DNA of 64,000 nt from Dongia rigui (GTDB taxonomy: Bacteria; Pseudomonadota; Alphaproteobacteria; Dongiales; Dongiaceae): positions 558,001-622,000 of the forward strand of contig NZ_JAXCLX010000001.1 of the NCBI RefSeq assembly GCF_034044635.1. The letters run 5' to 3'. A program made the position numbers and the translations under genes. Positions 1 through 64,000 of this stretch are shown here, piece after piece (position 1 is the first letter of the stretch; every line of letters begins with the position of its first letter). Under the pieces are notes generated by a model. It saw only the letters and a list, made by a program, of their open reading frames with translations. It made no database searches and had not been told where the DNA came from.

Positions 1-2262
1 ATGCCCGAAATAGCCGGAGGTGACGCGCGCCACCGCCTTGCCATCGGCAAAGATCGGCTCGGCACCCATGATGTCGAGCTCATTGCTGGCGATCTCGAGC
101 AGCGAGATCTTACGGGTGAGCGGCGCCTTGAACTGCTTCTCTGCCGCAGCACGACCGATGAAGTCGCCCTTGTCGAATTTGACGAAGCGGCCCCAATCGG
201 CCTCCGCCGCATTGTAATCGGCCGTGAAGTCGCGGCCCCAGGATCCGTAGCCTTTTTCCATGCGCATCGAATGCAGAGCGCGAACGCCGAACAGCTTCAA
301 CCCGTGTTCAGTACCGGCCGCCTGCAGGCGCTCGAAGACATGGATGAGATTGTGGGGCGCCACATAGATTTCGTAGCCGAGCTCGCCGGTGAAGCTTGCA
401 CGGATGACCAGCGCGTCGGCGAGGCCGACATGGATCTGCCGGGCCGCAAGGAATGGGAAGGCGGCATGGCTGAGATCCGTCTCGGTCAGCTGCTGCAGAA
501 CGGCGCGCGCCTTCGGCCCCGTCAGAGACAAGCCGGAATAGCTGGTCGTGACATTGCGGATCGCGACGCGTTCACCCTTGGCGTTCGCATTCAGCCAGCG
601 CGTGTAATAGGTCTCGGCGGAACCCGAGCCGATCATCAGGAACGTGTCCTCGGCCGTGCGCGTGACGGTGAGATCGCCAAAGATCTGGCCATTGGGCGAC
701 AGCATCGGGCACAGCACCGTGCGGCCCAGCGCCGGCAGCTTGTTGCTGACCATGCGGTCGAGGAACGTTGCCGCATCGGCGCCGGAAACCTCGATCTTGC
801 CGTAGCTCGATGTCTCCCAGATGCCGACATTTTCGCGCACGTTCTTCACTTCGGTAGCGACATGGTTGAAGGCATTGGAACGTCGATAGGTCGGCTCCTC
901 CTTAGCTTCCGTGCCCTTGGGCGCAAACCACAGCGGATACTCCCAGCCGAACGACGCGCCGAACAGCGCCCCCTCGCTCTTGAGGTGCGGATAGATGGGC
1001 GATGTCTTCAAGGGGCGCGCCGCGGGCAATTCCTCGTTCGGGAACGTCATGGTGAAGCGGCGGCGATAGTTCTCCGTCGTCTTCTCGATGGTGAAGGCGC
1101 GGTTGTTGTGCGGGCCGAAGCGGGCCACATCCATCGCGAACACATCCATGCCCGGCTCACCGTCGATGATCCAATTGGCGACGACCATGCCGACGCCGCC
1201 GCCCTGGCTGAAACCCGCCATCACGCCGCAGGCGGTGAAATAGTTGGTGAGGCCCGGCACCGGACCCACCAGCGGGTTGCCGTCGGGGGCAAAGACCATC
1301 GGCCCGTTGATGGTGCGCTTGATGCCGCCCTTCTCGAGGCAGGGATAGCGGGTCATCGCGAATTCCAGTGCCGACCAGATCCGGTCGACATCTTCCTGCA
1401 GCAGTTCGTGGCCGAAATCCTGTGGCGTGCCTTTCAAGGCCCAATGCCGGCAATCATGCTCATAGGTGCCGATGAGCAGGCCCTTCTGTTCCTGGCGCAG
1501 ATAGCTCTCGCCCTCGAAGTCGATCGTCATTGGGATCTCGTGGTCCAGCGCTTCGACCTCGGGGATCGCATTGGTGACGATGTATTCATGCTCCATCGGC
1601 AGAATGGGCAGGTCGATGCCGGCGAGACGCCCGACTTCGCGCGCCCACAGGCCGCCGGCATTCACCACATACTCCGCTTCGATCGTGCCTTCCTTGGTGA
1701 CCACCAGCCAGTGGCCGTTCGGCTTCTGCTTCAATTCGATCACCGGGTTGCGCAGCGAGATCGTGGCGCCCTTGTTCTTGGCGGCCTTGGCATAGGCGTG
1801 CGTGACACTCGACGGATCGACATGGCCATCGGCCGGATCGAACATCGCCTTGGTGAATTTCGAGGTATCGACCAGCGGGTTGATCTTCTTCACCTCGTCC
1901 ATGCTGACTTCGTGAAGCCCGATGCCGAGGTAATGCGCCTTGGCAAGCTCTGTCTTGAAGTACTCAGCGCGCGCTTCGGTACCGGCAAGGTAAAGGCAGC
2001 CCACCCGGTGCACGCCGCAGGACTGGCCCGATTCCCGCTCCAGTTCTTCATAAAGCTTCACGGTATAGGCCTGGAGGTGCGACATGTTCGGGTCGCCGTT
2101 GATCGTGTGCATGCCGCCGGCCGCATGCCAAGTGGAGCCCGAGGTGAGCTCCGAGCGCTCGACCAGCATGACATCGGTCCACCCGCGCTTGGTCAGGTGA
2201 TAAAGCACACTGACACCCACCACGCCGCCACCGATGACGACCACGCGCGCTTGCGATTTCAT
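1..2262 (-). CDS. Dimethylglycine dehydrogenase-like FAD/GcvT-fold oxidoreductase (3' end cut by window edge)
   Basis: This flavoprotein probably oxidatively demethylates an N-methylated glycine (dimethylglycine or sarcosine) and passes the C1 unit to tetrahydrofolate. The N-terminus (about residues 5-35) has the dinucleotide motif VVVIGGGVVG. It is followed by GSTWHAAGG, the motif that in the DMGDH/SARDH family carries the histidine covalently bound to FAD. The C-terminal half matches the GcvT/aminomethyltransferase fold, with SFTGELGYE and GLKLFGVRALHSMRMEK. 754 codons are visible and roughly 60 more would be expected, so only the 3' end is missing. The ATG is chosen because the FAD motif begins at residue 7; an AAAGGATC precedes it. 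The choice between DMGDH and sarcosine dehydrogenase cannot be made from sequence. The MttB/TMADH-like pair near 39-43 kb is a second methylamine-type locus in the same window. Confidence 0.88.
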   Translation of the reverse strand, partial: MKSQARVVVIGGGVVGVSVLYHLTKRGWTDVMLVERSELTSGSTWHAAGGMHTINGDPNMSHLQAYTVKLYEELERESGQSCGVHRVGCLYLAGTEARAEYFKTELAKAHYLGIGLHEVSMDEVKKINPLVDTSKFTKAMFDPADGHVDPSSVTHAYAKAAKNKGATISLRNPVIELKQKPNGHWLVVTKEGTIEAEYVVNAGGLWAREVGRLAGIDLPILPMEHEYIVTNAIPEVEALDHEIPMTIDFEGESYLRQEQKGLLIGTYEHDCRHWALKGTPQDFGHELLQEDVDRIWSALEFAMTRYPCLEKGGIKRTINGPMVFAPDGNPLVGPVPGLTNYFTACGVMAGFSQGGGVGMVVANWIIDGEPGMDVFAMDVARFGPHNNRAFTIEKTTENYRRRFTMTFPNEELPAARPLKTSPIYPHLKSEGALFGASFGWEYPLWFAPKGTEAKEEPTYRRSNAFNHVATEVKNVRENVGIWETSSYGKIEVSGADAATFLDRMVSNKLPALGRTVLCPMLSPNGQIFGDLTVTRTAEDTFLMIGSGSAETYYTRWLNANAKGERVAIRNVTTSYSGLSLTGPKARAVLQQLTETDLSHAAFPFLAARQIHVGLADALVIRASFTGELGYEIYVAPHNLIHVFERLQAAGTEHGLKLFGVRALHSMRMEKGYGSWGRDFTADYNAAEADWGRFVKFDKGDFIGRAAAEKQFKAPLTRKISLLEIASNELDIMGAEPIFADGKAVARVTSGYFGH

Positions 2263-2394
2263 GATACCGAGATCCTTTTTGGTCAAATAGTTAGCATGGC
2301 CACAACGGGCGGCCGGAATGACCGTAACTATGCCAAGGCCTTGGCCAGGGTGAAGCCTGGAAATCTCATGAATCGGGTGAGTTTTATGTTGCCG

Positions 2395-2435
2395 AAAAGG
2401 AAAAAGGCCCACCGGAACATCCCCGGCGGGCCCTT
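2395..2435 (-). terminator. Rho-independent terminator of the OYE gene
   Basis: Read on the minus strand, a 10-bp stem GGCCCGCCGG / CCGGTGGGCC (one G-T wobble) is followed by TTTTTCCTTTT. It begins about 25 bases after the stop codon of the flavin oxidoreductase at 2457. Confidence 0.8.
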
Positions 2436-2456
2436 TCGCAATCAGACTCCGTTTGA

Positions 2457-3521
2457 TCAGGCGTCGACGAGATCGAGGGCCGGATAGTCGGTATAGCCCT
2501 TGGCGCCACCGCCATAGAAAGTGCTGGCATCCCACTCGTTGAGCTTGGCACCGGTGGCGAACCGCTTGGGCAGGTCCGGATTGGCGATGAAGTGCTTGCC
2601 GAACGCAACCGCATCGGCATTGCCGCTGGCCAGAATTGCCTCGGCGCTCTCCTGGGTGAAGCCTTCATTGGCGATATAGACGCCGCCAAAGGCCTTCTTC
2701 AGCGACGGGCCAAGGCTATCGGGTCCCACATGCTCGCGCGCCGCAATGAAGGCGATGCCACGTTTGCCCACCTGCTCGGCGACATAACCGAAGGTCTGGG
2801 CGGGCGTGGAATCGCCCATGTCATGGGAATCCCGGCGCGGCGCCAGATGCAGGCCAACGCGCTTGGGCCCCCACACCTTGATGGCGGCATCGATCGCCTC
2901 GAGCATCAGCTTGGCGCGGTTCTCGATGGAACCGCCATAGCTGTCGGTGCGCTTGTTCGTGCCGTCCTGCAGGAACTGGTCGAGCAGATAGCCATTGGCG
3001 CCATGAAGCTGCACGCCGTCGAAGCCCGCCTTCTTGGCGTTCTCGGCCCCCTTGGCATAAGCGGCGATGACGCCGGGGATCTCGTCAAGCTCTAGTGCGC
3101 GCGGCGTTACATAGGGGCGCTGCGGGCGGACGAGGCTGACATGGCCGGCCGCCGCAATGGCGCTCGGCGCCACGGGCAGATCCCCGTTGAGGAAGATGGG
3201 GTCGGAAATGCGGCCGACATGCCACAGCTGCGAGACGATGCGGCCGCCGGCGGCATGAACGGCATCGGTGATCTTGCGCCAACCGGCGACCTGTTCATCG
3301 GACCAGATCCCCGGCGTGTCGGCATAACCAACACCTTGCGGCGTGACCGACGTCGCCTCGGTGAGGATCAAACCGGCGGAGGCGCGCTGGACGTAATAGT
3401 CACGCATCAGATCGTTGGGAACGCGGCCTTCGCTGGCACGCGCGCGGGTCAGTGGCGCCAGCACCACGCGGTTCGGCAAATGCAAGTCGCCGACAGTAAT
3501 TGGCTCAAGAAGCTTGGACAT
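2457..3521 (-). CDS. nemA: Old Yellow Enzyme family alkene reductase (NemA-like)
   Basis: FMN-dependent NAD(P)H oxidoreductase of the OYE family, a cytoplasmic TIM barrel that reduces activated alkenes, maleimides or nitro compounds. It is 354 aa, the usual length for the NemA/xenobiotic reductase group. It opens with the typical LLEPITVGDLHLPNRVVLAPLTR-type segment. The active-site stretch LHGANGYLLDQFL carries the His and Asn that hold the substrate carbonyl in this family, followed by RTDSYGGSIENR. I chose the ATG at 3521 (MSKLL) over one five codons upstream, because AGGTAG sits about 6 bases before 3521 while the upstream ATG has its only purine run directly against it. It stands alone with its own terminator. 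The natural substrate is unknown. Confidence 0.9.
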   Translation of the reverse strand: MSKLLEPITVGDLHLPNRVVLAPLTRARASEGRVPNDLMRDYYVQRASAGLILTEATSVTPQGVGYADTPGIWSDEQVAGWRKITDAVHAAGGRIVSQLWHVGRISDPIFLNGDLPVAPSAIAAAGHVSLVRPQRPYVTPRALELDEIPGVIAAYAKGAENAKKAGFDGVQLHGANGYLLDQFLQDGTNKRTDSYGGSIENRAKLMLEAIDAAIKVWGPKRVGLHLAPRRDSHDMGDSTPAQTFGYVAEQVGKRGIAFIAAREHVGPDSLGPSLKKAFGGVYIANEGFTQESAEAILASGNADAVAFGKHFIANPDLPKRFATGAKLNEWDASTFYGGGAKGYTDYPALDLVDA

Positions 3522-3656
3522 GAGGCTACCTATCATTCCTGTGATTGGGTGTACGGGACCGAAGACGGGTGGGAATGCGGCTTGCCCCTCCCCTTGTTAA
3601 CGAAGCTAGGGAGCGCAACCGCACCGCACAATGCGCGTTAACGAATGGTTGCCCCG

Positions 3657-3688
3657 CTTTGTGTGCAAAGCCGGATTTCACACAAGGT
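3657..3688. promoter_or_regulatory. Inverted repeat upstream of the OYE gene
   Basis: Arms CTTTGTGTG (3657-3665) and CACACAAGG (3680-3688) are complementary at 8 of 9 positions across a 14-base spacer. The repeat lies between the lipoprotein stop and the OYE start, so it could be an operator for the latter. OYE genes are often controlled by TetR-type repressors, but none is encoded nearby. Confidence 0.3.
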
Positions 3689-3699
3689 TAGTGGTCAAT

Positions 3700-3719
3700 T
3701 TTTAGGCAGCTACCCAAAA
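3700..3719. other. Near-palindromic 20-mer abutting the lipoprotein stop codon
   Basis: TTTTAGGCAGCTACCCAAAA is self-complementary except for two symmetric wobble pairs. It starts one base beyond the minus-strand stop codon at 3720. It may act as a short 3' hairpin or terminator, although no clear T-run follows. Confidence 0.3.
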
Positions 3720-4175
3720 TCACTGATAGGTCAGCGTCACCACACGGCCGTCTGCGGCGGTTATGGTCGCGATGCCGACGGCGACCCCGCGCTTCTCCTT
3801 GAACACCACAGTGCCGTGATTGCCGTCAGAACAGACAAAATTGCCGCCGGCGCTGGCTTCCGTGGCCGTACGGGCCAGGACGGTGTAGGAATAGACGCAA
3901 AGCGTCCCGGCGCTAACCGAGGTATCGGTCGTGCCGCTGAATGCCCCGGAGCAATCCGATCGCCCCTCGACGCGGCGTTCCCCCACGAACTCCAGCCGGC
4001 CGACGCAATCGGCACTGGTCCGGTCGGGGAGAAGAGACCGCAGCAGATCCTCGTCGCTGATGGCTGCCGTCGATTGGCTGGAACCGGGAGCGCTGGGCGC
4101 GGTTGGTGCCGGGCCGGCTGCACATGCTGCAACCAGCAGGGCCGCCAGAAGGGCAGCACTTACATTTCTAAGCAT
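3720..4175 (-). CDS. Small predicted outer-membrane or periplasmic lipoprotein, unknown function
   Basis: A 151-aa protein with a lipoprotein signal peptide: MLRN, a hydrophobic Ala/Leu stretch, then the lipobox LVAAC near residue 17. The mature part starts with a Pro/Ala/Ser-rich linker and then a compact domain containing several cysteines (DCVGR, SDCSGAF, GTLCVYS, NFVCSDGN) that could form disulfides in the periplasm. I do not recognise a named family. The ATG at 4175 puts the signal peptide at the extreme N-terminus; an in-frame start 14 codons upstream would bury it. It is divergently arranged with tspO across 124 bp. In that gap TTATCCACG (4221-4229) differs by one base from a DnaA box, which I regard as chance. 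Confidence 0.65.
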   Translation of the reverse strand: MLRNVSAALLAALLVAACAAGPAPTAPSAPGSSQSTAAISDEDLLRSLLPDRTSADCVGRLEFVGERRVEGRSDCSGAFSGTTDTSVSAGTLCVYSYTVLARTATEASAGGNFVCSDGNHGTVVFKEKRGVAVGIATITAADGRVVTLTYQ

Positions 4176-4299
4176 GACGAGACCCCCGATGGCGAACGAC
4201 CCCACAGAACCGTGCATACGTTATCCACGCCAATCCATTGCGGCAATGATCCTTTCGGCGATGCGTCGCGTAGAACGGCATTAAAATAAAGAGCTCAAT

Positions 4300-4794
4300 A
4301 TGATCGATCAGTCAGCACCGGCCCGCCCGGCCCAGCTGTGGCATCTTCTTGGTTTTGTCGCCATCAATGTCGTTGTTTCGGGGTTTGGCGGGCTTTTGAC
4401 TGCCACGAGCATCGACAGCTGGTATCCGGCGCTGGCCAAACCCAGTTTCAATCCACCCGATTGGATCTTCGGGCCGGTGTGGTCGATTCTGTATCTCCTG
4501 ATGGCGGTAGCAGCGTGGCGGGTCTGGCGCGTTGCGGGCTGGAATGAGGGGCGCATATCGCTCTCCCTCTATTTCGGGCAATTGGCCCTCAATCTTCTGT
4601 GGTCGGCGTTGTTCTTCGGGCTGCGTCAGCCGGCCTGGGCACTGGCAGACTGCCTGCTCCTCCTGGCACTCATCATCGTCACGGGTGTGCTTTTCTGGCG
4701 CCGCGACCGGCTGGCCGGCATTCTGTTCGTGCCTTACACGGCCTGGGTAGGGTTTGCAGCACTGCTCAACGGCGCAATTGTGGCGCTCAATTAG
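4300..4794 (+). CDS. tspO: TspO/MBR family tryptophan-rich sensory protein
   Basis: A 164-aa integral membrane protein with five predicted helices, the standard TspO length. Hallmarks are the loop WYPALAKPSFNPPDWIFGPVW after helix 1, the many tryptophans, LALNLLWSALFFG in the middle, and the C-terminal helix ending VPYTAWVGFAALLNGAIV. TspO proteins bind porphyrins and sterols; in Rhodobacter TspO affects tetrapyrrole-linked gene expression. It heads a same-strand series with DUF486, a cytidine deaminase-like gene, ctaA (heme A synthase) and a metal-chaperone-like GTPase. A link to heme handling is therefore attractive but is inference. AAAGAGCTC lies just upstream of the ATG. Confidence 0.92.
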   Translation: MIDQSAPARPAQLWHLLGFVAINVVVSGFGGLLTATSIDSWYPALAKPSFNPPDWIFGPVWSILYLLMAVAAWRVWRVAGWNEGRISLSLYFGQLALNLLWSALFFGLRQPAWALADCLLLLALIIVTGVLFWRRDRLAGILFVPYTAWVGFAALLNGAIVALN

Positions 4795-4842
4795 CCTCTG
4801 CTAGAAACCCAGCACCTCCCCAGCACCCTTTAGGACAGTTCC

Positions 4843-5196
4843 ATGCCTTCCTTTCTGACGCCGCAGATCGCGCCGATCCTGCTCCTGTGCATCTCCAATG
4901 TTTTCATGACCTTCGCCTGGTATGGCCACCTCAAATTCACCTCGAAGCCGCTCTGGATCGTCATTATCGCATCCTGGGGCATCGCCTTCGTCGAATACTG
5001 CTTTGCTATTCCTGCCAATCGCATAGGTCACACCGTCTACTCGGCGGCCGAATTGAAGACGATGCAGGAGATCATCACGCTCCTCGTCTTCTGTGTCTTT
5101 TCGATTACGTATCTGGGTGAAGCGATCCGCTGGAACCATCTGGTGGGCTTCGCGCTCATTGCTGCCGCCGGCTTCTTCGTGTTCCACAAATGGTGA
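4843..5196 (+). CDS. DMT-superfamily inner-membrane protein, DUF486 family
   Basis: A 117-aa protein with four hydrophobic helices. It matches the DUF486 group: NVFMTFAWYGHLKF near the N-terminus, WGIAFVEYCFAIPANRIG in the middle and EAIRWNHLVGFALIAAAGFFVF at the end. Function is unknown; the fold is related to small multidrug-type transporters. It begins 48 bases after tspO and ends 32 bases before the deaminase gene on the same strand. Confidence 0.85.
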   Translation: MPSFLTPQIAPILLLCISNVFMTFAWYGHLKFTSKPLWIVIIASWGIAFVEYCFAIPANRIGHTVYSAAELKTMQEIITLLVFCVFSITYLGEAIRWNHLVGFALIAAAGFFVFHKW

Positions 5197-5228
5197 GACG
5201 ATTGCCGATATAGGGCGCTTGCGGCATC

Positions 5229-5681
5229 ATGCCCGGACGATCATCACGCGAGGTTCAGCCTTTGCCGCCTTTATCATCGGCCGATCAGGAATTGCTGGCA
5301 GCTGCCACCGACTTCATCCGCAGCCGGTATCTGGAAAACCGGCATCATATCGGTGCGGCCGTGCGCGGTGGATCAGGCCGCATCTATCTTGGCCTCCATC
5401 TCGATACGTATGTGGGTCGGTGCTCGGTCTGCGCCGAAGCCGTTGCCTTGGGCGGCGCCCTTTCGGCGGGTGAAACCAGGATCGAGGCTATCGTGTCGGT
5501 CCGCCATCCCCGCCCCAAGGAACAGCATGCTGAACCCAAAGTCGTGTCACCCTGCGGCATCTGCCGGGAAATGCTGACCGATTTTGCCCCGGGCAGTGCC
5601 GTGATCATGACCAGGAACGAGGCGTTGGCCCGCGTGCCGGTGGCCGAACTGCTGCCGGAAAAATACCGCCGCGCGCCCTGA
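5229..5681 (+). CDS. Cytidine deaminase-like zinc hydrolase
   Basis: A 150-aa member of the cytidine deaminase superfamily. The zinc site is visible as CAEAVALGGAL (Cys and catalytic Glu, near residues 68-78) and PCGICRE (two Cys, near 107-113). The Cys-Ala-Glu form rather than His-Ala-Glu is that of small homotetrameric cytidine deaminases and blasticidin-S deaminase. RGGSGRIYLGLHLDTYVGRCSV fits the substrate-binding strand. It may deaminate cytidine/deoxycytidine for salvage. Because the family also contains enzymes acting on nucleoside-like antibiotics and damaged bases, I leave the gene symbol blank. It lies between DUF486 and ctaA. Confidence 0.8.
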   Translation: MPGRSSREVQPLPPLSSADQELLAAATDFIRSRYLENRHHIGAAVRGGSGRIYLGLHLDTYVGRCSVCAEAVALGGALSAGETRIEAIVSVRHPRPKEQHAEPKVVSPCGICREMLTDFAPGSAVIMTRNEALARVPVAELLPEKYRRAP

Positions 5682-5766
5682 TTTCAGGCCAATTGGTCGC
5701 GCTGCAAGGGGTCTTTCCTTTTGGCGCGACCGGACTATGCTCCCGCCGCCTTCACGAGTGAGCCAG

Positions 5767-6849
5767 ATGAGCCAGGTCCTGACAGAAACCGCGACAATCG
5801 CCCGCCCAATCCCTGACCGCGCCGCGCGGCGGGCGGTGGGGCTGTGGCTGCTCACCTGCTGCTTCATGGTGGCGGTCATGGTGCTGCTCGGCGGCATCAC
5901 GCGGCTGACCGATTCCGGCCTATCCATCATGGAATGGAAGCCGATCATGGGGGCGCTGCCGCCGCTCACCGATGCGGCCTGGGACCATGTCTTTGCACTC
6001 TATAAGCAGATCGCCGAATACAAGCACATCAACCCGGGCATGACGGTGGATGGCTTCAAGAGCATCTTCTGGTGGGAATATCTGCACAGATTGTGGGGGC
6101 GCCTGATCGCCGTCGCCTTCCTGGTGCCGTTCCTGTGGTTCCTGCTGCGCGGCAAGCTCACCCGTGCCGAGGCACCGCGCCTCGTCGCCCTCTTCGCGCT
6201 GGGTGGCCTGCAGGGCTTTGCCGGCTGGTTCATGGTGGCGAGCGGGTTCCAGGACCGGGTCGATGTCAGCCAATATCGACTCGTCGTTCACCTGATGCTG
6301 GCGCTGGCCATCTTCGCGCTGATGTTGTGGTACGCGATGGATTATCTCGACACGCGGCCGCTGCAGGGCGACCGCGCCGCGGCCGCCGATCTGGCGCGCC
6401 ACGGTAAATGGATGAACATGCTCATCGCCTTCCAGATCGCCTTGGGTGGCCTGGTCGCCGGCACGGATGCCGGCTTCGTCTATAACGACTTCCCGATGAT
6501 GAACGGGCATTGGTTGTCGCCCGACCTTTTCCTCACCTCGCCCTGGTATCTCAATTTCACCGAGAACCTGGCGATGGTGCAATTCCAGCACCGCCTTACC
6601 TCGGGCTTCGTCGCCATCGCCGTCATCAGTTTTCTGGTGCGCCTGCGCCGGCGCGATTTCGATCGCGTCTTGAAGCGCCGCGCCATTGCCCTGCCGTGTG
6701 CGCTGGCGGCTCAGGCGTTCCTCGGCATGGCGACGCTGTGGCTGGTCGTGCCGATGCCGCTCGCTGTCCTGCACCAATTGGGCGCCTTCGTGCTGCTGGG
6801 CAGTGGCCTTGTCGCCCAGCATGGCCTGAAGCGCATCGCGAAAGCCTGA
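5767..6849 (+). CDS. ctaA: Heme A synthase, type 2 (COX15/CtaA)
   Basis: Inner-membrane enzyme that oxidises the C8 methyl of heme O to the formyl group of heme A for aa3-type cytochrome oxidase. It is 360 aa with about eight helices in two related four-helix halves. The four conserved helix histidines are visible in WWEYLHRLWGR, RLVVHLMLALAIF, MVQFQHRLTS and LHQLGAF. ITRLTDSGLSIMEWKPIMGALPP is the signature N-terminal loop; there is no disulfide-forming cysteine pair in the first loop, as in the alphaproteobacterial/mitochondrial type. I start at the ATG at 5767 (MSQVL). An in-frame start 10 codons upstream exists but is not supported by family alignment. The COG0523 gene follows after two bases. 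Confidence 0.95.
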   Translation: MSQVLTETATIARPIPDRAARRAVGLWLLTCCFMVAVMVLLGGITRLTDSGLSIMEWKPIMGALPPLTDAAWDHVFALYKQIAEYKHINPGMTVDGFKSIFWWEYLHRLWGRLIAVAFLVPFLWFLLRGKLTRAEAPRLVALFALGGLQGFAGWFMVASGFQDRVDVSQYRLVVHLMLALAIFALMLWYAMDYLDTRPLQGDRAAAADLARHGKWMNMLIAFQIALGGLVAGTDAGFVYNDFPMMNGHWLSPDLFLTSPWYLNFTENLAMVQFQHRLTSGFVAIAVISFLVRLRRRDFDRVLKRRAIALPCALAAQAFLGMATLWLVVPMPLAVLHQLGAFVLLGSGLVAQHGLKRIAKA

Positions 6850-6851
6850 TC

Positions 6852-7961
6852 ATGGCCGAGGCTCAGGTCAACCAGCCGCCGCTTGAACGCCTTCCCGTCT
6901 CGGTGATCACCGGGTTTCTGGGCAGCGGCAAGACGACCTTGCTGAAGCACCTTCTGGCGCACCCGGATATGGGTGAGACTGCCGTCATCATCAACGAGTT
7001 CGGCGAAGTGGGGCTCGATCACCTGCTGGTCGAAAAAGCCGATGACGACACGATCCTGCTGGAATCCGGCTGCCTCTGCTGCACCATCCGTGGCGACCTC
7101 ATCGATGCCATGCGCAGTCTTTATAAGCGCCGCGTCAAGGGCGAGGTACCGCCGTTCAAGCGCGTCGTCATCGAAACCACGGGGCTTGCCGATCCGGCAC
7201 CGATCCTTCACACGCTGATGCAGGACCCTGTGCTGACCGCCGTCTATCGCCTGGACGGCGTCATCGCCACCGTCGATGCGGTGAATGGCGAAAGCCAAAT
7301 GGACCGGCAGATGGAATCGGTCAAACAAGCCGCCGTTGCCGATCGGCTGCTCCTCACCAAGAGCGACCTCAGCGCCCCCGAGAAGCTCGCGGCACTCGAG
7401 GCGCGTCTCTACCGCCTCAATCCGGCCGCGCCGATCCAGCGCATCGTGAACGGTGCGGCGCTGCCTGCCAGCCTCTTCAACGCCGGCCTCTATGATCCGG
7501 AAACGAAGAGCCTCGACGTGCAGCGCTGGCTGAAGGAAGAGGCCTATGCCGAGCGCGATGCGCACGCGCATGATTATGGGCATGACCACCATGACCACGA
7601 ACACCATGATCACGATCACGGCCACGGTCTGGATGTGAACCGGCATGACGCGCATATCAGCGCCTTTTGCCTGACCCGTGACGCGCCGATCGACTGGCAG
7701 AAATTCTGCGCCTGGGTCGACATGCTGACCGCGACGCGCGGCCCTGATCTGCTGCGCATCAAGGGCGTCCTCAATGTCGTCGGCGAAACCGCGCCCGTCG
7801 CCATCCACGGCGTGCAGCACCTGTTCCACCCGCCGGTCCTGCTGCCGGCCTGGGTCGGGGACGACCGGCGCTCGAAGCTGGTCTTCATCACCCGCGATAT
7901 AGATCGCGCTTTCCTGACCGAATCCCTGGCGGCTTTCCTGGACGACGCCGGCCCCGCCTGA
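6852..7961 (+). CDS. COG0523 (G3E) GTPase with His-rich metal-binding insert, CobW/YjiA-like
   Basis: A 369-aa metallochaperone-type P-loop GTPase. The Walker A motif GFLGSGKTT is at residues 21-29. The family metal site GCLCC lies near residue 75 in LLESGCLCCTIRGDL. ETTGLADPAP follows, and TKSD is the base-recognition motif. Before the C-terminal CobW_C domain there is an insert with alternating His and Asp (about residues 237-258), typical of members that bind zinc, cobalt, nickel or copper. The ATG is two bases after the ctaA stop, so it is probably co-transcribed and translated with heme A synthase. COG0523 subgroups serve different metals and the substrate cannot be read from sequence. 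A T-rich terminator follows. Confidence 0.88.
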   Translation: MAEAQVNQPPLERLPVSVITGFLGSGKTTLLKHLLAHPDMGETAVIINEFGEVGLDHLLVEKADDDTILLESGCLCCTIRGDLIDAMRSLYKRRVKGEVPPFKRVVIETTGLADPAPILHTLMQDPVLTAVYRLDGVIATVDAVNGESQMDRQMESVKQAAVADRLLLTKSDLSAPEKLAALEARLYRLNPAAPIQRIVNGAALPASLFNAGLYDPETKSLDVQRWLKEEAYAERDAHAHDYGHDHHDHEHHDHDHGHGLDVNRHDAHISAFCLTRDAPIDWQKFCAWVDMLTATRGPDLLRIKGVLNVVGETAPVAIHGVQHLFHPPVLLPAWVGDDRRSKLVFITRDIDRAFLTESLAAFLDDAGPA

Positions 7962-8000
7962 TTGCCCGGCAGCGTTATTGTCCAATTCCCGCCATCGATT

Positions 8001-8027
8001 AACGGCCCACCGCCGTTTTTGTGTTTT
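8001..8027 (+). terminator. Rho-independent terminator after the COG0523 gene
   Basis: A short stem AACGGC / GCCGTT with a 5-base loop is followed by TTTGTGTTTT. It lies about 40 bases after the GTPase stop and before the ABC operon. Confidence 0.65.
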
Positions 8028-8138
8028 GCAATCCTGTGAACATTGCTAGTTTTCGCCTGGATCGAGGGGAATTGGGTGATCCTGCGGGGCAGTCCGCACA
8101 CCCTTCCCATCTGTCGCCAACAAAGGGAGGGGTAAAAG

Positions 8139-9302
8139 ATGTCCTTGAAATGGAAATTGGCCGGTACCAGCGTGGCCGCCGTGCTGGTCTTGGGCGCTAT
8201 TGCCGCACAGGCCGAGCCGCTGCAGAGCATCGGCGAAGGCGAAGGCGAAGTCGCCATCGTCGCCTGGCCGGGCTATATCGAGCGCGGTGAGTCCGATAAG
8301 AACTACGACTGGGTGACCGGCTTCGAAAAGGAAACCGGTTGCAAGGTCACGGTGAAGACCGCCGGCAGCTCGGACGAAATGGTCTCGCTGATGAATGGCG
8401 GCGGGTTCGACCTCGTCACGGCATCGGGCGATGCGTCGCTGCGCCTGGTGAAGGGCGGCACGGTGCAAGAAATCAACACCGCGCTGATCGCCGATTACGG
8501 CAAGGTCGACCCGCGTTTGCAGAACGCGCCCTGGCACACGGTCGATGGCAAGCATTACGGCGTGCCATGGCAGTGGGGCCCGAACGTCCTGCTCTATAAC
8601 GCCAAGACGTTCGAGAATGCGCCGCAGAGTTGGTCGGTCGTGTTCGAGGAGCAGAAGCTGCCCGATGGCAAATCGAACAAGGGTCGCGTCCAGGCCTATT
8701 ACGGCACCATCTATCTGGCCGATGCCGCGCTCTATCTGATGGCCAACAAGCCTGAACTCGGCATCAAGGACCCTTACGAACTCAACCAGGCGCAGTTCGA
8801 TGCGGCGGTCGAGTTGCTGCGCGGGCAGCGCCAGCTGGTCAACAAGTATTGGTCGGATGCCGCGGCCCAGGTCGACGATTTTACCAATGAAGGCATCGTC
8901 GCCTCGACCAGCTGGGCCTATCAGGTGAACACGCTCCGCGCCGCCGGCAAGGTGCCGGTGGGTTCGGTGGTGCCGAAGGAAGGTGCCACGGGTTGGGCCG
9001 ACACCACCATGATGGCCGCCAATGCGCCGCATCCCAACTGCGCCTATAAGTGGCTCAACCATTCGCTCAGCGATAACGCCCAGGCGGGTACAAGCTCATG
9101 GTTCGGCAGCGTGCCGGCCGTGCCGGCTTCTTGCGCTGATCCGATCCTGACCGAGGGTGGTTGCGTCGCCAACGGCTCGCAGCTCTTCGCGCGTATCCAT
9201 TTCTGGAAGACGCCGGTGAAGGATTGCGCCAGCCAGAATGGCGAATGCGTCCCTTATAAGGATTGGGTGGCCGCCGTTCAGTCCGTCCAAAGCGGACAGT
9301 AA
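8139..9302 (+). CDS. Polyamine-type ABC transporter periplasmic binding protein (PotD/PotF-like)
   Basis: A 387-aa secreted solute-binding protein. It has a Sec signal peptide (MSLKWK, hydrophobic stretch, AQA cleavage near residue 25). The mature protein begins GEGEVAIVAWPGYIERG, the usual start of PotD/PotF-type proteins, with FEKETGCKV and MNGGGFDLVTASGDAS after it. Several cysteines in the C-terminal third (SCADP, GGCVAN, DCASQNGEC) could form disulfides. A strong AGGGAGGGG ribosome site sits before the ATG. It heads a four-gene cluster with its ATPase and two permeases. Spermidine or putrescine is the family expectation, but many alphaproteobacterial paralogues transport other compounds. 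Confidence 0.88.
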   Translation: MSLKWKLAGTSVAAVLVLGAIAAQAEPLQSIGEGEGEVAIVAWPGYIERGESDKNYDWVTGFEKETGCKVTVKTAGSSDEMVSLMNGGGFDLVTASGDASLRLVKGGTVQEINTALIADYGKVDPRLQNAPWHTVDGKHYGVPWQWGPNVLLYNAKTFENAPQSWSVVFEEQKLPDGKSNKGRVQAYYGTIYLADAALYLMANKPELGIKDPYELNQAQFDAAVELLRGQRQLVNKYWSDAAAQVDDFTNEGIVASTSWAYQVNTLRAAGKVPVGSVVPKEGATGWADTTMMAANAPHPNCAYKWLNHSLSDNAQAGTSSWFGSVPAVPASCADPILTEGGCVANGSQLFARIHFWKTPVKDCASQNGECVPYKDWVAAVQSVQSGQ

Positions 9303-9319
9303 TCACAACCCACTGACCC

Positions 9320-9349
9320 TTGGGGCGGATCAGCGATGATCCGCCCCAA
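9320..9349 (+). other. Perfect 13-bp intercistronic hairpin after the binding-protein gene
   Basis: TTGGGGCGGATCA and TGATCCGCCCCAA flank a GCGA tetraloop. There is no T-run after it. Hairpins placed here in ABC operons typically protect the 3' end of the binding-protein message, giving more of it than of the membrane subunits. Confidence 0.7.
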
Positions 9350-9376
9350 TTCTATATCAACGTTACGGATTTGATC

Positions 9377-10402
9377 ATGAGCTCCAGCATCGCCGCCGTT
9401 TCCTTCAACCAAGTCTCGCGTCATTTCGGCGCGGTGAAAGCGGTCGATGCCGTCAGCTTCGACATCCAGGATGGCGAGTTCTTTGCCATGCTCGGCCCAT
9501 CCGGCTCCGGCAAGACCACGTGCCTGCGCCTCATCGCCGGTTTCGAGCAGCCGAGCGAGGGCCATGTGCTGGTCCAAGGCGCCGACATGAACGGCGTCCC
9601 ACCCTATGACCGCGACGTCAACACGGTATTCCAGGACTACGCGCTGTTCCCGCATATGAGCGTGCTGGACAACGTTGCCTACGGCTTGATGATCAGGAAG
9701 GTGCCAACAGCCGAGCGCCGGCGCCAAGCCGAAGAAATGCTGGACATGGTGGCGCTGGGCGGCTTCGGCGGCCGCAAACCGTCGCAGCTTTCCGGCGGCC
9801 AGCGCCAGCGCGTCGCCTTGGCCCGCGCACTCGTCAACCACCCGAAGGTCTTGCTGCTCGACGAGCCGTTGGGTGCGCTCGATCTGAAACTGCGTGAACA
9901 GATGCAGGTGGAGCTGAAGGCCATCCAGCGCCGCGTCGGCATCACCTTCGTCTATGTGACCCACGACCAGGGCGAGGCGCTTTCGATGAGCGACCGCGTG
10001 GCCGTCTTCAACCAGGGCAAGATCGAGCAACTCGCAAGCCCCAATGAGCTTTACGAAAGCCCAGCCACCACTTTCGTTGCCGGCTTCGTCGGCGTCTCCA
10101 ACCTGCTCGAGGGCGCTGCCGCCAAGGCGGTGACCGGAACCGACGGCGCCTGCTCCATCCGCCCGGAAAAAATCCACCTCGACCGCGTCGGCGCGACCGT
10201 CCCGGCCAATGCCATGGGTGTTTCCGGGCGCGTCAGCGCCATTCTCTATCTTGGCGCCAACACCCGCTATGACGTGGCGCTGGCGGGTGGCGGCGAGATT
10301 ACGGTCGCGGTGCAGAATCGTGACGCGCATCTCGAGCCCAAGGAAGGCGACGACGTGCAATTGTGGTGGGAGGCGCGTCACCTGATGCGCTTCGCGCGCT
10401 AA
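9377..10402 (+). CDS. potA: Polyamine-type ABC transporter ATPase (PotA-like)
   Basis: A 341-aa cytoplasmic ATPase that powers the importer. It shows Walker [13 protein letters not shown] (about residues 39-50), a Q-loop near [13 protein letters not shown], the ABC signature [15 protein letters not shown], Walker [13 protein letters not shown] and the switch His in VTHDQGEA. The C-terminal part after residue 240 is a TOBE/regulatory domain ([22 protein letters not shown]). The ATG at 9377 is the start that begins directly at the ABC domain; an in-frame codon further up would run through the preceding hairpin. Confidence 0.92.
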
Positions 10403-10414
10403 AAGGGTTTTGCA

Positions 10415-11347
10415 ATGACCGCTGCCGCACGCCCGCGCTCCCTCACCAACAGTCTTTCGACCTTTCTCTACCGGCGGCCACGCATCGTGCTGACCGCCTT
10501 GCTGGTGCCACCATTGCTGTGGCTCGGCGTCATTTATCTCGGTTCGCTCTTCACGCTATTGGCGCAAAGCTTCTTCTCGATCGACGATTTCACCGCGCAG
10601 GTCGTCTATCAGCCGACCCTTGATACCTATGCCCGGCTTTTCACCGCGACCAATCTCAGCATCATCTGGCGCACGCTGATGATGGCGGCAGTGGTGACCG
10701 TGATCTCCGGCATCATCGCCTTTCCGCTTGCTTATTATGTCGCCCGCTTTGCCAGCGGGCGCATGAAGGCCTTCTTCTATATCGCGGTCATGCTGCCGCT
10801 CTGGTCCAATTATCTGGTCCGCGTCTATTCCTGGAAGCTGATCCTCGCCAAGGAGGGCGCCATCCATTGGGCCGTCAATGCGCTTGGCCTCGGTCCCGTG
10901 CTCGATTGGGTCCTGACGCTGCCGGTGGTCGAAGGGTCGTCGCTCTCGACCTCCTATATCGGCACGACGCTCACCTTCGTCTATATCTGGCTGCCCTTCA
11001 TGGTGCTGCCCGTGCAGGCCGCCCTGGAACGCGTGCCCCGCTCGCTGATCGAAGCCTCGAGCGATCTCGGCGCCAAGCCGAATGAGACCTTCCGCAAGGT
11101 GATCTTTCCGCTCGCCATTCCCGGCATCGCCGCGGGGTCGATCTTCACCTTCTCGCTGACGCTGGGTGACTACATCATCCCGCAGCTCATCGGCTCGTCG
11201 CGACCCTTCATCGGCCAGGCCGTCTACCAGTTCCAGGGCACGGCCGGTGATATCCCGATGGCCGCGGCCTTTGCCATGGTGCCGATTGTCATCATGGCTC
11301 TCTATCTCACCATCGCCAAGCGCCTGGGAGCCTTCGATGCCCTCTAA
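10415..11347 (+). CDS. potB: Polyamine-type ABC transporter permease 1 (PotB-like)
   Basis: A 310-aa inner-membrane permease with about six helices. The cytoplasmic coupling loop is clear: [28 protein letters not shown], the EAA motif that docks onto the ATPase. A long periplasmic region after the first helix and the [11 protein letters not shown] segment near the C-terminus are typical of PotB. It begins 12 bases after the ATPase gene, and the next permease starts inside its last codons. Confidence 0.92.
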
Positions 11348-12173
11348 GACCGTGACAGCGCCCGACCGCGCCAAGGGCCAAGCCGGGTGGGGCCTCAAGA
11401 GCGCCGCCTGGTTCGGCGTGCTCTATCTCAACCTCCCGATCCTCTTCATCGTGCTCTATGGCTTCACCACCGATGAGGCGAGCTTTTCCTTCCCGCCGCC
11501 GGGGCTCACCACGGAATGGTTTGCCGTCACCTGGGCGCGACAGGATTTCTGGGATGCCCTCACCCTCTCGGTGCAGGTCGCCTTCGCCGCCATGGCGATC
11601 GCCATGGTGCTGGGCACCCTGGCTGCCGCTGCCATGTACCGGTTCAGGTTCTTCGGCAAGGAAGCGGTGACCCTCCTCATCCTGCTCCCCATCGCCCTGC
11701 CCGGCATCGTCACCGGCATCAGCCTGCGTTCGGCCTTCGCCATCGGTGAGATTCCGTTCAGCTATCTCACCATTGTGCTGGGGCACGCGACGTTCTGTAT
11801 CGTCGTTGTCTACAACAACGCCATCGCGCGCCTGCGGCGTTCCTCGCCGGCCTTGATCGAGGCCTCCATGGACCTTGGCGCCGACACATTCCAGACCTTT
11901 CGCCATGTGATCCTGCCCAATCTGGCAACGGCATTGCTAGCGGGCGGCATGCTGGCCTTTGCGCTCTCCTTCGACGAAATCATCGTCACCACCTTCACCG
12001 CCGGCCAGCAGGAGACCCTGCCGATCTGGATGTTCCGGCAATTAGCGCGACCGCATCAACGACCGGTCACCAATGTCGCGGCGATCATCGTCATGATCAT
12101 CACCTTCGTGCCGATCCTGGCTGCCTATTACCTGACGAGAGATACCGATGATGTCGCCGGCAGCGGAAAGTGA
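11337..12173 (+). CDS. potC: Polyamine-type ABC transporter permease 2 (PotC-like)
   Basis: A 278-aa inner-membrane permease with six helices. The EAA loop reads [29 protein letters not shown]. The C-terminal [13 protein letters not shown] matches the PotC group. Its ATG overlaps the end of the upstream permease by 11 bases, indicating translational coupling; the two permeases should form a heterodimer. The cold-shock gene starts inside its 3' end. Confidence 0.92.
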
Positions 12174-12384
12174 CGCCGTCGATGGTTCCGTCGTCTGGTT
12201 CAAGGTCGATAAGGGCTACGGCTTCGTAAAGCCGGACGATGGCGGCGCCGACGTCTTCGTCCATGTGGCGGAACTGGCGGCATCGAACCTGCGCGACCTC
12301 ACTGAGGGCCAGCGCATTCGCTTCCGCCGCGACAGCCATGGCGACGGACGGTTCTTCGCCGTGGGAATAGAGCTGATCGGCTGA
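12148..12384 (+). CDS. Cold-shock domain protein
   Basis: A 78-aa protein consisting of one cold-shock domain, an OB fold that binds single-stranded RNA or DNA. RNP1 is visible as KGYGFVKP and RNP2 as DVFVHVAEL, preceded by GSVVWFKVD. It starts with two adjacent ATGs (12148 or 12151), either possible, after GAGAGATACC. The first 26 bases overlap the 3' end of the permease gene in another frame, so it is probably read from the transporter mRNA. That is an unusual partner for a CSD protein. Confidence 0.88.
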
Positions 12385-12387
12385 GAG

Positions 12388-12512
12388 GCCCCCTCTCCCC
12401 GACCCTCCCCCACGTTGGGGGGAGGGAGCTCACCGAGTGGTTGAGATATCTGCGGCGAACTGGCTCTAATTCCCTCCCCCCACGTGGGGGAGGGTTAGGG
12501 AGAGGGGGAGCC
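12388..12512. repeat. Palindromic dispersed repeat, family 1, copy A
   Basis: About 125 bp with near-perfect terminal inverted repeats of about 29 bp: a left arm rich in CCCTC followed by CCCTCCCCCACGT, and a right arm that is its complement. Each arm is itself a small palindrome around ACGT. The element starts 4 bases after the cold-shock stop. A second copy lies at 22588-22700. No coding potential. Confidence 0.75.
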
Positions 12513-12544
12513 GTTAGGCTAATCCCAATACCCCCCCCAACAGA

Positions 12545-12570
12545 AACGGCCCGGGTTTCCCCGGGCCGTT
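12545..12570. terminator. Strong hairpin, terminator for the oligopeptide-binding protein
   Basis: AACGGCCCGG and CCGGGCCGTT form a 10-11 bp stem with a small loop, 24 bases beyond the minus-strand stop at 12594. A short T-run exists on both sides, so it may act in both directions between the convergent genes. Confidence 0.65.
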
Positions 12571-12593
12571 CTTTCATCCGATATGGATGGGGC

Positions 12594-14288
12594 TTACTTG
12601 TCCCACCACATCGATTCGCAGAAGTAGTATTCCGTCGGGTGTGCTTCATAGCCCTTCAGCTGCTTGTCGAAAGGCTGATAGCTCTGGCGCCACAACGGCT
12701 GGACGATCGGGCCTTCTTCCTGCATCAGGTGCTCGATCTCCTTGATCACTTCCTTGCGCGCCGTGAGATCGACGAGGCCTTCCGCCTTGGTCAGCAATTC
12801 GTCGAATTTCGGGTTGGCAAAGTTGCTCTCGTTCCATGGCACGCCCGTGCGATAGGCGAGGCCCAGCACCATGATGCCGAGCGGACGGTGCGTCCACACG
12901 GTGAAGCCGAACGGCACCTTGGTCCAGACGTCCCAGAACTGGGCCGAGGGCAGAACGGTGAGCTTCACGCGGATGCCAGCTTCGGCCCATTGCTGGACCA
13001 TCGCCTGGCAGGCGGTGGGCTCCCAATCCGGATCCTTCTTGGCATGCAGCTCGACATCGATACCGTCCGGATAGCCGGCATCGGCGAGGAGCTTCTTGGC
13101 CGCATCGAGGTCACGCGGCATCGGCATGTCGACGAATTCCGGATGCACCGGCGAGACATGGTGATGCTGTGCCGCGGTACCCAGTTCGCCATAGGCGATC
13201 TTGGCAACGGCCTCCGTGTCGATGGCAAGGCGCATCGCCTTGCGGACGCGGGCGTCGTCGAACGGCTTCTCGTTGCAGTGCATGCGAGCAACCGCGGTCT
13301 GCGCCGTATCGATCTTGTGCAGCTCGATATGCGGCAGCTTCTGGATGCTCGGATAGACTTTGATGTCGGCATCGTAGAGACCGTCGACCTGCTTCGAGGC
13401 CAGGGCCGCGAGCTTGGTCGCCGGATCATCGCCGAGATCGATGAACTGCACTTCGTCGAGATAGGGGCCCTCGCCCCAATACTCCTTGCGCGCCTTGAAG
13501 ACGCACTTCTTGCCGACTTCAACCTCGACCGGCTCGAAGGCACCGGTGCCGATGGCGCCGACACCCCACTTGCCTTCATCCTTCGGATGCAGGATCAGGG
13601 CCGGATAGTGGAACAGGTTTTCCGGAATGGCGAGGGTCGAGACCTGGCCGTTGAGCTTAATGGTGTAGTCGTCGACCTTCTCGATCGCATTGGCATCCCA
13701 CAGCTCGGTGGTCTTCTTCGGGTTGCCCTGCTCGTCCTTCTCGCCCGTCTCGACTTCCTTCAGGATGAAGCCTTGGAAGAGGCCGAGGACCGACGAACCC
13801 ACATTCGGGTCGAGCCAGCGCTTGATGTTCCACAGAACATGCTCGGCATTGAGCCCGTCGCCATTGGACCACTTGACGTCCTTGCGGAGCTTCAGCGTCC
13901 AGGTCTTGAGGTCTTCGCTGGGTTCCCAGCTCTCGAGCAGGATCGGAACGGTGATGCCGTCGCCCTTGGTGCGCGTCAGATAGTCATTGGCCTGACGCAC
14001 GCAGTTCGAATCATAGACCCAGGAAAAGGTCGCAGGATTGTCGAGCGCCGGCACGCGGGCGCCGATGCGCAGGACGCCGCCCTTCTTGGGCTCCTGCGCC
14101 TGTGCAGCGCCGATCATGTCACCGCCCAGCACTTTGCCGGCGATCGTATAGGCCGTTGCAGCCGACATGCCGAGCAATGTCGCCGTGCGCAGGAAGTCGC
14201 GTCGACCGATGACACGATGCTCCAACGCTTCGACCAAGCGCGGCATATCAGGATGATACTCGCCGCCTTTGCCAGATTTAAAAGTCAT
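12594..14288 (-). CDS. Tat-exported family-5 extracellular solute-binding protein (oligopeptide type)
   Basis: A 564-aa periplasmic binding protein of the SBP_bac_5 (DppA/OppA) family. A twin-arginine signal is at about residues 28-58: RRDFLRTATLLG, a hydrophobic run, then AQAQEPKKGG. The body carries family landmarks such as WTLKLRKDVKWSNGDGLNAEHV, GTGAFEPVEV and FDDARVRKAMRLAID. The start at 14288 has a strong GGGAGG five to six bases upstream. Its permeases and ATPases are not in the window, so it is an orphan here. Family-5 proteins bind peptides, nickel chelates, opines and other solutes; Tat export suggests folding before export. Confidence 0.88.
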   Translation of the reverse strand: MTFKSGKGGEYHPDMPRLVEALEHRVIGRRDFLRTATLLGMSAATAYTIAGKVLGGDMIGAAQAQEPKKGGVLRIGARVPALDNPATFSWVYDSNCVRQANDYLTRTKGDGITVPILLESWEPSEDLKTWTLKLRKDVKWSNGDGLNAEHVLWNIKRWLDPNVGSSVLGLFQGFILKEVETGEKDEQGNPKKTTELWDANAIEKVDDYTIKLNGQVSTLAIPENLFHYPALILHPKDEGKWGVGAIGTGAFEPVEVEVGKKCVFKARKEYWGEGPYLDEVQFIDLGDDPATKLAALASKQVDGLYDADIKVYPSIQKLPHIELHKIDTAQTAVARMHCNEKPFDDARVRKAMRLAIDTEAVAKIAYGELGTAAQHHHVSPVHPEFVDMPMPRDLDAAKKLLADAGYPDGIDVELHAKKDPDWEPTACQAMVQQWAEAGIRVKLTVLPSAQFWDVWTKVPFGFTVWTHRPLGIMVLGLAYRTGVPWNESNFANPKFDELLTKAEGLVDLTARKEVIKEIEHLMQEEGPIVQPLWRQSYQPFDKQLKGYEAHPTEYYFCESMWWDK

Positions 14289-14645
14289 GAAAAACCTCCC
14301 TAGTGGTAAAACGTCCCTGTTAGGCACGGAGCCGATTGGTCCGCGCCCGTCGCATCAACCGCCGTTGTTTTCGGAACGCCCACCCTGGTTCGGTCCGCTT
14401 TTGGATTGTGGCGGTATCTCGTTAATCTTAGTTTCAAGCAGTCTCGACCGAAAATCCTTCCATCGTCAATCGCCCATGCAAAAATCGCATCATGCCCTGA
14501 GCCTGGGTCATCATCGATCGGCGGGCCAGTATTGGTTCGGGAATGGGTTTGGGCACCCGCTGCCGGCGGGGGGCGTACTTGCAGCGTCACGCCGGACGCG
14601 CTATTGCCCGATTACCAGCCGTATCGGGCGCCAAGGGGCAGCAGC
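14289..14645. other. Divergent intergenic region, binding protein / ribB
   Basis: This 357-bp gap must hold promoters for the binding-protein gene (minus) and ribB (plus). I looked for an FMN (RFN) riboswitch before ribB and found none of its conserved blocks. No tRNA-like fold or open frame with a plausible start was seen. Confidence 0.5.
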
Positions 14646-15722
14646 ATGACGACCAAGCTAGACAAGATCGAGGACGCCATCGCCGAGATTGCCGCGGGGC
14701 GGCCGGTTATCGTGGTGGATGACGAGGATCGCGAGAATGAAGGCGATCTCATCATGGCGGCCTCCAAGGCCACACCTGAGTATGTCGCCTTCTTCATCCG
14801 TCACACCAGTGGCATCCTCTGCACGCCGCTTACCCGCAGCGATGCGCGCCGCCTGCACCTGACACCCATGGTGGCCGACAATGTTGCGCCGCACGCAACC
14901 GCCTTCACGGTCTCGATCGATTACGCCAAGGACCTCACGACCGGCATATCAGCGCAGGAGCGCTGCGCCTGTATCCGGGCATTGGCCAACCCGAACGTCG
15001 CGGCCGAGGATTTCGTGCGGCCGGGGCATATTTTCCCGCTGATCGCCCGCGAAGGCGGTGTGCTCATTCGTTCCGGCCATACCGAGGCAGCGGTCGACAT
15101 GTCGCGGCTCGCTGGCTTGCCCCCGGTCGGCCTCATCGCCGAGCTGGTCAATGATGACGGTACGGTGAAACGCCTGCCCGACATCCTCACCTTCGCCAAG
15201 GAACACAAGCTGCTGGTCGTTTCGATCGACGACCTTATTGCCCACCGCCAGCAGCGGGAATCGCTCATCACCCGCACCTCGGAAGGACCGATATCGACCG
15301 CCATCGGGCCGGCCCAGGCCGTCGTCTATTCGACCGCACTCGATACCGCGCATCATATCGCCGTGGTTTACGGCGATATCGGCGACGGTCGCGATATTGT
15401 CATACGCCTGCAACAGGAAGACGCCGTCAACGACGTCTTCAACCCCGAGCAAGGCAGCGTCATGCGCGCGCTGCACCATATCCGCCAAGCCGGACGCGGC
15501 ATCATCATCTATCTGCGCGAAGGCGCTGTCGGCGTGACTCCGGCCGTCCCCTCAAGCGGCAGCGAGGCGTCGCGGCTCGAGCAATGGCGCGAGGTAGGCC
15601 TTGGCGCCCAGATCCTCAAGGATCTCGGTGTGAAATCCATCCGCGTTCTCGCCACCAAGGAGCGGCAGTATATGGGCCTCTCAGGTTTCGGTGTCGAAAT
15701 CCTCGGCACGGAGAAGCTTTGA
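14646..15722 (+). CDS. ribB: 3,4-dihydroxy-2-butanone-4-phosphate synthase with a degenerate GTP cyclohydrolase II domain
   Basis: A 358-aa protein making the four-carbon riboflavin precursor from ribulose 5-phosphate. The N-terminal RibB domain (about 1-205) is intact: [19 protein letters not shown] with the acidic metal ligands, [16 protein letters not shown] and GHTEAAVD. The C-terminal domain (about 210-358) aligns in length and position with GTP cyclohydrolase II. However, the three-Cys zinc motif is absent: where Cys residues are expected there is [17 protein letters not shown], and the domain has no cysteine. It should therefore not open GTP, and a separate RibA must exist elsewhere. 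Such RibBX-type fusions are known in alphaproteobacteria. The folM-like gene follows after 4 bases. Confidence 0.9.
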
Positions 15723-15726
15723 GGCC

Positions 15727-16491
15727 ATGACAGTCGCCCGGATTGCCTTCGTCACTGGTGGTGCCAAGCGTCTCGGCCGAGCCATCGCCCTGAAGCTGGC
15801 GGCCGATGGCTGGGATGTCGCCATCCACTGCCACAATTCGATGGCCGAAGCGGAGGCGACAGCCGGTGGAATTCGCGCGCTGGGCAGGCGCAGCCTGGTC
15901 CTGAAAGCAGATCTGGCCGAGGAAAGCGAGGTCGAGACATTGCTGCCGAGCATCGGCCATGACCTTGGCCCGGTGACCTGCCTGGTCAACAATGCCTCCG
16001 TCTTTGAAATGGACAAGATCGATACGGCGACGCGCGACAGCTGGGACCGGCATATCGAAACCAATCTCCGCGCCCCCTTCGTCCTTTCCCAGGCCTTTGC
16101 CCGGCAACTGCCCGAGGGGGCCGATGGCAACATCATCAACATGCTGGACCAGCGTGTCTGGAAACTGACCCCCTATTTCATGTCCTATACCGTTGCGAAA
16201 ATGGGGCTTTGGACCCTGACACGGACGATGGCCCTGGCCTTGGCGCCCCGCATCCGCGTCAACGCCATCGGCCCGGGCCCGACCTTGCCGAGCCCGCGCC
16301 AGTCGGCCGAGCATTTCTCCGCCCAATCATCGGCCATGCCGCTGGGTCATGGCGCCACACCTGATGAAATCGCGGCGGCGGCGCTCTATATCTTGTCGTC
16401 GCCATCCATGACGGGACAAATGATTGCGCTCGATGGTGGCGAACATCTGGGCTGGCAAGTCCCCAATAGGGGTTTTCAGCCCAAGGAATGA
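15727..16491 (+). CDS. Short-chain dehydrogenase/reductase, FolM/pteridine-reductase-like
   Basis: A 254-aa SDR. The cofactor site TGGAKRLGRAIA is at about residues 9-20; the Arg after GGAK suggests NADPH. NNAS follows at about 88, and the catalytic YTVAK near residue 156 belongs to MLDQRVWKLTPYFMSYTVAK. The QR-x-W-x-L-TPYFMSY pattern together with the GEHLGW C-terminus is characteristic of the pteridine-reductase/FolM subgroup, not fatty-acid FabG. Its position between ribB and folB supports a role in reducing dihydropterins. Some alphaproteobacteria use FolM with phenylalanine hydroxylase or instead of FolA. The ATG is 4 bases after the ribB stop. Confidence 0.75.
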   Translation: MTVARIAFVTGGAKRLGRAIALKLAADGWDVAIHCHNSMAEAEATAGGIRALGRRSLVLKADLAEESEVETLLPSIGHDLGPVTCLVNNASVFEMDKIDTATRDSWDRHIETNLRAPFVLSQAFARQLPEGADGNIINMLDQRVWKLTPYFMSYTVAKMGLWTLTRTMALALAPRIRVNAIGPGPTLPSPRQSAEHFSAQSSAMPLGHGATPDEIAAAALYILSSPSMTGQMIALDGGEHLGWQVPNRGFQPKE

Positions 16492-16670
16492 CGAAAACGG
16501 GCCGCCCAGGCAAATAGCCAGGGGGGAATAGCCAGGGTGGGGCCAAAGCCCTATAATGGGGTTATGCATATGGGCCCCAGGGTGCGGCCCTCCCTTCCAC
16601 CCCATCGCCCCAGAGCGCGGCGATCGGTGTGCGGTGAGCCAAGCCACGGAAATCTGGAGGTCCAGGGACC

Positions 16671-17078
16671 ATGAATCCATTGGAAAAAATTACGCCTTTG
16701 CCGAATGCGGCGCCGGTCCGGACGATGCGCGTCTTCATCCGCGACCTGATCCTGCCCTGCTCGATCGGTATCCATCAGCACGAGCGCTTGGCGCAGCAGC
16801 GCGTCCAGATCAATGTCGAGCTGACCTGTGTCGAGCACCCGGCCATCAATGACGATGTCGACAATGTCGTCTGCTATGCGACCGCTCTGATGGGCATCAA
16901 AGCCGTGGTGGCGGACGGGCATATCAACCTGGTCGAGACGCTGGCCGACCGCGTCGCCGATGTCTGCCTCGCCGATTACCGCGTCCTCACCGCCAAGGTG
17001 CGGATCGACAAATTGGACGTCTTCAAAGAGGCGTTCAGCGTGGGTATCGAGATCGAGCGGTCGCGTTCCGATCGCTAA
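16671..17078 (+). CDS. folB: Dihydroneopterin aldolase
   Basis: A 135-aa cytoplasmic enzyme of folate synthesis, cleaving dihydroneopterin to 6-hydroxymethyl-dihydropterin and glycolaldehyde. Family marks are LPCSIGIHQHERLAQQRVQIN, with the Glu that binds the pterin, and HINLVETLADRVAD. An N-terminal extension of about 18 residues precedes the core. A 179-bp gap separates it from the SDR. That gap contains CTATAATGGG (TATAAT at 16552-16557), a possible -10 box, but I see no matching -35. Confidence 0.92.
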   Translation: MNPLEKITPLPNAAPVRTMRVFIRDLILPCSIGIHQHERLAQQRVQINVELTCVEHPAINDDVDNVVCYATALMGIKAVVADGHINLVETLADRVADVCLADYRVLTAKVRIDKLDVFKEAFSVGIEIERSRSDR

Positions 17079-17520
17079 GCCGCGCGCGTGGCAAATTTCT
17101 CGATTCGGTCATGAGGAAAACCTGACCGATTCACCAAAACTTAAACCTTTCAGGCCTCTATCGGCCGATTCCTGAGCCAAGTTGTTCACAACGACACTGG
17201 CGAGTCCGAATGGCCTATCAGAGTCAAGACTGAATCCCCTTCATGACCGAGTTGTTGCAAGTTTATTCGTATAAATCCATTTAAAACAGTGCGTTAGTAT
17301 TTTTGCCTATTTTTTGTGCAGAAACGAGGAAAGCCTTATTATGGGACCAGTCGGATAAAGGTCCCGGCGATATCGACAGACTTATCCACAGAAATGGTGG
17401 ATATCCCCGAAGTTACCTCCCGGGCCTCTGCATGCTAGTTTCCGGGCGCCCAAAGCTGGGTCGATTCTGGCGCCGATTCCGCGAATTTTGCGCCCGTATG
17501 ATTCCTTTTGCGACAAGCCG
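17079..17520. other. AT-enriched 442-bp gap with a perfect DnaA box
   Basis: The gap between folB and uvrC is noticeably richer in A and T than its surroundings, most so at 17240-17340 (GTTTATTCGTATAAATCC, TATTTTTGCCTATTTTTTG). No open frame is convincing. It holds one exact DnaA box (17382-17390), a small palindrome GTTGTTCACAAC (17181-17192) and presumably the uvrC promoter. One box alone does not make an origin. Confidence 0.5.
17382..17390 (+). promoter_or_regulatory. DnaA box (TTATCCACA)
   Basis: Exact match to the high-affinity consensus TTATCCACA, inside an AT-rich intergenic region about 130 bp before the uvrC start. It could allow DnaA to regulate uvrC, be a titration site, or be chance. 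Confidence 0.45.
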
Positions 17521-19488
17521 ATGCGCATGATTGACGATCCAGAACATCCAGACGAAGACGAGGCCGACCTGGACGAGTTCGACACGCCGGACGATGCCGC
17601 CCTGCGCCCAAAGGGGATGAGCCGGCTGGCCCATGGCGTGTCGGTCATCAAGGCCAAGGTCCGCACCCTGCCCAATACGCCGGGTTGCTACCGCATGATC
17701 TCGGTCGGCGGCGAAGTGCTTTATGTCGGCAAGGCCAAGGACCTGAAGAAGCGCGTCACGTCCTATACGCTGCCCAATCGGCAGGCAAACCGTATCCAGC
17801 GCATGATCGCCGAGACGGCGACCATGGAGTTCATGACGACCCATACCGAGGTCGAGGCGCTGCTGCTGGAAGCCAACCTCATCAAGCGCTACCGGCCGCG
17901 CTTCAATGTGTTGCTGCGGGACGACAAGAGTTTTCCCTATATTCTCATCACCGCCGACCACCCGGCGCCGCAGATCACCAAGCATCGCGGTGCCCGCAAC
18001 CGCCCGGGACAATATTTCGGTCCTTTCGCCAGTGCGGGAGCGGTCAATCGCACCATCGTCGCATTGCAGCGCGCCTTTTTGTTGCGCCCTTGTTCCGACT
18101 CCATTTTCGCCAGCCGCACGCGACCTTGCCTCCAGTACCAGATCAAGCGCTGCTCGGCGCCCTGCGTCGGCCGCATCTCCGAGACGGATTACGCCGGCTT
18201 GGTCGAAGAGACCCGCGACTTCATGACCGGCAAAAGCGATAACGTGAAGCTACGCCTGGCGGCCGAGATGCAGAAGGCGTCCGACGCCTTGGAATATGAA
18301 CAAGCCGCGCGCCTGCGTGATCGCTTGCAGGCGCTGGCCCTGATCCAGAGCCGGCAGGACATTTACCTCGAAGGGGTTGAGGAAGCCGACATCATCGCCG
18401 CCTATCACGAGGCGGGACATACCTGCATTCAGGTATTCTTCTTTCGCAACCACGGCAATTACGGCAACCGCGCTTACTTTCCAGCCCACGACAAGACCAC
18501 GGAGCCGGCTGAGATCCTTGCTGCCTTCATGGCCCAGTTCTATGAGAACAAGACGCCGCCACGCCTCATCCTGGTCAACGAGATCCCCGCTGAGATCGAG
18601 CTGTTGACCGAGGCGCTGACCCTGCGCGCCGGCGCCAAGGTCGAGATCGTCGAGCCGCAGCGCGGTGAGAAACGCAAGCCCGTCCAACACGCCCTGGCCA
18701 ACGCCAAGGAAGCCCTCGCCCGACGCATGGCGGAGAATGCCAGCCAGGGCAAGCTGATGGCCGGCATGGCCGAGATCTTCGGCCTGGAAACGCCGCCCAA
18801 ACGCATTGAGGTCTACGATAACAGCCACATCTCCGGCACCAACGCCTATGGCTGCATGATCGTCGCCGGACCCGAAGGCTTCATGAAGAACCAGTACCGC
18901 AAGTTCAGCATCAAGCAGCCCGATCCCGATTCCGGCGAGGCCCCGATCGAACCCGGTGACGATTACGCCATGATGCGCCAAGTGCTGACCCGCCGCTTCA
19001 CCCGCGCGCTCAAGGAGGACCCCGACGACACCCATGCCAGTTGGCCGGACCTCGTCCTCATCGATGGCGGCCAGGGTCAGCTATCGGTGACATTGGAAGT
19101 CTTCGCGGATCTCGGCATCGATGACGTCGCCGTGGCGTCGATCGCCAAGGGGCCGGACCGCAATGCTGGCCGCGAACGCTTCTTCATGCCGGGCCGCGAG
19201 CCATTCGGCCTCGATCCCAAGCACCCGGTGCTCTATTATCTGCAGCGCCTGCGCGACGAGGCGCATCGCTTTGCCATCGGCACCCACCGCGCCAAACGCT
19301 CGGCCGATATCAGCAAATCCCCGCTCGACGATGTGGCAGGCATCGGCGCCAAGAGGAAGAAGGCGCTGCTGATGCATTTTGGCTCCGCCCGCGCCGTGGC
19401 CCAGGCGGGCCTCACCGACCTAGCCGCCGTGCCTGGCATTTCCGCGACGGTGGCCAAGGTCATTTACGACCATTTCCATCCAAATTGA
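17521..19488 (+). CDS. uvrC: Excinuclease ABC subunit C
   Basis: A 655-aa nucleotide-excision-repair endonuclease that cuts on both sides of a lesion within the UvrBC-DNA complex. Domains in order are: the GIY-YIG nuclease (about 45-130: [28 protein letters not shown]), a Cys-containing stretch ([17 protein letters not shown]), the UVR domain (about 235-270: [19 protein letters not shown]), the RNase H-like 5' nuclease ([25 protein letters not shown]) and C-terminal helix-hairpin-helix ([28 protein letters not shown]). An acidic N-terminal extension of about 40 residues precedes the core. The start is uncertain: ATGs at 17488, 17521 and 17527 are in frame and none has a good ribosome site. 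Confidence 0.93.
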
Positions 19489-19616
19489 GACAGTTACGCG
19501 TGGCTCGATCACCTTTTTGCGATGCAGCAGCGTTTCCCCATTGGCACTTGTGACAGGGGAAGGTGTTCCTGCTATCGTCCGCCGACCCATTTTTCAGCTT
19601 TCTGCCCGAAACCATC

Positions 19617-20180
19617 ATGCCGAATATCGCCAATATCCTGACCCTGTCGCGGATCGCCGCCATTCCGTTGATCACCGCTTTGCTGTTCTTCGAGCAGCCG
19701 GTCTTCCGCTGGACGGCCCTGGTGCTCTATGCCGTCGCCTGCATCACCGATTTCTTCGACGGCTATATTGCCCGCCGCATGGACCAGGTGTCGGCGCTCG
19801 GCCGCTTCCTCGATCCCATCGCCGACAAGCTGGTGGTTGGCGCCATCCTGATGGCGATGACGGCGACGCACCAGATCAGCGGCTGGTCGGTCCTGCCCGC
19901 CCTCATCATCATGTGCCGCGAGATAATGGTTTCGGGTCTCCGTGAATATTTGGCGACGCTCAAGATCGGCGTGCCGGTCAGCCTGCTCGCCAAGTGGAAG
20001 ACCACGACCCAGATGGTGGCGCTGGGCTTTCTCATTGTCGGCACGGCCGGACCGGACTGGCTGCACGTGACCCTGATCGGCGACATCCTGCTGTGGGTAG
20101 CGGCGATCCTCACCGTCGTCACCGGTTACGATTATCTGCGCGTCGGCATCAAGCACATGGCGGATGGGCAGTCCTTCTGA
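19617..20180 (+). CDS. pgsA: CDP-diacylglycerol--glycerol-3-phosphate 3-phosphatidyltransferase
   Basis: A 187-aa inner-membrane enzyme making phosphatidylglycerophosphate from CDP-diacylglycerol and glycerol 3-phosphate. The CDP-alcohol phosphotransferase signature is complete: DFFDGYIARR-x8-GRFLDPIADK, containing the two pairs of metal-binding aspartates. There are four to six helices. MPNIANILTLSRIAAIPLI is the standard N-terminus, so I start at 19617 and not at the in-frame codon 18 residues upstream. mobB begins one base after the stop. Confidence 0.93.
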   Translation: MPNIANILTLSRIAAIPLITALLFFEQPVFRWTALVLYAVACITDFFDGYIARRMDQVSALGRFLDPIADKLVVGAILMAMTATHQISGWSVLPALIIMCREIMVSGLREYLATLKIGVPVSLLAKWKTTTQMVALGFLIVGTAGPDWLHVTLIGDILLWVAAILTVVTGYDYLRVGIKHMADGQSF

Positions 20181-20181
20181 G

Positions 20182-20688
20182 ATGCGCATTCTCGGCATCG
20201 CCGGCTGGAGCGGCGCCGGCAAGACCACCCTGCTCGCCAAGCTGATTCCCGAACTCACCAAGCGCGGCATTCGTGTCTCGACCATGAAGCACGCGCATCA
20301 CGCCTTCGATGTGGACACGCCGGGGAAGGACTCCTATGTCCACCGCGAAGCGGGTGCCACCGAGGTCATGGTCGCTTCCGGCAAGCGCTGGGCCCTGATG
20401 CACGAATTGCGCGACGCCGCCGAGCCCGATGCGACGGAACTCATCCAGCACATGACACCGGTCGATCTGCTCCTCATCGAGGGGTTCAAGAACGAGCCCC
20501 ATGACAAGTTGGAAATCTATCGCGCCGAGAACGGCAAGCCGCTCCTGTCGGCGGACGATCCCACCTATATCGCCATCCTCAGCGACCATCCTGTTCCAGC
20601 GGCGAAACTGCCGGTGATCGACCTCAACGACGTCCCGGCCATCGCGGCTTTCGTCCTTGAACATTGCCGGCTGCCGGGATCGCGCTGA
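20182..20688 (+). CDS. mobB: Molybdopterin-guanine dinucleotide biosynthesis protein B
   Basis: A 168-aa P-loop GTP-binding protein that assists MobA in making the MGD cofactor for molybdoenzymes. The N-terminus MRILGIAGWSGAGKTTLL holds Walker A. TMKHAHHAFDVDTPGKDSY, ASGKRWALMHEL and LLLIEGFKNEPHDKLEI are the family landmarks. I start at 20182, where the family begins; an in-frame codon six residues earlier overlaps pgsA. No mobA or molybdoenzyme is in the window. Confidence 0.92.
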   Translation: MRILGIAGWSGAGKTTLLAKLIPELTKRGIRVSTMKHAHHAFDVDTPGKDSYVHREAGATEVMVASGKRWALMHELRDAAEPDATELIQHMTPVDLLLIEGFKNEPHDKLEIYRAENGKPLLSADDPTYIAILSDHPVPAAKLPVIDLNDVPAIAAFVLEHCRLPGSR

Positions 20689-20690
20689 CC

Positions 20691-21095
20691 ATGGCAAGCC
20701 CGCTGGCAAAAGAACTTGTCGCGGTGCTGGAAGCCAAGCTGGCGCCGCTGGGACCGACACTGGGACCGATGCGTGCCAAACCTATGTTCAGCGGCTACGG
20801 TCTCTATCTCGATGGCATCATCTTCGGCTTGGTCCTACGCGAGACTTTTTACCTGAAAGTCGATGACGAGAACCGGCCTGATTTCGTGAAGGCTGGTTCC
20901 GTTCCCTTCCGCTATGCGACGCGACAGAAGGAAGTCACCGTCGACAGCTATTGGATCTGCCCGGAAAAGGTCTTCAAGGACGCCGCCAAGCTCAGAGCCT
21001 GGGTTGAAAAATCGCTGGCCGCCAGCCGCCGCGCCAATGCCCGCAAGAAGCCCCGCAGCACCAAGCCGCGCCCCCGCCGCAATCCGCTGCTCTGA
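20691..21095 (+). CDS. TfoX N-terminal domain protein
   Basis: A 134-aa protein whose first about 100 residues match TfoX_N: MRAKPMFSGYGLYLDGIIFGLVL and PFRYATRQKEVTVDSYW. The C-terminal tail is very basic (RRANARKKPRSTKPRPRR), which suggests nucleic-acid contact. The TfoX C-terminal domain is missing. In gammaproteobacteria TfoX promotes competence; stand-alone N-domains have no settled function. The ATG follows the mobB stop by two bases. Confidence 0.8.
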   Translation: MASPLAKELVAVLEAKLAPLGPTLGPMRAKPMFSGYGLYLDGIIFGLVLRETFYLKVDDENRPDFVKAGSVPFRYATRQKEVTVDSYWICPEKVFKDAAKLRAWVEKSLAASRRANARKKPRSTKPRPRRNPLL

Positions 21096-21173
21096 GCGCC
21101 GACCCTTTCATTGCAGCGCAAAAATCGGTAGAACGGGTGCCAATCAATCCATCCCGTCCCCAGGAGACCGAAC

Positions 21174-22574
21174 ATGGCGAAGAAGCCGGCCACCCGCGTT
21201 GAAACCGATTCCATGGGCCCGATCGACGTGCCGGCCGACAAGCTGTGGGGGGCCCAGACACAGCGGTCCTTGCAGAACTTCAAGATCGGCGGCCAGCGCA
21301 TGCCAACCGGCGTCATCCGCGCCTTCGGCACGCTGAAGCAGGCGGCAGCCCAGGCCAACATGAAGCTTGGCAAGCTCGACAAGAAGCTCGGCAAGGCCAT
21401 CGTCGCGGCGGCGTCGGAAGTGGCTGACGGCACCCTGGACGATCATTTCCCGCTGGTCGTCTGGCAGACCGGCTCCGGCACGCAGACCAACATGAACGTC
21501 AACGAAGTGCTGGCCAACCGCGCCAACGAGATGCTGGGCGGCAAGCGCGGCGACAAGAAGCCGATCCATCCCAACGACCAGGTCAATTACGGCCAGTCGT
21601 CGAATGACAGCTTCCCGACCGCGATGCATATCGCCGCCGTCGACCAGATTGCCAATGACGTTATCCCCGCGCTCGATCATCTGGCCGGCGCGCTGGAGAA
21701 GAAGGCCAAGGAATTTGCGAAGATCATCAAGATCGGCCGCACGCATCTGCAGGACGCAACCCCTGTCACCCTCGGCCAGGAATTCTCGGCCTATGCCACA
21801 CAGATCCGCTTCGGCATCGACCGCATCATGGCGACGGCCCCGCGCCTTCTCTCGGTGCCGCAGGGCGGTACAGCCGTCGGCACCGGCCTTAATGCGGCCA
21901 AGGGCTTCGACAAGGCGTTCGCCGCCGAGCTTGCCAAGGTGACGGGACAGAAGTTCACCACCGCTGCCAACAAGTTCGAGGGCATGGCGGCGCATGACGC
22001 CTTTGTCGAACTGTCAGGCGCTTACAACGTCATTGCCACCTCGCTGATGAAGATCGCCAACGACATCCGCCTGTTGGGAAGCGGCCCGCGCTCCGGCTTG
22101 GCCGAGATCAACCTGCCGGAAAACGAACCTGGCTCGTCGATCATGCCGGGCAAGGTCAACCCGACCCAGGCCGAGGCGATGACGATGGTCTGCGCACAGA
22201 TCATGGGCAACAACGTCGCCGTCACCGTCTCCGGCTCCAACGGCCATCTCGAACTCAACGTCTTCAAGCCGGTGATCATTCACAACGTGCTGCAATCCGG
22301 CCAGCTCATCGCCGATGCGGCGGTGAGCTTCACCGATAATTGCGTCGTCGGCATTACGCCGAACCTGCCCCGCATCAAGCAGTCGCTGGAACAGTCGCTG
22401 ATGCTGGTGACGGCACTCAACACCCATATCGGCTATGACAACGCGGCCAAGGTCGCCAAGAAGGCGCATAAAGAAGGTACCAGCCTCAAGGAAGCGGCCC
22501 TGGCGCTGAAGCTTCTCACTGCCGACCAGTTCGACAAATGGGTCCGCCCGCAGGACATGCTCGGCCCGAAATGA
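21174..22574 (+). CDS. fumC: Class II fumarate hydratase
   Basis: A 466-aa iron-independent fumarase of the TCA cycle, a homotetramer interconverting fumarate and malate. The superfamily signature [13 protein letters not shown] is present (near residue 322), with the active-site regions [33 protein letters not shown] and [29 protein letters not shown] precedes the ATG. It appears to be transcribed alone; a palindromic repeat follows 13 bases after the stop. Confidence 0.96.
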
Positions 22575-22587
22575 GCCTGAGGCTGCC

Positions 22588-22700
22588 AGCCCCCCTCCCT
22601 AGCCCTCCCCCTGAAGGGGGAGGGTTTAGTTACTGCGCTCGCGCCAATATCCTCGCTTCAACGCCCTCTCCCTTTAGGGGGAGGGCTAGGGTGGGGGGCG
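22588..22700. repeat. Palindromic dispersed repeat, family 1, copy B
   Basis: About 113 bp. The outer arms (left: CCCTCCCTAGCCCTCCCCCT; right its complement with few changes) and an inner copy of the same palindrome match the copy at 12388-12512. Between the arms is an unrelated spacer of about 45 bp. It sits between fumC and the RHH gene and ends 13 bases before the latter's probable start. Confidence 0.75.
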
Positions 22701-22713
22701 CCTCGGTGCCCGT

Positions 22714-22947
22714 TTGACCTCTCCCACCACGCTCAAGAAACGCTCCGTCAATATCGCCGGGCATTCGACCTCGGTGACGTTAGAGCATGCCTTCTGGGAT
22801 GCGCTGAAAGACATCGCTGGCCAACGCAGCACATCGGTCGCCGCGCTGATCGCCGACATAGATCGGGCGCGCGAGGCTGACCCCGGCGCGCCCAATCTTT
22901 CCAGCGCCATCCGCGTCTTCGTCCTGACGGCGACGAAGACGCCCTGA
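22714..22947 (+). CDS. Small ribbon-helix-helix domain protein (RHH_4 type)
   Basis: A 77-aa protein. KRSVNIAGHSTSVTLEHAFWDALKDIA matches the alphaproteobacterial RHH_4 family, in which a short beta strand and two helices form a DNA-binding dimer. The only plausible start is a TTG at 22714 (MTSPTTLKKR); no ATG or GTG lies in frame before the domain and no ribosome site is visible. The repeat just upstream may have replaced the original leader. It ends 6 bases before the stop of the convergent AsmA gene. Targets are unknown. Confidence 0.7.
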   Translation: MTSPTTLKKRSVNIAGHSTSVTLEHAFWDALKDIAGQRSTSVAALIADIDRAREADPGAPNLSSAIRVFVLTATKTP

Positions 22948-22953
22948 TCGTTT

Positions 22954-25900
22954 TTACGGCGCCGGTGCGGCAGCGCCCGGTTCGGCTTCGCTGGTAGCCG
23001 GCGGCAGTACTGCCGGCGCGGCACCCGGCTCGGCGGATGGCACGGCTTCCGCCGGTGCCGCTTCAGCAGGTGCTGCTTCCGCTGGTGCTGCTTCCGCTGG
23101 TGCTGCTTCCGCAGGTGCTGCTTCCGCAGGTGCCGCTTCCGCAGGTGCCGCTGGTTCGGCTGCGGGTGCTGCTTCCGCCGGTGCTGCTTCAGCAGGCACT
23201 GCTTCGGCTGGCACTGCTTCGGCTGGCGCTGCTTCGGCTGGCGCTGCCTCTGCCGGCGCTGCTTCGGCGGGAACCGCCTCCGCAGGTGCTGCTGCCGGTG
23301 CCGCAGCGCCAGGCTCGGCGACGGCGCCTGGCTCCGCGGCGGCGGGGACCGCGTCCTTCTTCTTTTTCTTCTTGCCGCCCAGGAGGTCGCCGACCCCCGG
23401 CACCGATTCCAACAGCCCGCCCGCGGGCGCTGCAGCAGCGCCTGGCTCGGATGACGTGGCGCCCGTTGCGGCCCCGCCGCCGAGGCCCGGAATGGCGCCG
23501 ATGCCCGGCAGGTTCAGGCCCGGCACCAGGCTGCTCGCCGCACCGGCTGCACCAGCAGCACCACTGCCGCTGAAGGCCGGCGTCGGGCCGTCGACCGGAC
23601 CGGTGAGGTTGACGCTCATGAAGGCCTGCTCCGCCTGCTGGCCGAACAGGTCGACCAGCATGTTGAGCGCCCAGGCACCGAGATCGACCTGGCCCTTGGC
23701 CGTGCCGCGCGCCTTCGGGTTGGTGAAAGCGAAGTCGTGCGTGTCCAGAACGCCCTTCGAGATATCGAAGGTACCCGACAGCTGGTTGTCGACCCCGGTG
23801 AAGGAACCGAGCACGCCATTGATGCTGTCGGCAACCCCTTTCACCTGCTTCACCTTCTGACCCAGCACGCCGAGCAGCACCGAACCCACTTGCTGCTCGA
23901 CCTTGCCGATAATCATCATCGTCCCGCCCAGATCGCCCTTGCCGGTCAGCGAGCGCACGATTGCCGCCTGGCTTTCACCCGCACCGGTGAGATCGAGGTT
24001 AAGCGAGAGCGGGCCCTTCAACTGGTTGCCGGCAATGCCGCCACCCAGCAGCTGGCCGAGCTGGATCTTATCGATGGCAACCTTCGCCGCGACCTGCGGC
24101 GTCGTGCGCGCATCGACCGATGTGCCGGACAGGTTGAAGGCGCCGCCATAGATATTGCCTGTGAGCGTGTCGACATTGAGCACGCCATCCTTGATCGTGA
24201 CCTTGGCGACGATATTGTCGATGCGCTGGTCGGGCATGATCAAGGAATTGGCCTTGAAGTCGATATCCGCATCCTGGCCCTTGAGGGCCGAGAGATCGAG
24301 CGGCTCGTTGGACCAGGGCGAATTGCCGCTCTTGGCTGCGGGTGCCGCCTGCTTGCCGCCACCGCCGGACCCCATGAAGGGCACCAGATTGACCGTGCCG
24401 CCGACCAGGCTCGCCTTCACCATCGGCTTGGCACCCGTGGCGTCGTAATCGGCGTCACCGGTCAGTGATGAATCGCCCCATTTGAAATCGAGGCCAGAGA
24501 CGCTCGCCTTCTTGGTGGTGCCGCTGGCCTTCGCGTTCAACGCCAGCGGCCCCGCTTTGGCGCCGGAACTCGGCATGTCGGCGAGTGCCAGCAACTGGGT
24601 GAATTCCGGATGGTTGGCCTGCAGCGAGATATCGAAGGCCATCGGATCGGCCTTCGCCTTGATATTGCCGGCAACCTTGGCCGTGGCGCCGGCTGCCTGC
24701 AGGCCCAGATCCAAATTGAGATCATCGGCGCTGCCTTTCAGCGAGCCCTTGGCAGCGAGGGTTCCCATGGCTTGCGCCTTTGGGCCGGCAAGGCCCGCCA
24801 GTTGCAGCAGAGGTGCGGGGCGGTCGGCCCGCAGATCGAGGGTCGTATCGACCGCGGGCGTCCCGGAGATGCCGGTAATCTTGCCGGAGAGTTTGCCCGC
24901 CCCACCGATGCCGGCCAGCGTCAGGTCGATATCGTAGGCGAGATCGTCGGTGCCGCTCTGCGCCGTGCCCTTGAAGGCGACCGAACCCAGATTGTCGGCC
25001 GCCTTGAGCTGCGTTGCGTTATCGCCGCCGCTGCCGCCCAGCGCCACCAGCGGCGCCAGCTTGTCGATCTTGATGTCGAAGGTCGAATTGACGCGTGGGA
25101 TGCCGCCGGCAAGAAGCCCCGCCGCACCGCCCTTGGCCGTGCCATCTAGGCCGATGCCACTCATGGCCAGGGCGACGTCATAGGAGACCTCGTCGCCACC
25201 GCCCGAGGCTTTGCCTTTGAGCGTCAAGGCGCCGAGCTTCCCGGCCGGCGCCGCACCCGCCATCTGCGCCAGCTTGTTGGCATCCTTGGCGGTCACGTCG
25301 AAATCGAGATCGAAGCGTGGATTGCCTTTGAGCTCGACAATCTGCCCTTTGACGGCACCCTTCCCACCCATCAGATCGCCAACCGACAGGTCTTCGATGG
25401 TCAGCACGCCACCGGCGAGGCCGATCAGCGCATGCAGCTTCTTGACCTGCTGGTCGTTCATGGTGAGAGCACCGGCGCGCAGCTCGATATTGGCGTCGAG
25501 GTCGCCCAGCGGCGCCAAAGCCTTCAGCGGATTGCCGCCGATATCGGCCGGCTTGCTGGTCGTGGCCGACGCAGCCTCCGCCTTTTTCGCCGGCATGTAG
25601 CCGTCGAGGTTCATCTGGTCGATGGAGAGGCCGACGCCGAACGCCATGCGCTGGCGTTTCTGCCCGTCGGGCAGCGCCACGGTGACACCACCGGCAATCT
25701 TCGTGGCATCGAGCTTGGCCGCGAGGTCCGAGAGCGCCACCTGGGTCGGCGTGAAGGTGACGCGGCTGTTGAGCGCAAAGCTGCGCAACCGGTCGCCCGG
25801 CACGGAATCGACGGCGCCCTTGGCAAAGGCGTCAATGAGCGCCCGCAAATTGCCGGCGTTGAGGTCGAGGCCGCCGGCAAAGGCCGGCTGGCCATTCTGC

Positions 25901-27183
25901 GCCACCAGCGTGCCACCCAGCTTTACCTTCGCGGCACCCGGCAATTGCGCCGACAACTCGGTGAGGTTGAGCTTGGCATCAGCAAGAGCCGCCACCAGCT
26001 TCACCTGGTCGATGGAGTTGCCCTGATAGACCACCTGGTCGATCGCTACATTCGCGCTGGCGTTGACGCCTTCGGGCAGGCTGAAGGTGCCGGCGGGCGC
26101 CGGTGCGCCGGCAGCGGCCGGTGCCGCCTCGGCAGTGTCCGCCGCCGTGACGGGGATCAGCTTGTCGAGATCCAGCCGGCCCATGGCGAGATTTGCCTCG
26201 ACCGTGGTCGTCGCACCCATCTTCGCGACGACCGAGCCGGTGGCATTCATATCGCCAAGGCTCGCTGTGAAGTTCTTGAGGTCGGCGGCCGACTTACCGG
26301 CAACGATGTCGCCATCGACGGCAAAGGCCTGCGCCAGCGGCCCCTCTTCAGGCTTGCCGCCGGAGAGGACCGCGATCAGCTTGGCAACTGAATCGCCCTT
26401 ACCGGTCAGCTTGCCGGTCACGATCGGCTGATCGGCGGTCGCGGCGGCCTTGAGATCGGCCTGCCCCGAGAAGCCGATGGTCGCGTTGGCGTCCTCGACC
26501 TTCACTGTCACGTTGATCGGCATCGGCTGCGCCGGATCGAGGCGCCCCACGGCGACGTCGAAGCCCAAGGGCATGCCGATTGCGGTCACACCGCCCGTGG
26601 CTTTGAACGGCCCCTGCAGGCTATCGAGCGATAGATCGACATTGAGGTTCTCGACCCGCTGCTCGCTGGCGGTGCTGAGGTCGCGATAGACCAGCGTGCC
26701 GTCGGTGATGCTGGCGCCTTCGATTGAAAGATCGAAATTGCTGCCGCCGCTTTCGGCCGTGGCGGGCGCAGTCTCCGTCGCCTCTGCACCACCGGCCGGC
26801 GCGATCTCCCAATTGCCTTTGCCGTCGGGCAGCTTCTCCAGGACGATGGTTGGCTTCACCAGCTCGATGCTCTTCACCTCGGCCTTGCCCGAAAGCAGCG
26901 GCATCAAGGCGACCTTTACCTTGACCTTTTCGATTTCCGCCATGTTGGCGGCCGAGCCCTCGGCCGCATTGCCGAACTTGATGCCTTCGACCGAGACGGA
27001 AGGAATGGGCAGCAGCGAGAGCGAGATGTCGCCGTCGATGACCAGATCGCGGCCTGTCGCTTCCTTCGCCTTCTCGGCGATGAGGCCCTTATAGCTGTTG
27101 AGGTTGATAAAGAACGGGGCGACCAGAGCCAAGACGATGATCACGGCCAGAATGCCGCCGCCGATTTTCAGCGCTTTCTTCAT
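22954..27183 (-). CDS. Very large AsmA family protein with PAEA-repeat tail
   Basis: A 1409-aa inner-membrane-anchored periplasmic protein. An N-terminal helix (about residues 7-27: LKIGGGILAVIIVLALVAPF) is followed by NSYKGLIAEKAKEATGRDLVIDGDI, the start of the AsmA domain. A long series of beta-rich AsmA/DUF3971-like repeats follows (recurring FDL/FDI strands, 'GTPAVDTTLDLRADRPAP', 'KGALDT'-like units), ending in the AsmA C-terminal segment around 1000-1230. AsmA/TamB-type proteins are thought to form lipid-transporting bridges to the outer membrane. After a poly-Lys stretch the last about 100 residues are Ala/Pro/Glu repeats. GGGAGAAG lies before the ATG at 27183. Typical AsmA proteins are 600-1200 aa. 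Confidence 0.88.
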   Translation of the reverse strand: MKKALKIGGGILAVIIVLALVAPFFINLNSYKGLIAEKAKEATGRDLVIDGDISLSLLPIPSVSVEGIKFGNAAEGSAANMAEIEKVKVKVALMPLLSGKAEVKSIELVKPTIVLEKLPDGKGNWEIAPAGGAEATETAPATAESGGSNFDLSIEGASITDGTLVYRDLSTASEQRVENLNVDLSLDSLQGPFKATGGVTAIGMPLGFDVAVGRLDPAQPMPINVTVKVEDANATIGFSGQADLKAAATADQPIVTGKLTGKGDSVAKLIAVLSGGKPEEGPLAQAFAVDGDIVAGKSAADLKNFTASLGDMNATGSVVAKMGATTTVEANLAMGRLDLDKLIPVTAADTAEAAPAAAGAPAPAGTFSLPEGVNASANVAIDQVVYQGNSIDQVKLVAALADAKLNLTELSAQLPGAAKVKLGGTLVAQNGQPAFAGGLDLNAGNLRALIDAFAKGAVDSVPGDRLRSFALNSRVTFTPTQVALSDLAAKLDATKIAGGVTVALPDGQKRQRMAFGVGLSIDQMNLDGYMPAKKAEAASATTSKPADIGGNPLKALAPLGDLDANIELRAGALTMNDQQVKKLHALIGLAGGVLTIEDLSVGDLMGGKGAVKGQIVELKGNPRFDLDFDVTAKDANKLAQMAGAAPAGKLGALTLKGKASGGGDEVSYDVALAMSGIGLDGTAKGGAAGLLAGGIPRVNSTFDIKIDKLAPLVALGGSGGDNATQLKAADNLGSVAFKGTAQSGTDDLAYDIDLTLAGIGGAGKLSGKITGISGTPAVDTTLDLRADRPAPLLQLAGLAGPKAQAMGTLAAKGSLKGSADDLNLDLGLQAAGATAKVAGNIKAKADPMAFDISLQANHPEFTQLLALADMPSSGAKAGPLALNAKASGTTKKASVSGLDFKWGDSSLTGDADYDATGAKPMVKASLVGGTVNLVPFMGSGGGGKQAAPAAKSGNSPWSNEPLDLSALKGQDADIDFKANSLIMPDQRIDNIVAKVTIKDGVLNVDTLTGNIYGGAFNLSGTSVDARTTPQVAAKVAIDKIQLGQLLGGGIAGNQLKGPLSLNLDLTGAGESQAAIVRSLTGKGDLGGTMMIIGKVEQQVGSVLLGVLGQKVKQVKGVADSINGVLGSFTGVDNQLSGTFDISKGVLDTHDFAFTNPKARGTAKGQVDLGAWALNMLVDLFGQQAEQAFMSVNLTGPVDGPTPAFSGSGAAGAAGAASSLVPGLNLPGIGAIPGLGGGAATGATSSEPGAAAAPAGGLLESVPGVGDLLGGKKKKKKDAVPAAAEPGAVAEPGAAAPAAAPAEAVPAEAAPAEAAPAEAAPAEAVPAEAVPAEAAPAEAAPAAEPAAPAEAAPAEAAPAEAAPAEAAPAEAAPAEAAPAEAVPSAEPGAAPAVLPPATSEAEPGAAAPAP
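23030..23300 (-). repeat. 15-bp coding minisatellite (PAEAA/PAEAV units)
   Basis: More than a dozen tandem 15-bp units such as GCTGCTTCCGCTGGT encode pentapeptides PAEAA or PAEAV at the AsmA C-terminus. Units differ mostly at third positions. The repeat keeps frame, so unit gain or loss would alter only tail length. Confidence 0.85.
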
Positions 27184-27312
27184 AACGAACTTCTCCCGGT
27201 CTTGCGGCCGCCCGCTTGAATGCGGGCCGAATTGCACCCATTATCACCTTACGCCGGAAGCCGGGGCAAGGTTCCCGTGTCCTGCGGCGAATGACAGTTC
27301 CGTGAGGCTGAA

Positions 27313-27531
27313 ATGGCCGAAATCGTCAATCTCAACCAGTTCCGCAAGGCCAAGGCGCGCGAATCGGATCAGCGGCAAGCTGCCGAGAACCGCGTCCGAT
27401 TCGGGCGCAACAAGGTCGAAAAGGAAAACGACCGCCGTGCCGCAGAGCGGCGCGACGCCCTGTTATCGGGCAAGGAACTCGAAATCCACGATTCCGGATC
27501 GGACGCGAGCGATGACGCCAAGCCGAAATAA
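27313..27531 (+). CDS. DUF4169 family small protein
   Basis: A 72-aa very hydrophilic protein. MAEIVNLNQFRKAKAR followed by AAENRVRFGRNKVEK and ERRDALLSGKELE matches DUF4169, a small alphaproteobacterial family of unknown function. It is mostly helical and highly charged. Its stop is 3 bases from the stop of the convergent DUF4010 gene. Confidence 0.85.
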   Translation: MAEIVNLNQFRKAKARESDQRQAAENRVRFGRNKVEKENDRRAAERRDALLSGKELEIHDSGSDASDDAKPK

Positions 27532-27534
27532 GCG

Positions 27535-28872
27535 TCAGAGATAGACTTCAACTGCCAGGCCGCACGCTGCGGAAACCAGCATCATGCTCATCGCCGCGAC
27601 GCTCCAGCGCGCGAAAGCACCGCCGGCGCGCCCGGCAATGATGCCCTTGACCAAGGCATTGGCTGCCATTGCCAGCAGAATGGCGACGACGCCGCTCAGC
27701 ACTTCACCGCTGACATTGGCATTCTTGGCGACCGACAGTGTGATTGCGTCAAGATCGGCAAGGCCCGCGATGGCCGCCAACACATACAGCCCAGCCTCGC
27801 CGAAATTCTCCGTCAGTACCCGCTCCAGCAACAGAATGACGGTCAGCAACACGGCGAACTTGATGGCCTGAGAGAGTTGGAAGGGGTTTGCGATCTTCAT
27901 TTCATTGGGCGATACCGCCGATTTGCGCGTCGTGTACCAGATGAAGGCCACAAAAAGTGCCGCAGTCGCGGCGGCAAGACCCACCGGCAGCAGCAGCACG
28001 ATGGCAAGTGACGGCGCCAGCACGGCAGTGAGAACGGCGATGCGCAATGTCATCATGACGTTTGCCAAGGCCACGCCGGCGGCGAAAATCCGCCCCTGCT
28101 CGGGTGCATCGCCCGCCAGCTTGGCAAATGACACGGTCGTTGCCGTCGACGAGACGAGGCCACCAAATATGCCCGTCGCCAGCACACCCAGCGCGGCGCC
28201 CAGCGCGCGAATGGCAAAGTAGCCGACAAAGGACATGGCGGAGATCATGACCACCAGCAGCCAGGTGGTGCGTGGATTGAATACCTCATAGGGGCCAAAG
28301 CCCTTGTCGGGCAACACCGGCAGAATGACCAGCGAGATAACGAGGAAGCGCACCGTCGCCTGCAGTTCGGCTGGCGTCAGCTTGCCGATGAGGGCGTGCA
28401 GGGTCGGCTTCAGATAAAGCAAGGCGACGACGACGACAGCACAGGAGACAGCAAGCTCCATGGCACCGATTGAAGCCAGCACGCCAAGCAGTACAGTGAC
28501 CAGCGCCGCCACCAGCGTGGTCATGTCCTCGGCGAGCGTGAAGGCTTTATCCTTGGCGGTGACGCGGCGATCATTGACCAGCAGCAGCGCCAGCGTCGCC
28601 AGGATGGCTGGAACGAGCCAGGTCCCGATCGTCGGTGTCAGCGTCCCGCCGAGACCGCCCAGCAGCCCCATCAGGCCGAACGTGCGAATGCCAATGCGGT
28701 CGTGATCGTCGGCATCCTGCTTGCGCCATTCGCGCTCGAGCCCGACCAAAAGACCGATGGCCAGCGCCACCACCAGCTTGGTGGCAAGATGCAGGTCGAA
28801 ATGGGTGAAGTCGAAATCGACCGCAGCCGTGCTCAATGCCTGACCGGCTTGGCTCGTCGCTTCCGATTCCAT
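27535..28872 (-). CDS. MgtC/SapB-DUF4010 family membrane protein
   Basis: A 445-aa protein with about twelve helices. The N-terminal third is MgtC/SapB-like: LATKLVVALAIGLLVGLEREWRKQD and RTFGLMGLLGGLGG. The rest is DUF4010, with LDAITLSVAKNA near the end. Function is unproven; a role in ion or magnesium homeostasis is assumed. The ATG at 28872 (MESEATS) is preferred over an in-frame codon 28 residues upstream, because the extension lies inside the coq9 3' end. coq9 ends 13 bases before, so the two are probably co-transcribed. Confidence 0.85.
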   Translation of the reverse strand: MESEATSQAGQALSTAAVDFDFTHFDLHLATKLVVALAIGLLVGLEREWRKQDADDHDRIGIRTFGLMGLLGGLGGTLTPTIGTWLVPAILATLALLLVNDRRVTAKDKAFTLAEDMTTLVAALVTVLLGVLASIGAMELAVSCAVVVVALLYLKPTLHALIGKLTPAELQATVRFLVISLVILPVLPDKGFGPYEVFNPRTTWLLVVMISAMSFVGYFAIRALGAALGVLATGIFGGLVSSTATTVSFAKLAGDAPEQGRIFAAGVALANVMMTLRIAVLTAVLAPSLAIVLLLPVGLAAATAALFVAFIWYTTRKSAVSPNEMKIANPFQLSQAIKFAVLLTVILLLERVLTENFGEAGLYVLAAIAGLADLDAITLSVAKNANVSGEVLSGVVAILLAMAANALVKGIIAGRAGGAFARWSVAAMSMMLVSAACGLAVEVYL

Positions 28873-28885
28873 AGGTCGAAATCCG

Positions 28886-29602
28886 TCAGGCGCGGCGACG
28901 GCGGCGCGGGCGCATGCCAAGCGGCAGACCCTCGCGCGAACCGGGCTGGCCCGCACCCTGCTGCAAGAGATGCAGCGGATTGGGCAACCGGTCGAAGACG
29001 CTCTTGAGCCGTCCCTTCACCGCCGGGATCTTCATCACCTCGTCGATGCGGCGATCCAGAAAAGCCCAGCTTGCGGCATGATTCTCGCTCTTGTCGTTGA
29101 GCCAATAGAGCAAGGTCGCCGAATAGACGCCGGCGAGGATCGCGCGCTTGGTATAGAAACTGAAATCGGTCGATTTATCGCCGATCGCGTGCCAGATCGC
29201 ATCGACCGTGCCATAGAGCAGCTTCGGCCCCAGCGTCGCATTGCCGGGCAGCAGCAGGAAGGAAAGACCCGCACGCACCGCTTCGCGCTGGCCACCGACC
29301 AGTTCCAGGCGCAGCCGCACGGCCTGGGCGATGCGGTCGCGGATCCGGCCGCTGCCGCTCTCGCGCTGCAGGCGCTCTATCAGCGCCTGATCATGGCGGC
29401 GATGGTTATAGGCCAGCACCTCGCTCATCCCACCCGGGAACGCGTTGAGTGCCCGCGGCAGATCGATCTTGGCATCCTCGGCACCTGCCTTGAAGGCAGC
29501 ATCGCTCCAGCCGTCGAACGGCACATGCGGCAGGATGGCATCGACCAGGCGATCGCGATCGCCTTGCCAGTCATATGCCGTGTCCGGGCCTTTTTCGCTC
29601 AC
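28886..29602 (-). CDS. coq9: COQ9 family ubiquinone biosynthesis protein
   Basis: A 238-aa TetR-fold-derived lipid-binding protein. In mitochondria COQ9 delivers quinone intermediates to COQ7 for hydroxylation. Family marks are LVDAILPHVPFDGWSDAAF, RDRIAQAVRLRLELV, DAIWHAIGDKSTDFSFYTKR and LLYWLNDKSENHAASWAFLDRRIDEVM. The start is a GTG at 29602 with GAGGAG eight bases upstream. A basic tail (RPRRRRRA) ends the protein. It is placed ahead of the DUF4010 gene; no other ubi gene is adjacent. Confidence 0.92.
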   Translation of the reverse strand: MSEKGPDTAYDWQGDRDRLVDAILPHVPFDGWSDAAFKAGAEDAKIDLPRALNAFPGGMSEVLAYNHRRHDQALIERLQRESGSGRIRDRIAQAVRLRLELVGGQREAVRAGLSFLLLPGNATLGPKLLYGTVDAIWHAIGDKSTDFSFYTKRAILAGVYSATLLYWLNDKSENHAASWAFLDRRIDEVMKIPAVKGRLKSVFDRLPNPLHLLQQGAGQPGSREGLPLGMRPRRRRRA

Positions 29603-29675
29603 GATCCAAACTCCTCATCCTTCATGGCGCCATTTTGGCACTTTCCGCGCGGCATCGCCACCACCCAAGCCCGCT

Positions 29676-29691
29676 TGTGAAGCGCTTCACA
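29676..29691. promoter_or_regulatory. Perfect 16-bp palindrome, candidate LacI-family operator
   Basis: TGTGAAGCGCTTCACA is fully self-complementary with a central CG, the pattern of LacI/GalR-type operators. It lies in the divergent region, 73 bp from the coq9 GTG and 91 bp from the ATG of the secreted protein. No LacI-type regulator is encoded in the window. Confidence 0.5.
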
Positions 29692-29782
29692 GCTGCTGCA
29701 AACCGCCGCAGGCGCACCGTCGACCAATGGGCATGGGCAAGCGACCCATGAAAAGACATCCATTCAGCGAAGGAAACGATCC

Positions 29783-30103
29783 ATGAAGACCCTCTCTTTG
29801 TTCAGCCTCGCCGCACTCGCAGCCCTGGCCTGGTCGGCCCATCAAGCTGTTGCCGAGCAATCGCGCTACACCTGCAAAGCCGGCGCGCTCACCATCACCT
29901 CCACGTCGCCTTGCTACGTCACCAGCTACGGCATCTCGGTGCCAGGCAGTGATGGGCCAGATCAGGGGGGCAAGCAGGGTGGCGACGCGGGCGCCAAGAA
30001 CGGCGGCAAGAAGGGCGGCGGGTTCGGTGGGCCCAAGGACCTCAAGGACAAGCCCAAGGGCGGCGGGCTCAACGGTCCAAAGGACGTCAAGAACAAGGAC
30101 TGA
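29783..30103 (+). CDS. Small secreted Gly/Lys-rich protein, unknown function
   Basis: A 106-aa protein with a clear Sec signal peptide (MKTLSLFSLAALAALAWSAHQAVA, cleavage near residue 24). The mature part has two cysteines (YTCKAG, SPCYVT) that could pair. A low-complexity tail then carries two related blocks: GGGFGGPKDLKDKPK and GGGLNGPKDVKNK. The tail is strongly basic. AAGGAA precedes the ATG. I recognise no family. Confidence 0.65.
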   Translation: MKTLSLFSLAALAALAWSAHQAVAEQSRYTCKAGALTITSTSPCYVTSYGISVPGSDGPDQGGKQGGDAGAKNGGKKGGGFGGPKDLKDKPKGGGLNGPKDVKNKD

Positions 30104-30110
30104 TCTAGCG

Positions 30111-30136
30111 GCCGGGCGGCAAGAGTGCCGCCCGGC
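30111..30136. terminator. Shared terminator hairpin between convergent genes
   Basis: GCCGGGCGGCA and TGCCGCCCGGC pair over 11 bp with an AGAG loop, followed by GCCGTTTTC on the plus strand. It lies between the secreted-protein stop and the peptide deformylase stop and could serve both. Confidence 0.65.
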
Positions 30137-30143
30137 GCCGTTT

Positions 30144-30701
30144 TCAGTCCTCCGCTTCCTTGTTCTCGAAGCGGCGCAGTTCCTCGACGAAACTCAGTGT
30201 CTTCATGTCCGTCATCCGCATCGGATAGAGGATGCCGTCCAAATGATCACATTCATGCTGCACCACCCGGGCGTGGAATCCGCTCGCCTCCCGCTCGATC
30301 ACCGCGCCGTCGGGCCTCAGCGCGCGGTAGCGGATGTGCCGGTATCTGGGCACCATGCCGGCGAGGCCGGGGACCGAGAGGCAGGCCTCGATTCCCGCGA
30401 TCGTCTCCGGCACCAGGGGGGTGATTTCGGGGTTGATCAGGGCCGTCAGCGGAATCCCCGGCGGATTTTCACCCACCACCCCGTCCTCGGCGGCGATGCG
30501 GGCGCCCGGTACGTGGAATATCACCACGCGCAGGGGGACATGGACCTGGGGGGCCGCCAGCCCGGCCCCGCCGATATCCTCCAGCGTGTCGACCATGTCA
30601 TTGATAAGTTTATGAATTTCCGGCGCGGTGGGGTCGGCGACCGGATCGGCGATCCGCTTCAGGACCGGGTGGCCCATACGGGCGATTTTCAGGATGGCCA
30701 T
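30144..30701 (-). CDS. def: Peptide deformylase
   Basis: A 185-aa metalloenzyme removing the formyl group from new proteins. Motif 1 is GGAGLAAPQV, motif 2 is EACLSVP and motif 3 is QHECDHLDG, so all metal ligands (Cys, two His) and the catalytic Glu are present. Motif 2 is normally EGCLS; here Gly is Ala, and motif 3 has Cys in the HExxH middle. Both are tolerated variants in secondary deformylases. It is not next to fmt, the usual partner of the primary def, so this may be a second copy. It is monocistronic. Confidence 0.9.
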   Translation of the reverse strand: MAILKIARMGHPVLKRIADPVADPTAPEIHKLINDMVDTLEDIGGAGLAAPQVHVPLRVVIFHVPGARIAAEDGVVGENPPGIPLTALINPEITPLVPETIAGIEACLSVPGLAGMVPRYRHIRYRALRPDGAVIEREASGFHARVVQHECDHLDGILYPMRMTDMKTLSFVEELRRFENKEAED

Positions 30702-30909
30702 CTTCCACTCATCTGCTTCTTCGACAGAATATGGCTGCCAGACAGGGGTTTAGGAAGGGTCCATCTGCGGCCCAAATCATCCCCGCAGGGCTTCACAAGC
30801 GCCAAGGGACATGGTACAGCATCGCCCGAGCCGGACTTCCCTTGGGGCAGCCCGATAGCTATTTTCGTTTTTACGTTACTCCAATCGGCGAAAGGAGCCG
30901 TGGTAAACC

Positions 30910-31113
30910 GTGCAAGTTCTCGTCCGTGACAACAATGTCGATCAGGCCCTGCGCGCGCTCAAAAAGAAGATGCAGCGCGAAGGGATTTTCCGGGAAATGA
31001 AGATGCGTCGCAACTATGAGAAGCCGTCCGAGCGCAAGGCGCGCGAACAGGCCGAGGCGGTGCGTCGCTACCGGAAGCTGATGCGCAAGCGCATGGAGCG
31101 CGAAGGCTTCTAG
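30910..31113 (+). CDS. rpsU: 30S ribosomal protein S21
   Basis: A 67-aa small-subunit protein. [25 protein letters not shown] is the alphaproteobacterial S21 N-terminus and the rest is Arg/Lys-rich helix. The start is a GTG at 30910; AAAGGAG lies about 13 bases upstream, a longer than normal spacing. Another GTG 11 bases earlier is out of frame. S21 helps mRNA binding during initiation. It is transcribed alone, with strong hairpins downstream. Confidence 0.94.
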
Positions 31114-31126
31114 GCCTCCCGCCTCT

Positions 31127-31145
31127 GGCCGCTGATCCAGCGGCC
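31127..31145 (+). other. Hairpin after rpsU
   Basis: GGCCGCTG and CAGCGGCC pair over 8 bp with a 3-base loop, 14 bases beyond the rpsU stop and ahead of the stronger hairpin. It may protect the message end. Confidence 0.5.
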
Positions 31146-31171
31146 CAGGTTCGACGAGAGAACGCATGATG

Positions 31172-31206
31172 TCGCCCCGCTGGCCCCGCCAGCGGGGCGA
31201 TGCCTT
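31172..31206 (+). terminator. Rho-independent terminator of rpsU
   Basis: TCGCCCCGCTGG and CCAGCGGGGCGA form a perfect 12-bp stem with a CCCCG loop, followed by TGCCTTTTGG. It ends rpsU transcription before the parS site. Confidence 0.7.
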
Positions 31207-31283
31207 TTGGGGAATCTCTCTCTTTCGTCTGCTTCCGGCCACCCCTTGACCCGCGCCGCTGGCCGAGTCTAATGTTCCCGTTT

Positions 31284-31299
31284 TGTTTCACGTGAAACA
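31284..31299. other. parS: parS centromere site (ParB-binding palindrome)
   Basis: TGTTTCACGTGAAACA is a perfect 16-bp palindrome identical to the consensus chromosomal parS sequence bound by ParB (TGTTNCACGTGAAACA). It lies in an intergenic stretch, flanked by T-runs on both sides, between rpsU and the first PAS gene. parAB are not in the window. A chance exact match to 16 specified bases in 64 kb is very unlikely. Confidence 0.88.
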
Positions 31300-31373
31300 T
31301 TTTCCACGCCCCCTTTCTCAGGCGTGTGCAGTTTGTCAGGATGCGGTGGGCGATGACGCGGATGTCGGGGGAC

Positions 31374-31862
31374 ATGATCACGATACAGAACGGGCAGCAG
31401 CAGGAGCCGGCATGGGTGGCGGATGCCAGCGCGAATGTGCAGGCGCTCTATCGCTATTGGCAGGGGAAGCGCGCTGGCGCCGATCTGCCGGCGCGCGCCG
31501 ACATCGATCCCGTGGATATCCCGGCCCTCCTGCCCTATCTCACCATCGTCGAAGTGGTCGCCGATGTGCGGCGCTATGTCTATCGGCTGGTCGGCACCAA
31601 GGAGGTCGAGATTCGCGGCCAGGACCCGACCGGCAAATCGGTGGCAGAGGCCTTTTACGGACCCAATATCGACGAAGCGCACATGTTCTATGACAAGGCC
31701 GTGGCGACGCGCGACGCTGTCTACGACTGCTCGCCTTTCATCGGCCCTGACGGCCGCTACAATGATGACGAGATATTGTTCCTGCCGCTCTCGGACGATG
31801 GTTCCCGTGTCACGCGGATCATCGTCATGGCCCAGTGTTCGCTGACGCCGGAATTCGCATGA
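31374..31862 (+). CDS. PAS domain protein (PAS_5 family), first of a tandem pair
   Basis: A single-domain protein of about 162 aa. VQALYRYWQGKRAGADLPARADIDPVDIPALLPYLTIVEVV and RRYVYRLVGTKEVEIRGQDPTGKSV match PAS_5, an alphaproteobacterial family of small cytoplasmic proteins with no output domain. It probably binds a ligand or partner protein; a Caulobacter relative (MopJ) influences motility and cell-cycle signalling. The start is uncertain: ATGs at 31341, 31353, 31362 and 31374 are all in frame. I chose 31374, which follows a GGGGGAC and is nearest the domain. Its stop overlaps the next ATG. Confidence 0.8.
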   Translation: MITIQNGQQQEPAWVADASANVQALYRYWQGKRAGADLPARADIDPVDIPALLPYLTIVEVVADVRRYVYRLVGTKEVEIRGQDPTGKSVAEAFYGPNIDEAHMFYDKAVATRDAVYDCSPFIGPDGRYNDDEILFLPLSDDGSRVTRIIVMAQCSLTPEFA

Positions 31863-32353
31863 GCGAGGCGGCGCCCGAGCCGGGTCTCGTGGAACCCGAT
31901 TGGCTCGGCGCCTGCGGCAATCTCGTTCAGGCAGTCTATCGCTATTGGCGTTCCAAGGCCCGCGCCGGCCGATTGCCCCGCCGCAGCGACATCGATCCGA
32001 CCGAGATTCCGCGTCTGCTGTCGCATCTGATGATCGTCGAGGTGGTGGAGGACGAGCGGCGCTATGTCTATCGCCTGGTTGGCACCAAGGAAGTGGAAAT
32101 GCGCGGTCGCGATCCCACCGGTCTGTCGGTTATTGACGCCTTCCTTGGCATCTCGGTCGAGGACGCCTTGTGGCATTACGACCAGACGGTCACGACGCGG
32201 GCACCCGTCCATGACGACAAGCCCTATGTCTCGACCAGCGGCCGTTGGGTCAGCGACGATACCCTGTTCCTGCCGCTGAGCGAGGACGGCATCCGCATTG
32301 ATCGGATCCTCGTCGCCGCTGCTGCCGAGCCTTATCCCAAGACGCGGCGCTAG
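31859..32353 (+). CDS. PAS domain protein (PAS_5 family), second of a tandem pair
   Basis: A 164-aa paralogue of the preceding protein. VQAVYRYWRSKARAGRLPRRSDIDPTEIPRLLSHLMIVEVV and RRYVYRLVGTKEVEMRGRDPTG align throughout, pointing to local duplication. The two differ in the second half (VEDALWHYDQTVTTRAPVHDD against IDEAHMFYDKAVATRDAVYDC). Its ATG overlaps the upstream stop (ATGA), so the two are translationally coupled and may heterodimerise. Its stop overlaps the stop of the convergent carboxypeptidase gene by four bases. Confidence 0.85.
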   Translation: MSEAAPEPGLVEPDWLGACGNLVQAVYRYWRSKARAGRLPRRSDIDPTEIPRLLSHLMIVEVVEDERRYVYRLVGTKEVEMRGRDPTGLSVIDAFLGISVEDALWHYDQTVTTRAPVHDDKPYVSTSGRWVSDDTLFLPLSEDGIRIDRILVAAAAEPYPKTRR

Positions 32354-33399
32354 CCGAGCCAAGCCTCGGCGAGGTCCAATGTCTTGGCATCGCAATCCAG
32401 CCGGGCGCGGATGCCCTGGGGCAGGACGAATTGCGGGTCGGTGTGGCCGAAATCCATATTGGTCATGATGGGGAGCTCGGGGCGCCCGAACTCGCCGGCC
32501 ACAACACCGACAATCGCTTCATCCAGCGCCAGCTTGGCATCGGCGTCATAGCGAGCGGGGCGGCCGACCATCAGGCCGGCGATGCGCGCCAGAATCCCGT
32601 CCCTGCCCCAGCCGCGCAGCATGTCCGCCACCAGTTCCGGCCCCGGCGCTTCCTCAGATGTTTCGAGGAACAGCAGTCGGCCATCCCAGAAGTCATCCCT
32701 CTCGGCCCCAGTCGGCGGCCAGAACATCCCACCGCGCAAGCCTTCGAACACGTCGATGCAGCCACCGAACAGCCGGCCTTCGACCGCGCCAGCCCCCTGC
32801 AGCAGGCGCCAGCCTTCGGCTGGGTTGGGATCGTTCACCTGCCCCGCCTTGGCCTGCTGCCGCCAATCCGGATAGCCGTCGCAATAGGCGGCAAAGGGCT
32901 GATAGCGATAGCCGGCCTCGGGCAGGAACAGCATCTCCTTCACATGGGCGGCGTAATCAGGGAGCGCCGACATCTGCGCAAAGCCCGCCATGATGGAGGG
33001 ACCGTGCAAGGTCACAAGCCCCAGGCGCTGGCAGAAGAGATGCAATGTGCTGGTGTCGGAATAGCCCATCAGGATCTTCGGATTGGCCTTGATCACCGCG
33101 GCGTCGAGAAAGGGCAGAATACGATGGCTGTCATCGCCGCCGATCGCGGCGATAATCGCCTTCACCTGCGGGTCGGCGAAGGCGCGGTTGATATCATCGG
33201 CGCGGAGATCCGGCCGGGCCGACAGCTCGGCTGCCGGCATGCGCGCGGTGGGATACTCGACCACATTGAGGCCCCAGCGCTGCAGCAGGCCGAGGCCCAG
33301 TTCATAGATGTGCGGAAACACGCTCGGCCCGCCCCAGGAGGGCGAGACGATGGCCACCGTATCGTCGATATGGAGGCGTTCCGGCTTTAGAACTTGCAT
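32350..33399 (-). CDS. S66 family LD-carboxypeptidase / MccF-like peptidase
   Basis: A 349-aa serine peptidase of family S66. The nucleophile is in GYSDTS (near residue 116). The other two triad members are in LFLETSEEAPG (Glu) and MDFGHTDPQ (His), in the usual order. VAIVSPSWGGPSVFPHIYELG and AIIAAIGGDDSHRIL are typical of the cytoplasmic MccF-like branch. Roles in the family are muropeptide recycling (LdcA) or cleavage of toxic peptide-nucleotides such as microcin C (MccF); sequence favours the latter branch only weakly. Its first codons overlap the 3' end of the monooxygenase gene by 13 bases. Confidence 0.85.
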   Translation of the reverse strand: MQVLKPERLHIDDTVAIVSPSWGGPSVFPHIYELGLGLLQRWGLNVVEYPTARMPAAELSARPDLRADDINRAFADPQVKAIIAAIGGDDSHRILPFLDAAVIKANPKILMGYSDTSTLHLFCQRLGLVTLHGPSIMAGFAQMSALPDYAAHVKEMLFLPEAGYRYQPFAAYCDGYPDWRQQAKAGQVNDPNPAEGWRLLQGAGAVEGRLFGGCIDVFEGLRGGMFWPPTGAERDDFWDGRLLFLETSEEAPGPELVADMLRGWGRDGILARIAGLMVGRPARYDADAKLALDEAIVGVVAGEFGRPELPIMTNMDFGHTDPQFVLPQGIRARLDCDAKTLDLAEAWLG

Positions 33400-34613
33400 C
33401 CGGCCAATGTGTCAGGACGCGCGGCCGTGAACAAGCCCGTCCCGAGGCCGGCGAAGGTTTCTGTCATGCGGCGGCGCAACCAGGGGAAATGGTCGATCAG
33501 AGGCATGGCGGCGTCGCGCAGATCGGCCAGCAGGCGGGTATCCGACTGGAACAGCGGCGTCAGCAGCCGGCTCATCATCTGATAGAATCGGATATGGCGG
33601 TTGCGCCGCCCGGCATAAGTCTGCTGTGCAGTGGGCAGACTGTCCGACGCCGCCAGCGCATCCGTGAGGGCCGCGGCATCCAGCATCGCCATGGTCACAC
33701 CGGCGCCCAGTTGCGGACTGGTCGAATGCGCCGCGTCGCCGATGAAGACGATCCCCTCGGCATAAGGCACACGCAAGGTGAACTGCGCATAGCGTGCCAA
33801 GGCAAAGGCGGAGAATTCGGTGGTATCATCGAGCAGGCGCGCCGCTTGCGGCCAGATCGCCGCCACCTTGCCACGCCAAGCCTCGAAGCCCGCAGCGAGG
33901 AGCGCGCCATGATCTTCCGGGCGGAGGCTCCAGAACAATGTCACCAGTGGTGTCGGGCTGTCCGGCAGGTGCCCGACCGGCAGTACGCCCACCATGTGCC
34001 GGGCAGCGACATAGCGTTGCAGCAATACGTCGCGCGCGAAATCCGTGTTGGGCAGGCTCGCCCAGATGGCGCCATAGCGATAAGGACTGGGTGACGGCGC
34101 GGCGCCGACAAGCCGACGCAAGCGCGAGTTGACGCCGCTTGCATCGATCACGAGATCGACAGCTGGCAGTTCACGCCCATCAAGGCCAAGGGGGCGTAGG
34201 CGACCATGCGGACCCGGCAGAACGTCGGCAATGTCCGTCGCTGTCCGGATGGCAATGCCGCGCGCGCCCGCCGCGCGCTGCAACGTCGTGAAGAGCGAGG
34301 CGCGGTGGATGCCAAGGCCATAAAGATCGCCCGGCAACCGGCTGTAATCGACTTCAACCAATTGGCGCCAATCCGGGGCGTGCTGCCCACGGAACCGCGT
34401 GATGCGGCTGCCCAGCGCCTCCACCTCCGCGCGGCAGCCGATGCGCTCCAGGGCCATAAGGCCAGCCGGCTGCAGCATCAGCCCGGCGCCGACGGGCCGC
34501 GCCTCGGCAAAGCGCTCATAGATGACGGGCTGGTGTCCGGCATCGGCCAAAAAACAAGCGGCCGCGAGACCTGCCGGTCCGCAGCCGCTGATCGCGATCT
34601 CGAGATGACGCAA
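33387..34613 (-). CDS. FAD-dependent aromatic-type monooxygenase (PHBH fold)
   Basis: A 408-aa group A flavin monooxygenase. The FAD-binding GCGPAGLAAACFL is at about residues 10-22 and the GD motif GIVFIGDAAHSTSPQLGAG near 290. The middle region lacks features that fix a substrate; relatives include salicylate hydroxylase-like and UbiH-like enzymes. It overlaps the S66 peptidase gene, so the two are one transcription unit. The pairing of a monooxygenase and an MccF-like peptidase could mean detoxification, but that is a guess. Confidence 0.85.
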   Translation of the reverse strand: MRHLEIAISGCGPAGLAAACFLADAGHQPVIYERFAEARPVGAGLMLQPAGLMALERIGCRAEVEALGSRITRFRGQHAPDWRQLVEVDYSRLPGDLYGLGIHRASLFTTLQRAAGARGIAIRTATDIADVLPGPHGRLRPLGLDGRELPAVDLVIDASGVNSRLRRLVGAAPSPSPYRYGAIWASLPNTDFARDVLLQRYVAARHMVGVLPVGHLPDSPTPLVTLFWSLRPEDHGALLAAGFEAWRGKVAAIWPQAARLLDDTTEFSAFALARYAQFTLRVPYAEGIVFIGDAAHSTSPQLGAGVTMAMLDAAALTDALAASDSLPTAQQTYAGRRNRHIRFYQMMSRLLTPLFQSDTRLLADLRDAAMPLIDHFPWLRRRMTETFAGLGTGLFTAARPDTLAGCKF

Positions 34614-34635
34614 GGCGGTCGTCGAGCGATTTGGC

Positions 34636-36042
34636 TTAGTGCCCGAAGGCCTTCACCACGTCCTCGCACATTTTCTTGGCATCACCGAACAGCATCATCG
34701 TGTTCGAACGGAAGAAGAGCTCGTTGTCGACACCGGCATAACCCGACGCCATCGAGCGCTTGATGAAGAGGACGGTCTTGGCCTGCTCGACGTCGAGGAT
34801 CGGCATGCCGAAGATCGGGCTCTTGGGGTCGGTCTTGGCGGCCGGGTTGGTGACGTCGTTGGCGCCGATGACGAAGGCGACATCGGCTTGCGCGAAGTCG
34901 CGGTTGATGTCTTCAAGCTCGAAGACCTCGTCATAGGGCACGTTGGCCTCGGCGAGGAGCACGTTCATATGCCCCGGCATGCGGCCGGCCACCGGATGGA
35001 TGGCGTAGGAGACCTTGACACCTTCCTTCTTCAAGAGATCCGCCATCTCACGCAGGGCGTGCTGCGCCTGCGCCACCGCCATGCCGTAGCCCGGCACGAT
35101 GATGACGCTGGCCGCGTTCTTCATGATGAAGGCCGCGTCATCGGCACTGCCGGCCTTGACCGGCCGGTCCGCCGCGCCCTTCGCTGCCGCCGTGGCACCG
35201 CCGGCATCCGTGCCGAAACCGCCCAGGATGACGTTGAAGATCGAGCGGTTCATGCCCTTGCACATGATGTAGCTGAGGATGGCGCCCGACGAGCCCACCA
35301 GCGCGCCCGTGACGATGAGCAGCGGGTTGGAGAGCGTGAAGCCGATGCCGCAGGCAGCCCAGCCCGAATAGGAGTTGAGCATGGAGACGACGACCGGCAT
35401 GTCGGCACCGCCGATGGGCAGGATCAGCAGGAAACCCAGCAGCAGCGAGACGATCACGATGCCCCAGAAGAGCGGATCGGATTGCCCCAGGATCAGCGCC
35501 ACGATGAGGACGACGATGCCGATGCCAAGGGCTGCGTTGAGGACGTGCTGCCCCTTGAACACCAGCGGCGCGCCGGAGACGAGGCCCTGCAATTTGGCAA
35601 AGGCCACGATCGAACCGGTGAAGGTGATGGCGCCGATGGCGACACCGAGGCCCATCTCAATCAGGCTGCCTGGATGAATAGCGCCCGGCTCACCGATATG
35701 GAATTCGGCCGGCGCATAGAACGCAGCTGCCGCCACCGCAACGGCGGCAAGACCCACCAGGCTGTGGAAAGCTGCCACCAGCTGCGGCAGGGCCGTCATC
35801 TGGATGCGCTGGGCGATGACGGCACCGATGGCGCCGCCGATCACCAGGGCGATGATGATGCCGACATATGACGAGGCTGCGACACTCGGCAGCGCCAGGG
35901 TCGTGCCGATGGCGATGACCATGCCGACCACGCCGAAGCGCAGGCCGCCTTGCGAGGTTGCGGGGCTGGAAAGCCCGCGCAACGACATGATGAAGCAGAC
36001 GGAAGCGACCAGATAGAGGAAGGAGGCGATATTCTGGCTCAC
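34636..36042 (-). CDS. pntB: NAD(P) transhydrogenase subunit beta
   Basis: A 468-aa protein. The first about 280 residues form about nine helices (domain II part). The C-terminal domain III binds NADP(H): VIIVPGYGMAVAQAQHAL, HPVAGRMPGHMNVLLAEA, GANDVTNPAAK and KRSMASGYAGVDNELF. With PntAA and PntAB it couples hydride transfer from NADH to NADP+ with inward proton flow, supplying NADPH. It is the last gene of a three-gene operon with one base between it and pntAB. Confidence 0.96.
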   Translation of the reverse strand: MSQNIASFLYLVASVCFIMSLRGLSSPATSQGGLRFGVVGMVIAIGTTLALPSVAASSYVGIIIALVIGGAIGAVIAQRIQMTALPQLVAAFHSLVGLAAVAVAAAAFYAPAEFHIGEPGAIHPGSLIEMGLGVAIGAITFTGSIVAFAKLQGLVSGAPLVFKGQHVLNAALGIGIVVLIVALILGQSDPLFWGIVIVSLLLGFLLILPIGGADMPVVVSMLNSYSGWAACGIGFTLSNPLLIVTGALVGSSGAILSYIMCKGMNRSIFNVILGGFGTDAGGATAAAKGAADRPVKAGSADDAAFIMKNAASVIIVPGYGMAVAQAQHALREMADLLKKEGVKVSYAIHPVAGRMPGHMNVLLAEANVPYDEVFELEDINRDFAQADVAFVIGANDVTNPAAKTDPKSPIFGMPILDVEQAKTVLFIKRSMASGYAGVDNELFFRSNTMMLFGDAKKMCEDVVKAFGH

Positions 36043-36043
36043 G

Positions 36044-36397
36044 TTACTTGCCCCCCTTGCTGTCTTTTTTCTTGAACATCGACAGCATGCGGTAGGTCAC
36101 GAAGAAACCGCCGAAGATGTTGACCGAAGCCAAGGCGACTGCCACCAGCCCCATGCCCTGGCTGATGCCAAAGGCGGCGGCCCCTGAAGCGATGAGCGCC
36201 CCCACGATGATCACCGAAGAAATGGCGTTGGTGACCGCCATCAGCGGCGAGTGCAAGGCGGGTGTCACGCGCCAGACGACGTAATAGCCGACGAAGCAGG
36301 CCAGCACGAAGACGGTGAAGAGCTGCACGAAAGGCAGATGATCTGCCGGTGCAATAGCCGCGGCGACATCGGCCGCGACGTTTGTCGTTTCATCCAT
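36044..36397 (-). CDS. pntAB: NAD(P) transhydrogenase subunit alpha part 2
   Basis: A 117-aa membrane protein with three helices ([59 protein letters not shown]). It is the separated membrane segment of the alpha subunit. The split into three polypeptides is the Rhodospirillum rubrum arrangement; in E. coli this segment is fused to PntA. Confidence 0.95.
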
Positions 36398-36410
36398 GGC
36401 GCATTTCCCC

Positions 36411-37556
36411 TTAGGCCTGGAAGGCGGGATGGATCACCTGGCCGCCCTTGGTGAGGGCAACGCCTTTGACGATCTCATCTTCCCAATTGATTTTGAGCTG
36501 CTTCGACTCTTTATCGATCAGCAGCGTCACGAAATTGAGCAGGTTCTTCGCATAGAGCGCCGTCGAATCCGCCGCGAGACGGCTGGGGACATTGGCATGG
36601 CCCACCAGCTTCACGCCGTGTTTCTCGACCACCTGCCCCAGTTCGGAAAGTGGGCAATTGCCACCCTGCTCCACCGCCAGATCGACGATGACCGAGCCGG
36701 GTTTCATGGTCTTCACCATCTCCTCGGTCACCAGCACCGGCGCCTTGCGGCCGGGAATGAGCGCCGTGGTGATGACGATGTCCTGCTTCTTGATCGTCTC
36801 GGCGATGAGGGCCGCTTGCTTGGCCTGATAGGCTTCCGACATCGGCTTGGCATAGCCCGCCGCCGTTTCTGCCTGCTTGAACTCCTCATCCTCGACGGCA
36901 ACGAAGGTGGCACCCAGCGATGCCACCTGCTCCTTCGAGGCCGGGCGCACATCGGTCGCCGAGACGATGGCCCCTAAGCGCCGCGCGGTGGCGATGGCCT
37001 GCAGGCCGGCAACACCGGCGCCCATCACCAGCACGCGGGCGGGGGCCACGGTGCCGGCCGCCGTCATCATCATCGGGAAGGCGCGGTTGTATTCGGCAGC
37101 CGCATCGATCACGGCCTTGTAGCCGGCGAGGTTCGCCTGGGACGACAGCACGTCCATCGACTGCGCGCGGGTGATGCGCGGGACCAGCTCCATCGCCATC
37201 GCATCGATGCCGGCGGCGGCGTAAGAACCGATCTGCTCCTTGGCACCATGCGGATTGAGGATGGCAATGAGCGTCGTGCCCTTGGCGAGCTTCGATAGTT
37301 CATCCATCCCTTCGGCAGCGCTCATCGGCCGCTGCACCTTGAGGACGATTTCGGCCCCGGCCGCGGCCGCCGCCGCATCGGGGGCGATCTTGGCGCCCGC
37401 CGCCTCAAAAGCGGCATCGGGAATCGAGGCCGAGATGCCGGCGCCGCTCTCGACCACCACCTCGGCCCCAAGGCCGATATACTTCTTCACCGTCTCGGGC
37501 GTCGCCGCGCAGCGTTTCTCGTGGGCGCGGCGCTCTTTCAGGATGCCGATCTTCAT
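36411..37556 (-). CDS. pntAA: NAD(P) transhydrogenase subunit alpha part 1
   Basis: A 381-aa soluble domain I that binds NAD(H). [26 protein letters not shown] is the alanine-dehydrogenase/PNT N-terminus. The Rossmann motif [18 protein letters not shown] is near residue 175. The mobile loop region and [17 protein letters not shown] follow. First gene of pntAA-pntAB-pntB. A dispersed repeat and 270 bp of non-coding DNA lie upstream, so the operon promoter must be within 37557-37730. Confidence 0.96.
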
Positions 37557-37731
37557 ACGCTCCCCAATCTGGCCCTTACGGCATTTAAGCCGTTGAACCG
37601 GTTGTCATTATCGACAGGAATCGAGCGCGCACAGGACGGCCGCACCCCAACCCCCAAGCGGGGGCAAGATTGCCGGGGGAAATGGGCCGGCGCAAGCGGG
37701 ATTGACGCTCGCTCTTCAGCGGCAGATTCAA

Positions 37732-37820
37732 CCGTCATGGTCGGCGAAGGCCGACCATCCACGCGCTTGTTGGCGATTGAGGAACGGAGCTCGTGGATCC
37801 CCCCTTCGCGGCGATGACGG
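37732..37820. repeat. Palindromic dispersed repeat, family 2, copy A
   Basis: About 89 bp bounded by CCGTCATGG and GATGACGG. Inside are a perfect hairpin GGTCGGC-GAAG-GCCGACC and a second inverted pair ATCCACG / CGTGGATC. It ends 5 bases downstream of the aarF stop codon (minus strand). It is related to the element at 39282-39362. No coding potential. Confidence 0.7.
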
Positions 37821-37825
37821 GGATA

Positions 37826-39196
37826 CTACAACCCCACTTCCTTCAGCGCCGCCTTCTGGCGTTTGGCGAGGGCCTTCACATCGAAGTCGCGAATGAGGTC
37901 GTGGAACAGTTGGTACCAGTTGATCTCGGCCTTCAAATGCAGGAAGACGGACCCCAAGCCGATGGCGGCGCGGTCCATGAAGACGAATTCCTTAGGGGGC
38001 GTGACGGGGCCCAAGCGCCGCAGTTCGGCGTGAACGTTCTCGGCCACCTCGCGGCCATAGATGCCGCTGGTCTCTTCCTGGATCTTGCGGGTGCGGTCCT
38101 CGAGCAAGGGGCCGTAGACGAATTTGGCCCAGAGGTTGAGCACGTCGATGACGTCCTTGTTGAGACCCTTGAAGCCCCAGCTTTCATAGGCCGCGACCGC
38201 CATGTCGCGGTCACCGCGCTCCAGCGCCCAATAAAGGTCGATGACACCCTTGACGAACTTCGCGTCGAAGATGCGGATGCAGCCGAAATCCATCAGGTTG
38301 ACGGCGCCCTCGTCCTTCGCACCCTTGGGACGCACGGTGTAATTGCCAAGATGCGGGTCGCCATGGATGACGCCGTAATCGTAGAACGGCACATACCAGG
38401 CGCGGAACATGTTGTAGGCGACCTTGTTGCGCAAACTTACCGAGGGCTTCTTTTCGAGGAAGCTCATCAGCGGCTCGCCCTCGATCCAGGTCATGGTGAG
38501 AAGGCGCTGGGTGGTTAGCTCATCGACGGGGAGCGGCAGATGAACCTCGTCCTCTTTGGCCAGCATCAGCCGGTAAAGCGCCATCGCCTTCGCTTCGCGC
38601 GCGTAATCCAGTTCCTCGCGCAGACGGTCGGCAATCTCGTCGTGGATATGCTCCGTCGAGATCGCCTTGTCGTAGCGCTCATAGAGGCGAAAGATGAGTT
38701 TGAGCTGCGAGAGATCGGCTTCGACCGCAGATTGCATGTCCGGGTATTGCAGCTTGCAGGCGAGCTTCGTGCCGTCCAGCGCCGTTGCCCGGTGCACCTG
38801 GCCCAGGGATGCGGCAGCGGCCGCCTCATGGCCGAAAACGTGGAAGCGCGACTGCCAGGCAGGCCCCAGTTCCGCGGCCATCCGCCGTTTGACGAAGGGC
38901 CAGCCCATGGCCGGCGCATTGGCCTGCAGCTGACGCAACTCCTCGACATATTCCTTGGGCAGCGCGTCGGGAATGGTGGACATGATCTGCGCCACCTTCA
39001 TCAGCGGGCCTTTCAACCCGCCAAGGGCCGCCTTGAGATCGGCCGCATGTGAGGCGCGATCGACCTTCAGCCCCAGATAACGTTGCCCCGCCACGCGCGC
39101 GGCGACGCCGCTCATGGCGCGGCCCACTTTGGCGTAGCGTTTCACGCGGCCGGAAAGGGAATTGCTCTCGGAATCGTCAGCCATTTGCTCGTCCAT
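37826..39196 (-). CDS. ABC1/AarF/UbiB family atypical kinase
   Basis: A 456-aa member of the ABC1 kinase family, which in bacteria (UbiB) and mitochondria (COQ8) supports ubiquinone synthesis. Visible motifs are: GPLMKVAQIMST, the KxGQ position (here K-V-A-Q, Gly replaced by Ala); the Ala-rich nucleotide loop AAAAASLGQVHRA; the lysine in ACKLQYPD; catalytic HGDPHLGNY; and MDFG for metal. There are no C-terminal helices like those of UbiB, so it is soluble and closer to the AarF/ADCK3 branch. The ATG at 39196 has AAAGG in front; a second ATG four codons on is possible. Confidence 0.88.
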   Translation of the reverse strand: MDEQMADDSESNSLSGRVKRYAKVGRAMSGVAARVAGQRYLGLKVDRASHAADLKAALGGLKGPLMKVAQIMSTIPDALPKEYVEELRQLQANAPAMGWPFVKRRMAAELGPAWQSRFHVFGHEAAAAASLGQVHRATALDGTKLACKLQYPDMQSAVEADLSQLKLIFRLYERYDKAISTEHIHDEIADRLREELDYAREAKAMALYRLMLAKEDEVHLPLPVDELTTQRLLTMTWIEGEPLMSFLEKKPSVSLRNKVAYNMFRAWYVPFYDYGVIHGDPHLGNYTVRPKGAKDEGAVNLMDFGCIRIFDAKFVKGVIDLYWALERGDRDMAVAAYESWGFKGLNKDVIDVLNLWAKFVYGPLLEDRTRKIQEETSGIYGREVAENVHAELRRLGPVTPPKEFVFMDRAAIGLGSVFLHLKAEINWYQLFHDLIRDFDVKALAKRQKAALKEVGL

Positions 39197-39281
39197 ACGC
39201 CTTTAAGTGCGAGATCGGATCATATATGGGGACGATTTGTCATGCGACAAATGGGCGTCTTTCGACATGCCCTCACCAACC

Positions 39282-39362
39282 TCGTCATGCCTGGGCTTGA
39301 CCCGGGCATTCACTCTCTCAACTGTGCCAGTGGATCCCCGGGTCTTCGCCCGGGGATGACGA
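39282..39362. repeat. Palindromic dispersed repeat, family 2, copy B
   Basis: About 81 bp bounded by CGTCATGCCTGGGC and its near-complement ending GGGGATGACG. Two internal hairpins are visible: CCTGGGCTTGACCCGGG and ATCCCCGGGTCTTCGCCCGGGGAT. It ends one base beyond the mttB stop codon. It shares ends and the GTGGATCCCC block with copy A. Confidence 0.75.
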
Positions 39363-39363
39363 A

Positions 39364-40890
39364 CTACGACTTGGCGTGGATCTCTTCCTTGCGCTTGACC
39401 ACATAGGCTTCAAGGGCTTCTGCCTTTGCGGGATCAAGCGGCGGTGCCTCATAGGTGCGCAGCAAATCCTTCCAGATGAGATGCGCGCGCTCAGTGCCGG
39501 TCTTGGCGCCGGTCTCGGACCATGTCTCGAAATTGCGCCAGTCGGACAGCATCGGCTCGTAGAAGGCCTGGTCGAAGCGCGCCAGCGTGTGGGCCGCACC
39601 GAAGAAATGACCGCCGGGTCCCACTTCCTGCATCGCGTCGAAAGCGAGATTGTCCTCATCGATTTTGAGGGGATCGAGGAAGCTGCGCATCAACTGCAGC
39701 ATCTCGGCATCGAGGATGAGCTTCTCAAAGGATGCGGTGAGACCGCCTTCCAGCCAGCCGGCCGCGTGCTCGATCAAATGCACGCCGCCCATGATCGTGC
39801 TCCACAGCGACATGCCGCTTTCATAAGCCGCCTGCACATCGACACAGTTCGAGGCCGTGACGTTGGAGGAGCGGAACGGGATGTTGTAACGCCGCGCCAA
39901 TTGGCCCGAGGCGATCTGCGCCTTGGCATATTCCGGCGTGCCGAAGGCCGGCGCGCCCGTGCGCATGTCGACATTCGAGGTGAATCCGCCATACATGACC
40001 GGCGCACCGGCCGCGACGATCTGCGACAAGGTAATGAGCGCCAGCGCCTCGGCATTCTGCTGCGCCAAGGCACCGGCGATGGTAACCGGACTCATGGCGC
40101 CGGAAAGGGTGAAGGGTGTCATCGCCACCGGCTGTCCGGCGCGCGCCATGGCGCAGAGCCCCTCGCCCATCGGAATGTCGAGGCGCAAGGGGGAATTGGA
40201 ATTGACGATGGTGAGTGTTGCCGGGTTCCGTCGCAATTCCTCGCGCGACTGGCCGAGGGCGATGGAGAGCATCTCGATCGCGTCTTCGACGCGGTAGCCG
40301 CCCAATGCCCAGCATTGCCAGTTCTTGTCGGTGTAGCGGATGGCGGCGAGATAGAAATCGAGATGGCGCGAATCCGCCGGCAGATCGGTCGGCTCGCAGG
40401 GGCAGCCACCTTCCTGGTGGATGACATTGAGGCGCTGCACGACCTTTATGTAGTCGCACATGTCCTGGTAATTGCCGGCACGGCGACCGCGCTCGATATC
40501 ATGGGCAAAGGCCGGGCCACCGGTCGCGGCGAAGATAAGGTTGCCGTCGCCCAGTTTCAAATTCTTCGCCGGGTCACGCGCCTGCAGCGTGAAGGAAGAC
40601 GGCACCGTCTTGATCTTCTCCTTGATCATGGCGGGATCGAATCGGACGCGCTGCGTGCTCTCGTCCACACTGGCACCAGCTGCCTTCAACAGCGCCCGGC
40701 TCTCGTCATGCATCACTTCCATGCCGATCTCGGAGAGGAGCCGCAAGGAGGCGTGATGGATCGATTCGATCTCGTCGGCCGACAGCAGGGCAATGGGCGG
40801 ATAGCGGTTGGTGACCTTGGCGAATGGCATTTGACGCGGGCCACTGGTCACCACCCGCCGCTCACGGCGTTTCGTCGCGTCCCGCGTCAT
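39364..40890 (-). CDS. MttB superfamily methylamine methyltransferase (non-pyrrolysine)
   Basis: A 508-aa homologue of trimethylamine:corrinoid methyltransferase. ALLSADEIESIHHASLRLLSEIGMEV at the N-terminus, IFAATGGPAFAHDIERGRR in the first third and EVGPGGHFFGAAHTLARFD near the C-terminus are family marks. There is no in-frame amber codon, so it is not a pyrrolysine enzyme. Such members include glycine betaine, proline betaine and carnitine demethylases that move a methyl group to a corrinoid protein. No corrinoid protein gene is adjacent. It is the second gene after the TMADH-like flavoprotein (11-base gap). Confidence 0.85.
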   Translation of the reverse strand: MTRDATKRRERRVVTSGPRQMPFAKVTNRYPPIALLSADEIESIHHASLRLLSEIGMEVMHDESRALLKAAGASVDESTQRVRFDPAMIKEKIKTVPSSFTLQARDPAKNLKLGDGNLIFAATGGPAFAHDIERGRRAGNYQDMCDYIKVVQRLNVIHQEGGCPCEPTDLPADSRHLDFYLAAIRYTDKNWQCWALGGYRVEDAIEMLSIALGQSREELRRNPATLTIVNSNSPLRLDIPMGEGLCAMARAGQPVAMTPFTLSGAMSPVTIAGALAQQNAEALALITLSQIVAAGAPVMYGGFTSNVDMRTGAPAFGTPEYAKAQIASGQLARRYNIPFRSSNVTASNCVDVQAAYESGMSLWSTIMGGVHLIEHAAGWLEGGLTASFEKLILDAEMLQLMRSFLDPLKIDEDNLAFDAMQEVGPGGHFFGAAHTLARFDQAFYEPMLSDWRNFETWSETGAKTGTERAHLIWKDLLRTYEAPPLDPAKAEALEAYVVKRKEEIHAKS

Positions 40891-40901
40891 GCCGCTCTCC
40901 C

Positions 40902-42968
40902 CTATTTCACGAAAACGAGTTCACGCTTGAACGGGAACTGATCTGGATCGATCACCTCGCCGAACTCGCGCGCGGCCTTGTGGCCGGCATAAACGGCATG
41001 CACGATGGCACCCGGCACATCGGCATCGCCGATGTTCTTCAGCGTCAGGATACCCGCCTCCTTGCGTGCTGCCTCGTCCGCCTTCAGGTCGAGATAGAGC
41101 GCGTCGTCGGAGAGGCGCGAGGTGGCGCTGACCAGGGTCGTCCCATTGATGCGTTTCTCAGCACCCGTGTAGTTGCAGGCAAAGACGCCGTGGTCGCCCT
41201 TCCATGCCGCAAGGCGATGGGTGAGGACCAGCTTGATGCCGAGCTTCATCAGGCGCACCTGCACCTTGAACTGCTCGTCGGTATATAGCGACCAGCTGGC
41301 CACATCGAGGCCGGGGGTGACGAAGGTGACGTTACAGCCGGCCTGGACCAGCTTTTCGGCAATGACGGCGGCCATGTAATATTGATCGTCGTCATAGACG
41401 ATCACATCGCCGCTGACCGACTTGCCCTTCATGATGTCGTCTGGGGTCAGCACATTGGCGCGGTCCATGCCCGGCACGGCAAAGTAATTGTTGTGGCCGA
41501 CGCCGTCGCGCCGCCAGGTGGCGCCCGTCGCGAGGATAATGTGCTTGTACCCGCTCTCCAGCAGGCCCGCCTTGTCCATGCGGCTTTCGCGGAAGATCTC
41601 GATATTGGAGAGCTTGGCGATCTGCCCCAGGCGATAGTCACGCACACGCACCCAGGCGGAGAGCGTCGGCAGTTTCGGTTCGAAATTGAGGCGGCCGCCA
41701 AGTTCGCGCGCGGCATCGGCCAGCGCCACGTCATAGCCGCGCTTGGCCAGCGACATGGCGCATTCGAGCCCGGCCGGACCGGCACCGACGACCAGCACCG
41801 GATCCTCGGCATAGCCGTTCTTGGGGTTCATGATTTCCGGGTGCCAGCCGCGGCGATATTCCTCGCCCATGGTCGGATTCTGGGTGCAGCGGATGGGGAC
41901 ACCCGTGTTGTTCTGCGCGCGGCAGATGTTGCAGCCGATGCATTCGCGGATATCTTCCTCGGCGCCTTCGTCAATCTTCTTCGGAATGAAGGGATCGGCG
42001 ATGGAAGGGCGCGCCGCTCCGATGAAGTCGAGCACGCCACGTTTCACTTGATCGACCATGGTGTCGGGCGACGTGAAACGGCCGACCCCAACCACCGGCT
42101 TGGTGGTCAGCTTCTTGACGAAACCGGTGAATTTCTCCTGATGCGCTTCCGGTCCAAAGCGGGAGGAAAGGGAATCGTTGTCGACATAGGAGACATTGAC
42201 GTCCCAGAGATCGGGGAGCTCGGCCAGCAGTGAAATCACCGCCTCGCCCTCCTCCGCTGCCTGCACGCCGTCGGCCCCCAACAATTCATCGACAGCAAGG
42301 CGCACGGCGACCGCACAGGTGTCGCCGATGGCGTCCTTGGTCTCCTCGATCATTTCGCGCAGCAGGCGCGAGCGGTTTTCGATCGATCCGCCATATTCGT
42401 CCGTGCGCTGGTTCCAGCGCTGGGTGATGAACTGGAACGGCAAATAGCCGTGACCGGCATAGACATAGACGATGTCGAAGCCCGCACGCTTGGCGCGCTT
42501 GGCCGCCTGCACCTGCCAGCGCCGCAGGTTGCGGATATCTTCCTTGTCCATGGCACGGGTCTGCATCGGAAAGACCGCATGCTGGGTCGAGCCTGAGGGC
42601 GACAGCGGTGTCTCACGGCTCCAGCGGTTGGGACTGTGATTACCGCCGTGCCACAGTTCCACACCGGCCAAGGCACCGTGGCGCTTGATCTTCTCGGTCG
42701 TCAAAGACTGCGTCTTGATGTCGTTGTCATCCCACAGCGCACAGAGGCGATAGGGCGCGTCTTCCGATGACCAATGCATCGAACAGTATTCGGTGTTGAT
42801 GACACCCCAGCCGCCCTCACCCTTCAGTTCGCGCAGTCGTGAGACGGAATGCGGCAGGTCGTAGCCCATGCCGGTGCAGTGCGGCACTTGATAGAAGCGG
42901 TTCTTGGCCGTCACCGGCCCGATCTTCACAGGCTCGAACAGGATGTCGTAACGAGGATTGCGCGGCAC
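40902..42968 (-). CDS. Trimethylamine/dimethylamine dehydrogenase-like iron-sulfur flavoprotein
   Basis: A 688-aa enzyme with an OYE-type FMN barrel (1-350), a 4Fe-4S site and an FAD/NAD-fold C-terminal half. NRFYQVPHCTGMG places a cysteine where TMADH attaches 6-S-cysteinyl FMN. YVYAGHGYLPFQF keeps the active-site His. CIGCNICRAQNNTGVPIRC gives the cluster cysteines, followed by EEYRRGWHPEI as in TMADH. VLVVGAGPAGLECAMSLAKRG starts the ADP-binding region. The loop after the third Cys lacks the tryptophan that completes the trimethylammonium-binding bowl in Methylophilus TMADH and is one residue shorter. The substrate is therefore probably a different secondary or tertiary methylamine. A 14-bp palindrome lies 35 bases before the start. 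Confidence 0.88.
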   Translation of the reverse strand: MPRNPRYDILFEPVKIGPVTAKNRFYQVPHCTGMGYDLPHSVSRLRELKGEGGWGVINTEYCSMHWSSEDAPYRLCALWDDNDIKTQSLTTEKIKRHGALAGVELWHGGNHSPNRWSRETPLSPSGSTQHAVFPMQTRAMDKEDIRNLRRWQVQAAKRAKRAGFDIVYVYAGHGYLPFQFITQRWNQRTDEYGGSIENRSRLLREMIEETKDAIGDTCAVAVRLAVDELLGADGVQAAEEGEAVISLLAELPDLWDVNVSYVDNDSLSSRFGPEAHQEKFTGFVKKLTTKPVVGVGRFTSPDTMVDQVKRGVLDFIGAARPSIADPFIPKKIDEGAEEDIRECIGCNICRAQNNTGVPIRCTQNPTMGEEYRRGWHPEIMNPKNGYAEDPVLVVGAGPAGLECAMSLAKRGYDVALADAARELGGRLNFEPKLPTLSAWVRVRDYRLGQIAKLSNIEIFRESRMDKAGLLESGYKHIILATGATWRRDGVGHNNYFAVPGMDRANVLTPDDIMKGKSVSGDVIVYDDDQYYMAAVIAEKLVQAGCNVTFVTPGLDVASWSLYTDEQFKVQVRLMKLGIKLVLTHRLAAWKGDHGVFACNYTGAEKRINGTTLVSATSRLSDDALYLDLKADEAARKEAGILTLKNIGDADVPGAIVHAVYAGHKAAREFGEVIDPDQFPFKRELVFVK

Positions 42969-43002
42969 TCTCTCCCCCCTGGCGCTTGGCTGGCTTTCGG
43001 GA

Positions 43003-43016
43003 AGCTGTATACAGCT
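43003..43016. promoter_or_regulatory. Perfect 14-bp palindrome, candidate GntR-family operator
   Basis: AGCTGTATACAGCT is fully self-complementary and carries the TGTATACA core common to FCD-type GntR operators. It lies 35 bp upstream of the TMADH-like start codon and 13 bp beyond the stop of the protease gene, fitting control of the methylamine operon. No GntR gene is in the window. Confidence 0.5.
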
Positions 43017-43028
43017 ATGCCGCGATAG

Positions 43029-43922
43029 TCAATCGCGCCCGTGCTGCTGGCCGTCCCAGGGTGCGGGCCCGACCGACGCTACCGAGACATCTGCCGACAG
43101 AATGGCCAGCGGCAGCGGGCTTGCCGGCAGGGCGCTGACAGGGGTTTGTGCCAACCGACGCAGGATCGGCCCCGTCGCCACCGCATAGGACAGCCCGCGC
43201 CTGGTATCGAAGCCAGCGAAAATCCCCAGAAAACGCGGCTTACCCCCGCTATCCATCAGGATAATGGGCCCGCCGCTGTCGCCGATGCGGATGATGCAAT
43301 TGGTGACCAGCAGTCGGTTGCGATAGCTGGCGAAAATATGGGGGTCTTCCACGATGCCGCAGGCGCTGTGTTGCTCGAGGCGTTTCATCCAGCCCTGGCC
43401 GTAGCCGGCGGTAAAGAGTGTTCCGCCATGCGCGAGGCGGCTGACGGCCTCGTCGGTCGAGAGGCTCGCGAGCGGCAGCGGCGCGACGCCCGTCACCGCC
43501 GGGGCGATCTCGATCAGCGCCCAGTCCTTCATGATCTGCTCGGGCCGGGCCAAATGGCCCTCGCGCACATCGCCACCCAGAGCCACCAGCCGCTGGCCCT
43601 GGGCCGGGGGCAGCGCCAGCGCGGCACCTAAATTGGGATTGAAGCGCAAGCTGGCTGGCGGGCTCACCGTGGGATTCTGGTGAAGGCAATGCGCCGCCGT
43701 CAGGATCAACGTCGCTTTCACCAGGACGGCCGTGCAGGAGGCTGCCCCCGCGACATCCAGCCGGCCGATGGCGGCGGTCCAGGGCGCCGCAGCCGCCGGC
43801 GGCGGCGAGACGGGACCCGGCGCCGGCGCCACCGGCGCCGCACAACCCGCAAGGCTGACGGCCAGGGCGACGACAGCCGCTCGATACCAGCCCGCGATCG
43901 CCTGCTTATTCCCCACGATCAC
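43029..43922 (-). CDS. Trypsin-fold serine protease lipoprotein, second of a tandem pair
   Basis: A 297-aa S1-type protease with lipobox VSLAGC near residue 27, then a Pro/Ala linker. The triad is complete: TAAHC (His), KDWALIEI (Asp) and RIGDSGGPI (Ser). It is probably periplasmic and membrane-tethered. The GTG start at 43922 overlaps the stop of the preceding protease gene (GTGA), indicating coupling. It shares WTAAIGRLD and the general layout with its neighbour, so the pair arose by duplication and divergence. Confidence 0.82.
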   Translation of the reverse strand: MIVGNKQAIAGWYRAAVVALAVSLAGCAAPVAPAPGPVSPPPAAAAPWTAAIGRLDVAGAASCTAVLVKATLILTAAHCLHQNPTVSPPASLRFNPNLGAALALPPAQGQRLVALGGDVREGHLARPEQIMKDWALIEIAPAVTGVAPLPLASLSTDEAVSRLAHGGTLFTAGYGQGWMKRLEQHSACGIVEDPHIFASYRNRLLVTNCIIRIGDSGGPIILMDSGGKPRFLGIFAGFDTRRGLSYAVATGPILRRLAQTPVSALPASPLPLAILSADVSVASVGPAPWDGQQHGRD

Positions 43923-44731
43923 TGGGCCGAGGTCGTAGCGGCACCTGCGCCGATCTTGTCGGCGAAATAGATCGATGCCGGGCCGAAGCTGACGAAATCC
44001 TTCTGCCCGTGATCACCCCAAAGATTGGTCACGACGCCGACGACGACTCGGGCGCCTCTCGGATCGGTCAGCATGATCGGACCGCCGGAATCGCCCGGAA
44101 TGACTTCACAGCGATTGACGATGACGTCGTGCGACACCTTCAGCATTTTGTCTGCATCGGTCACCAGATAGCAGTTATCCCGCACTTGCAGCCGCTTGCC
44201 CGAAAAAGCACCATAGACCCCGTACCCGGCATGGGACAGCTTGGCGCCATTCTTGATACGCGCATCGATGGCATCGACGCTCAGCTTCTCGACCTTCATC
44301 GGTTCGAGATAGGTGACAGCCGGCGAAATGCGCAGGACGGCCCAGTCGTCTTTCGGCTCGCCCCGCAACTTGCCGCTGTTGTCGGATTTGATCGGCCAGC
44401 CCATGTCGATGACGGCAGTCACCTTGGCTGGTTTCAGCCTTTCGCGGCCGACGTCGAGCGCCGGGGTGAACTGAAAATCGGTAATACGCGCTTCGCTTCC
44501 CCGCCCATAAAGGCAATGCGAGGCCGTCAGGATAACGTCCGGCTTGACCAGCGTCGCTGAGCAGGAGCCGTCCTCGGCATCCAGGCGGCCGATGGCGGCG
44601 CTCCAGGGCAGCGGACCACTCGGCCGGTCGACCGTGCGGACAGGCGTCGTGCAACCGGCCATGAGGGCCGCGAACAGGATGAGGCAGGCGGCCCTGGCTG
44701 GCGACGGATGCGTCGGGAACAAACGCGTCAT
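43919..44731 (-). CDS. Trypsin-fold serine protease lipoprotein, first of a tandem pair
   Basis: A 270-aa S1-type protease. Lipobox AALMAGC near residue 27; the triad is TASHCLYG (His), KDDWAVLRI (Asp) and VIPGDSGGPIML (Ser). The cysteines near 'RDNCYLV' and 'VNRCEV' suggest disulfides. The ATG at 44731 has AGAGGATC upstream; a TTG seven codons further up is less likely. It follows nsrR on the same strand, with 62 bases between them. Confidence 0.82.
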   Translation of the reverse strand: MTRLFPTHPSPARAACLILFAALMAGCTTPVRTVDRPSGPLPWSAAIGRLDAEDGSCSATLVKPDVILTASHCLYGRGSEARITDFQFTPALDVGRERLKPAKVTAVIDMGWPIKSDNSGKLRGEPKDDWAVLRISPAVTYLEPMKVEKLSVDAIDARIKNGAKLSHAGYGVYGAFSGKRLQVRDNCYLVTDADKMLKVSHDVIVNRCEVIPGDSGGPIMLTDPRGARVVVGVVTNLWGDHGQKDFVSFGPASIYFADKIGAGAATTSAQ

Positions 44732-44793
44732 GAAGATCCTCTGGCTTGGCAAGCGATGGCGGAGATGTTCAACCCGTCACGATGACGCGGCCA

Positions 44794-45267
44794 TTAAGAC
44801 GAAGAAACCGGGCGGCGGCGGACAACCTCCTCGTCCAGCATCGGCAACAGCGCGGCGAGATCGCGTCGATTCTTGATGATGTCGGCCAAGGTATAGCGAT
44901 CGAGCACCGACATGAAAGCCTGAAGCGCTTCAGCGAGCACCCCGTTGAGGCCGCAGACGGGGGCGATCGGGCAGGTATTGTGGACCACGTCGAAGCATTC
45001 GACGATGGTGAGATTGCCTTCCGTCAGGCGCAGCGTGGCGCCGATATTGATATCGGCGGGCCGCCGGCCGAGGCGCATGCCGCCACCGCGCCCGCGCACC
45101 GTGTCGATGACGCCAAGGCGCCCCAGCTTGTGGACGACCTTGGTCAGGTGACTTTCGGAAATGTCGTAGGCCGCGGCGATTTCCTCGATCGTGGCGAGGG
45201 CGCCGTCACGCAGGCCGAGATAGATCAGGGCGCGCAGGGAATAGTCCGAGAACTGGGTCAATTGCAT
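44794..45267 (-). CDS. nsrR: Rrf2 family nitric-oxide-sensing repressor NsrR
   Basis: A 157-aa winged-helix regulator. MQLTQFSDYSLRALIYLGLRDG is nearly the NsrR N-terminus. The recognition region ISESHLTKVVHKLGRLGVIDTVRGRGGGMRLG follows. Three cysteines for an Fe-S cluster are in VECFDVVHNTCPIAPVCGL, with the spacing of NsrR, not IscR. LDRYTLADIIKNR matches the NsrR C-terminus. NO damage to the cluster lifts repression. No hmp or nor gene is nearby; the lipoprotein proteases downstream may be targets or merely neighbours. Confidence 0.9.
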   Translation of the reverse strand: MQLTQFSDYSLRALIYLGLRDGALATIEEIAAAYDISESHLTKVVHKLGRLGVIDTVRGRGGGMRLGRRPADINIGATLRLTEGNLTIVECFDVVHNTCPIAPVCGLNGVLAEALQAFMSVLDRYTLADIIKNRRDLAALLPMLDEEVVRRRPVSSS

Positions 45268-45469
45268 GCCGGCGCTGCCTGTCTTGCTCTGGCTGTCCTG
45301 TTCCGACCGAGATTAGCCCTTCACACGGCCGGTTGAAAGACTGCTCTCGCACCCTATCTTTGACCTAATACACTGAAAACCAGAGGTATTTCTCTGCAAA
45401 GGGTGACGCTGCCGCCAATATAGGCTAAAAGCCGCCAGTTGAATGAGGATGGCAGCGAGGAGAAGGAAC

Positions 45470-46204
45470 GTGGGCAGCAAGGGACAGGTTCTGGCAGCGC
45501 TCGACACGGTTTCGGTCAACGAAGCGGTCGATTGGGCCCATAAGCTCGATGGCGCGGTCGCCGGGCTGAAACTGGGGCTTGAGTTCTACCTCGCCAACGG
45601 CCAGCTGGGTTATCGGCGCATCGCTGCCACGGGCCTGCCGATCTTCCTCGATCTGAAACTCCACGACATCCCGAATACGGTGGCGGGCGCGGTGAAAGCG
45701 ATCGCTCCTTTGCAGCCCGCGATCCTCACCGTCCATGCCGGCGGCGGTCTTGCCATGATGCAGGCGGCGCGCGAATCGGCGGCCGAGAACGCCGACAAGT
45801 TGAACGTCAAACGGCCAAGCATCGTCGCCGTCACCGTTCTGACCTCGCTCGACGACAATGACCTCAAGGCAGTCGGCCAGGCTGCCCCGGTGAGCGACCA
45901 GGTGAAGCGCCTGGCAGCACTTGCCCGCAGCGCCGGCCTCGACGGCGTCGTCTGTTCGCCGCATGAGATTGAAGCCTTGCGCGCCGATATGGGCGAGGAT
46001 TTCCTGCTGGTGGTGCCGGGGGTTCGTCCCGGTGGTGCCGCCAGCGGCGACCAGAAGCGCGTGCGGGCACCCGGCGATGCCGCCAAGGCGGGTGCTGACT
46101 ACCTCGTCATCGGTCGACCGATCACCCAGGCCGCCGACCCACGCGACGCGGCCAGCCGCATCGTGCTGGAGATCGGCTCGGTGCTGGGTCAGTCCGGCCA
46201 CTGA
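45470..46204 (+). CDS. pyrF: Orotidine 5'-phosphate decarboxylase
   Basis: A 244-aa TIM-barrel enzyme making UMP. LDLKLHDIPNTV holds the catalytic Asp-Lys-x-x-Asp pattern (DLKLHD). VLAALDTVSVNEA and LLVVPGVRPGGAASGDQKRV, TPADAAKAGADYLVIGRPI-like C-terminal phosphate loop (here APGDAAKAGADYLVIGRP) are standard. The GTG at 45470 follows AGGAGAAGGAAC, a strong site; an ATG nine codons upstream has none. First gene of the pyrF-trp-accD-folC run. Confidence 0.94.
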   Translation: MGSKGQVLAALDTVSVNEAVDWAHKLDGAVAGLKLGLEFYLANGQLGYRRIAATGLPIFLDLKLHDIPNTVAGAVKAIAPLQPAILTVHAGGGLAMMQAARESAAENADKLNVKRPSIVAVTVLTSLDDNDLKAVGQAAPVSDQVKRLAALARSAGLDGVVCSPHEIEALRADMGEDFLLVVPGVRPGGAASGDQKRVRAPGDAAKAGADYLVIGRPITQAADPRDAASRIVLEIGSVLGQSGH

Positions 46205-46221
46205 AACAGTCAGAAGAGACC

Positions 46222-47016
46222 ATGACCACCGCTCGACCCCAGGATCTGCAGCCCTTCGCCCTTGCCGTTGCCGCTTATCGCCAGATCTGGCAGGCGCGCG
46301 ATGACCTGCTGCGCCTGGGCTTGGTTCCGTTCGTTCCGCTCTATCTGCTGTTCCGCCAGCTGGAAACGGTCCAGACGGCCATGTATCTGGAAATGCAGAA
46401 GGGCAAGGACGCCGACCTCACCCAGATCATGGATGGATCAGTGCAGTCGCTGCTGATCGGCCTGGGTCTGATGGCCGTCATCGGCATCTTCAACGTGAAC
46501 TGGATCCGCCAGATGACGCTGGGGCGGGATAGCGCGCCGGGCCTGGGCCTGCACATCGGCGGCCGCCATCTGCGCTTCATCTTATTCATGCTGGCATTGG
46601 TGGCACTGGTCTTTCTCGCCGCTGTTGTCGCCAGCGTCATCTTCACCATCGTCGGACTGGCGGGCGTGTCGCTGCCGCTTTCGATGCTGATCCTGGTCAT
46701 CGGCTATCTGCTGCTGCTGATCCGCCTGTCGCCCAGTTGGATCGGCATTGCAATCGACGCCCCGATGCCGCTTGGCGTGGCATGGCGGCGGGCCCGCGGG
46801 CAGACAGCCCGCATCATCGTCGGTCTGATGATATCGGCGCTGCCGGCCTTCGTCGCGCAGTCACTGCTCGGAACGATCTTCTTCAATACCGGCCTGGTCG
46901 AAGCGGCACCACTCGCCTTCAGCGCCCTGTCGTCTTTCATCTCGCTGGTCTATATGGCGGTACAGCTCAACCTGTTCGTGCTGGCTTATCCGCGCTTCGT
47001 ATCGGAGACGGTGTGA
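46222..47016 (+). CDS. Multi-pass inner-membrane protein, unknown function
   Basis: A 264-aa protein with about six hydrophobic helices, including ILFMLALVALVFLAAVVASVI and SLPLSMLILVIGYLLLLIRL. Short charged loops separate them (RQMTLGRDS, WRRARGQTAR). The latter resembles the DUF4013/YIP-like layout of small bacterial membrane proteins, but I cannot assign a family. It lies 17 bases after pyrF and its stop overlaps the trpF ATG by one base, so it is an obligate member of this transcription unit. Confidence 0.75.
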   Translation: MTTARPQDLQPFALAVAAYRQIWQARDDLLRLGLVPFVPLYLLFRQLETVQTAMYLEMQKGKDADLTQIMDGSVQSLLIGLGLMAVIGIFNVNWIRQMTLGRDSAPGLGLHIGGRHLRFILFMLALVALVFLAAVVASVIFTIVGLAGVSLPLSMLILVIGYLLLLIRLSPSWIGIAIDAPMPLGVAWRRARGQTARIIVGLMISALPAFVAQSLLGTIFFNTGLVEAAPLAFSALSSFISLVYMAVQLNLFVLAYPRFVSETV

Positions 47017-47663
47017 TGGCGATCGACGTAAAGATCTGCGGGTTGAAGACGCCGGCGGCGGTGAATGCCTCCGTCGAGGGCGGCGCGCGGATGCTGGGCT
47101 TCAATTTCTACGCCCCGAGTTCGCGCTGTATCACACCGGCGCTGGCCGGCGCATTGGGTCAATTAGTCCCGCCGCATGTGGTCAAGGTCGGCCTCGTCGT
47201 CGACGCCGATGACGCCGCCATTGCGTCGATCCTGGCCGAGGCGAAGCTCGACATGCTGCAATTGCATGGTCATGAAACGCCCGAGCGGACCGCCGAGGTG
47301 AGATCGCGTTTCGGCCTGCCGGTGATGAAGGTTATCAGCGTTTCCGAAGCAGCCGACGTCGCTGCAGCCCAACGCTTTGAGCCGGTCGCCGACCGCCTTC
47401 TGTTCGATGCCAAGCCGCCCAAGGCCATGAAGGATGCGCTGCCCGGCGGCAATGCCATCTCTTTCGACTGGTCACTGCTTCAGGGGCAGAACTTTGGCAG
47501 GCCCTGGATGCTGGCTGGCGGGCTCCATGCCGGGAACGTGGCGGAGGCAGTGCGGGCGACTGGCGCCAAGGCGGTTGACCTGTCATCTGGGGTCGAGGAC
47601 CGCCCGGGTGAAAAAAGTCTCAGTAAAATCAAGACGTTCCTGGCATTGGCCCAGACCTTATGA
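47016..47663 (+). CDS. trpF: Phosphoribosylanthranilate isomerase
   Basis: A 215-aa TIM-barrel enzyme of tryptophan synthesis. IDVKICGLKTPAAV carries the catalytic cysteine. MLGFNFYAPSSRCI, MLQLHGHETPE, LLFDAKPPK with the general-acid Asp, and AVDLSSGVEDRPGEKS for phosphate binding are all in place. The ATG at 47016 shares a base with the upstream TGA. A 118-bp gap separates it from trpB. Confidence 0.93.
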   Translation: MAIDVKICGLKTPAAVNASVEGGARMLGFNFYAPSSRCITPALAGALGQLVPPHVVKVGLVVDADDAAIASILAEAKLDMLQLHGHETPERTAEVRSRFGLPVMKVISVSEAADVAAAQRFEPVADRLLFDAKPPKAMKDALPGGNAISFDWSLLQGQNFGRPWMLAGGLHAGNVAEAVRATGAKAVDLSSGVEDRPGEKSLSKIKTFLALAQTL

Positions 47664-47781
47664 CAGCGCTGGCGGCGGCGTTAGGGCTTTGACCTTTGGA
47701 CGCTGCTATGGTTGATTGCGCGCTTCTAGCGAATCCCTTGGTTTTGACCCGATTTTCCGCCCTCTCGGAGCGATTTCAGCC

Positions 47782-49004
<1,223 letters not shown>

Positions 49005-49008
<4 letters not shown>

Positions 49009-49832
49009 GCACGCGTATCGAGCGGCGCTTTGCCGAATTGAAAGCGGCCAAGCGCGGCGGCCTGGTGGTGTTCGTCACCGCCGGCGATCCCACTTACGAA
49101 GTCTCGCGCGAAATCGTTCTGGCGTTGCCCAATGCCGGTGCTGATGTGATCGAGCTTGGCATGCCGTTCACCGACCCGATGGCCGACGGACCGGCCATCC
49201 AGGCATCTTCTCTGCGCGCGTTGAAGAACGGGCAGAACATGAAGAAGACGCTGAGCCTGGTTGCCGAGTTCCGCGCCAAGGACCAGAACACGCCGATCGT
49301 CCTCATGGGCTATTACAACCCGATCTATTCCTATGGCGTCGACACGTTCCTCAAGGATGCGAATGCGGCCGGCGTCGACGGCCTCATCGTCGTCGATCTG
49401 CCGCCGGAAGAAGATAGCGAATTGTGCCTGCCCGCCATGAAGGCCGGCATCAACTTCATCCGCCTGGCGACACCGACGACCGATGACCAGCGCCTGCCGA
49501 CGGTGCTGAAGAACACCTCGGGCTTCGTCTATTACGTTTCGATCATGGGCATCACCGGCACGCGCGCCGCGTCCGACACGGACATCACGGCGGCGGTCGG
49601 CCGGCTGAAGCGCCACACCGATCTGCCGATCGCCGTCGGCTTCGGCATCTCGACGCCGGAACGTGCCGCGGCGGTGGCCAAGGTGGCCGACGCCGCCGTG
49701 GTCGGTTCCGCCATCGTCAACAAGATCGCAGCCGAAGTTGGCCCGGACGGCAAGCCTGGCCCGCGCGCGGCGCAGGCGGCAATCGACCTCGTGAAAAGCC
49801 TCGCCGACGGCGTGCGCGCGGCGCGCGCCTGA
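49005..49832 (+). CDS. trpA: Tryptophan synthase alpha chain
   Basis: A 275-aa TIM-barrel subunit releasing indole from indole-3-glycerol phosphate and channelling it to Trp[20 protein letters not shown] holds the catalytic Glu and [11 protein letters not shown] the Asp. [12 protein letters not shown] and VGFGISTPE form the phosphate site. Its ATG overlaps the trpB stop by four bases. Confidence 0.96.
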
Positions 49833-49847
49833 ACGGAGACCTAAAAG

Positions 49848-50708
49848 ATGAGCTGGCTTACTAATTTCGTTCGGCCGAAGATTCGCAAACTGGTGCAGAA
49901 GACGGATGTTCCCGAGAATCTCTGGGACAAATGCCCAGCCTGCGGACAGATGATCTTCCATCGCGAGCTCGACGCCAATCAGCGCGTCTGCACGCATTGC
50001 GGCCATCACATGCGCATCGACGTGAAGCGCCGCCTCGAAATCATGTTCGATGAGGGGAAGTACGAGCGCATCGACCTGCCCAAGGTCGCCATCGACCCGC
50101 TGAAGTTCAAGGACCGCAAGCGCTATGTCGATCGCTTGAAGGAAGCCCAGGCCAAATCTGAAGAGCAGGACGCGATCGTCGTCGCCTACGGCACGATGAG
50201 CGGGGTCGAGGCCGTGGTGGCCGCCTTCAATTTCGACTTCATGGGCGGTTCCATGGGCATGGCGGTCGGTGAAGGCCTGGTGGCTGCCGCCGATCTTGCC
50301 GTGAAGCGCAAGGCCGCGCTGGTTGCCGTGCCCGCCTCCGGTGGCGCCCGCATGCAGGAAGGCATCCTTTCATTGATGCAGATGCCGCGCACGACCATTG
50401 CCGTCGACCAGGTGAAGGAAGCGGGCCTCCCCTTCATCGTGCTGCTGACCGATCCGACGACCGGCGGCGTCTCCGCCTCCTTTGCCATGCTGGGCGACGT
50501 CCAGATTGCCGAACCGGGCGCCCAGATCGGCTTTGCCGGTGCGCGCGTGATCGAGGAGACCATTCGCGAGAAGTTGCCGGAAGGCTTCCAGCGCGCCGAA
50601 TACCTGCTGGAACACGGCATCATCGATCTGGTCATCGCCCGCAAGGATCTGCGCGAGCAGATCGGCCGCGTGATCGGGCTCCTCACCAAGCAGTCGGCCG
50701 GCGCGTGA
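49848..50708 (+). CDS. accD: Acetyl-CoA carboxylase carboxyltransferase subunit beta
   Basis: A 286-aa subunit transferring CO2 from biotin to acetyl-CoA. The N-terminal zinc ribbon DKCPACGQ / VCTHCGHH is at about residues 27-50. The crotonase-fold body contains VPASGGARMQEGILSLMQM and DPTTGGVSASFAMLGDV. trpA-accD-folC is a conserved alphaproteobacterial order. It is 15 bases after trpA and overlaps folC. Confidence 0.96.
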   Translation: MSWLTNFVRPKIRKLVQKTDVPENLWDKCPACGQMIFHRELDANQRVCTHCGHHMRIDVKRRLEIMFDEGKYERIDLPKVAIDPLKFKDRKRYVDRLKEAQAKSEEQDAIVVAYGTMSGVEAVVAAFNFDFMGGSMGMAVGEGLVAAADLAVKRKAALVAVPASGGARMQEGILSLMQMPRTTIAVDQVKEAGLPFIVLLTDPTTGGVSASFAMLGDVQIAEPGAQIGFAGARVIEETIREKLPEGFQRAEYLLEHGIIDLVIARKDLREQIGRVIGLLTKQSAGA

Positions 50709-52009
50709 GTACAAGCGACATCGTCCTCGACCGGCTCAACAAGCTCCATCCCAAGATCATCGATTTGGAGCTCAGCCGCGTCGAGAAGCTGCTGGCAGCT
50801 GTCGGCCATCCGGAGCGCAAGTTGCCCCCGGTCGTGCATGTGGCCGGCACCAATGGCAAAGGCTCGGTCATCGCCTATCTGCGGTCGATCCTCGAAGCGG
50901 CCGGCTATCGGGTCCATGTCTACACCTCGCCGCATCTGGTGCGCTTCCATGAGCGCATCCGCCTTGCCGGCAAGCTGATCGACGAGCAACATCTCATCGA
51001 CCTGCTGGAGGAATGTGAAAAGGCCAATGGCGGCACGCAGATCACCTTCTTCGAAATCACCACCGTTGCCGCCTTTCTGGCCTTTTCGCGGGAGCCCGCC
51101 GATATCGTGCTGCTGGAAACCGGCCTGGGCGGCACGTTCGATGCGACCAATGTGATCGATCAGCCCTTGGCCTCTGTCTTGATGCCGATCTCCTTCGATC
51201 ACATGCAGTTCCTCGGCGACAGCCTCACCAAGATTGCCGCCAACAAGGCCGGCATCATGAAGCGCGGGCGGCCGGCGGTTGTCTCGCCCCAGCCGGACGA
51301 GGCCATGACCGTGTTCGAGACCAAGGCTGCCGAACTTGGCGTGCCGCTCTACCGCTTCGGCCAGGAATGGCAATGCGACGGTGAGCTGAAGACCAGCCTG
51401 CGCTTCGCGGACAGCCGGGGTCCCCGGCTCTACCCCGTGCCGGGTCTCGCCGGTCGCCATCAATTCCGCAATGCCGGTTGCGCCATCGCCACGACCGCGG
51501 TGCTGGACGGCTTCACCATCAGCGATGCCCACATTTCGCAAGGCCTGCGCAATGTGTCGTGGCCAGCGCGCATGCAGCGCCTCCTCACCGGTCCGCTGGT
51601 CGAGCGCCTGCCCAATGCCAAGTGGGAATTGTGGCTCGACGGCGGCCATAATGAGGAAGCGGGCGAGGTGATCGCCGCCATGCTGGCCGATTGGTACGCA
51701 GAGGACGGCAAGGCCGCGCATCTCATTTTCGGCATGCTCAACACCAAGGACCCGGTTGCCTTCCTGAAGCAACTGGCGCCCCATGTCGAAGATATGGCGG
51801 CGGTGGCGATCCCCGGCGATCACGCCAGCCTGTCGGTCGATGAATGCGTTGCCGCAGGCGCCAGCGTCGGCATGCTCAGCCAGGGCTTTCACTCCGTCGA
51901 AGCGGCTTTGCGCGCCATCGTCGATGCGCATGGTCCGGACGATTCCCGCCGCGTGCTGATTTGCGGCTCGCTTTATCTCGCGGGCACGATCCTCGTCGAC
52001 AATAGCTGA
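50705..52009 (+). CDS. folC: Bifunctional folylpolyglutamate/dihydrofolate synthase
   Basis: A 434-aa Mur-ligase-fold enzyme. VVHVAGTNGKGSVIAYL is the P-loop, YTSPHLVRFHERIR the family signature, LETGLGGTFDATNV follows, and LWLDGGHNEEA lies in the C-terminal domain. It adds glutamate to dihydropteroate and folates. The start is a GTG overlapping the accD stop (GTGA). It ends this transcription unit at a strong hairpin. Confidence 0.95.
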   Translation: MSTSDIVLDRLNKLHPKIIDLELSRVEKLLAAVGHPERKLPPVVHVAGTNGKGSVIAYLRSILEAAGYRVHVYTSPHLVRFHERIRLAGKLIDEQHLIDLLEECEKANGGTQITFFEITTVAAFLAFSREPADIVLLETGLGGTFDATNVIDQPLASVLMPISFDHMQFLGDSLTKIAANKAGIMKRGRPAVVSPQPDEAMTVFETKAAELGVPLYRFGQEWQCDGELKTSLRFADSRGPRLYPVPGLAGRHQFRNAGCAIATTAVLDGFTISDAHISQGLRNVSWPARMQRLLTGPLVERLPNAKWELWLDGGHNEEAGEVIAAMLADWYAEDGKAAHLIFGMLNTKDPVAFLKQLAPHVEDMAAVAIPGDHASLSVDECVAAGASVGMLSQGFHSVEAALRAIVDAHGPDDSRRVLICGSLYLAGTILVDNS

Positions 52010-52108
52010 GCCAAGGCCCCCCGGACTCCTGGGACCCCGGGGGCGTCGGCTGCTTCCCGCGCCGGCGCGGCTGGCCCGCCTGTGCCAGTCGCTGACCCAT
52101 GACATGCA

Positions 52109-52140
52109 AAACCCCGCCCGGTTCGCACCGGGCGGGGTTT
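52109..52140. terminator. Bidirectional terminator between folC and trxA
   Basis: AAACCCCGCCCGGT and ACCGGGCGGGGTTT pair perfectly over 14 bp around a TCGC tetraloop, with short T-runs on both strands. It lies between convergent stops at 52009 and 52168. Confidence 0.82.
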
Positions 52141-52167
52141 CGTTGAGGCTTCGCTCCAGGACGTCGG

Positions 52168-52488
52168 TCAGATGACCGAGTTGACCCAGTCGAGCAGCTT
52201 GCGCTTGGGTTCAGCGCCAACTTTGGTGGCTGCGACCTGGCCGTCCTTGAACAGCATCAAGGTCGGCACGCCACGAATGCCATACTTCTTCGGCGTCTGC
52301 GCGTTGCGGTCGATATCGACCTTCACGACTTTCAGCTTGCCGTTCAGTTCCTGCGCGATCTCTTCCAGCGCCGGTGCAATCGATTTGCACGGGCCGCACC
52401 ATTCCGCCCAGAAGTCGACCAGCACCGGCTGCGTGGACTTCAGGACGTCGGCGTCGAAGCTCGCGTCGCTAACGTGGGTCGTGCTCAT
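52168..52488 (-). CDS. trxA: Thioredoxin
   Basis: A 106-aa cytoplasmic redox protein with the active site [14 protein letters not shown] (Cys pair near residues 31-34) and the cis-Pro loop [24 protein letters not shown] precedes the ATG. It lies after addA on the same strand (156-bp gap), an order common in alphaproteobacteria. Confidence 0.96.
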
Positions 52489-52644
52489 CCCGTCTTCCCT
52501 TTCAAAGGAGGCGCCGCACCCGCGGCTACTCCAGTTCTACACATGAACGTCGCCTATTTGGGGTGGCGTCGTATGCCACTGAATCTATGGACGGGCCCCG
52601 GTACCGTCAAGGTGACCAAAAGGTTACGTCGGCAGGGCTGCGAC

Positions 52645-55600
52645 TTATGCATAACTCCGCAGCAAGCGATCCGGGATCTCCATCAGCCGTGGCTCGGCGC
52701 TCCAAAGAAGGTAGCAAGAGATTGCGTGGCTTGGATAAATTTTAGAGACCGTAGCGCGATAAAGGGCAAGCTGACGCAGATATTGCGGCGAGACATGTTC
52801 CGGCTGCATGGCTGGGGGACGGTTGCTCTTGAAATCGACGATGTAGCAAGAATCGGTCGTCACGACCAACCGGTCGATTTGGCCGCTGACCACTTCGCTG
52901 CGACCGTCGGGGCCGACAATCTCGGCCACAATCGGCACCTCCGCGCGGGAGCCAGGCACGAAGAGATGTGCGAATCGCGGGTCGTCCAAGACGGCCATCA
53001 CTTCTGCCAGCAGCGTATCCAACATCGCCGCATCGGCATTGAGGCCGCTTGCGCGATTGACATGGTCGAGCCAGCGCCGCGCCGACATGCGCCGCTCGGC
53101 CGGGGCAAGATCCGGCAGCAATTGGAACAGCTTGTGGATGACGAGCCCGCGCTGAAAGCGGAAACCCTGGTCCCGCCCCAAGGGCGAAAGCAGCGTGCTG
53201 TCATCCGGCGCCGCGTTGATCTCGCTGCTCGGACGCGATGGAATGAGCGGTCGCGGCGGATCGGGTTCCGCTTGCGCCGGCAGCAGCGCCCAATCCTGGA
53301 ACGGGATATCGAGATTGACGGCGAGGCCGTGCTTGGACGGGCTTTGCTGTGCCGCATCTTCCTGCGCGGTGGTGAGGCGCAACCAGTCGCCCTCCCAGCC
53401 CTCGTCGCCCTGCCAATCGCGCGCCGCCTGCCGTTCGATGGCAGCACCATCCTGCAGCATCTCGGTCAGCGCATCAGAGACATGGTCATGCCAGCTTGGC
53501 TGCGATTGATTGCGCTCGCCCCGCCAGCCACAGACGTAAAGCCGGTCCTCCGCCCGGGTCAGCGCCACATAGAGCAGGCGGTTCTCCTCCTCTTCGTTGC
53601 GGCGGGCAACATCGGCACGGGCGGCGGCGGTTGCTGCGACGTCGAGGCCGCTGCGCGCCACCCAGACCGGAATATCCGTTTCGGATTCCAGCCAGAAGAG
53701 GCCTGGCCGGTTCGGTCGCTGCCGCCGCTGTTCTGCGAGAAACACGATCGGCGCCTGCAGCCCTTTTGAGCCATGGACCGTCATGATGCGCACCTGCCCG
53801 CCGCCATCGTCGCTGAGCTCGCGCTTCACCTCGGCCTCCGACACGTCAAGCCAATGCCGGAAGCCTTGCAGCGACGGCGTGTGATTGGCCTCGAAGGCGA
53901 GTGCCAGGTTCAGCAACTCGTCCAGCGCCTCGCTCACCTGCAGGCCCAAGCGAGCATGAAGCTTGCGGCGCAAGCCACCGGCCGATAACACATCGGCGAT
54001 CAGCTCATAGGGTGTCTGGTGCTGGGCACTGGCAAGATAGTGCTGCAGCAAGTCGGCCGCGGTGGCAAAAGCGGGGCGTTCCCCAACCCGGCTGCGCAAT
54101 TCCTCCCACAGGCTGCGGCCGCCGCGCGCTACGCACAACTCGAACAAGGCGGCCTCGTCGAGGCCAATCAGCGGACTCTTCAGCAAGGCGGCGAGATTGA
54201 GGTCATCCTCTGGCAAGAGGAGGAAATCGAGAAAGGCCAGCACATCCCTGACAGCCAGTTCCGACAGCAGCTTGAGGCGGTCGATACCGGAAACTTCGAT
54301 CGACCGCGCCTTCAAGGCCTTCACCAAGGCCGGCACGAAGGCATTGCGTGAACGCACCAGGACCAGGAAATCGCCGGCCCGCACCGGCCGCCCGCGCGCG
54401 GGCAAGATGTCGCCTCCGCTGATCATCGCGCCAATGCGGGTTGCGATCTGCTCGGCAAGCCGCGTGATCGGGTCTGTGGGCGCCGTGTCGATGGCGGGCG
54501 GCGACCATGGCAGCGGCAAGGGTGCGGGCAGCGGCACCGACAATGGCCAGGCCTCGACCAGGCCAGCAGCACCACCGCGCGCGGCGAGATGTCGGATCGC
54601 GTCGGCACCGGGTTCGATAACGCCCTGGCGCGCCGGACCGGTGAAGACCTGGTCCACCAGCGACAGCACCGCAGGACTCGAGCGAAAGGACACGTTGAGG
54701 TCGACATTCTCGAACGGTGTGCGCGTGTCGCCCCGGCCATGGGAACGATCGAGTTGTTGGGCGAAGTGATCGCGAGCATCCAGAAAGGCCCGTGGCTCGG
54801 CCCCCTGGAAGCTGAAGATCGATTGCTTGAAATCGCCGACGGCGAAGATCGAGCGCGGCCGGTCTTCGCGCTGTCGCTCGGTGCCCTTGCCGGCAATCAG
54901 TTCCGCGGCGATGGATTTGAGGATATCCCATTGCGCCGGGCTGGTGTCCTGGCCCTCGTCGATGAGGATATGGTCGATGCCGCCGTCGAGCTTGTAGAGC
55001 ACCCAAGGTGCGATGCCGGGGCGGGCCAGGAGATCGCGCGTGCCGAGAATGAGATCGTCGAAATCCAGTGCCGCCGTCAGCGATTTCTGCCGCCGGAAAC
55101 GCGCCATCAGGTCGAGCCCCAGCGTCAGCAGCGCCGTCGAATCCGCCAAGATCTCGATGGCATTGAGGCACTGGATCACGTCGAGCAGCCGGTTCCCTTC
55201 GGCCCGCAGAACATCGTCGATAGTCGGCATGGCGGCGATGACGTCCTTTGTCGCCAGGGCCTTGCGCAGCTCGCCGTCGGATTTCTTGATGAAGATGTCG
55301 ATATAATCGTCGAAGGATGCCACACGCTGCGCAACCGAGCCTGATAGCCAGACGGCAAGCCTTGTAGCGCGATCGACATCGGTCTTTTTACCGCCCTCCA
55401 ATCCGGCGATGGCCGCGCGGAGTCCTGCCCCGTCGAAGGCGTTCTCCCGCGACGCCTCCTCCAGCGCGCTCTGGCGCGTGGCATCGGGATGGATGCGCAG
55501 CAACCGCGCCAGGGCGTGCCGGTAACCATCGACGCTGCCCATCCGCTGTTGCAAAGCGAGCAGACGGCCGCGCGCGCCCAGTAGTTCGCGCATGACCAGA

Positions 55601-56193
55601 TCGCTGCTGAACTCGCCGGCCCGGTCGGCAAGATGCGTCAGAGCGGCACTCAAGGCGGCGTTGCCGCCCTCGCGCGCCGCCGCCAGCATGTCCTCGCGCG
55701 CCTCGGCGAGAAGGGCTGCGGAATCCTGCTCCTCGATCAGGCGGAAATGCGGGGCAATGCCCGCTTCCAGCGGAAAGCGGCGCAGCAGGGACTGACAGAA
55801 GGCATGGATCGTCTCGATCCGCATGCCACCCGGGGCGTCGAGGACCTTGGCAAAGAGCCCGCGCGCCTTCGCCTTGTAATCGGTGAGCGGCACGTCCCCC
55901 AGCAATTCCTTGAGCTGCTTCTGCAGGGCTGCCTCCGGAATCGAGGCCCATTCGGCCAGCGTCGTGGCGACACGGTTGGACATTTCCGCCGCACCCGCCT
56001 TGGTGAAAGTCAGGCACAAGATGCGCTCGGGCCGCGCATCGTCCAGCAGCAAGTGCAGCACACGATCGCGCAAGACCTTGGTCTTGCCCGAACCGGCAGA
56101 GGCCGAAACCCAGACGGAAAGCGCGGGATCAGCGGCACGTCGCTGATAGCTGGTGGCAAGTGCCATGGGCGAAGAAGCAGGCAGCGATGTCAT
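52645..56193 (-). CDS. addA: Double-strand break repair helicase-nuclease subunit AddA
   Basis: An 1182-aa UvrD-type helicase with a C-terminal RecB-like nuclease. In order: Walker A ASAGSGKT (31-38), ILCLTFTKAGAAEM, IETIHAFCQSLLRRFP, Walker B LIDEGQDTSPAQWD, VGDFKQSIFSFQGA, VHGSKGLQAPIVFLAE, LLYVALTRAEDRLYVCG and the nuclease motif YIVDFKSNRPP near 1130. With AddB it resects DNA ends for RecA loading. It follows addB with a four-base ATGA overlap. Confidence 0.95.
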   Translation of the reverse strand: MTSLPASSPMALATSYQRRAADPALSVWVSASAGSGKTKVLRDRVLHLLLDDARPERILCLTFTKAGAAEMSNRVATTLAEWASIPEAALQKQLKELLGDVPLTDYKAKARGLFAKVLDAPGGMRIETIHAFCQSLLRRFPLEAGIAPHFRLIEEQDSAALLAEAREDMLAAAREGGNAALSAALTHLADRAGEFSSDLVMRELLGARGRLLALQQRMGSVDGYRHALARLLRIHPDATRQSALEEASRENAFDGAGLRAAIAGLEGGKKTDVDRATRLAVWLSGSVAQRVASFDDYIDIFIKKSDGELRKALATKDVIAAMPTIDDVLRAEGNRLLDVIQCLNAIEILADSTALLTLGLDLMARFRRQKSLTAALDFDDLILGTRDLLARPGIAPWVLYKLDGGIDHILIDEGQDTSPAQWDILKSIAAELIAGKGTERQREDRPRSIFAVGDFKQSIFSFQGAEPRAFLDARDHFAQQLDRSHGRGDTRTPFENVDLNVSFRSSPAVLSLVDQVFTGPARQGVIEPGADAIRHLAARGGAAGLVEAWPLSVPLPAPLPLPWSPPAIDTAPTDPITRLAEQIATRIGAMISGGDILPARGRPVRAGDFLVLVRSRNAFVPALVKALKARSIEVSGIDRLKLLSELAVRDVLAFLDFLLLPEDDLNLAALLKSPLIGLDEAALFELCVARGGRSLWEELRSRVGERPAFATAADLLQHYLASAQHQTPYELIADVLSAGGLRRKLHARLGLQVSEALDELLNLALAFEANHTPSLQGFRHWLDVSEAEVKRELSDDGGGQVRIMTVHGSKGLQAPIVFLAEQRRQRPNRPGLFWLESETDIPVWVARSGLDVAATAAARADVARRNEEEENRLLYVALTRAEDRLYVCGWRGERNQSQPSWHDHVSDALTEMLQDGAAIERQAARDWQGDEGWEGDWLRLTTAQEDAAQQSPSKHGLAVNLDIPFQDWALLPAQAEPDPPRPLIPSRPSSEINAAPDDSTLLSPLGRDQGFRFQRGLVIHKLFQLLPDLAPAERRMSARRWLDHVNRASGLNADAAMLDTLLAEVMAVLDDPRFAHLFVPGSRAEVPIVAEIVGPDGRSEVVSGQIDRLVVTTDSCYIVDFKSNRPPAMQPEHVSPQYLRQLALYRATVSKIYPSHAISCYLLWSAEPRLMEIPDRLLRSYA

Positions 56194-59100
56194 GCCTCGT
56201 CCTCATTCGACCATTCGTCATAGCGGGCCAGATGCTCATAGTCGTTGTAAGTGAGGCCGAAATCCCCGCGCGGCTCGGCCATATAGGGCGTGTCATCGTG
56301 GCTGAAATGCTCGACCAGGTCCTTCAAACCCTGATAGGCATCGACCGCCAGCGTCATCGGATCGGCGACAGCCTTGCTTTCCGGATCCTTCACAGGGATC
56401 ACGGTGGCGCCACCGCGCCCGCCTTTCAGATACCAGAATTCCAGCGCCGCCACCGCGGCCGTCGGCACTTTGTCAAAGCCGCCCTGGCTGGCGATCGCCG
56501 CCTCCAGCGGCAATTGCGGCGAAAAGCCCAGGATCACGTCCTGCGGGTTGGGTGGCCTTCCCGTCTTGTAGTCGATGATGGTGAGGCGGCCATCGCGCTG
56601 AACGTCGAGCCGGTCGGCCTTGGCCGTCAGCTTGAAGGGTGGCGAGACGCTGTCGATGGTGAGGCTGCCGGTGCTTTCGGTCGCGATGAATGTGAGACCA
56701 TCTTGGCGCGCCCGCATCTCGGCGATGAACCAACCCGCCATTTGCCGGAAGCGTGGCCACCAGAAGGCCCAGACCGCCGGCCGCGCCATGTGCTGGGCGA
56801 ATTCCTGTGTGCCGATCGACAACAACCGCGCCTCGGCGTCATCGGGCAAAGGCAGCGGCGTATCTTTAAGGAAGCGGTCGAGAATGCCGTGGAAAAGATT
56901 GCCGAGATCGGCGGCATCGGCATTCTGGTCAAGCGGATCGAGCGGCCGCAGTTTCAGGATGCGGCGCGCATAGAGCACGTAAGGATCGCGCATCCATTTC
57001 TCGATATCCGTCACCGGCAACTCGTTCGGCCGATATCTGGCACCGGGCGTCGGTGCGGGTCGCCCCCTCGCCTGGATTTTCTCCGGCCGGTCCAACCGCA
57101 TCTGCCAGCCGCGATACTGGCTGGGGCCCTCAACCGGCTCGACCAGCCCCAGCGCGCGCAAGAAGGCGTCGAGGCGCAGCAGCCAGCGGGACGGCACGCT
57201 GGGCTTGCCGCCGACACGTTGCGCGCGCGTCAGCACGACCTGCGGCGCCCCAAGCGCCTGCTGGAAATCATGCGCCGCCAGGCCGACCTTGCGCTCCAGG
57301 GCCGGCAGCCCGAAGTCGCGGCGCATCGGGCGGCTGAGCCAGGGGTCGATGGCGACGTCACCCGGCCAGATCCCTTCATTGAGCCCGCCGAGGACCATGA
57401 GATCGACCTGTTGCAAACGGGCTTCCAGCGGGCCCCAGATGAAGAGGCGCGGATGCAAGCCGAAGCGCGGACGCACGTCCACCCCGCCCATCAGTTCAGC
57501 GATCAAGGCCGCATAGGTGCGGGCACCGATTGCCGCCATGCCGGAACAGGCCTGATGCAGATCGGCCACGAAGCCACCCAATGCCTCGCCCGCCTCACCG
57601 TGCCACAGATAGCTGCCGCCCATCGCCTCCGGCCGTGCGGCCAGAGCTTCGGCAAAGCGGACATGGGCGGTGAGCCGATCGGCCAGCGGCAGGTCTTCCG
57701 ACCACGTGCCAAGTGCCGCAATCAGGCTGGTCAGGCGATCGAGCAACAAGCGTATGGAGCGGCGATCGGTGTCACTGAGGCGGTCGGCCGCGGTCAGTGC
57801 CGCTTCGAGCCCGGCAAGGCCTGGCGCCGGGCGTGGACCGCGCAAGACTTTCCGTTCGAAGAGATGCACAAGACGCTGGAATTCCAACTGCGGCATGCCG
57901 GCAGCGGCGAGCGGATGCTTCAGCAAGGCCAGCAACGGTACGGGGGCGAGGTCCTCGGCCAGCGCCTCGGCTATCAAGCGGAAGAACAGCCCACTGCTGG
58001 TCGTCGGCAGCGGGGTGCCGGCGGAATCGTCGATGACAATCCCCCAGCGCCGCAGTTCCGCCGCCACACGCCGCGCCAAGCCGCGATCGGGTGTCACCAA
58101 GGCGGCGCGATAAGGTGCCGGTTGTGCCACAGCCTCACGCAACATCAGCGCGATGATCCCGGCTTCCTCCTGCTCGGTGCGGCAATCGATGCGCTGCACG
58201 TCGCGCCAGGCCAGTTCCGCCCTGTCGCCAAGGCGCACCGCGATCGCCGGCCATTCCTTCGTCGCCTCGGCCGGCAACAGCGCCGCGCTCACGATGCGCC
58301 CGCGCGTTGGCGGTGCCGGCCGGCGCGGGCCGTCCGGCAAGGGATGCGGCCAGGCCCATATCTTGGCCGGCGGCGTTTCCAGGCGCGCCAGCAATTGCGC
58401 CAGGCCGAATTGCGGATGCGCCGGGTCGGCCGAAATCTCCGCCCATTGTTTGTCATCGGCCTCTGTATCGAGGCCTGGCAGGACGACAAGACCCTGCGGC
58501 AAACCGGCGATCGTGGCGATCAGGTCGGCACTTGCGGGGATCGAACCGGTCGAGCCCGCGGCGATGATGGGATGCGCCGGTGGCCGCTCGCGCCATAATC
58601 GCGCCTGGCGTTCCAACAACAGGTTGCGGCGCTTGGCGGCATCGACGGCACCTTCCTGGCGCAGGATCTCCGGCCAGTTCTCCTGCAGGATGCCCAAAAA
58701 GCGCAAGGTGAGTTGCCAATGCTCGGCAAGTTCCGCCGGGGCAAGATTGCGGATGGCGGCAAAATCGAGGCGTTCGGTTTCGACCTGGTCCAGCAGCCGT
58801 GCGAGCTCCGCTGCCAGCCGCGCCGCCTGATCGAACGACATATCGCCGCCGCCGGGCAAGGTCGCCGCAGCGGCCTTCTGAACCAGCAGCGCCAGCAGCA
58901 GATGCCGGCGCATGTTCGGCATCGCGGGCGGCAATGGATCGGATAGGTCTTCGCCCAGCGAGAAATCAAGCGCGATACCCTGCAGCCCGACCTCGCTGTC
59001 ATCAAGATCGCCAAGCGGCATCAGGCGCGGCAGCATAAGAGCACGGCCACCGCTGGCGCCCAACCGCAGGAAGGCTTCCTGCACCGCCCGGCAGGCGCGG

Positions 59101-59255
59101 CGATTGGGCAGCAGCACGGTGATTGCGCTGAGGCTCAAAGGATCGCCCGCCGTTTCCTGCATCAGGCCATGCGCCAGCGCGTCGACGAAGCTGACGCCCG
59201 TCGGAATGCAGCACACAGGCGACTCGCGCCCGAAAAGACTTGGCCGTCTGTCCAT
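56190..59255 (-). CDS. addB: Double-strand break repair protein AddB
   Basis: A 1021-aa partner of AddA, the alphaproteobacterial type. The N-terminus has a degenerate P-loop (IPTGVSFVDAL), so it is not expected to hydrolyse ATP. Landmarks are LLPNRRACRAVQEAFL, VLGGLNEGIWPGD in the centre and the C-terminal nuclease LTIIDYKTGRPPNPQDV near 930. The iron-sulfur cysteines of Bacillus AddB are not evident. I start at ATG 59255; a GTG one codon upstream is equally close to the CGAGGG ribosome site. Confidence 0.93.
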   Translation of the reverse strand: MDRRPSLFGRESPVCCIPTGVSFVDALAHGLMQETAGDPLSLSAITVLLPNRRACRAVQEAFLRLGASGGRALMLPRLMPLGDLDDSEVGLQGIALDFSLGEDLSDPLPPAMPNMRRHLLLALLVQKAAAATLPGGGDMSFDQAARLAAELARLLDQVETERLDFAAIRNLAPAELAEHWQLTLRFLGILQENWPEILRQEGAVDAAKRRNLLLERQARLWRERPPAHPIIAAGSTGSIPASADLIATIAGLPQGLVVLPGLDTEADDKQWAEISADPAHPQFGLAQLLARLETPPAKIWAWPHPLPDGPRRPAPPTRGRIVSAALLPAEATKEWPAIAVRLGDRAELAWRDVQRIDCRTEQEEAGIIALMLREAVAQPAPYRAALVTPDRGLARRVAAELRRWGIVIDDSAGTPLPTTSSGLFFRLIAEALAEDLAPVPLLALLKHPLAAAGMPQLEFQRLVHLFERKVLRGPRPAPGLAGLEAALTAADRLSDTDRRSIRLLLDRLTSLIAALGTWSEDLPLADRLTAHVRFAEALAARPEAMGGSYLWHGEAGEALGGFVADLHQACSGMAAIGARTYAALIAELMGGVDVRPRFGLHPRLFIWGPLEARLQQVDLMVLGGLNEGIWPGDVAIDPWLSRPMRRDFGLPALERKVGLAAHDFQQALGAPQVVLTRAQRVGGKPSVPSRWLLRLDAFLRALGLVEPVEGPSQYRGWQMRLDRPEKIQARGRPAPTPGARYRPNELPVTDIEKWMRDPYVLYARRILKLRPLDPLDQNADAADLGNLFHGILDRFLKDTPLPLPDDAEARLLSIGTQEFAQHMARPAVWAFWWPRFRQMAGWFIAEMRARQDGLTFIATESTGSLTIDSVSPPFKLTAKADRLDVQRDGRLTIIDYKTGRPPNPQDVILGFSPQLPLEAAIASQGGFDKVPTAAVAALEFWYLKGGRGGATVIPVKDPESKAVADPMTLAVDAYQGLKDLVEHFSHDDTPYMAEPRGDFGLTYNDYEHLARYDEWSNEDEA

Positions 59256-59286
59256 CACCCTCGCCCCTTTGGCGAGGCAGCTTGGC

Positions 59287-60003
59287 TTAGAATTTGATGC
59301 CGTGGAAGCTCAAATGCCGCTCGACATCGACGAGGTGTTGCGGCGTCGAGACATGGTACCACTCGCCGTCATGGCGCAAGCCAAAGAGCCGGTCTTCCTC
59401 GATCGCCCGGTCCCAGACGACATTGGTCGAAAAGGCGCCTTTCGGTGGATCCCGGAAGAGGCGCGGATGGCAGATCTGGATGCCGGCATAGAGAAACGGC
59501 GCCACCTGCCAGCCGAGGCGCCGGCGCACGCGCCCCTCCTGATCCATGGTGAAGTCGCCCTTGCCGTCATAGCCGACCGCGGTCACGGTCGATTGCAGCA
59601 ACAGCAGCGCATCCATGCGCGCATCGTCCCAGTTCTGGGCGAGGCGTACCAACGCGTCGGTCTTGCCGTTGAGCCAGATGATCTTGGCATTCACCGCATA
59701 GAACGGCTCGTCACCCAGCAACGGCAGGGCCTGGACGATGCCGCCGCCGGTCTCCAGGATCTCGGCTTCCTCGGAAAAGACGATCTCGATATCGCGACGA
59801 TTTTTGAGATGTTCGCGGATCTTGTCGCCCAGATGATGCAGGTTGATAACCGCGCGCTGCACGCCGACGGCAACGAGGCGGTTGAGCACCACATCCAACA
59901 TCGGGACACCCAGCACGGGGACCAATGCTTTCGGTGTCGTCTCGGTGAAGGGGCGCAACCGGGTGCCGAAGCCGGCTGCCATCACCATGGCGGTCTTCGG
60001 CAC
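59287..60003 (-). CDS. murU: N-acetylmuramate 1-phosphate uridylyltransferase-like nucleotidyltransferase (MurU)
   Basis: A nucleotidyltransferase of about 238 aa. AMVMAAGFGTRLRPFTETTPKALVPVLGVPMLD is the nucleotide-binding head, with EEAEILETGGGIVQALPLLGDEPF and the metal region NAKIIW after it. With AmgK it converts recycled MurNAc to UDP-MurNAc, bypassing the fosfomycin-sensitive route. The start is uncertain: GTG at 60003 (chosen), TTG at 60024 or ATG at 59988. Confidence 0.85.
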   Translation of the reverse strand: MPKTAMVMAAGFGTRLRPFTETTPKALVPVLGVPMLDVVLNRLVAVGVQRAVINLHHLGDKIREHLKNRRDIEIVFSEEAEILETGGGIVQALPLLGDEPFYAVNAKIIWLNGKTDALVRLAQNWDDARMDALLLLQSTVTAVGYDGKGDFTMDQEGRVRRRLGWQVAPFLYAGIQICHPRLFRDPPKGAFSTNVVWDRAIEEDRLFGLRHDGEWYHVSTPQHLVDVERHLSFHGIKF

Positions 60004-60037
60004 GTTGATGCGATCACTTGGCAAAATCGTCCATCCT

Positions 60038-61060
60038 TCAGGCAGTGGCAATCGCCGCACGTTCGCTGGGCGGCAGGTGGCGGGCATACCAGGCGGCAAC
60101 GGGCGCCATGACCGGATGCTTGATGTCGTGCGCGATAAGTTCCCAGACGCGCGGCATGAAGCGCTGGTACCAGGGCTTGCCGTCGCGCTTGAGCAAGCGC
60201 GCGAAGGTCCCGGCGATGCGGGTGTTGCGCTGGGCACCGATGATGGCATAGGCCGCCATATAGGCGTGACGGTCGATGCCCGGATTGGCGGCAAGATACC
60301 GCTGGGTCATCCGCGTCATCAAATCCCACGGCACATTGCGCCGCACGTCTTCCAGCAGCGAGACCAGATCAAAGGTCGCCGGCGCCAGCACCGCGTCCTG
60401 GAAGTCGAGCAGGCCGCAGGCTTCGATCCCCTGGCGATCCTTGAGGACCAGCAGGTTATCGACGTGAAAATCGAACAACGCGATGCTCTTGGGCGCCGCC
60501 TCGCGCTGGGGCAGGACCTGCTGCCAGGCCGCGACGAATTCGGCGCGCACCCCTTCCGGGGCCGGCGATCCGAAATGCGCCGGCCAATACCAGTCAAGAA
60601 CGAGCTGCACCTCACGCAAGGCGCGGGCATCATCAAAGGTGGGAAGGCTGGCCAGTTCTTCAGCTGGTACCCGCTGGTGGAGCGCGATCAGCGTGTCGGT
60701 CGCCAGCGCATAGAGCGCTTCGGCATCGCCGCCGGCATCAAGCTCCCGCGTATAGGTCTGGTCGCCAAGATCCTCAAGGAGGAGAAAGCCTGCTTCGGCA
60801 TCTTCGGCAAAAATCTCCGGCGCGCTGAAGCCGAGGCCTTTCAGCAGGCGGCCAATGCGTACGAAGGGACGCACATTCTCCATCGGCGGCGGCGCATCCA
60901 TCAGCACGGCCGTTTTGCCATCCATGGTGAGGCGGTCGTAATGGCGGAACGACGCATCGCCCGCCAGCAGGCGCAGATCTGCCCCACCCCAGCCGGCCTC
61001 GGCAAGGAACCGGTCGCGGCGTGAGGTGCGCGCCTCCGCGGTCATGGTCGTTGCGTTCAT
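60038..61060 (-). CDS. amgK: N-acetylmuramate/N-acetylglucosamine kinase-like phosphotransferase (AmgK)
   Basis: A 340-aa aminoglycoside-phosphotransferase-fold kinase. LLEDLGDQTYTREL in the hinge, IALFDFHVDNLLVL as the catalytic loop (His-Val-Asp-Asn) and GLLDFQDAVLAPATFDLVSLLEDVRR as the metal loop match AmgK. It phosphorylates the anomeric carbon of MurNAc or GlcNAc. It lies 7 bases after tsaE and 34 before murU, the usual tsaE-amgK-murU order. Confidence 0.88.
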   Translation of the reverse strand: MNATTMTAEARTSRRDRFLAEAGWGGADLRLLAGDASFRHYDRLTMDGKTAVLMDAPPPMENVRPFVRIGRLLKGLGFSAPEIFAEDAEAGFLLLEDLGDQTYTRELDAGGDAEALYALATDTLIALHQRVPAEELASLPTFDDARALREVQLVLDWYWPAHFGSPAPEGVRAEFVAAWQQVLPQREAAPKSIALFDFHVDNLLVLKDRQGIEACGLLDFQDAVLAPATFDLVSLLEDVRRNVPWDLMTRMTQRYLAANPGIDRHAYMAAYAIIGAQRNTRIAGTFARLLKRDGKPWYQRFMPRVWELIAHDIKHPVMAPVAAWYARHLPPSERAAIATA

Positions 61061-61067
61061 GTCCCCG

Positions 61068-61577
61068 TTACTCCCCCGACAAAGCCGACTTGAAACCACC
61101 CAGCCGCTGCATCCAGGCATCCGGCCCGGCAAGGCTCAGAATGCGCGAATCGGCACCCACGCCCGGCAGCAGAGTCACGTCGAGCCGGTGGCGTGGCAAG
61201 AGCGAGCCGAGGCGTTCCGGCCATTCGATGAGCGATATACCCTCAGCGAACGCCTCCTCGATCCCGACCTCATAGGCCTCTTCGGCCGATTTCAGCCGAT
61301 AGAGGTCGAAATGCCAGATATCGGCCGGGCTGCCGCCGATGTCGGCCGCATAGGTTTGAACGAGGGTAAAGGTCGGGCTGGGAACAACTTCTTCCGCGGG
61401 CACGACAGCGGCGATGAACCCACGGGCCAACGTCGTCTTGCCGGCGCCGAGATCCCCCCACAACGCCAGCACGTCGCCGGCACGCGCAAGACCGGCCAAT
61501 ATCCTTCCGGCCCGTGCGGTCATGGCCGCATCGGCAAGCTCGATTTCCAATAGATTCAGGGGTTGGGCTGGCTTCAT
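61068..61577 (-). CDS. tsaE: tRNA threonylcarbamoyladenosine biosynthesis ATPase TsaE
   Basis: A 169-aa P-loop protein needed with TsaB and TsaD for the t6A37 tRNA modification. Walker A is GDLGAGKTTLARG; PSPTFTLVQTYAA and WHFDLYRLKSAEEAYEVGIEE are the family signature, and ISLIEWPERLG is Walker B-like. First gene of the tsaE-amgK-murU-addB-addA series and divergent from the ferredoxin-NADP reductase across 113 bp. Confidence 0.93.
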   Translation of the reverse strand: MKPAQPLNLLEIELADAAMTARAGRILAGLARAGDVLALWGDLGAGKTTLARGFIAAVVPAEEVVPSPTFTLVQTYAADIGGSPADIWHFDLYRLKSAEEAYEVGIEEAFAEGISLIEWPERLGSLLPRHRLDVTLLPGVGADSRILSLAGPDAWMQRLGGFKSALSGE

Positions 61578-61690
61578 GGCGTCGGTTTGTAGCCGCCCGG
61601 CGACCTTGCTGCAACGCCGATCGTGTCGCTGGATTTGCCCATTGATTACAATGTGCTAAAGGAGGCCAGCAGAATTTCGGGGAGGTTGTG

Positions 61691-62704
61691 ATGAGTGCCG
61701 TTCAGCAGACCGATGTCGTCATCATCGGTGCAGGTCCCGTGGGGCTATTTGCCGTCTTTGAATGCGGCATGCTGAAAATGCGCTGCCATGTGATCGACGC
61801 GCTGGAAAGCACGGGCGGCCAATGCGTCGCCATGTACCCGGAAAAGCCGATCTTTGACATTCCCGGCTATCCGTCGATCGATGCCGCGGCCCTCATCCAC
61901 AAGCTCGAAGAACAGGCGGCGCCGTTCAGCCCTACCTATCATCTTGGCCAGCAGGTCGAAAAACTGACCCAGGCCGGTGATCGCTGGCTGGTCGAAACCA
62001 ATACCGGCACCAGGATCGACACTAAAGTCGTCATTATCGCGGCTGGTTGCGGCGCTTTCGGCCCCAACCGCCCGCCGCTCGACCATCTTGCCGATTACGA
62101 AGGCAAGAGCGTGTTCTACCTCGTGAAACGGCGCGAAGATTTCCGCGGCAAGCGCATCGTCATCGCCGGCGGCGGCGATTCGGCCCTCGACTGGACCATC
62201 TCGCTCGCCGATATCGCCGAGAAGATCTATGTCATCCATCGCCGGCCGAAATTCCGCGGTGCACCAGAATCGGTCGCCCGCATGGAAGCGCTGGCCAAGA
62301 CCGGCAAGGTCGAACTGGTCGTGCCCTATCAGTTGCACAGCCTGGAGGGCGCCGGCGGCCAGCTATCGGCCGTCAATGTCGCCACCATGGAGGGCGATGT
62401 GCGCCGGCTCGACGCCGACACGCTCCTGCCCTTCTTCGGCCTGGCCATGAATCTGGGGCCGATCGCGACCTGGGGGCTCAACCTCGAGCGCAGCCATATC
62501 ACCGTCAATCCGCAGAACTGCGCCACCAGCGCGCCGGGCATCTTCGCCATCGGCGATATCGCCACCTATCCGGGCAAGCTGAAGCTCATCCTGTGCGGCT
62601 TCTCCGAAGCAGCCATGGCCGCCCATGCCGCGCACCCCCTCCTGCACCCCGGGGAAGCCCTGCATTTTGAATACTCGACGTCGAAGGGCGTGCCGGGAAG
62701 TTAA
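61691..62704 (+). CDS. Ferredoxin--NADP+ reductase, thioredoxin-reductase-like type
   Basis: A 337-aa FAD enzyme. VVIIGAGPVGLFAVFECGML binds FAD and KRIVIAGGGDSALDWTISLADIA binds NADPH. The CxxC of thioredoxin reductase is absent, as in the YumC/TrxR-like FNR class, and GQCVAMYPEKPIFDIPGYP is characteristic of it. IFAIGDIATYPGKLKLILCGFSEAAMAAH closes the FAD site. The ATG at 61691 is 5 bases from GGAGG; the GTG just before it is too close. Confidence 0.9.
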   Translation: MSAVQQTDVVIIGAGPVGLFAVFECGMLKMRCHVIDALESTGGQCVAMYPEKPIFDIPGYPSIDAAALIHKLEEQAAPFSPTYHLGQQVEKLTQAGDRWLVETNTGTRIDTKVVIIAAGCGAFGPNRPPLDHLADYEGKSVFYLVKRREDFRGKRIVIAGGGDSALDWTISLADIAEKIYVIHRRPKFRGAPESVARMEALAKTGKVELVVPYQLHSLEGAGGQLSAVNVATMEGDVRRLDADTLLPFFGLAMNLGPIATWGLNLERSHITVNPQNCATSAPGIFAIGDIATYPGKLKLILCGFSEAAMAAHAAHPLLHPGEALHFEYSTSKGVPGS

Positions 62705-62749
62705 GCAGCGCTAGGCGTGAATTCTTAAGAACTTGTGTGCAGTCAAAAA

Positions 62750-62765
62750 TTTAGTTTGCCTTAAC
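62750..62765 (+). promoter_or_regulatory. CtrA-box-like motif upstream of the sensor kinase
   Basis: TTTA-N7-TTAAC differs by one base from the CtrA consensus TTAA-N7-TTAA(C). It lies 84 bp before the probable start of the kinase gene. Short AT-rich motifs in an AT-rich gap arise easily, so this is weak. Confidence 0.25.
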
Positions 62766-62848
62766 ATTCTTTTGCCAAGGTGACTCATGCGGGCGCCGGC
62801 AACTGCTGTAATGGCGCTCTAAGTCTTTGGCAATGCGGGTTTCCAATT

Positions 62849-64000
62849 TTGAGCACACTGGTTTCAGAGACAGTTGGGAGTCCACCAAAAGAGGATATCG
62901 CCGCTTTCATCGATGAGAAAAACGATGGCAGCGCGGCGCGTGCCGATTCGTGGCAAATCCTGATCGTCGACGACGATCCCGATGTCCACGTCACGACCGA
63001 ATTCGCCCTGGGTAGCGAGATCATCCTCGACCGCCCCTTGAAATTCCTCCACGCCTATTCCGCCAACGAAGCGGAAGCCTTGCTGCGCAAGCTCAACAAT
63101 GTTGCCGTCATTCTGCTCGACGTCGTGATGGAAACCGATGACGCCGGTTTGCGCCTGGTCCATACCATCCGCGAGACGCTGGGCATGAGCACCCCACGCA
63201 TCATCCTGCGCACCGGCCAACCGGGTTATGCGCCCGAGCATGATGTCATTCGCGACTACGATATCGACGACTACCGGACCAAGGCCGAACTGTCGAAGGT
63301 CAGGTTGTTCACCTCCGTGGCGACAGCCCTGCGCGCCTTCGATCGGCTGCGCCAGTTGCTGGAGGCCAACCAGCGCCTGGAAAAGATGACCCGTGACCTG
63401 GAGATTCTCAACATCGACTATCTGGAACAGCGGGAAGCCGCCTTGAGCGCCGCCCAGGCCAAGTCGCGTTTCCTCGCCAATGTCAGTCACGAGTTGCGCA
63501 CGCCGCTCAACGCCATCGTCGGCTTCAGCGAACTGTCCTTGCGCGCCATCGACGATCAACGGCCGATTCCGCCGGCCTATCTGCAGGATATCCTTGAGGC
63601 CGGCCGCCGGCTGACGACGCTGGTCGACGACATTCTCGATTTCAGCCAGCTTGACGCCCGCAAGCGGCAATTGATGATCGAGCCGGTAAACATCCAGGAA
63701 CTGATGGATTATCAGCAGGAACTTTATGACGGTGAAGCACGTCGCTCCGGCCTGCAGCTGGTCGTGCAAGGCGGTTCCGTCGACCGGGTCTGCCATGTCG
63801 ATCGCAGCTCGCTCAGCAAGATCCTCAGTCATGTCATTTCGAACGGCCTGCGCTTTTCGCCGCGGGGCGCATCGGTCGAGCTCGAGTGGAGCTTCGATGA
63901 CGGATCGCTGCGCATCTCCGTCAGCGATCGCGGACCGGGCATTCCCAAATCGATAAAGGAAAACCTAGACGAGCCTTTCTCGATCGGCCAGGACGTTCTC
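62849..64000 (+). CDS. REC-HisKA hybrid sensor kinase (3' end cut by window edge)
   Basis: 384 codons are visible. The N-terminal receiver domain (about 36-165) starts ILIVDDDPDVHVTTEFAL and has the phospho-acceptor in LLDVVMETDDAGLRLV (Asp about 91). It is the atypical receiver seen in DUF3369-type proteins (IILRTGQPGYAPE, IRDYDIDDYRTKAEL). A coiled linker follows, then HisKA: RFLANVSHELRTPLNAIVGFSEL (His about 214). The start of HATPase is visible in SDRGPGIPKS. There is no PAS or membrane segment, so it is cytoplasmic, with the receiver ahead of the kinase. No ATG lies ahead of the receiver; the TTG at 62849 or a GTG at 62780 could start it. Confidence 0.85.
   Translation, partial: MSTLVSETVGSPPKEDIAAFIDEKNDGSAARADSWQILIVDDDPDVHVTTEFALGSEIILDRPLKFLHAYSANEAEALLRKLNNVAVILLDVVMETDDAGLRLVHTIRETLGMSTPRIILRTGQPGYAPEHDVIRDYDIDDYRTKAELSKVRLFTSVATALRAFDRLRQLLEANQRLEKMTRDLEILNIDYLEQREAALSAAQAKSRFLANVSHELRTPLNAIVGFSELSLRAIDDQRPIPPAYLQDILEAGRRLTTLVDDILDFSQLDARKRQLMIEPVNIQELMDYQQELYDGEARRSGLQLVVQGGSVDRVCHVDRSSLSKILSHVISNGLRFSPRGASVELEWSFDDGSLRISVSDRGPGIPKSIKENLDEPFSIGQDVL

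Follow-up and report, generated by a model that had tools for sequence, protein, structure and literature searches.

A solitary perfect parS palindrome on a chromosome arm of Dongia rigui, far from parAB and kept in part of the genus

Downstream of rpsU in the genome of Dongia rigui stands the palindrome TGTTTCACGTGAAACA, at positions 31284-31299 of the window (the whole stretch of 64,000 nt that was analysed, G000:C1:558001-622000), and its presence raises the question of what a perfect parS site is doing so far from parAB. Its 16 bp, which have no strand, are identical to what we take to be the consensus of the Caulobacter/Bacillus subtilis type of parS. The preliminary description of this DNA had called it a perfect palindrome equal to the chromosomal ParB target, and this is exact. 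By its sequence the site, here called site A, is an ordinary parS; the unusual part is its chromosomal place.

No further match to TGTTTCACGTGAAACA at up to three mismatches occurs in the window. Shuffled versions of the window gave a mean of 0.05 such matches, with at least one match in 5 of 100 shuffles. A scan of the whole genome (G000; 4.66 Mb in 10 contigs) at up to two mismatches returned five places, each listed on both strands because the pattern is palindromic, and none for a reversed-pattern control. Four of the places are exact copies: C1:589284 (site A), C1:2031116, C1:2033219 and C3:544004. The second lies within gidB and the third at the start of gidA, both beside parAB, and the one inexact place (C1:2031951, two mismatches) belongs to the same gidA/gidB cluster (C1:2031116-2033234). 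Rather than the many scattered matches unrelated to the origin that the preliminary description had named as telling against the site, the genome holds four exact copies only, two of them in the parAB cluster. Markov models of order 0-5, trained on 1.13 Mb of G000, predict 7e-5 to 3e-4 exact copies per genome, so the two solitary ones (site A and C3:544004) are not attributable to chance.

The sole ParB above the TIGR00180 cut-off in G000 is P0010 (297 aa; C1:2028976-2029485). An absence of parAB and gidAB from about 31 kb either side of the site had been noted earlier; for parB this is borne out, the only protein above the family cut-off being encoded 1.44 Mb away, and for parA and gidAB it holds in part, these genes lying at the parB cluster, where they were named by eye from the sequence (as were trmE, znu, fusA, rpsJ, secE and the amine oxidase mentioned below). 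The distance of 1.44 Mb from site A to the gidB parS and parAB is independent of contig order because it falls within the single contig C1, and it places site A away from the usual location of parS near oriC.

The position of the origin was represented by parAB together with the polarity of GGGNAGGG, which we take to be the KOPS motif of Escherichia coli. On C1 below 1.86 Mb this motif was counted 14 times forward and 45 times reverse (16 sampled stretches), and right of parAB nine times forward and five times reverse (four stretches), a weak polarity. The forward and reverse counts were 31 and 3 on C2 (10 stretches), 9 and 20 on C3 (nine stretches) and 6 and 3 on C5 (two stretches). On C4 the polarity flips, from 17:3 below 241 kb (five stretches) to 2:15 above (four stretches), and at the flip lies a dif-like sequence (G000:C4:241008) with three mismatches to the typed pattern, the sole such match in the genome. 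GC skew gave little help. The one-way KOPS-like polarity, and a cluster of parAB, gidAB and parS 1.44 Mb off on the same contig, speak against the earlier suggestion that the window is origin-proximal.

How far out on the arm site A lies depends on the joining of contigs. Overlaps of 77 bp between contig ends place the start of tuf at the tips of both C1-left and C1-right, and the end of tuf at the tips of C4-left and C5-left; the rRNA operon contig C7 shares ends with C2 and C4-right. The shared tuf ends are compatible with either pairing among C1, C4 and C5, and the contig order given here is a reconstruction. C1-right carries rpsG and fusA and C5-left rpsJ and rplC; C1-left carries tRNA-Tyr and tRNA-Gly and C4-left tRNA-Trp, secE and nusG. 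C1-right was joined to C5-left, and C1-left to C4-left, because of the gene orders fusA-tuf-rpsJ and tRNA-Gly-tuf-tRNA-Trp-secE, which we presume to apply here, and because the arms are then balanced (about 2.27 and 2.39 Mb). Colinearity with the relatives G001 and G003, backed in part by G006, gave the join of C5 to C3; C3 was joined to C6, and the contigs at the two rRNA junctions were paired, by elimination. If this order is right, site A lies about 63% out towards the dif-like site, and the solitary copy on C3 would be about 0.72 Mb (30%) out on the other arm. The opposite pairing, with which polarity alone is compatible, gives arms of about 4.0 and 0.66 Mb and puts site A about 36% out. 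Under either pairing, the window is not origin-proximal.

The protein expected to bind the palindrome has ParB_N, HTH_ParB and ParB_C domains and aligns over most of its length with the ParB of PDB 6t1f; its closest solved relative is named chromosome-partitioning protein ParB. G000 therefore has a cognate pair at the usual place, a chromosomal ParB and two exact parS at gidB and gidA beside parAB. At four positions that we assume to separate ParB from Noc specificity, including Caulobacter 179 and 184, P0010 matches in R173 and G201 and differs at 179 and 184. Despite the two differing positions, the protein likely reads the parS sequence, because the gidAB sites are intact. Site A is a parS-type sequence, the palindrome of the Noc-binding site (NBS) being presumably ATTTCCCGGGAAAT, and one ParB-family protein in the genome exceeds the cut-off of TIGR00180, the ParB-family model applied. 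A second ParB was considered as the binder and rejected: the match on C3 (G000:C3:374126) is a short, N-domain-like fragment below the cut-off.

The upstream neighbour of site A is rpsU, the gene for ribosomal protein S21 (30910..31113, + strand; PF01165), and before it lies a peptide deformylase gene (30144..30701, - strand), used as the anchor for the locus in relatives. Between rpsU and parS is a terminator-like hairpin with a T-rich tail (31183..31208, + strand), similar in G001, G003 and G004, and between rpsU and this terminator is a 17-bp stretch, TTCGACGAGAGAACGCA (31150-31166), identical in G000, G001, G003 and G004. A short flank, TAATGTTCCCGTTT (31270..31283, + strand), directly precedes the palindrome; its TGTTC...TTT is partly common to G000, G001 and G003, and it is possibly a -10-like element or a degenerate half-site. 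A sigma-70 scan found no promoter above threshold at this flank or at site A in G000. Two genes with PAS_5 domains (PF07310) follow on the + strand. The first (ORF 31326..31862) likely starts at an ATG between 31341 and 31374, and its closest homologues align from residue 20-22; the second (ORF 31835..32353) likely starts at the ATG at 31859. An LD-carboxypeptidase gene (peptidase S66; 32350..33399, - strand) converges on the pair. The PAS_5 family looks greatly expanded: P0001 has 30 matches in G000, and six further members of the genus have 27-43 each.

A search of 21 genomes, mostly draft or metagenome assemblies, located the deformylase gene in 20, and 16 of these loci were read for rpsU and parS (rpsU was recognised by motif in 14 of the 16, not in G014 and G007). 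Three relatives, G001, G003 and G004, are of the same genus as the window genome, the latter two being Dongia metagenome assemblies. An exact parS stands 3′ of rpsU in G000, G001 and G003. The G004 locus has nothing closer than a 4-mismatch string, elsewhere in the stretch, and the remaining 12 of the 16 loci have no parS within four mismatches. Within the genus, four of seven genomes (G002, G004, G005 and G006) are without parS at the rpsU locus, so site A is dispensable.

Where it is present, the 16-mer is conserved beyond its surroundings. All 16 bases are kept in the three pairs formed by G000, G001 and G003, and the identity of the aligned stretch outside them is 66% for G000/G001, 45% for G000/G003 and 50% for G001/G003. 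Other fully identical windows of 16 columns number 51 of 237, 2 of 259 and 7 of 259, respectively, and by eye they fall at the end of rpsU, the 17-bp stretch after it and the terminator. parS is not the sole conserved piece 3′ of rpsU, the terminator and the preceding 17-bp stretch being likewise kept. In G001 (C13:588941) the pair of PAS genes is absent and parS is intact, with rpsU ending on one side and the LD-carboxypeptidase gene ending on the other, two bases from the palindrome. In G000 and G003 the palindrome is 5′ of a PAS_5 gene, and G002, G004 and G006 have a PAS gene after rpsU without parS. A likeness between the downstream flank of site A and the flank of the gidB site was judged to be chance, because in G001 this flank is coding sequence of the LD-carboxypeptidase. 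The other suggestion of the preliminary description, that the site is a remote member of the parS set, gains support from its sequence, its rarity and its conservation between species.

Two more remote sites were found in the close relatives. Site B is exact in both G000 (C3:544004) and G001 (C10:299903), flanked by a znu-type gene (by eye) on one side and by a circularly permuted ATP-grasp gene on the other; a simple ORF caller shows the two as divergent in G000. All 16 bases inside the site are shared, against 62% identity outside, and 5 of 302 other windows are identical. G003 has a decayed form of the site and G004 a half-site only; both were paired by eye, and MAFFT did not line them up. 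Site B lies close to a sequence, GTTATAACATAAC, resembling what we take to be a Zur box. Site C is exact in G001 (C2:138973), where it lies downstream of a Pyr_redox gene and the gid parS is 0.33 Mb away on that contig. G003 has a version with one mismatch (C4:624696) on the same side of the Pyr_redox gene; it lies 2.3 kb off, compared with 0.2 kb in G001, so that the neighbouring gene and a short common flank are what mark it as orthologous. In G000, a version with four mismatches is found at the orthologous place, near C1:1.700 Mb. In G001, sites A and C are each bounded by the 3′ ends of genes, intergenic status throughout being that given by the simple ORF caller. An in-frame TGA listed in the Pyr_redox gene of G003 and G004 is not inside the gene by direct translation.

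In a tree built from three proteins, G000, G001, G003 and G004 group together (93 ultrafast bootstrap), as the pairs G000+G001 (100) and G003+G004 (100), with G002, G006 and G005 outside the clade. G004 itself is without site A and without any remote site at up to one mismatch. Outside the clade, no match closer than six mismatches was found at the site B locus (up to about 600 bp read in G005 and G006; G002, G009 and G015 were left out of this reading), and none closer than seven at the site C locus (up to about 600 bp in each of three genomes). At the loci read, the three remote sites are confined to one four-species clade, and the simplest history is that all three were gained on the branch leading to it and then unevenly lost.

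More widely, all 17 genomes of the family that were examined have parS at up to one mismatch, and seven of them (G000, G001, G003, G006, G009, G013 and G015) have at least one site away from the gid/trmE/par cluster, amounting to nine exact sites and four weaker, single-mismatch sites (13 together). The G009 site is called remote only because its 3-kb surroundings lack the gid/trmE/par motifs used. In each of the other ten genomes, one site was assigned to the cluster from gene motifs, and any others because they lie no more than about 2 kb from it. Single-mismatch sites away from the gid cluster include G006:C1:524527, G009:C15:46712 and G013:C21:940845. G015, an assembly with 6% estimated contamination, has two exact parS inside apparent coding sequences (C12:16075 and C15:15967), the hosts being an amine-oxidase-like reading frame (by eye) and a dimethylglycine-dehydrogenase-like gene; in the protein of the latter, parS encodes YMFHVKHS where a solved relative reads YSYSIQKS. 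Two genomes from other families of the class, G026 and G029, have seven exact parS on six contigs and five on four contigs; six of the seven in G026 lie between called ORFs, and at least one site in G029 is in a gid/par cluster. Dispersed parS may be recurrent in the class.

On the evidence of sequence, site A is likely to be a genuine chromosomal parS that serves as a satellite ParB-loading site out on the chromosome arm. The 16-mer is unchanged in two related species and therefore probably does something there, and site A is probably under selection. The single chromosomal ParB, encoded 1.44 Mb off, would recognise the palindrome, form a closed, CTP-bound clamp on it and slide along the neighbouring kilobases, over rpsU and the PAS genes, where its spreading is plausible. 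SMC condensin would then enter at this locus, and ParA may gain an additional handle there. Site A is perhaps a mid-arm ParB/SMC entry point; as for its purpose, our first guess is that it lets condensin load locally on a long arm. The benefit to the cell, if any, would be modest or conditional; against one stand the lack of all three sites in G004, the decay of site C in G000 itself and the degenerate site B of G003. The amount of ParB loaded at a single site may be too small to be harmful.

An unlikely alternative to a satellite ParB-loading site is that the palindrome is an operator, overlapping the start of a PAS_5 promoter, at which ParB or another protein represses the PAS_5 genes, so that the parS identity would serve the control of nearby genes. 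The candidate PAS start codons of G000 lie 42-75 bp beyond the end of the site, and TTGACC-N18-TAATGT, a -35/-10-like pair, precedes the site; the TGTTC...TTT flank with a similar -10-like hexamer is partly common to G001 and G003, and ParB of Pseudomonas aeruginosa is reported to affect promoters near parS3 and parS4 (PMC5521831). However, the promoter scan at site A in G000 returned no site above threshold, and G001 keeps the palindrome between gene 3′ ends without the PAS genes, which counts against a PAS operator. Conversely, G002, G004 and G006 keep the PAS gene after rpsU without parS. Sites B and C lie by other kinds of gene, and no called gene starts at site C in G001. A constant association with a promoter and a downstream gene is not seen, and a PAS operator was rejected as the common function of the site.

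It is equally improbable that the remote sites are neutral relics, which appeared in one burst, serve no function today and are in the course of being lost. Their retention is indeed patchy, site A being lost in G004, site B degenerate in G003 and G004, and site C reduced to four mismatches in G000. Yet site A is kept at 16 of 16 bases in three species beside freely diverging sequence, site B is exact in G000 and G001, and site C is exact in G001. At the identity seen over the remaining alignment, the probability that a neutral 16-mer stays intact is about 1.4e-3 for G000/G001, 3e-6 for G000/G003 and 1.6e-5 for G001/G003; these values are not independent of one another, and they are raised because the rest of the alignment includes the conserved rpsU and terminator.

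Inversions can move parS, as is generally known, and a rearrangement might have carried an origin-proximal site to the arm, but such a displacement is ruled out by the positions of the loci in G010 and G014 and is given almost no weight here. Both are single-contig genomes of another genus in which the gid cluster holds the sole sites at up to one mismatch. Measured from the gid parS, the deformylase gene already lies at 1.18 and 1.15 Mb, the ATP-grasp gene at about 1.09 and 0.99 Mb in the opposite direction, and the Pyr_redox gene at 0.43 and 0.38 Mb. From these outgroup positions, the loci were already off-origin when the sites appeared, and the surroundings of site A contain no gid or par genes. 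That the palindrome arose by chance, or is a structural element such as a terminator hairpin, is hardly credible: it can pair as RNA, but its fold is not better than that of shuffled sequences (z = -0.37, with 75 of 200 shuffles equally good), the stretch from rpsU to site A holds a distinct, terminator-like hairpin, and two remote exact copies are observed against the very low number expected from the Markov models.

The ParABS parS of the Caulobacter and B. subtilis type comes with a cognate ParB and a gidA/gidB pair by parAB, as in G000, and most parS lie near the origin (as described in PMC5815017 and PMC7333895). Site A differs in being solitary, with no par or gid genes near it. It resembles the distal or scattered parS of B. 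subtilis in being a single site off the main cluster. The eight B. subtilis sites span about 0.75 Mb, compared with distances from parAB of 1.44 Mb and, in the reconstructed contig order, about 0.72 Mb in Dongia; according to PMC8357415, which discusses these eight sites, Smc loading at distal parS would often cause collisions, and a scattered arrangement seems counterproductive and restricted to a few lineages, including Bacilli. P. aeruginosa has extra sites beyond the four nearest oriC (parS5 to parS10), like Dongia, but these are described as carrying double mismatches and binding more weakly (PMC4368675), whereas site A is perfect. In the same species, strains carrying parS at a distance of 1 or 1.5 Mb to the right of oriC reportedly could not be built and propagated (PMC5098823).

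Engineered ectopic parS in Caulobacter provide a further comparison, since ParB is recruited to such a site far from the origin, and a new diagonal appears in Hi-C (PMC5583512). Site A is natural and kept between species, whereas parS3+4 engineered at +1000 kb in Caulobacter are described as causing a marked fitness defect, extra mid-arm parS being disfavoured there (PMC5815017), and it is because of this disfavour that site A matters. Among the matches listed for the literature on remote or distal parS and on Dongia, no report of such a case appears; the tables of Livny 2007 may list comparable sites.

Site A is real, rare, remote and conserved in part of the genus. A perfect parS far out on an alphaproteobacterial arm, kept in three species and absent from close relatives, makes the role of a remote parS directly testable across Dongia. 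Should ParB prove not to bind the sites, or should they be neutral, they would instead illustrate the birth and loss of parS. A bolder reading, which we offer tentatively and consider rather doubtful, is that a clade within Dongia has evolved dispersed, perfect satellite parS on its chromosome arms at which ParB loads condensin off-origin as a part of normal chromosome folding. If true, dispersed mid-arm ParB loading in this clade would contradict the rule drawn from Caulobacter and Pseudomonas that such loading does harm, and a natural experiment would be available in related species, whose exact remote sites number 0, 1, 2 or 3.
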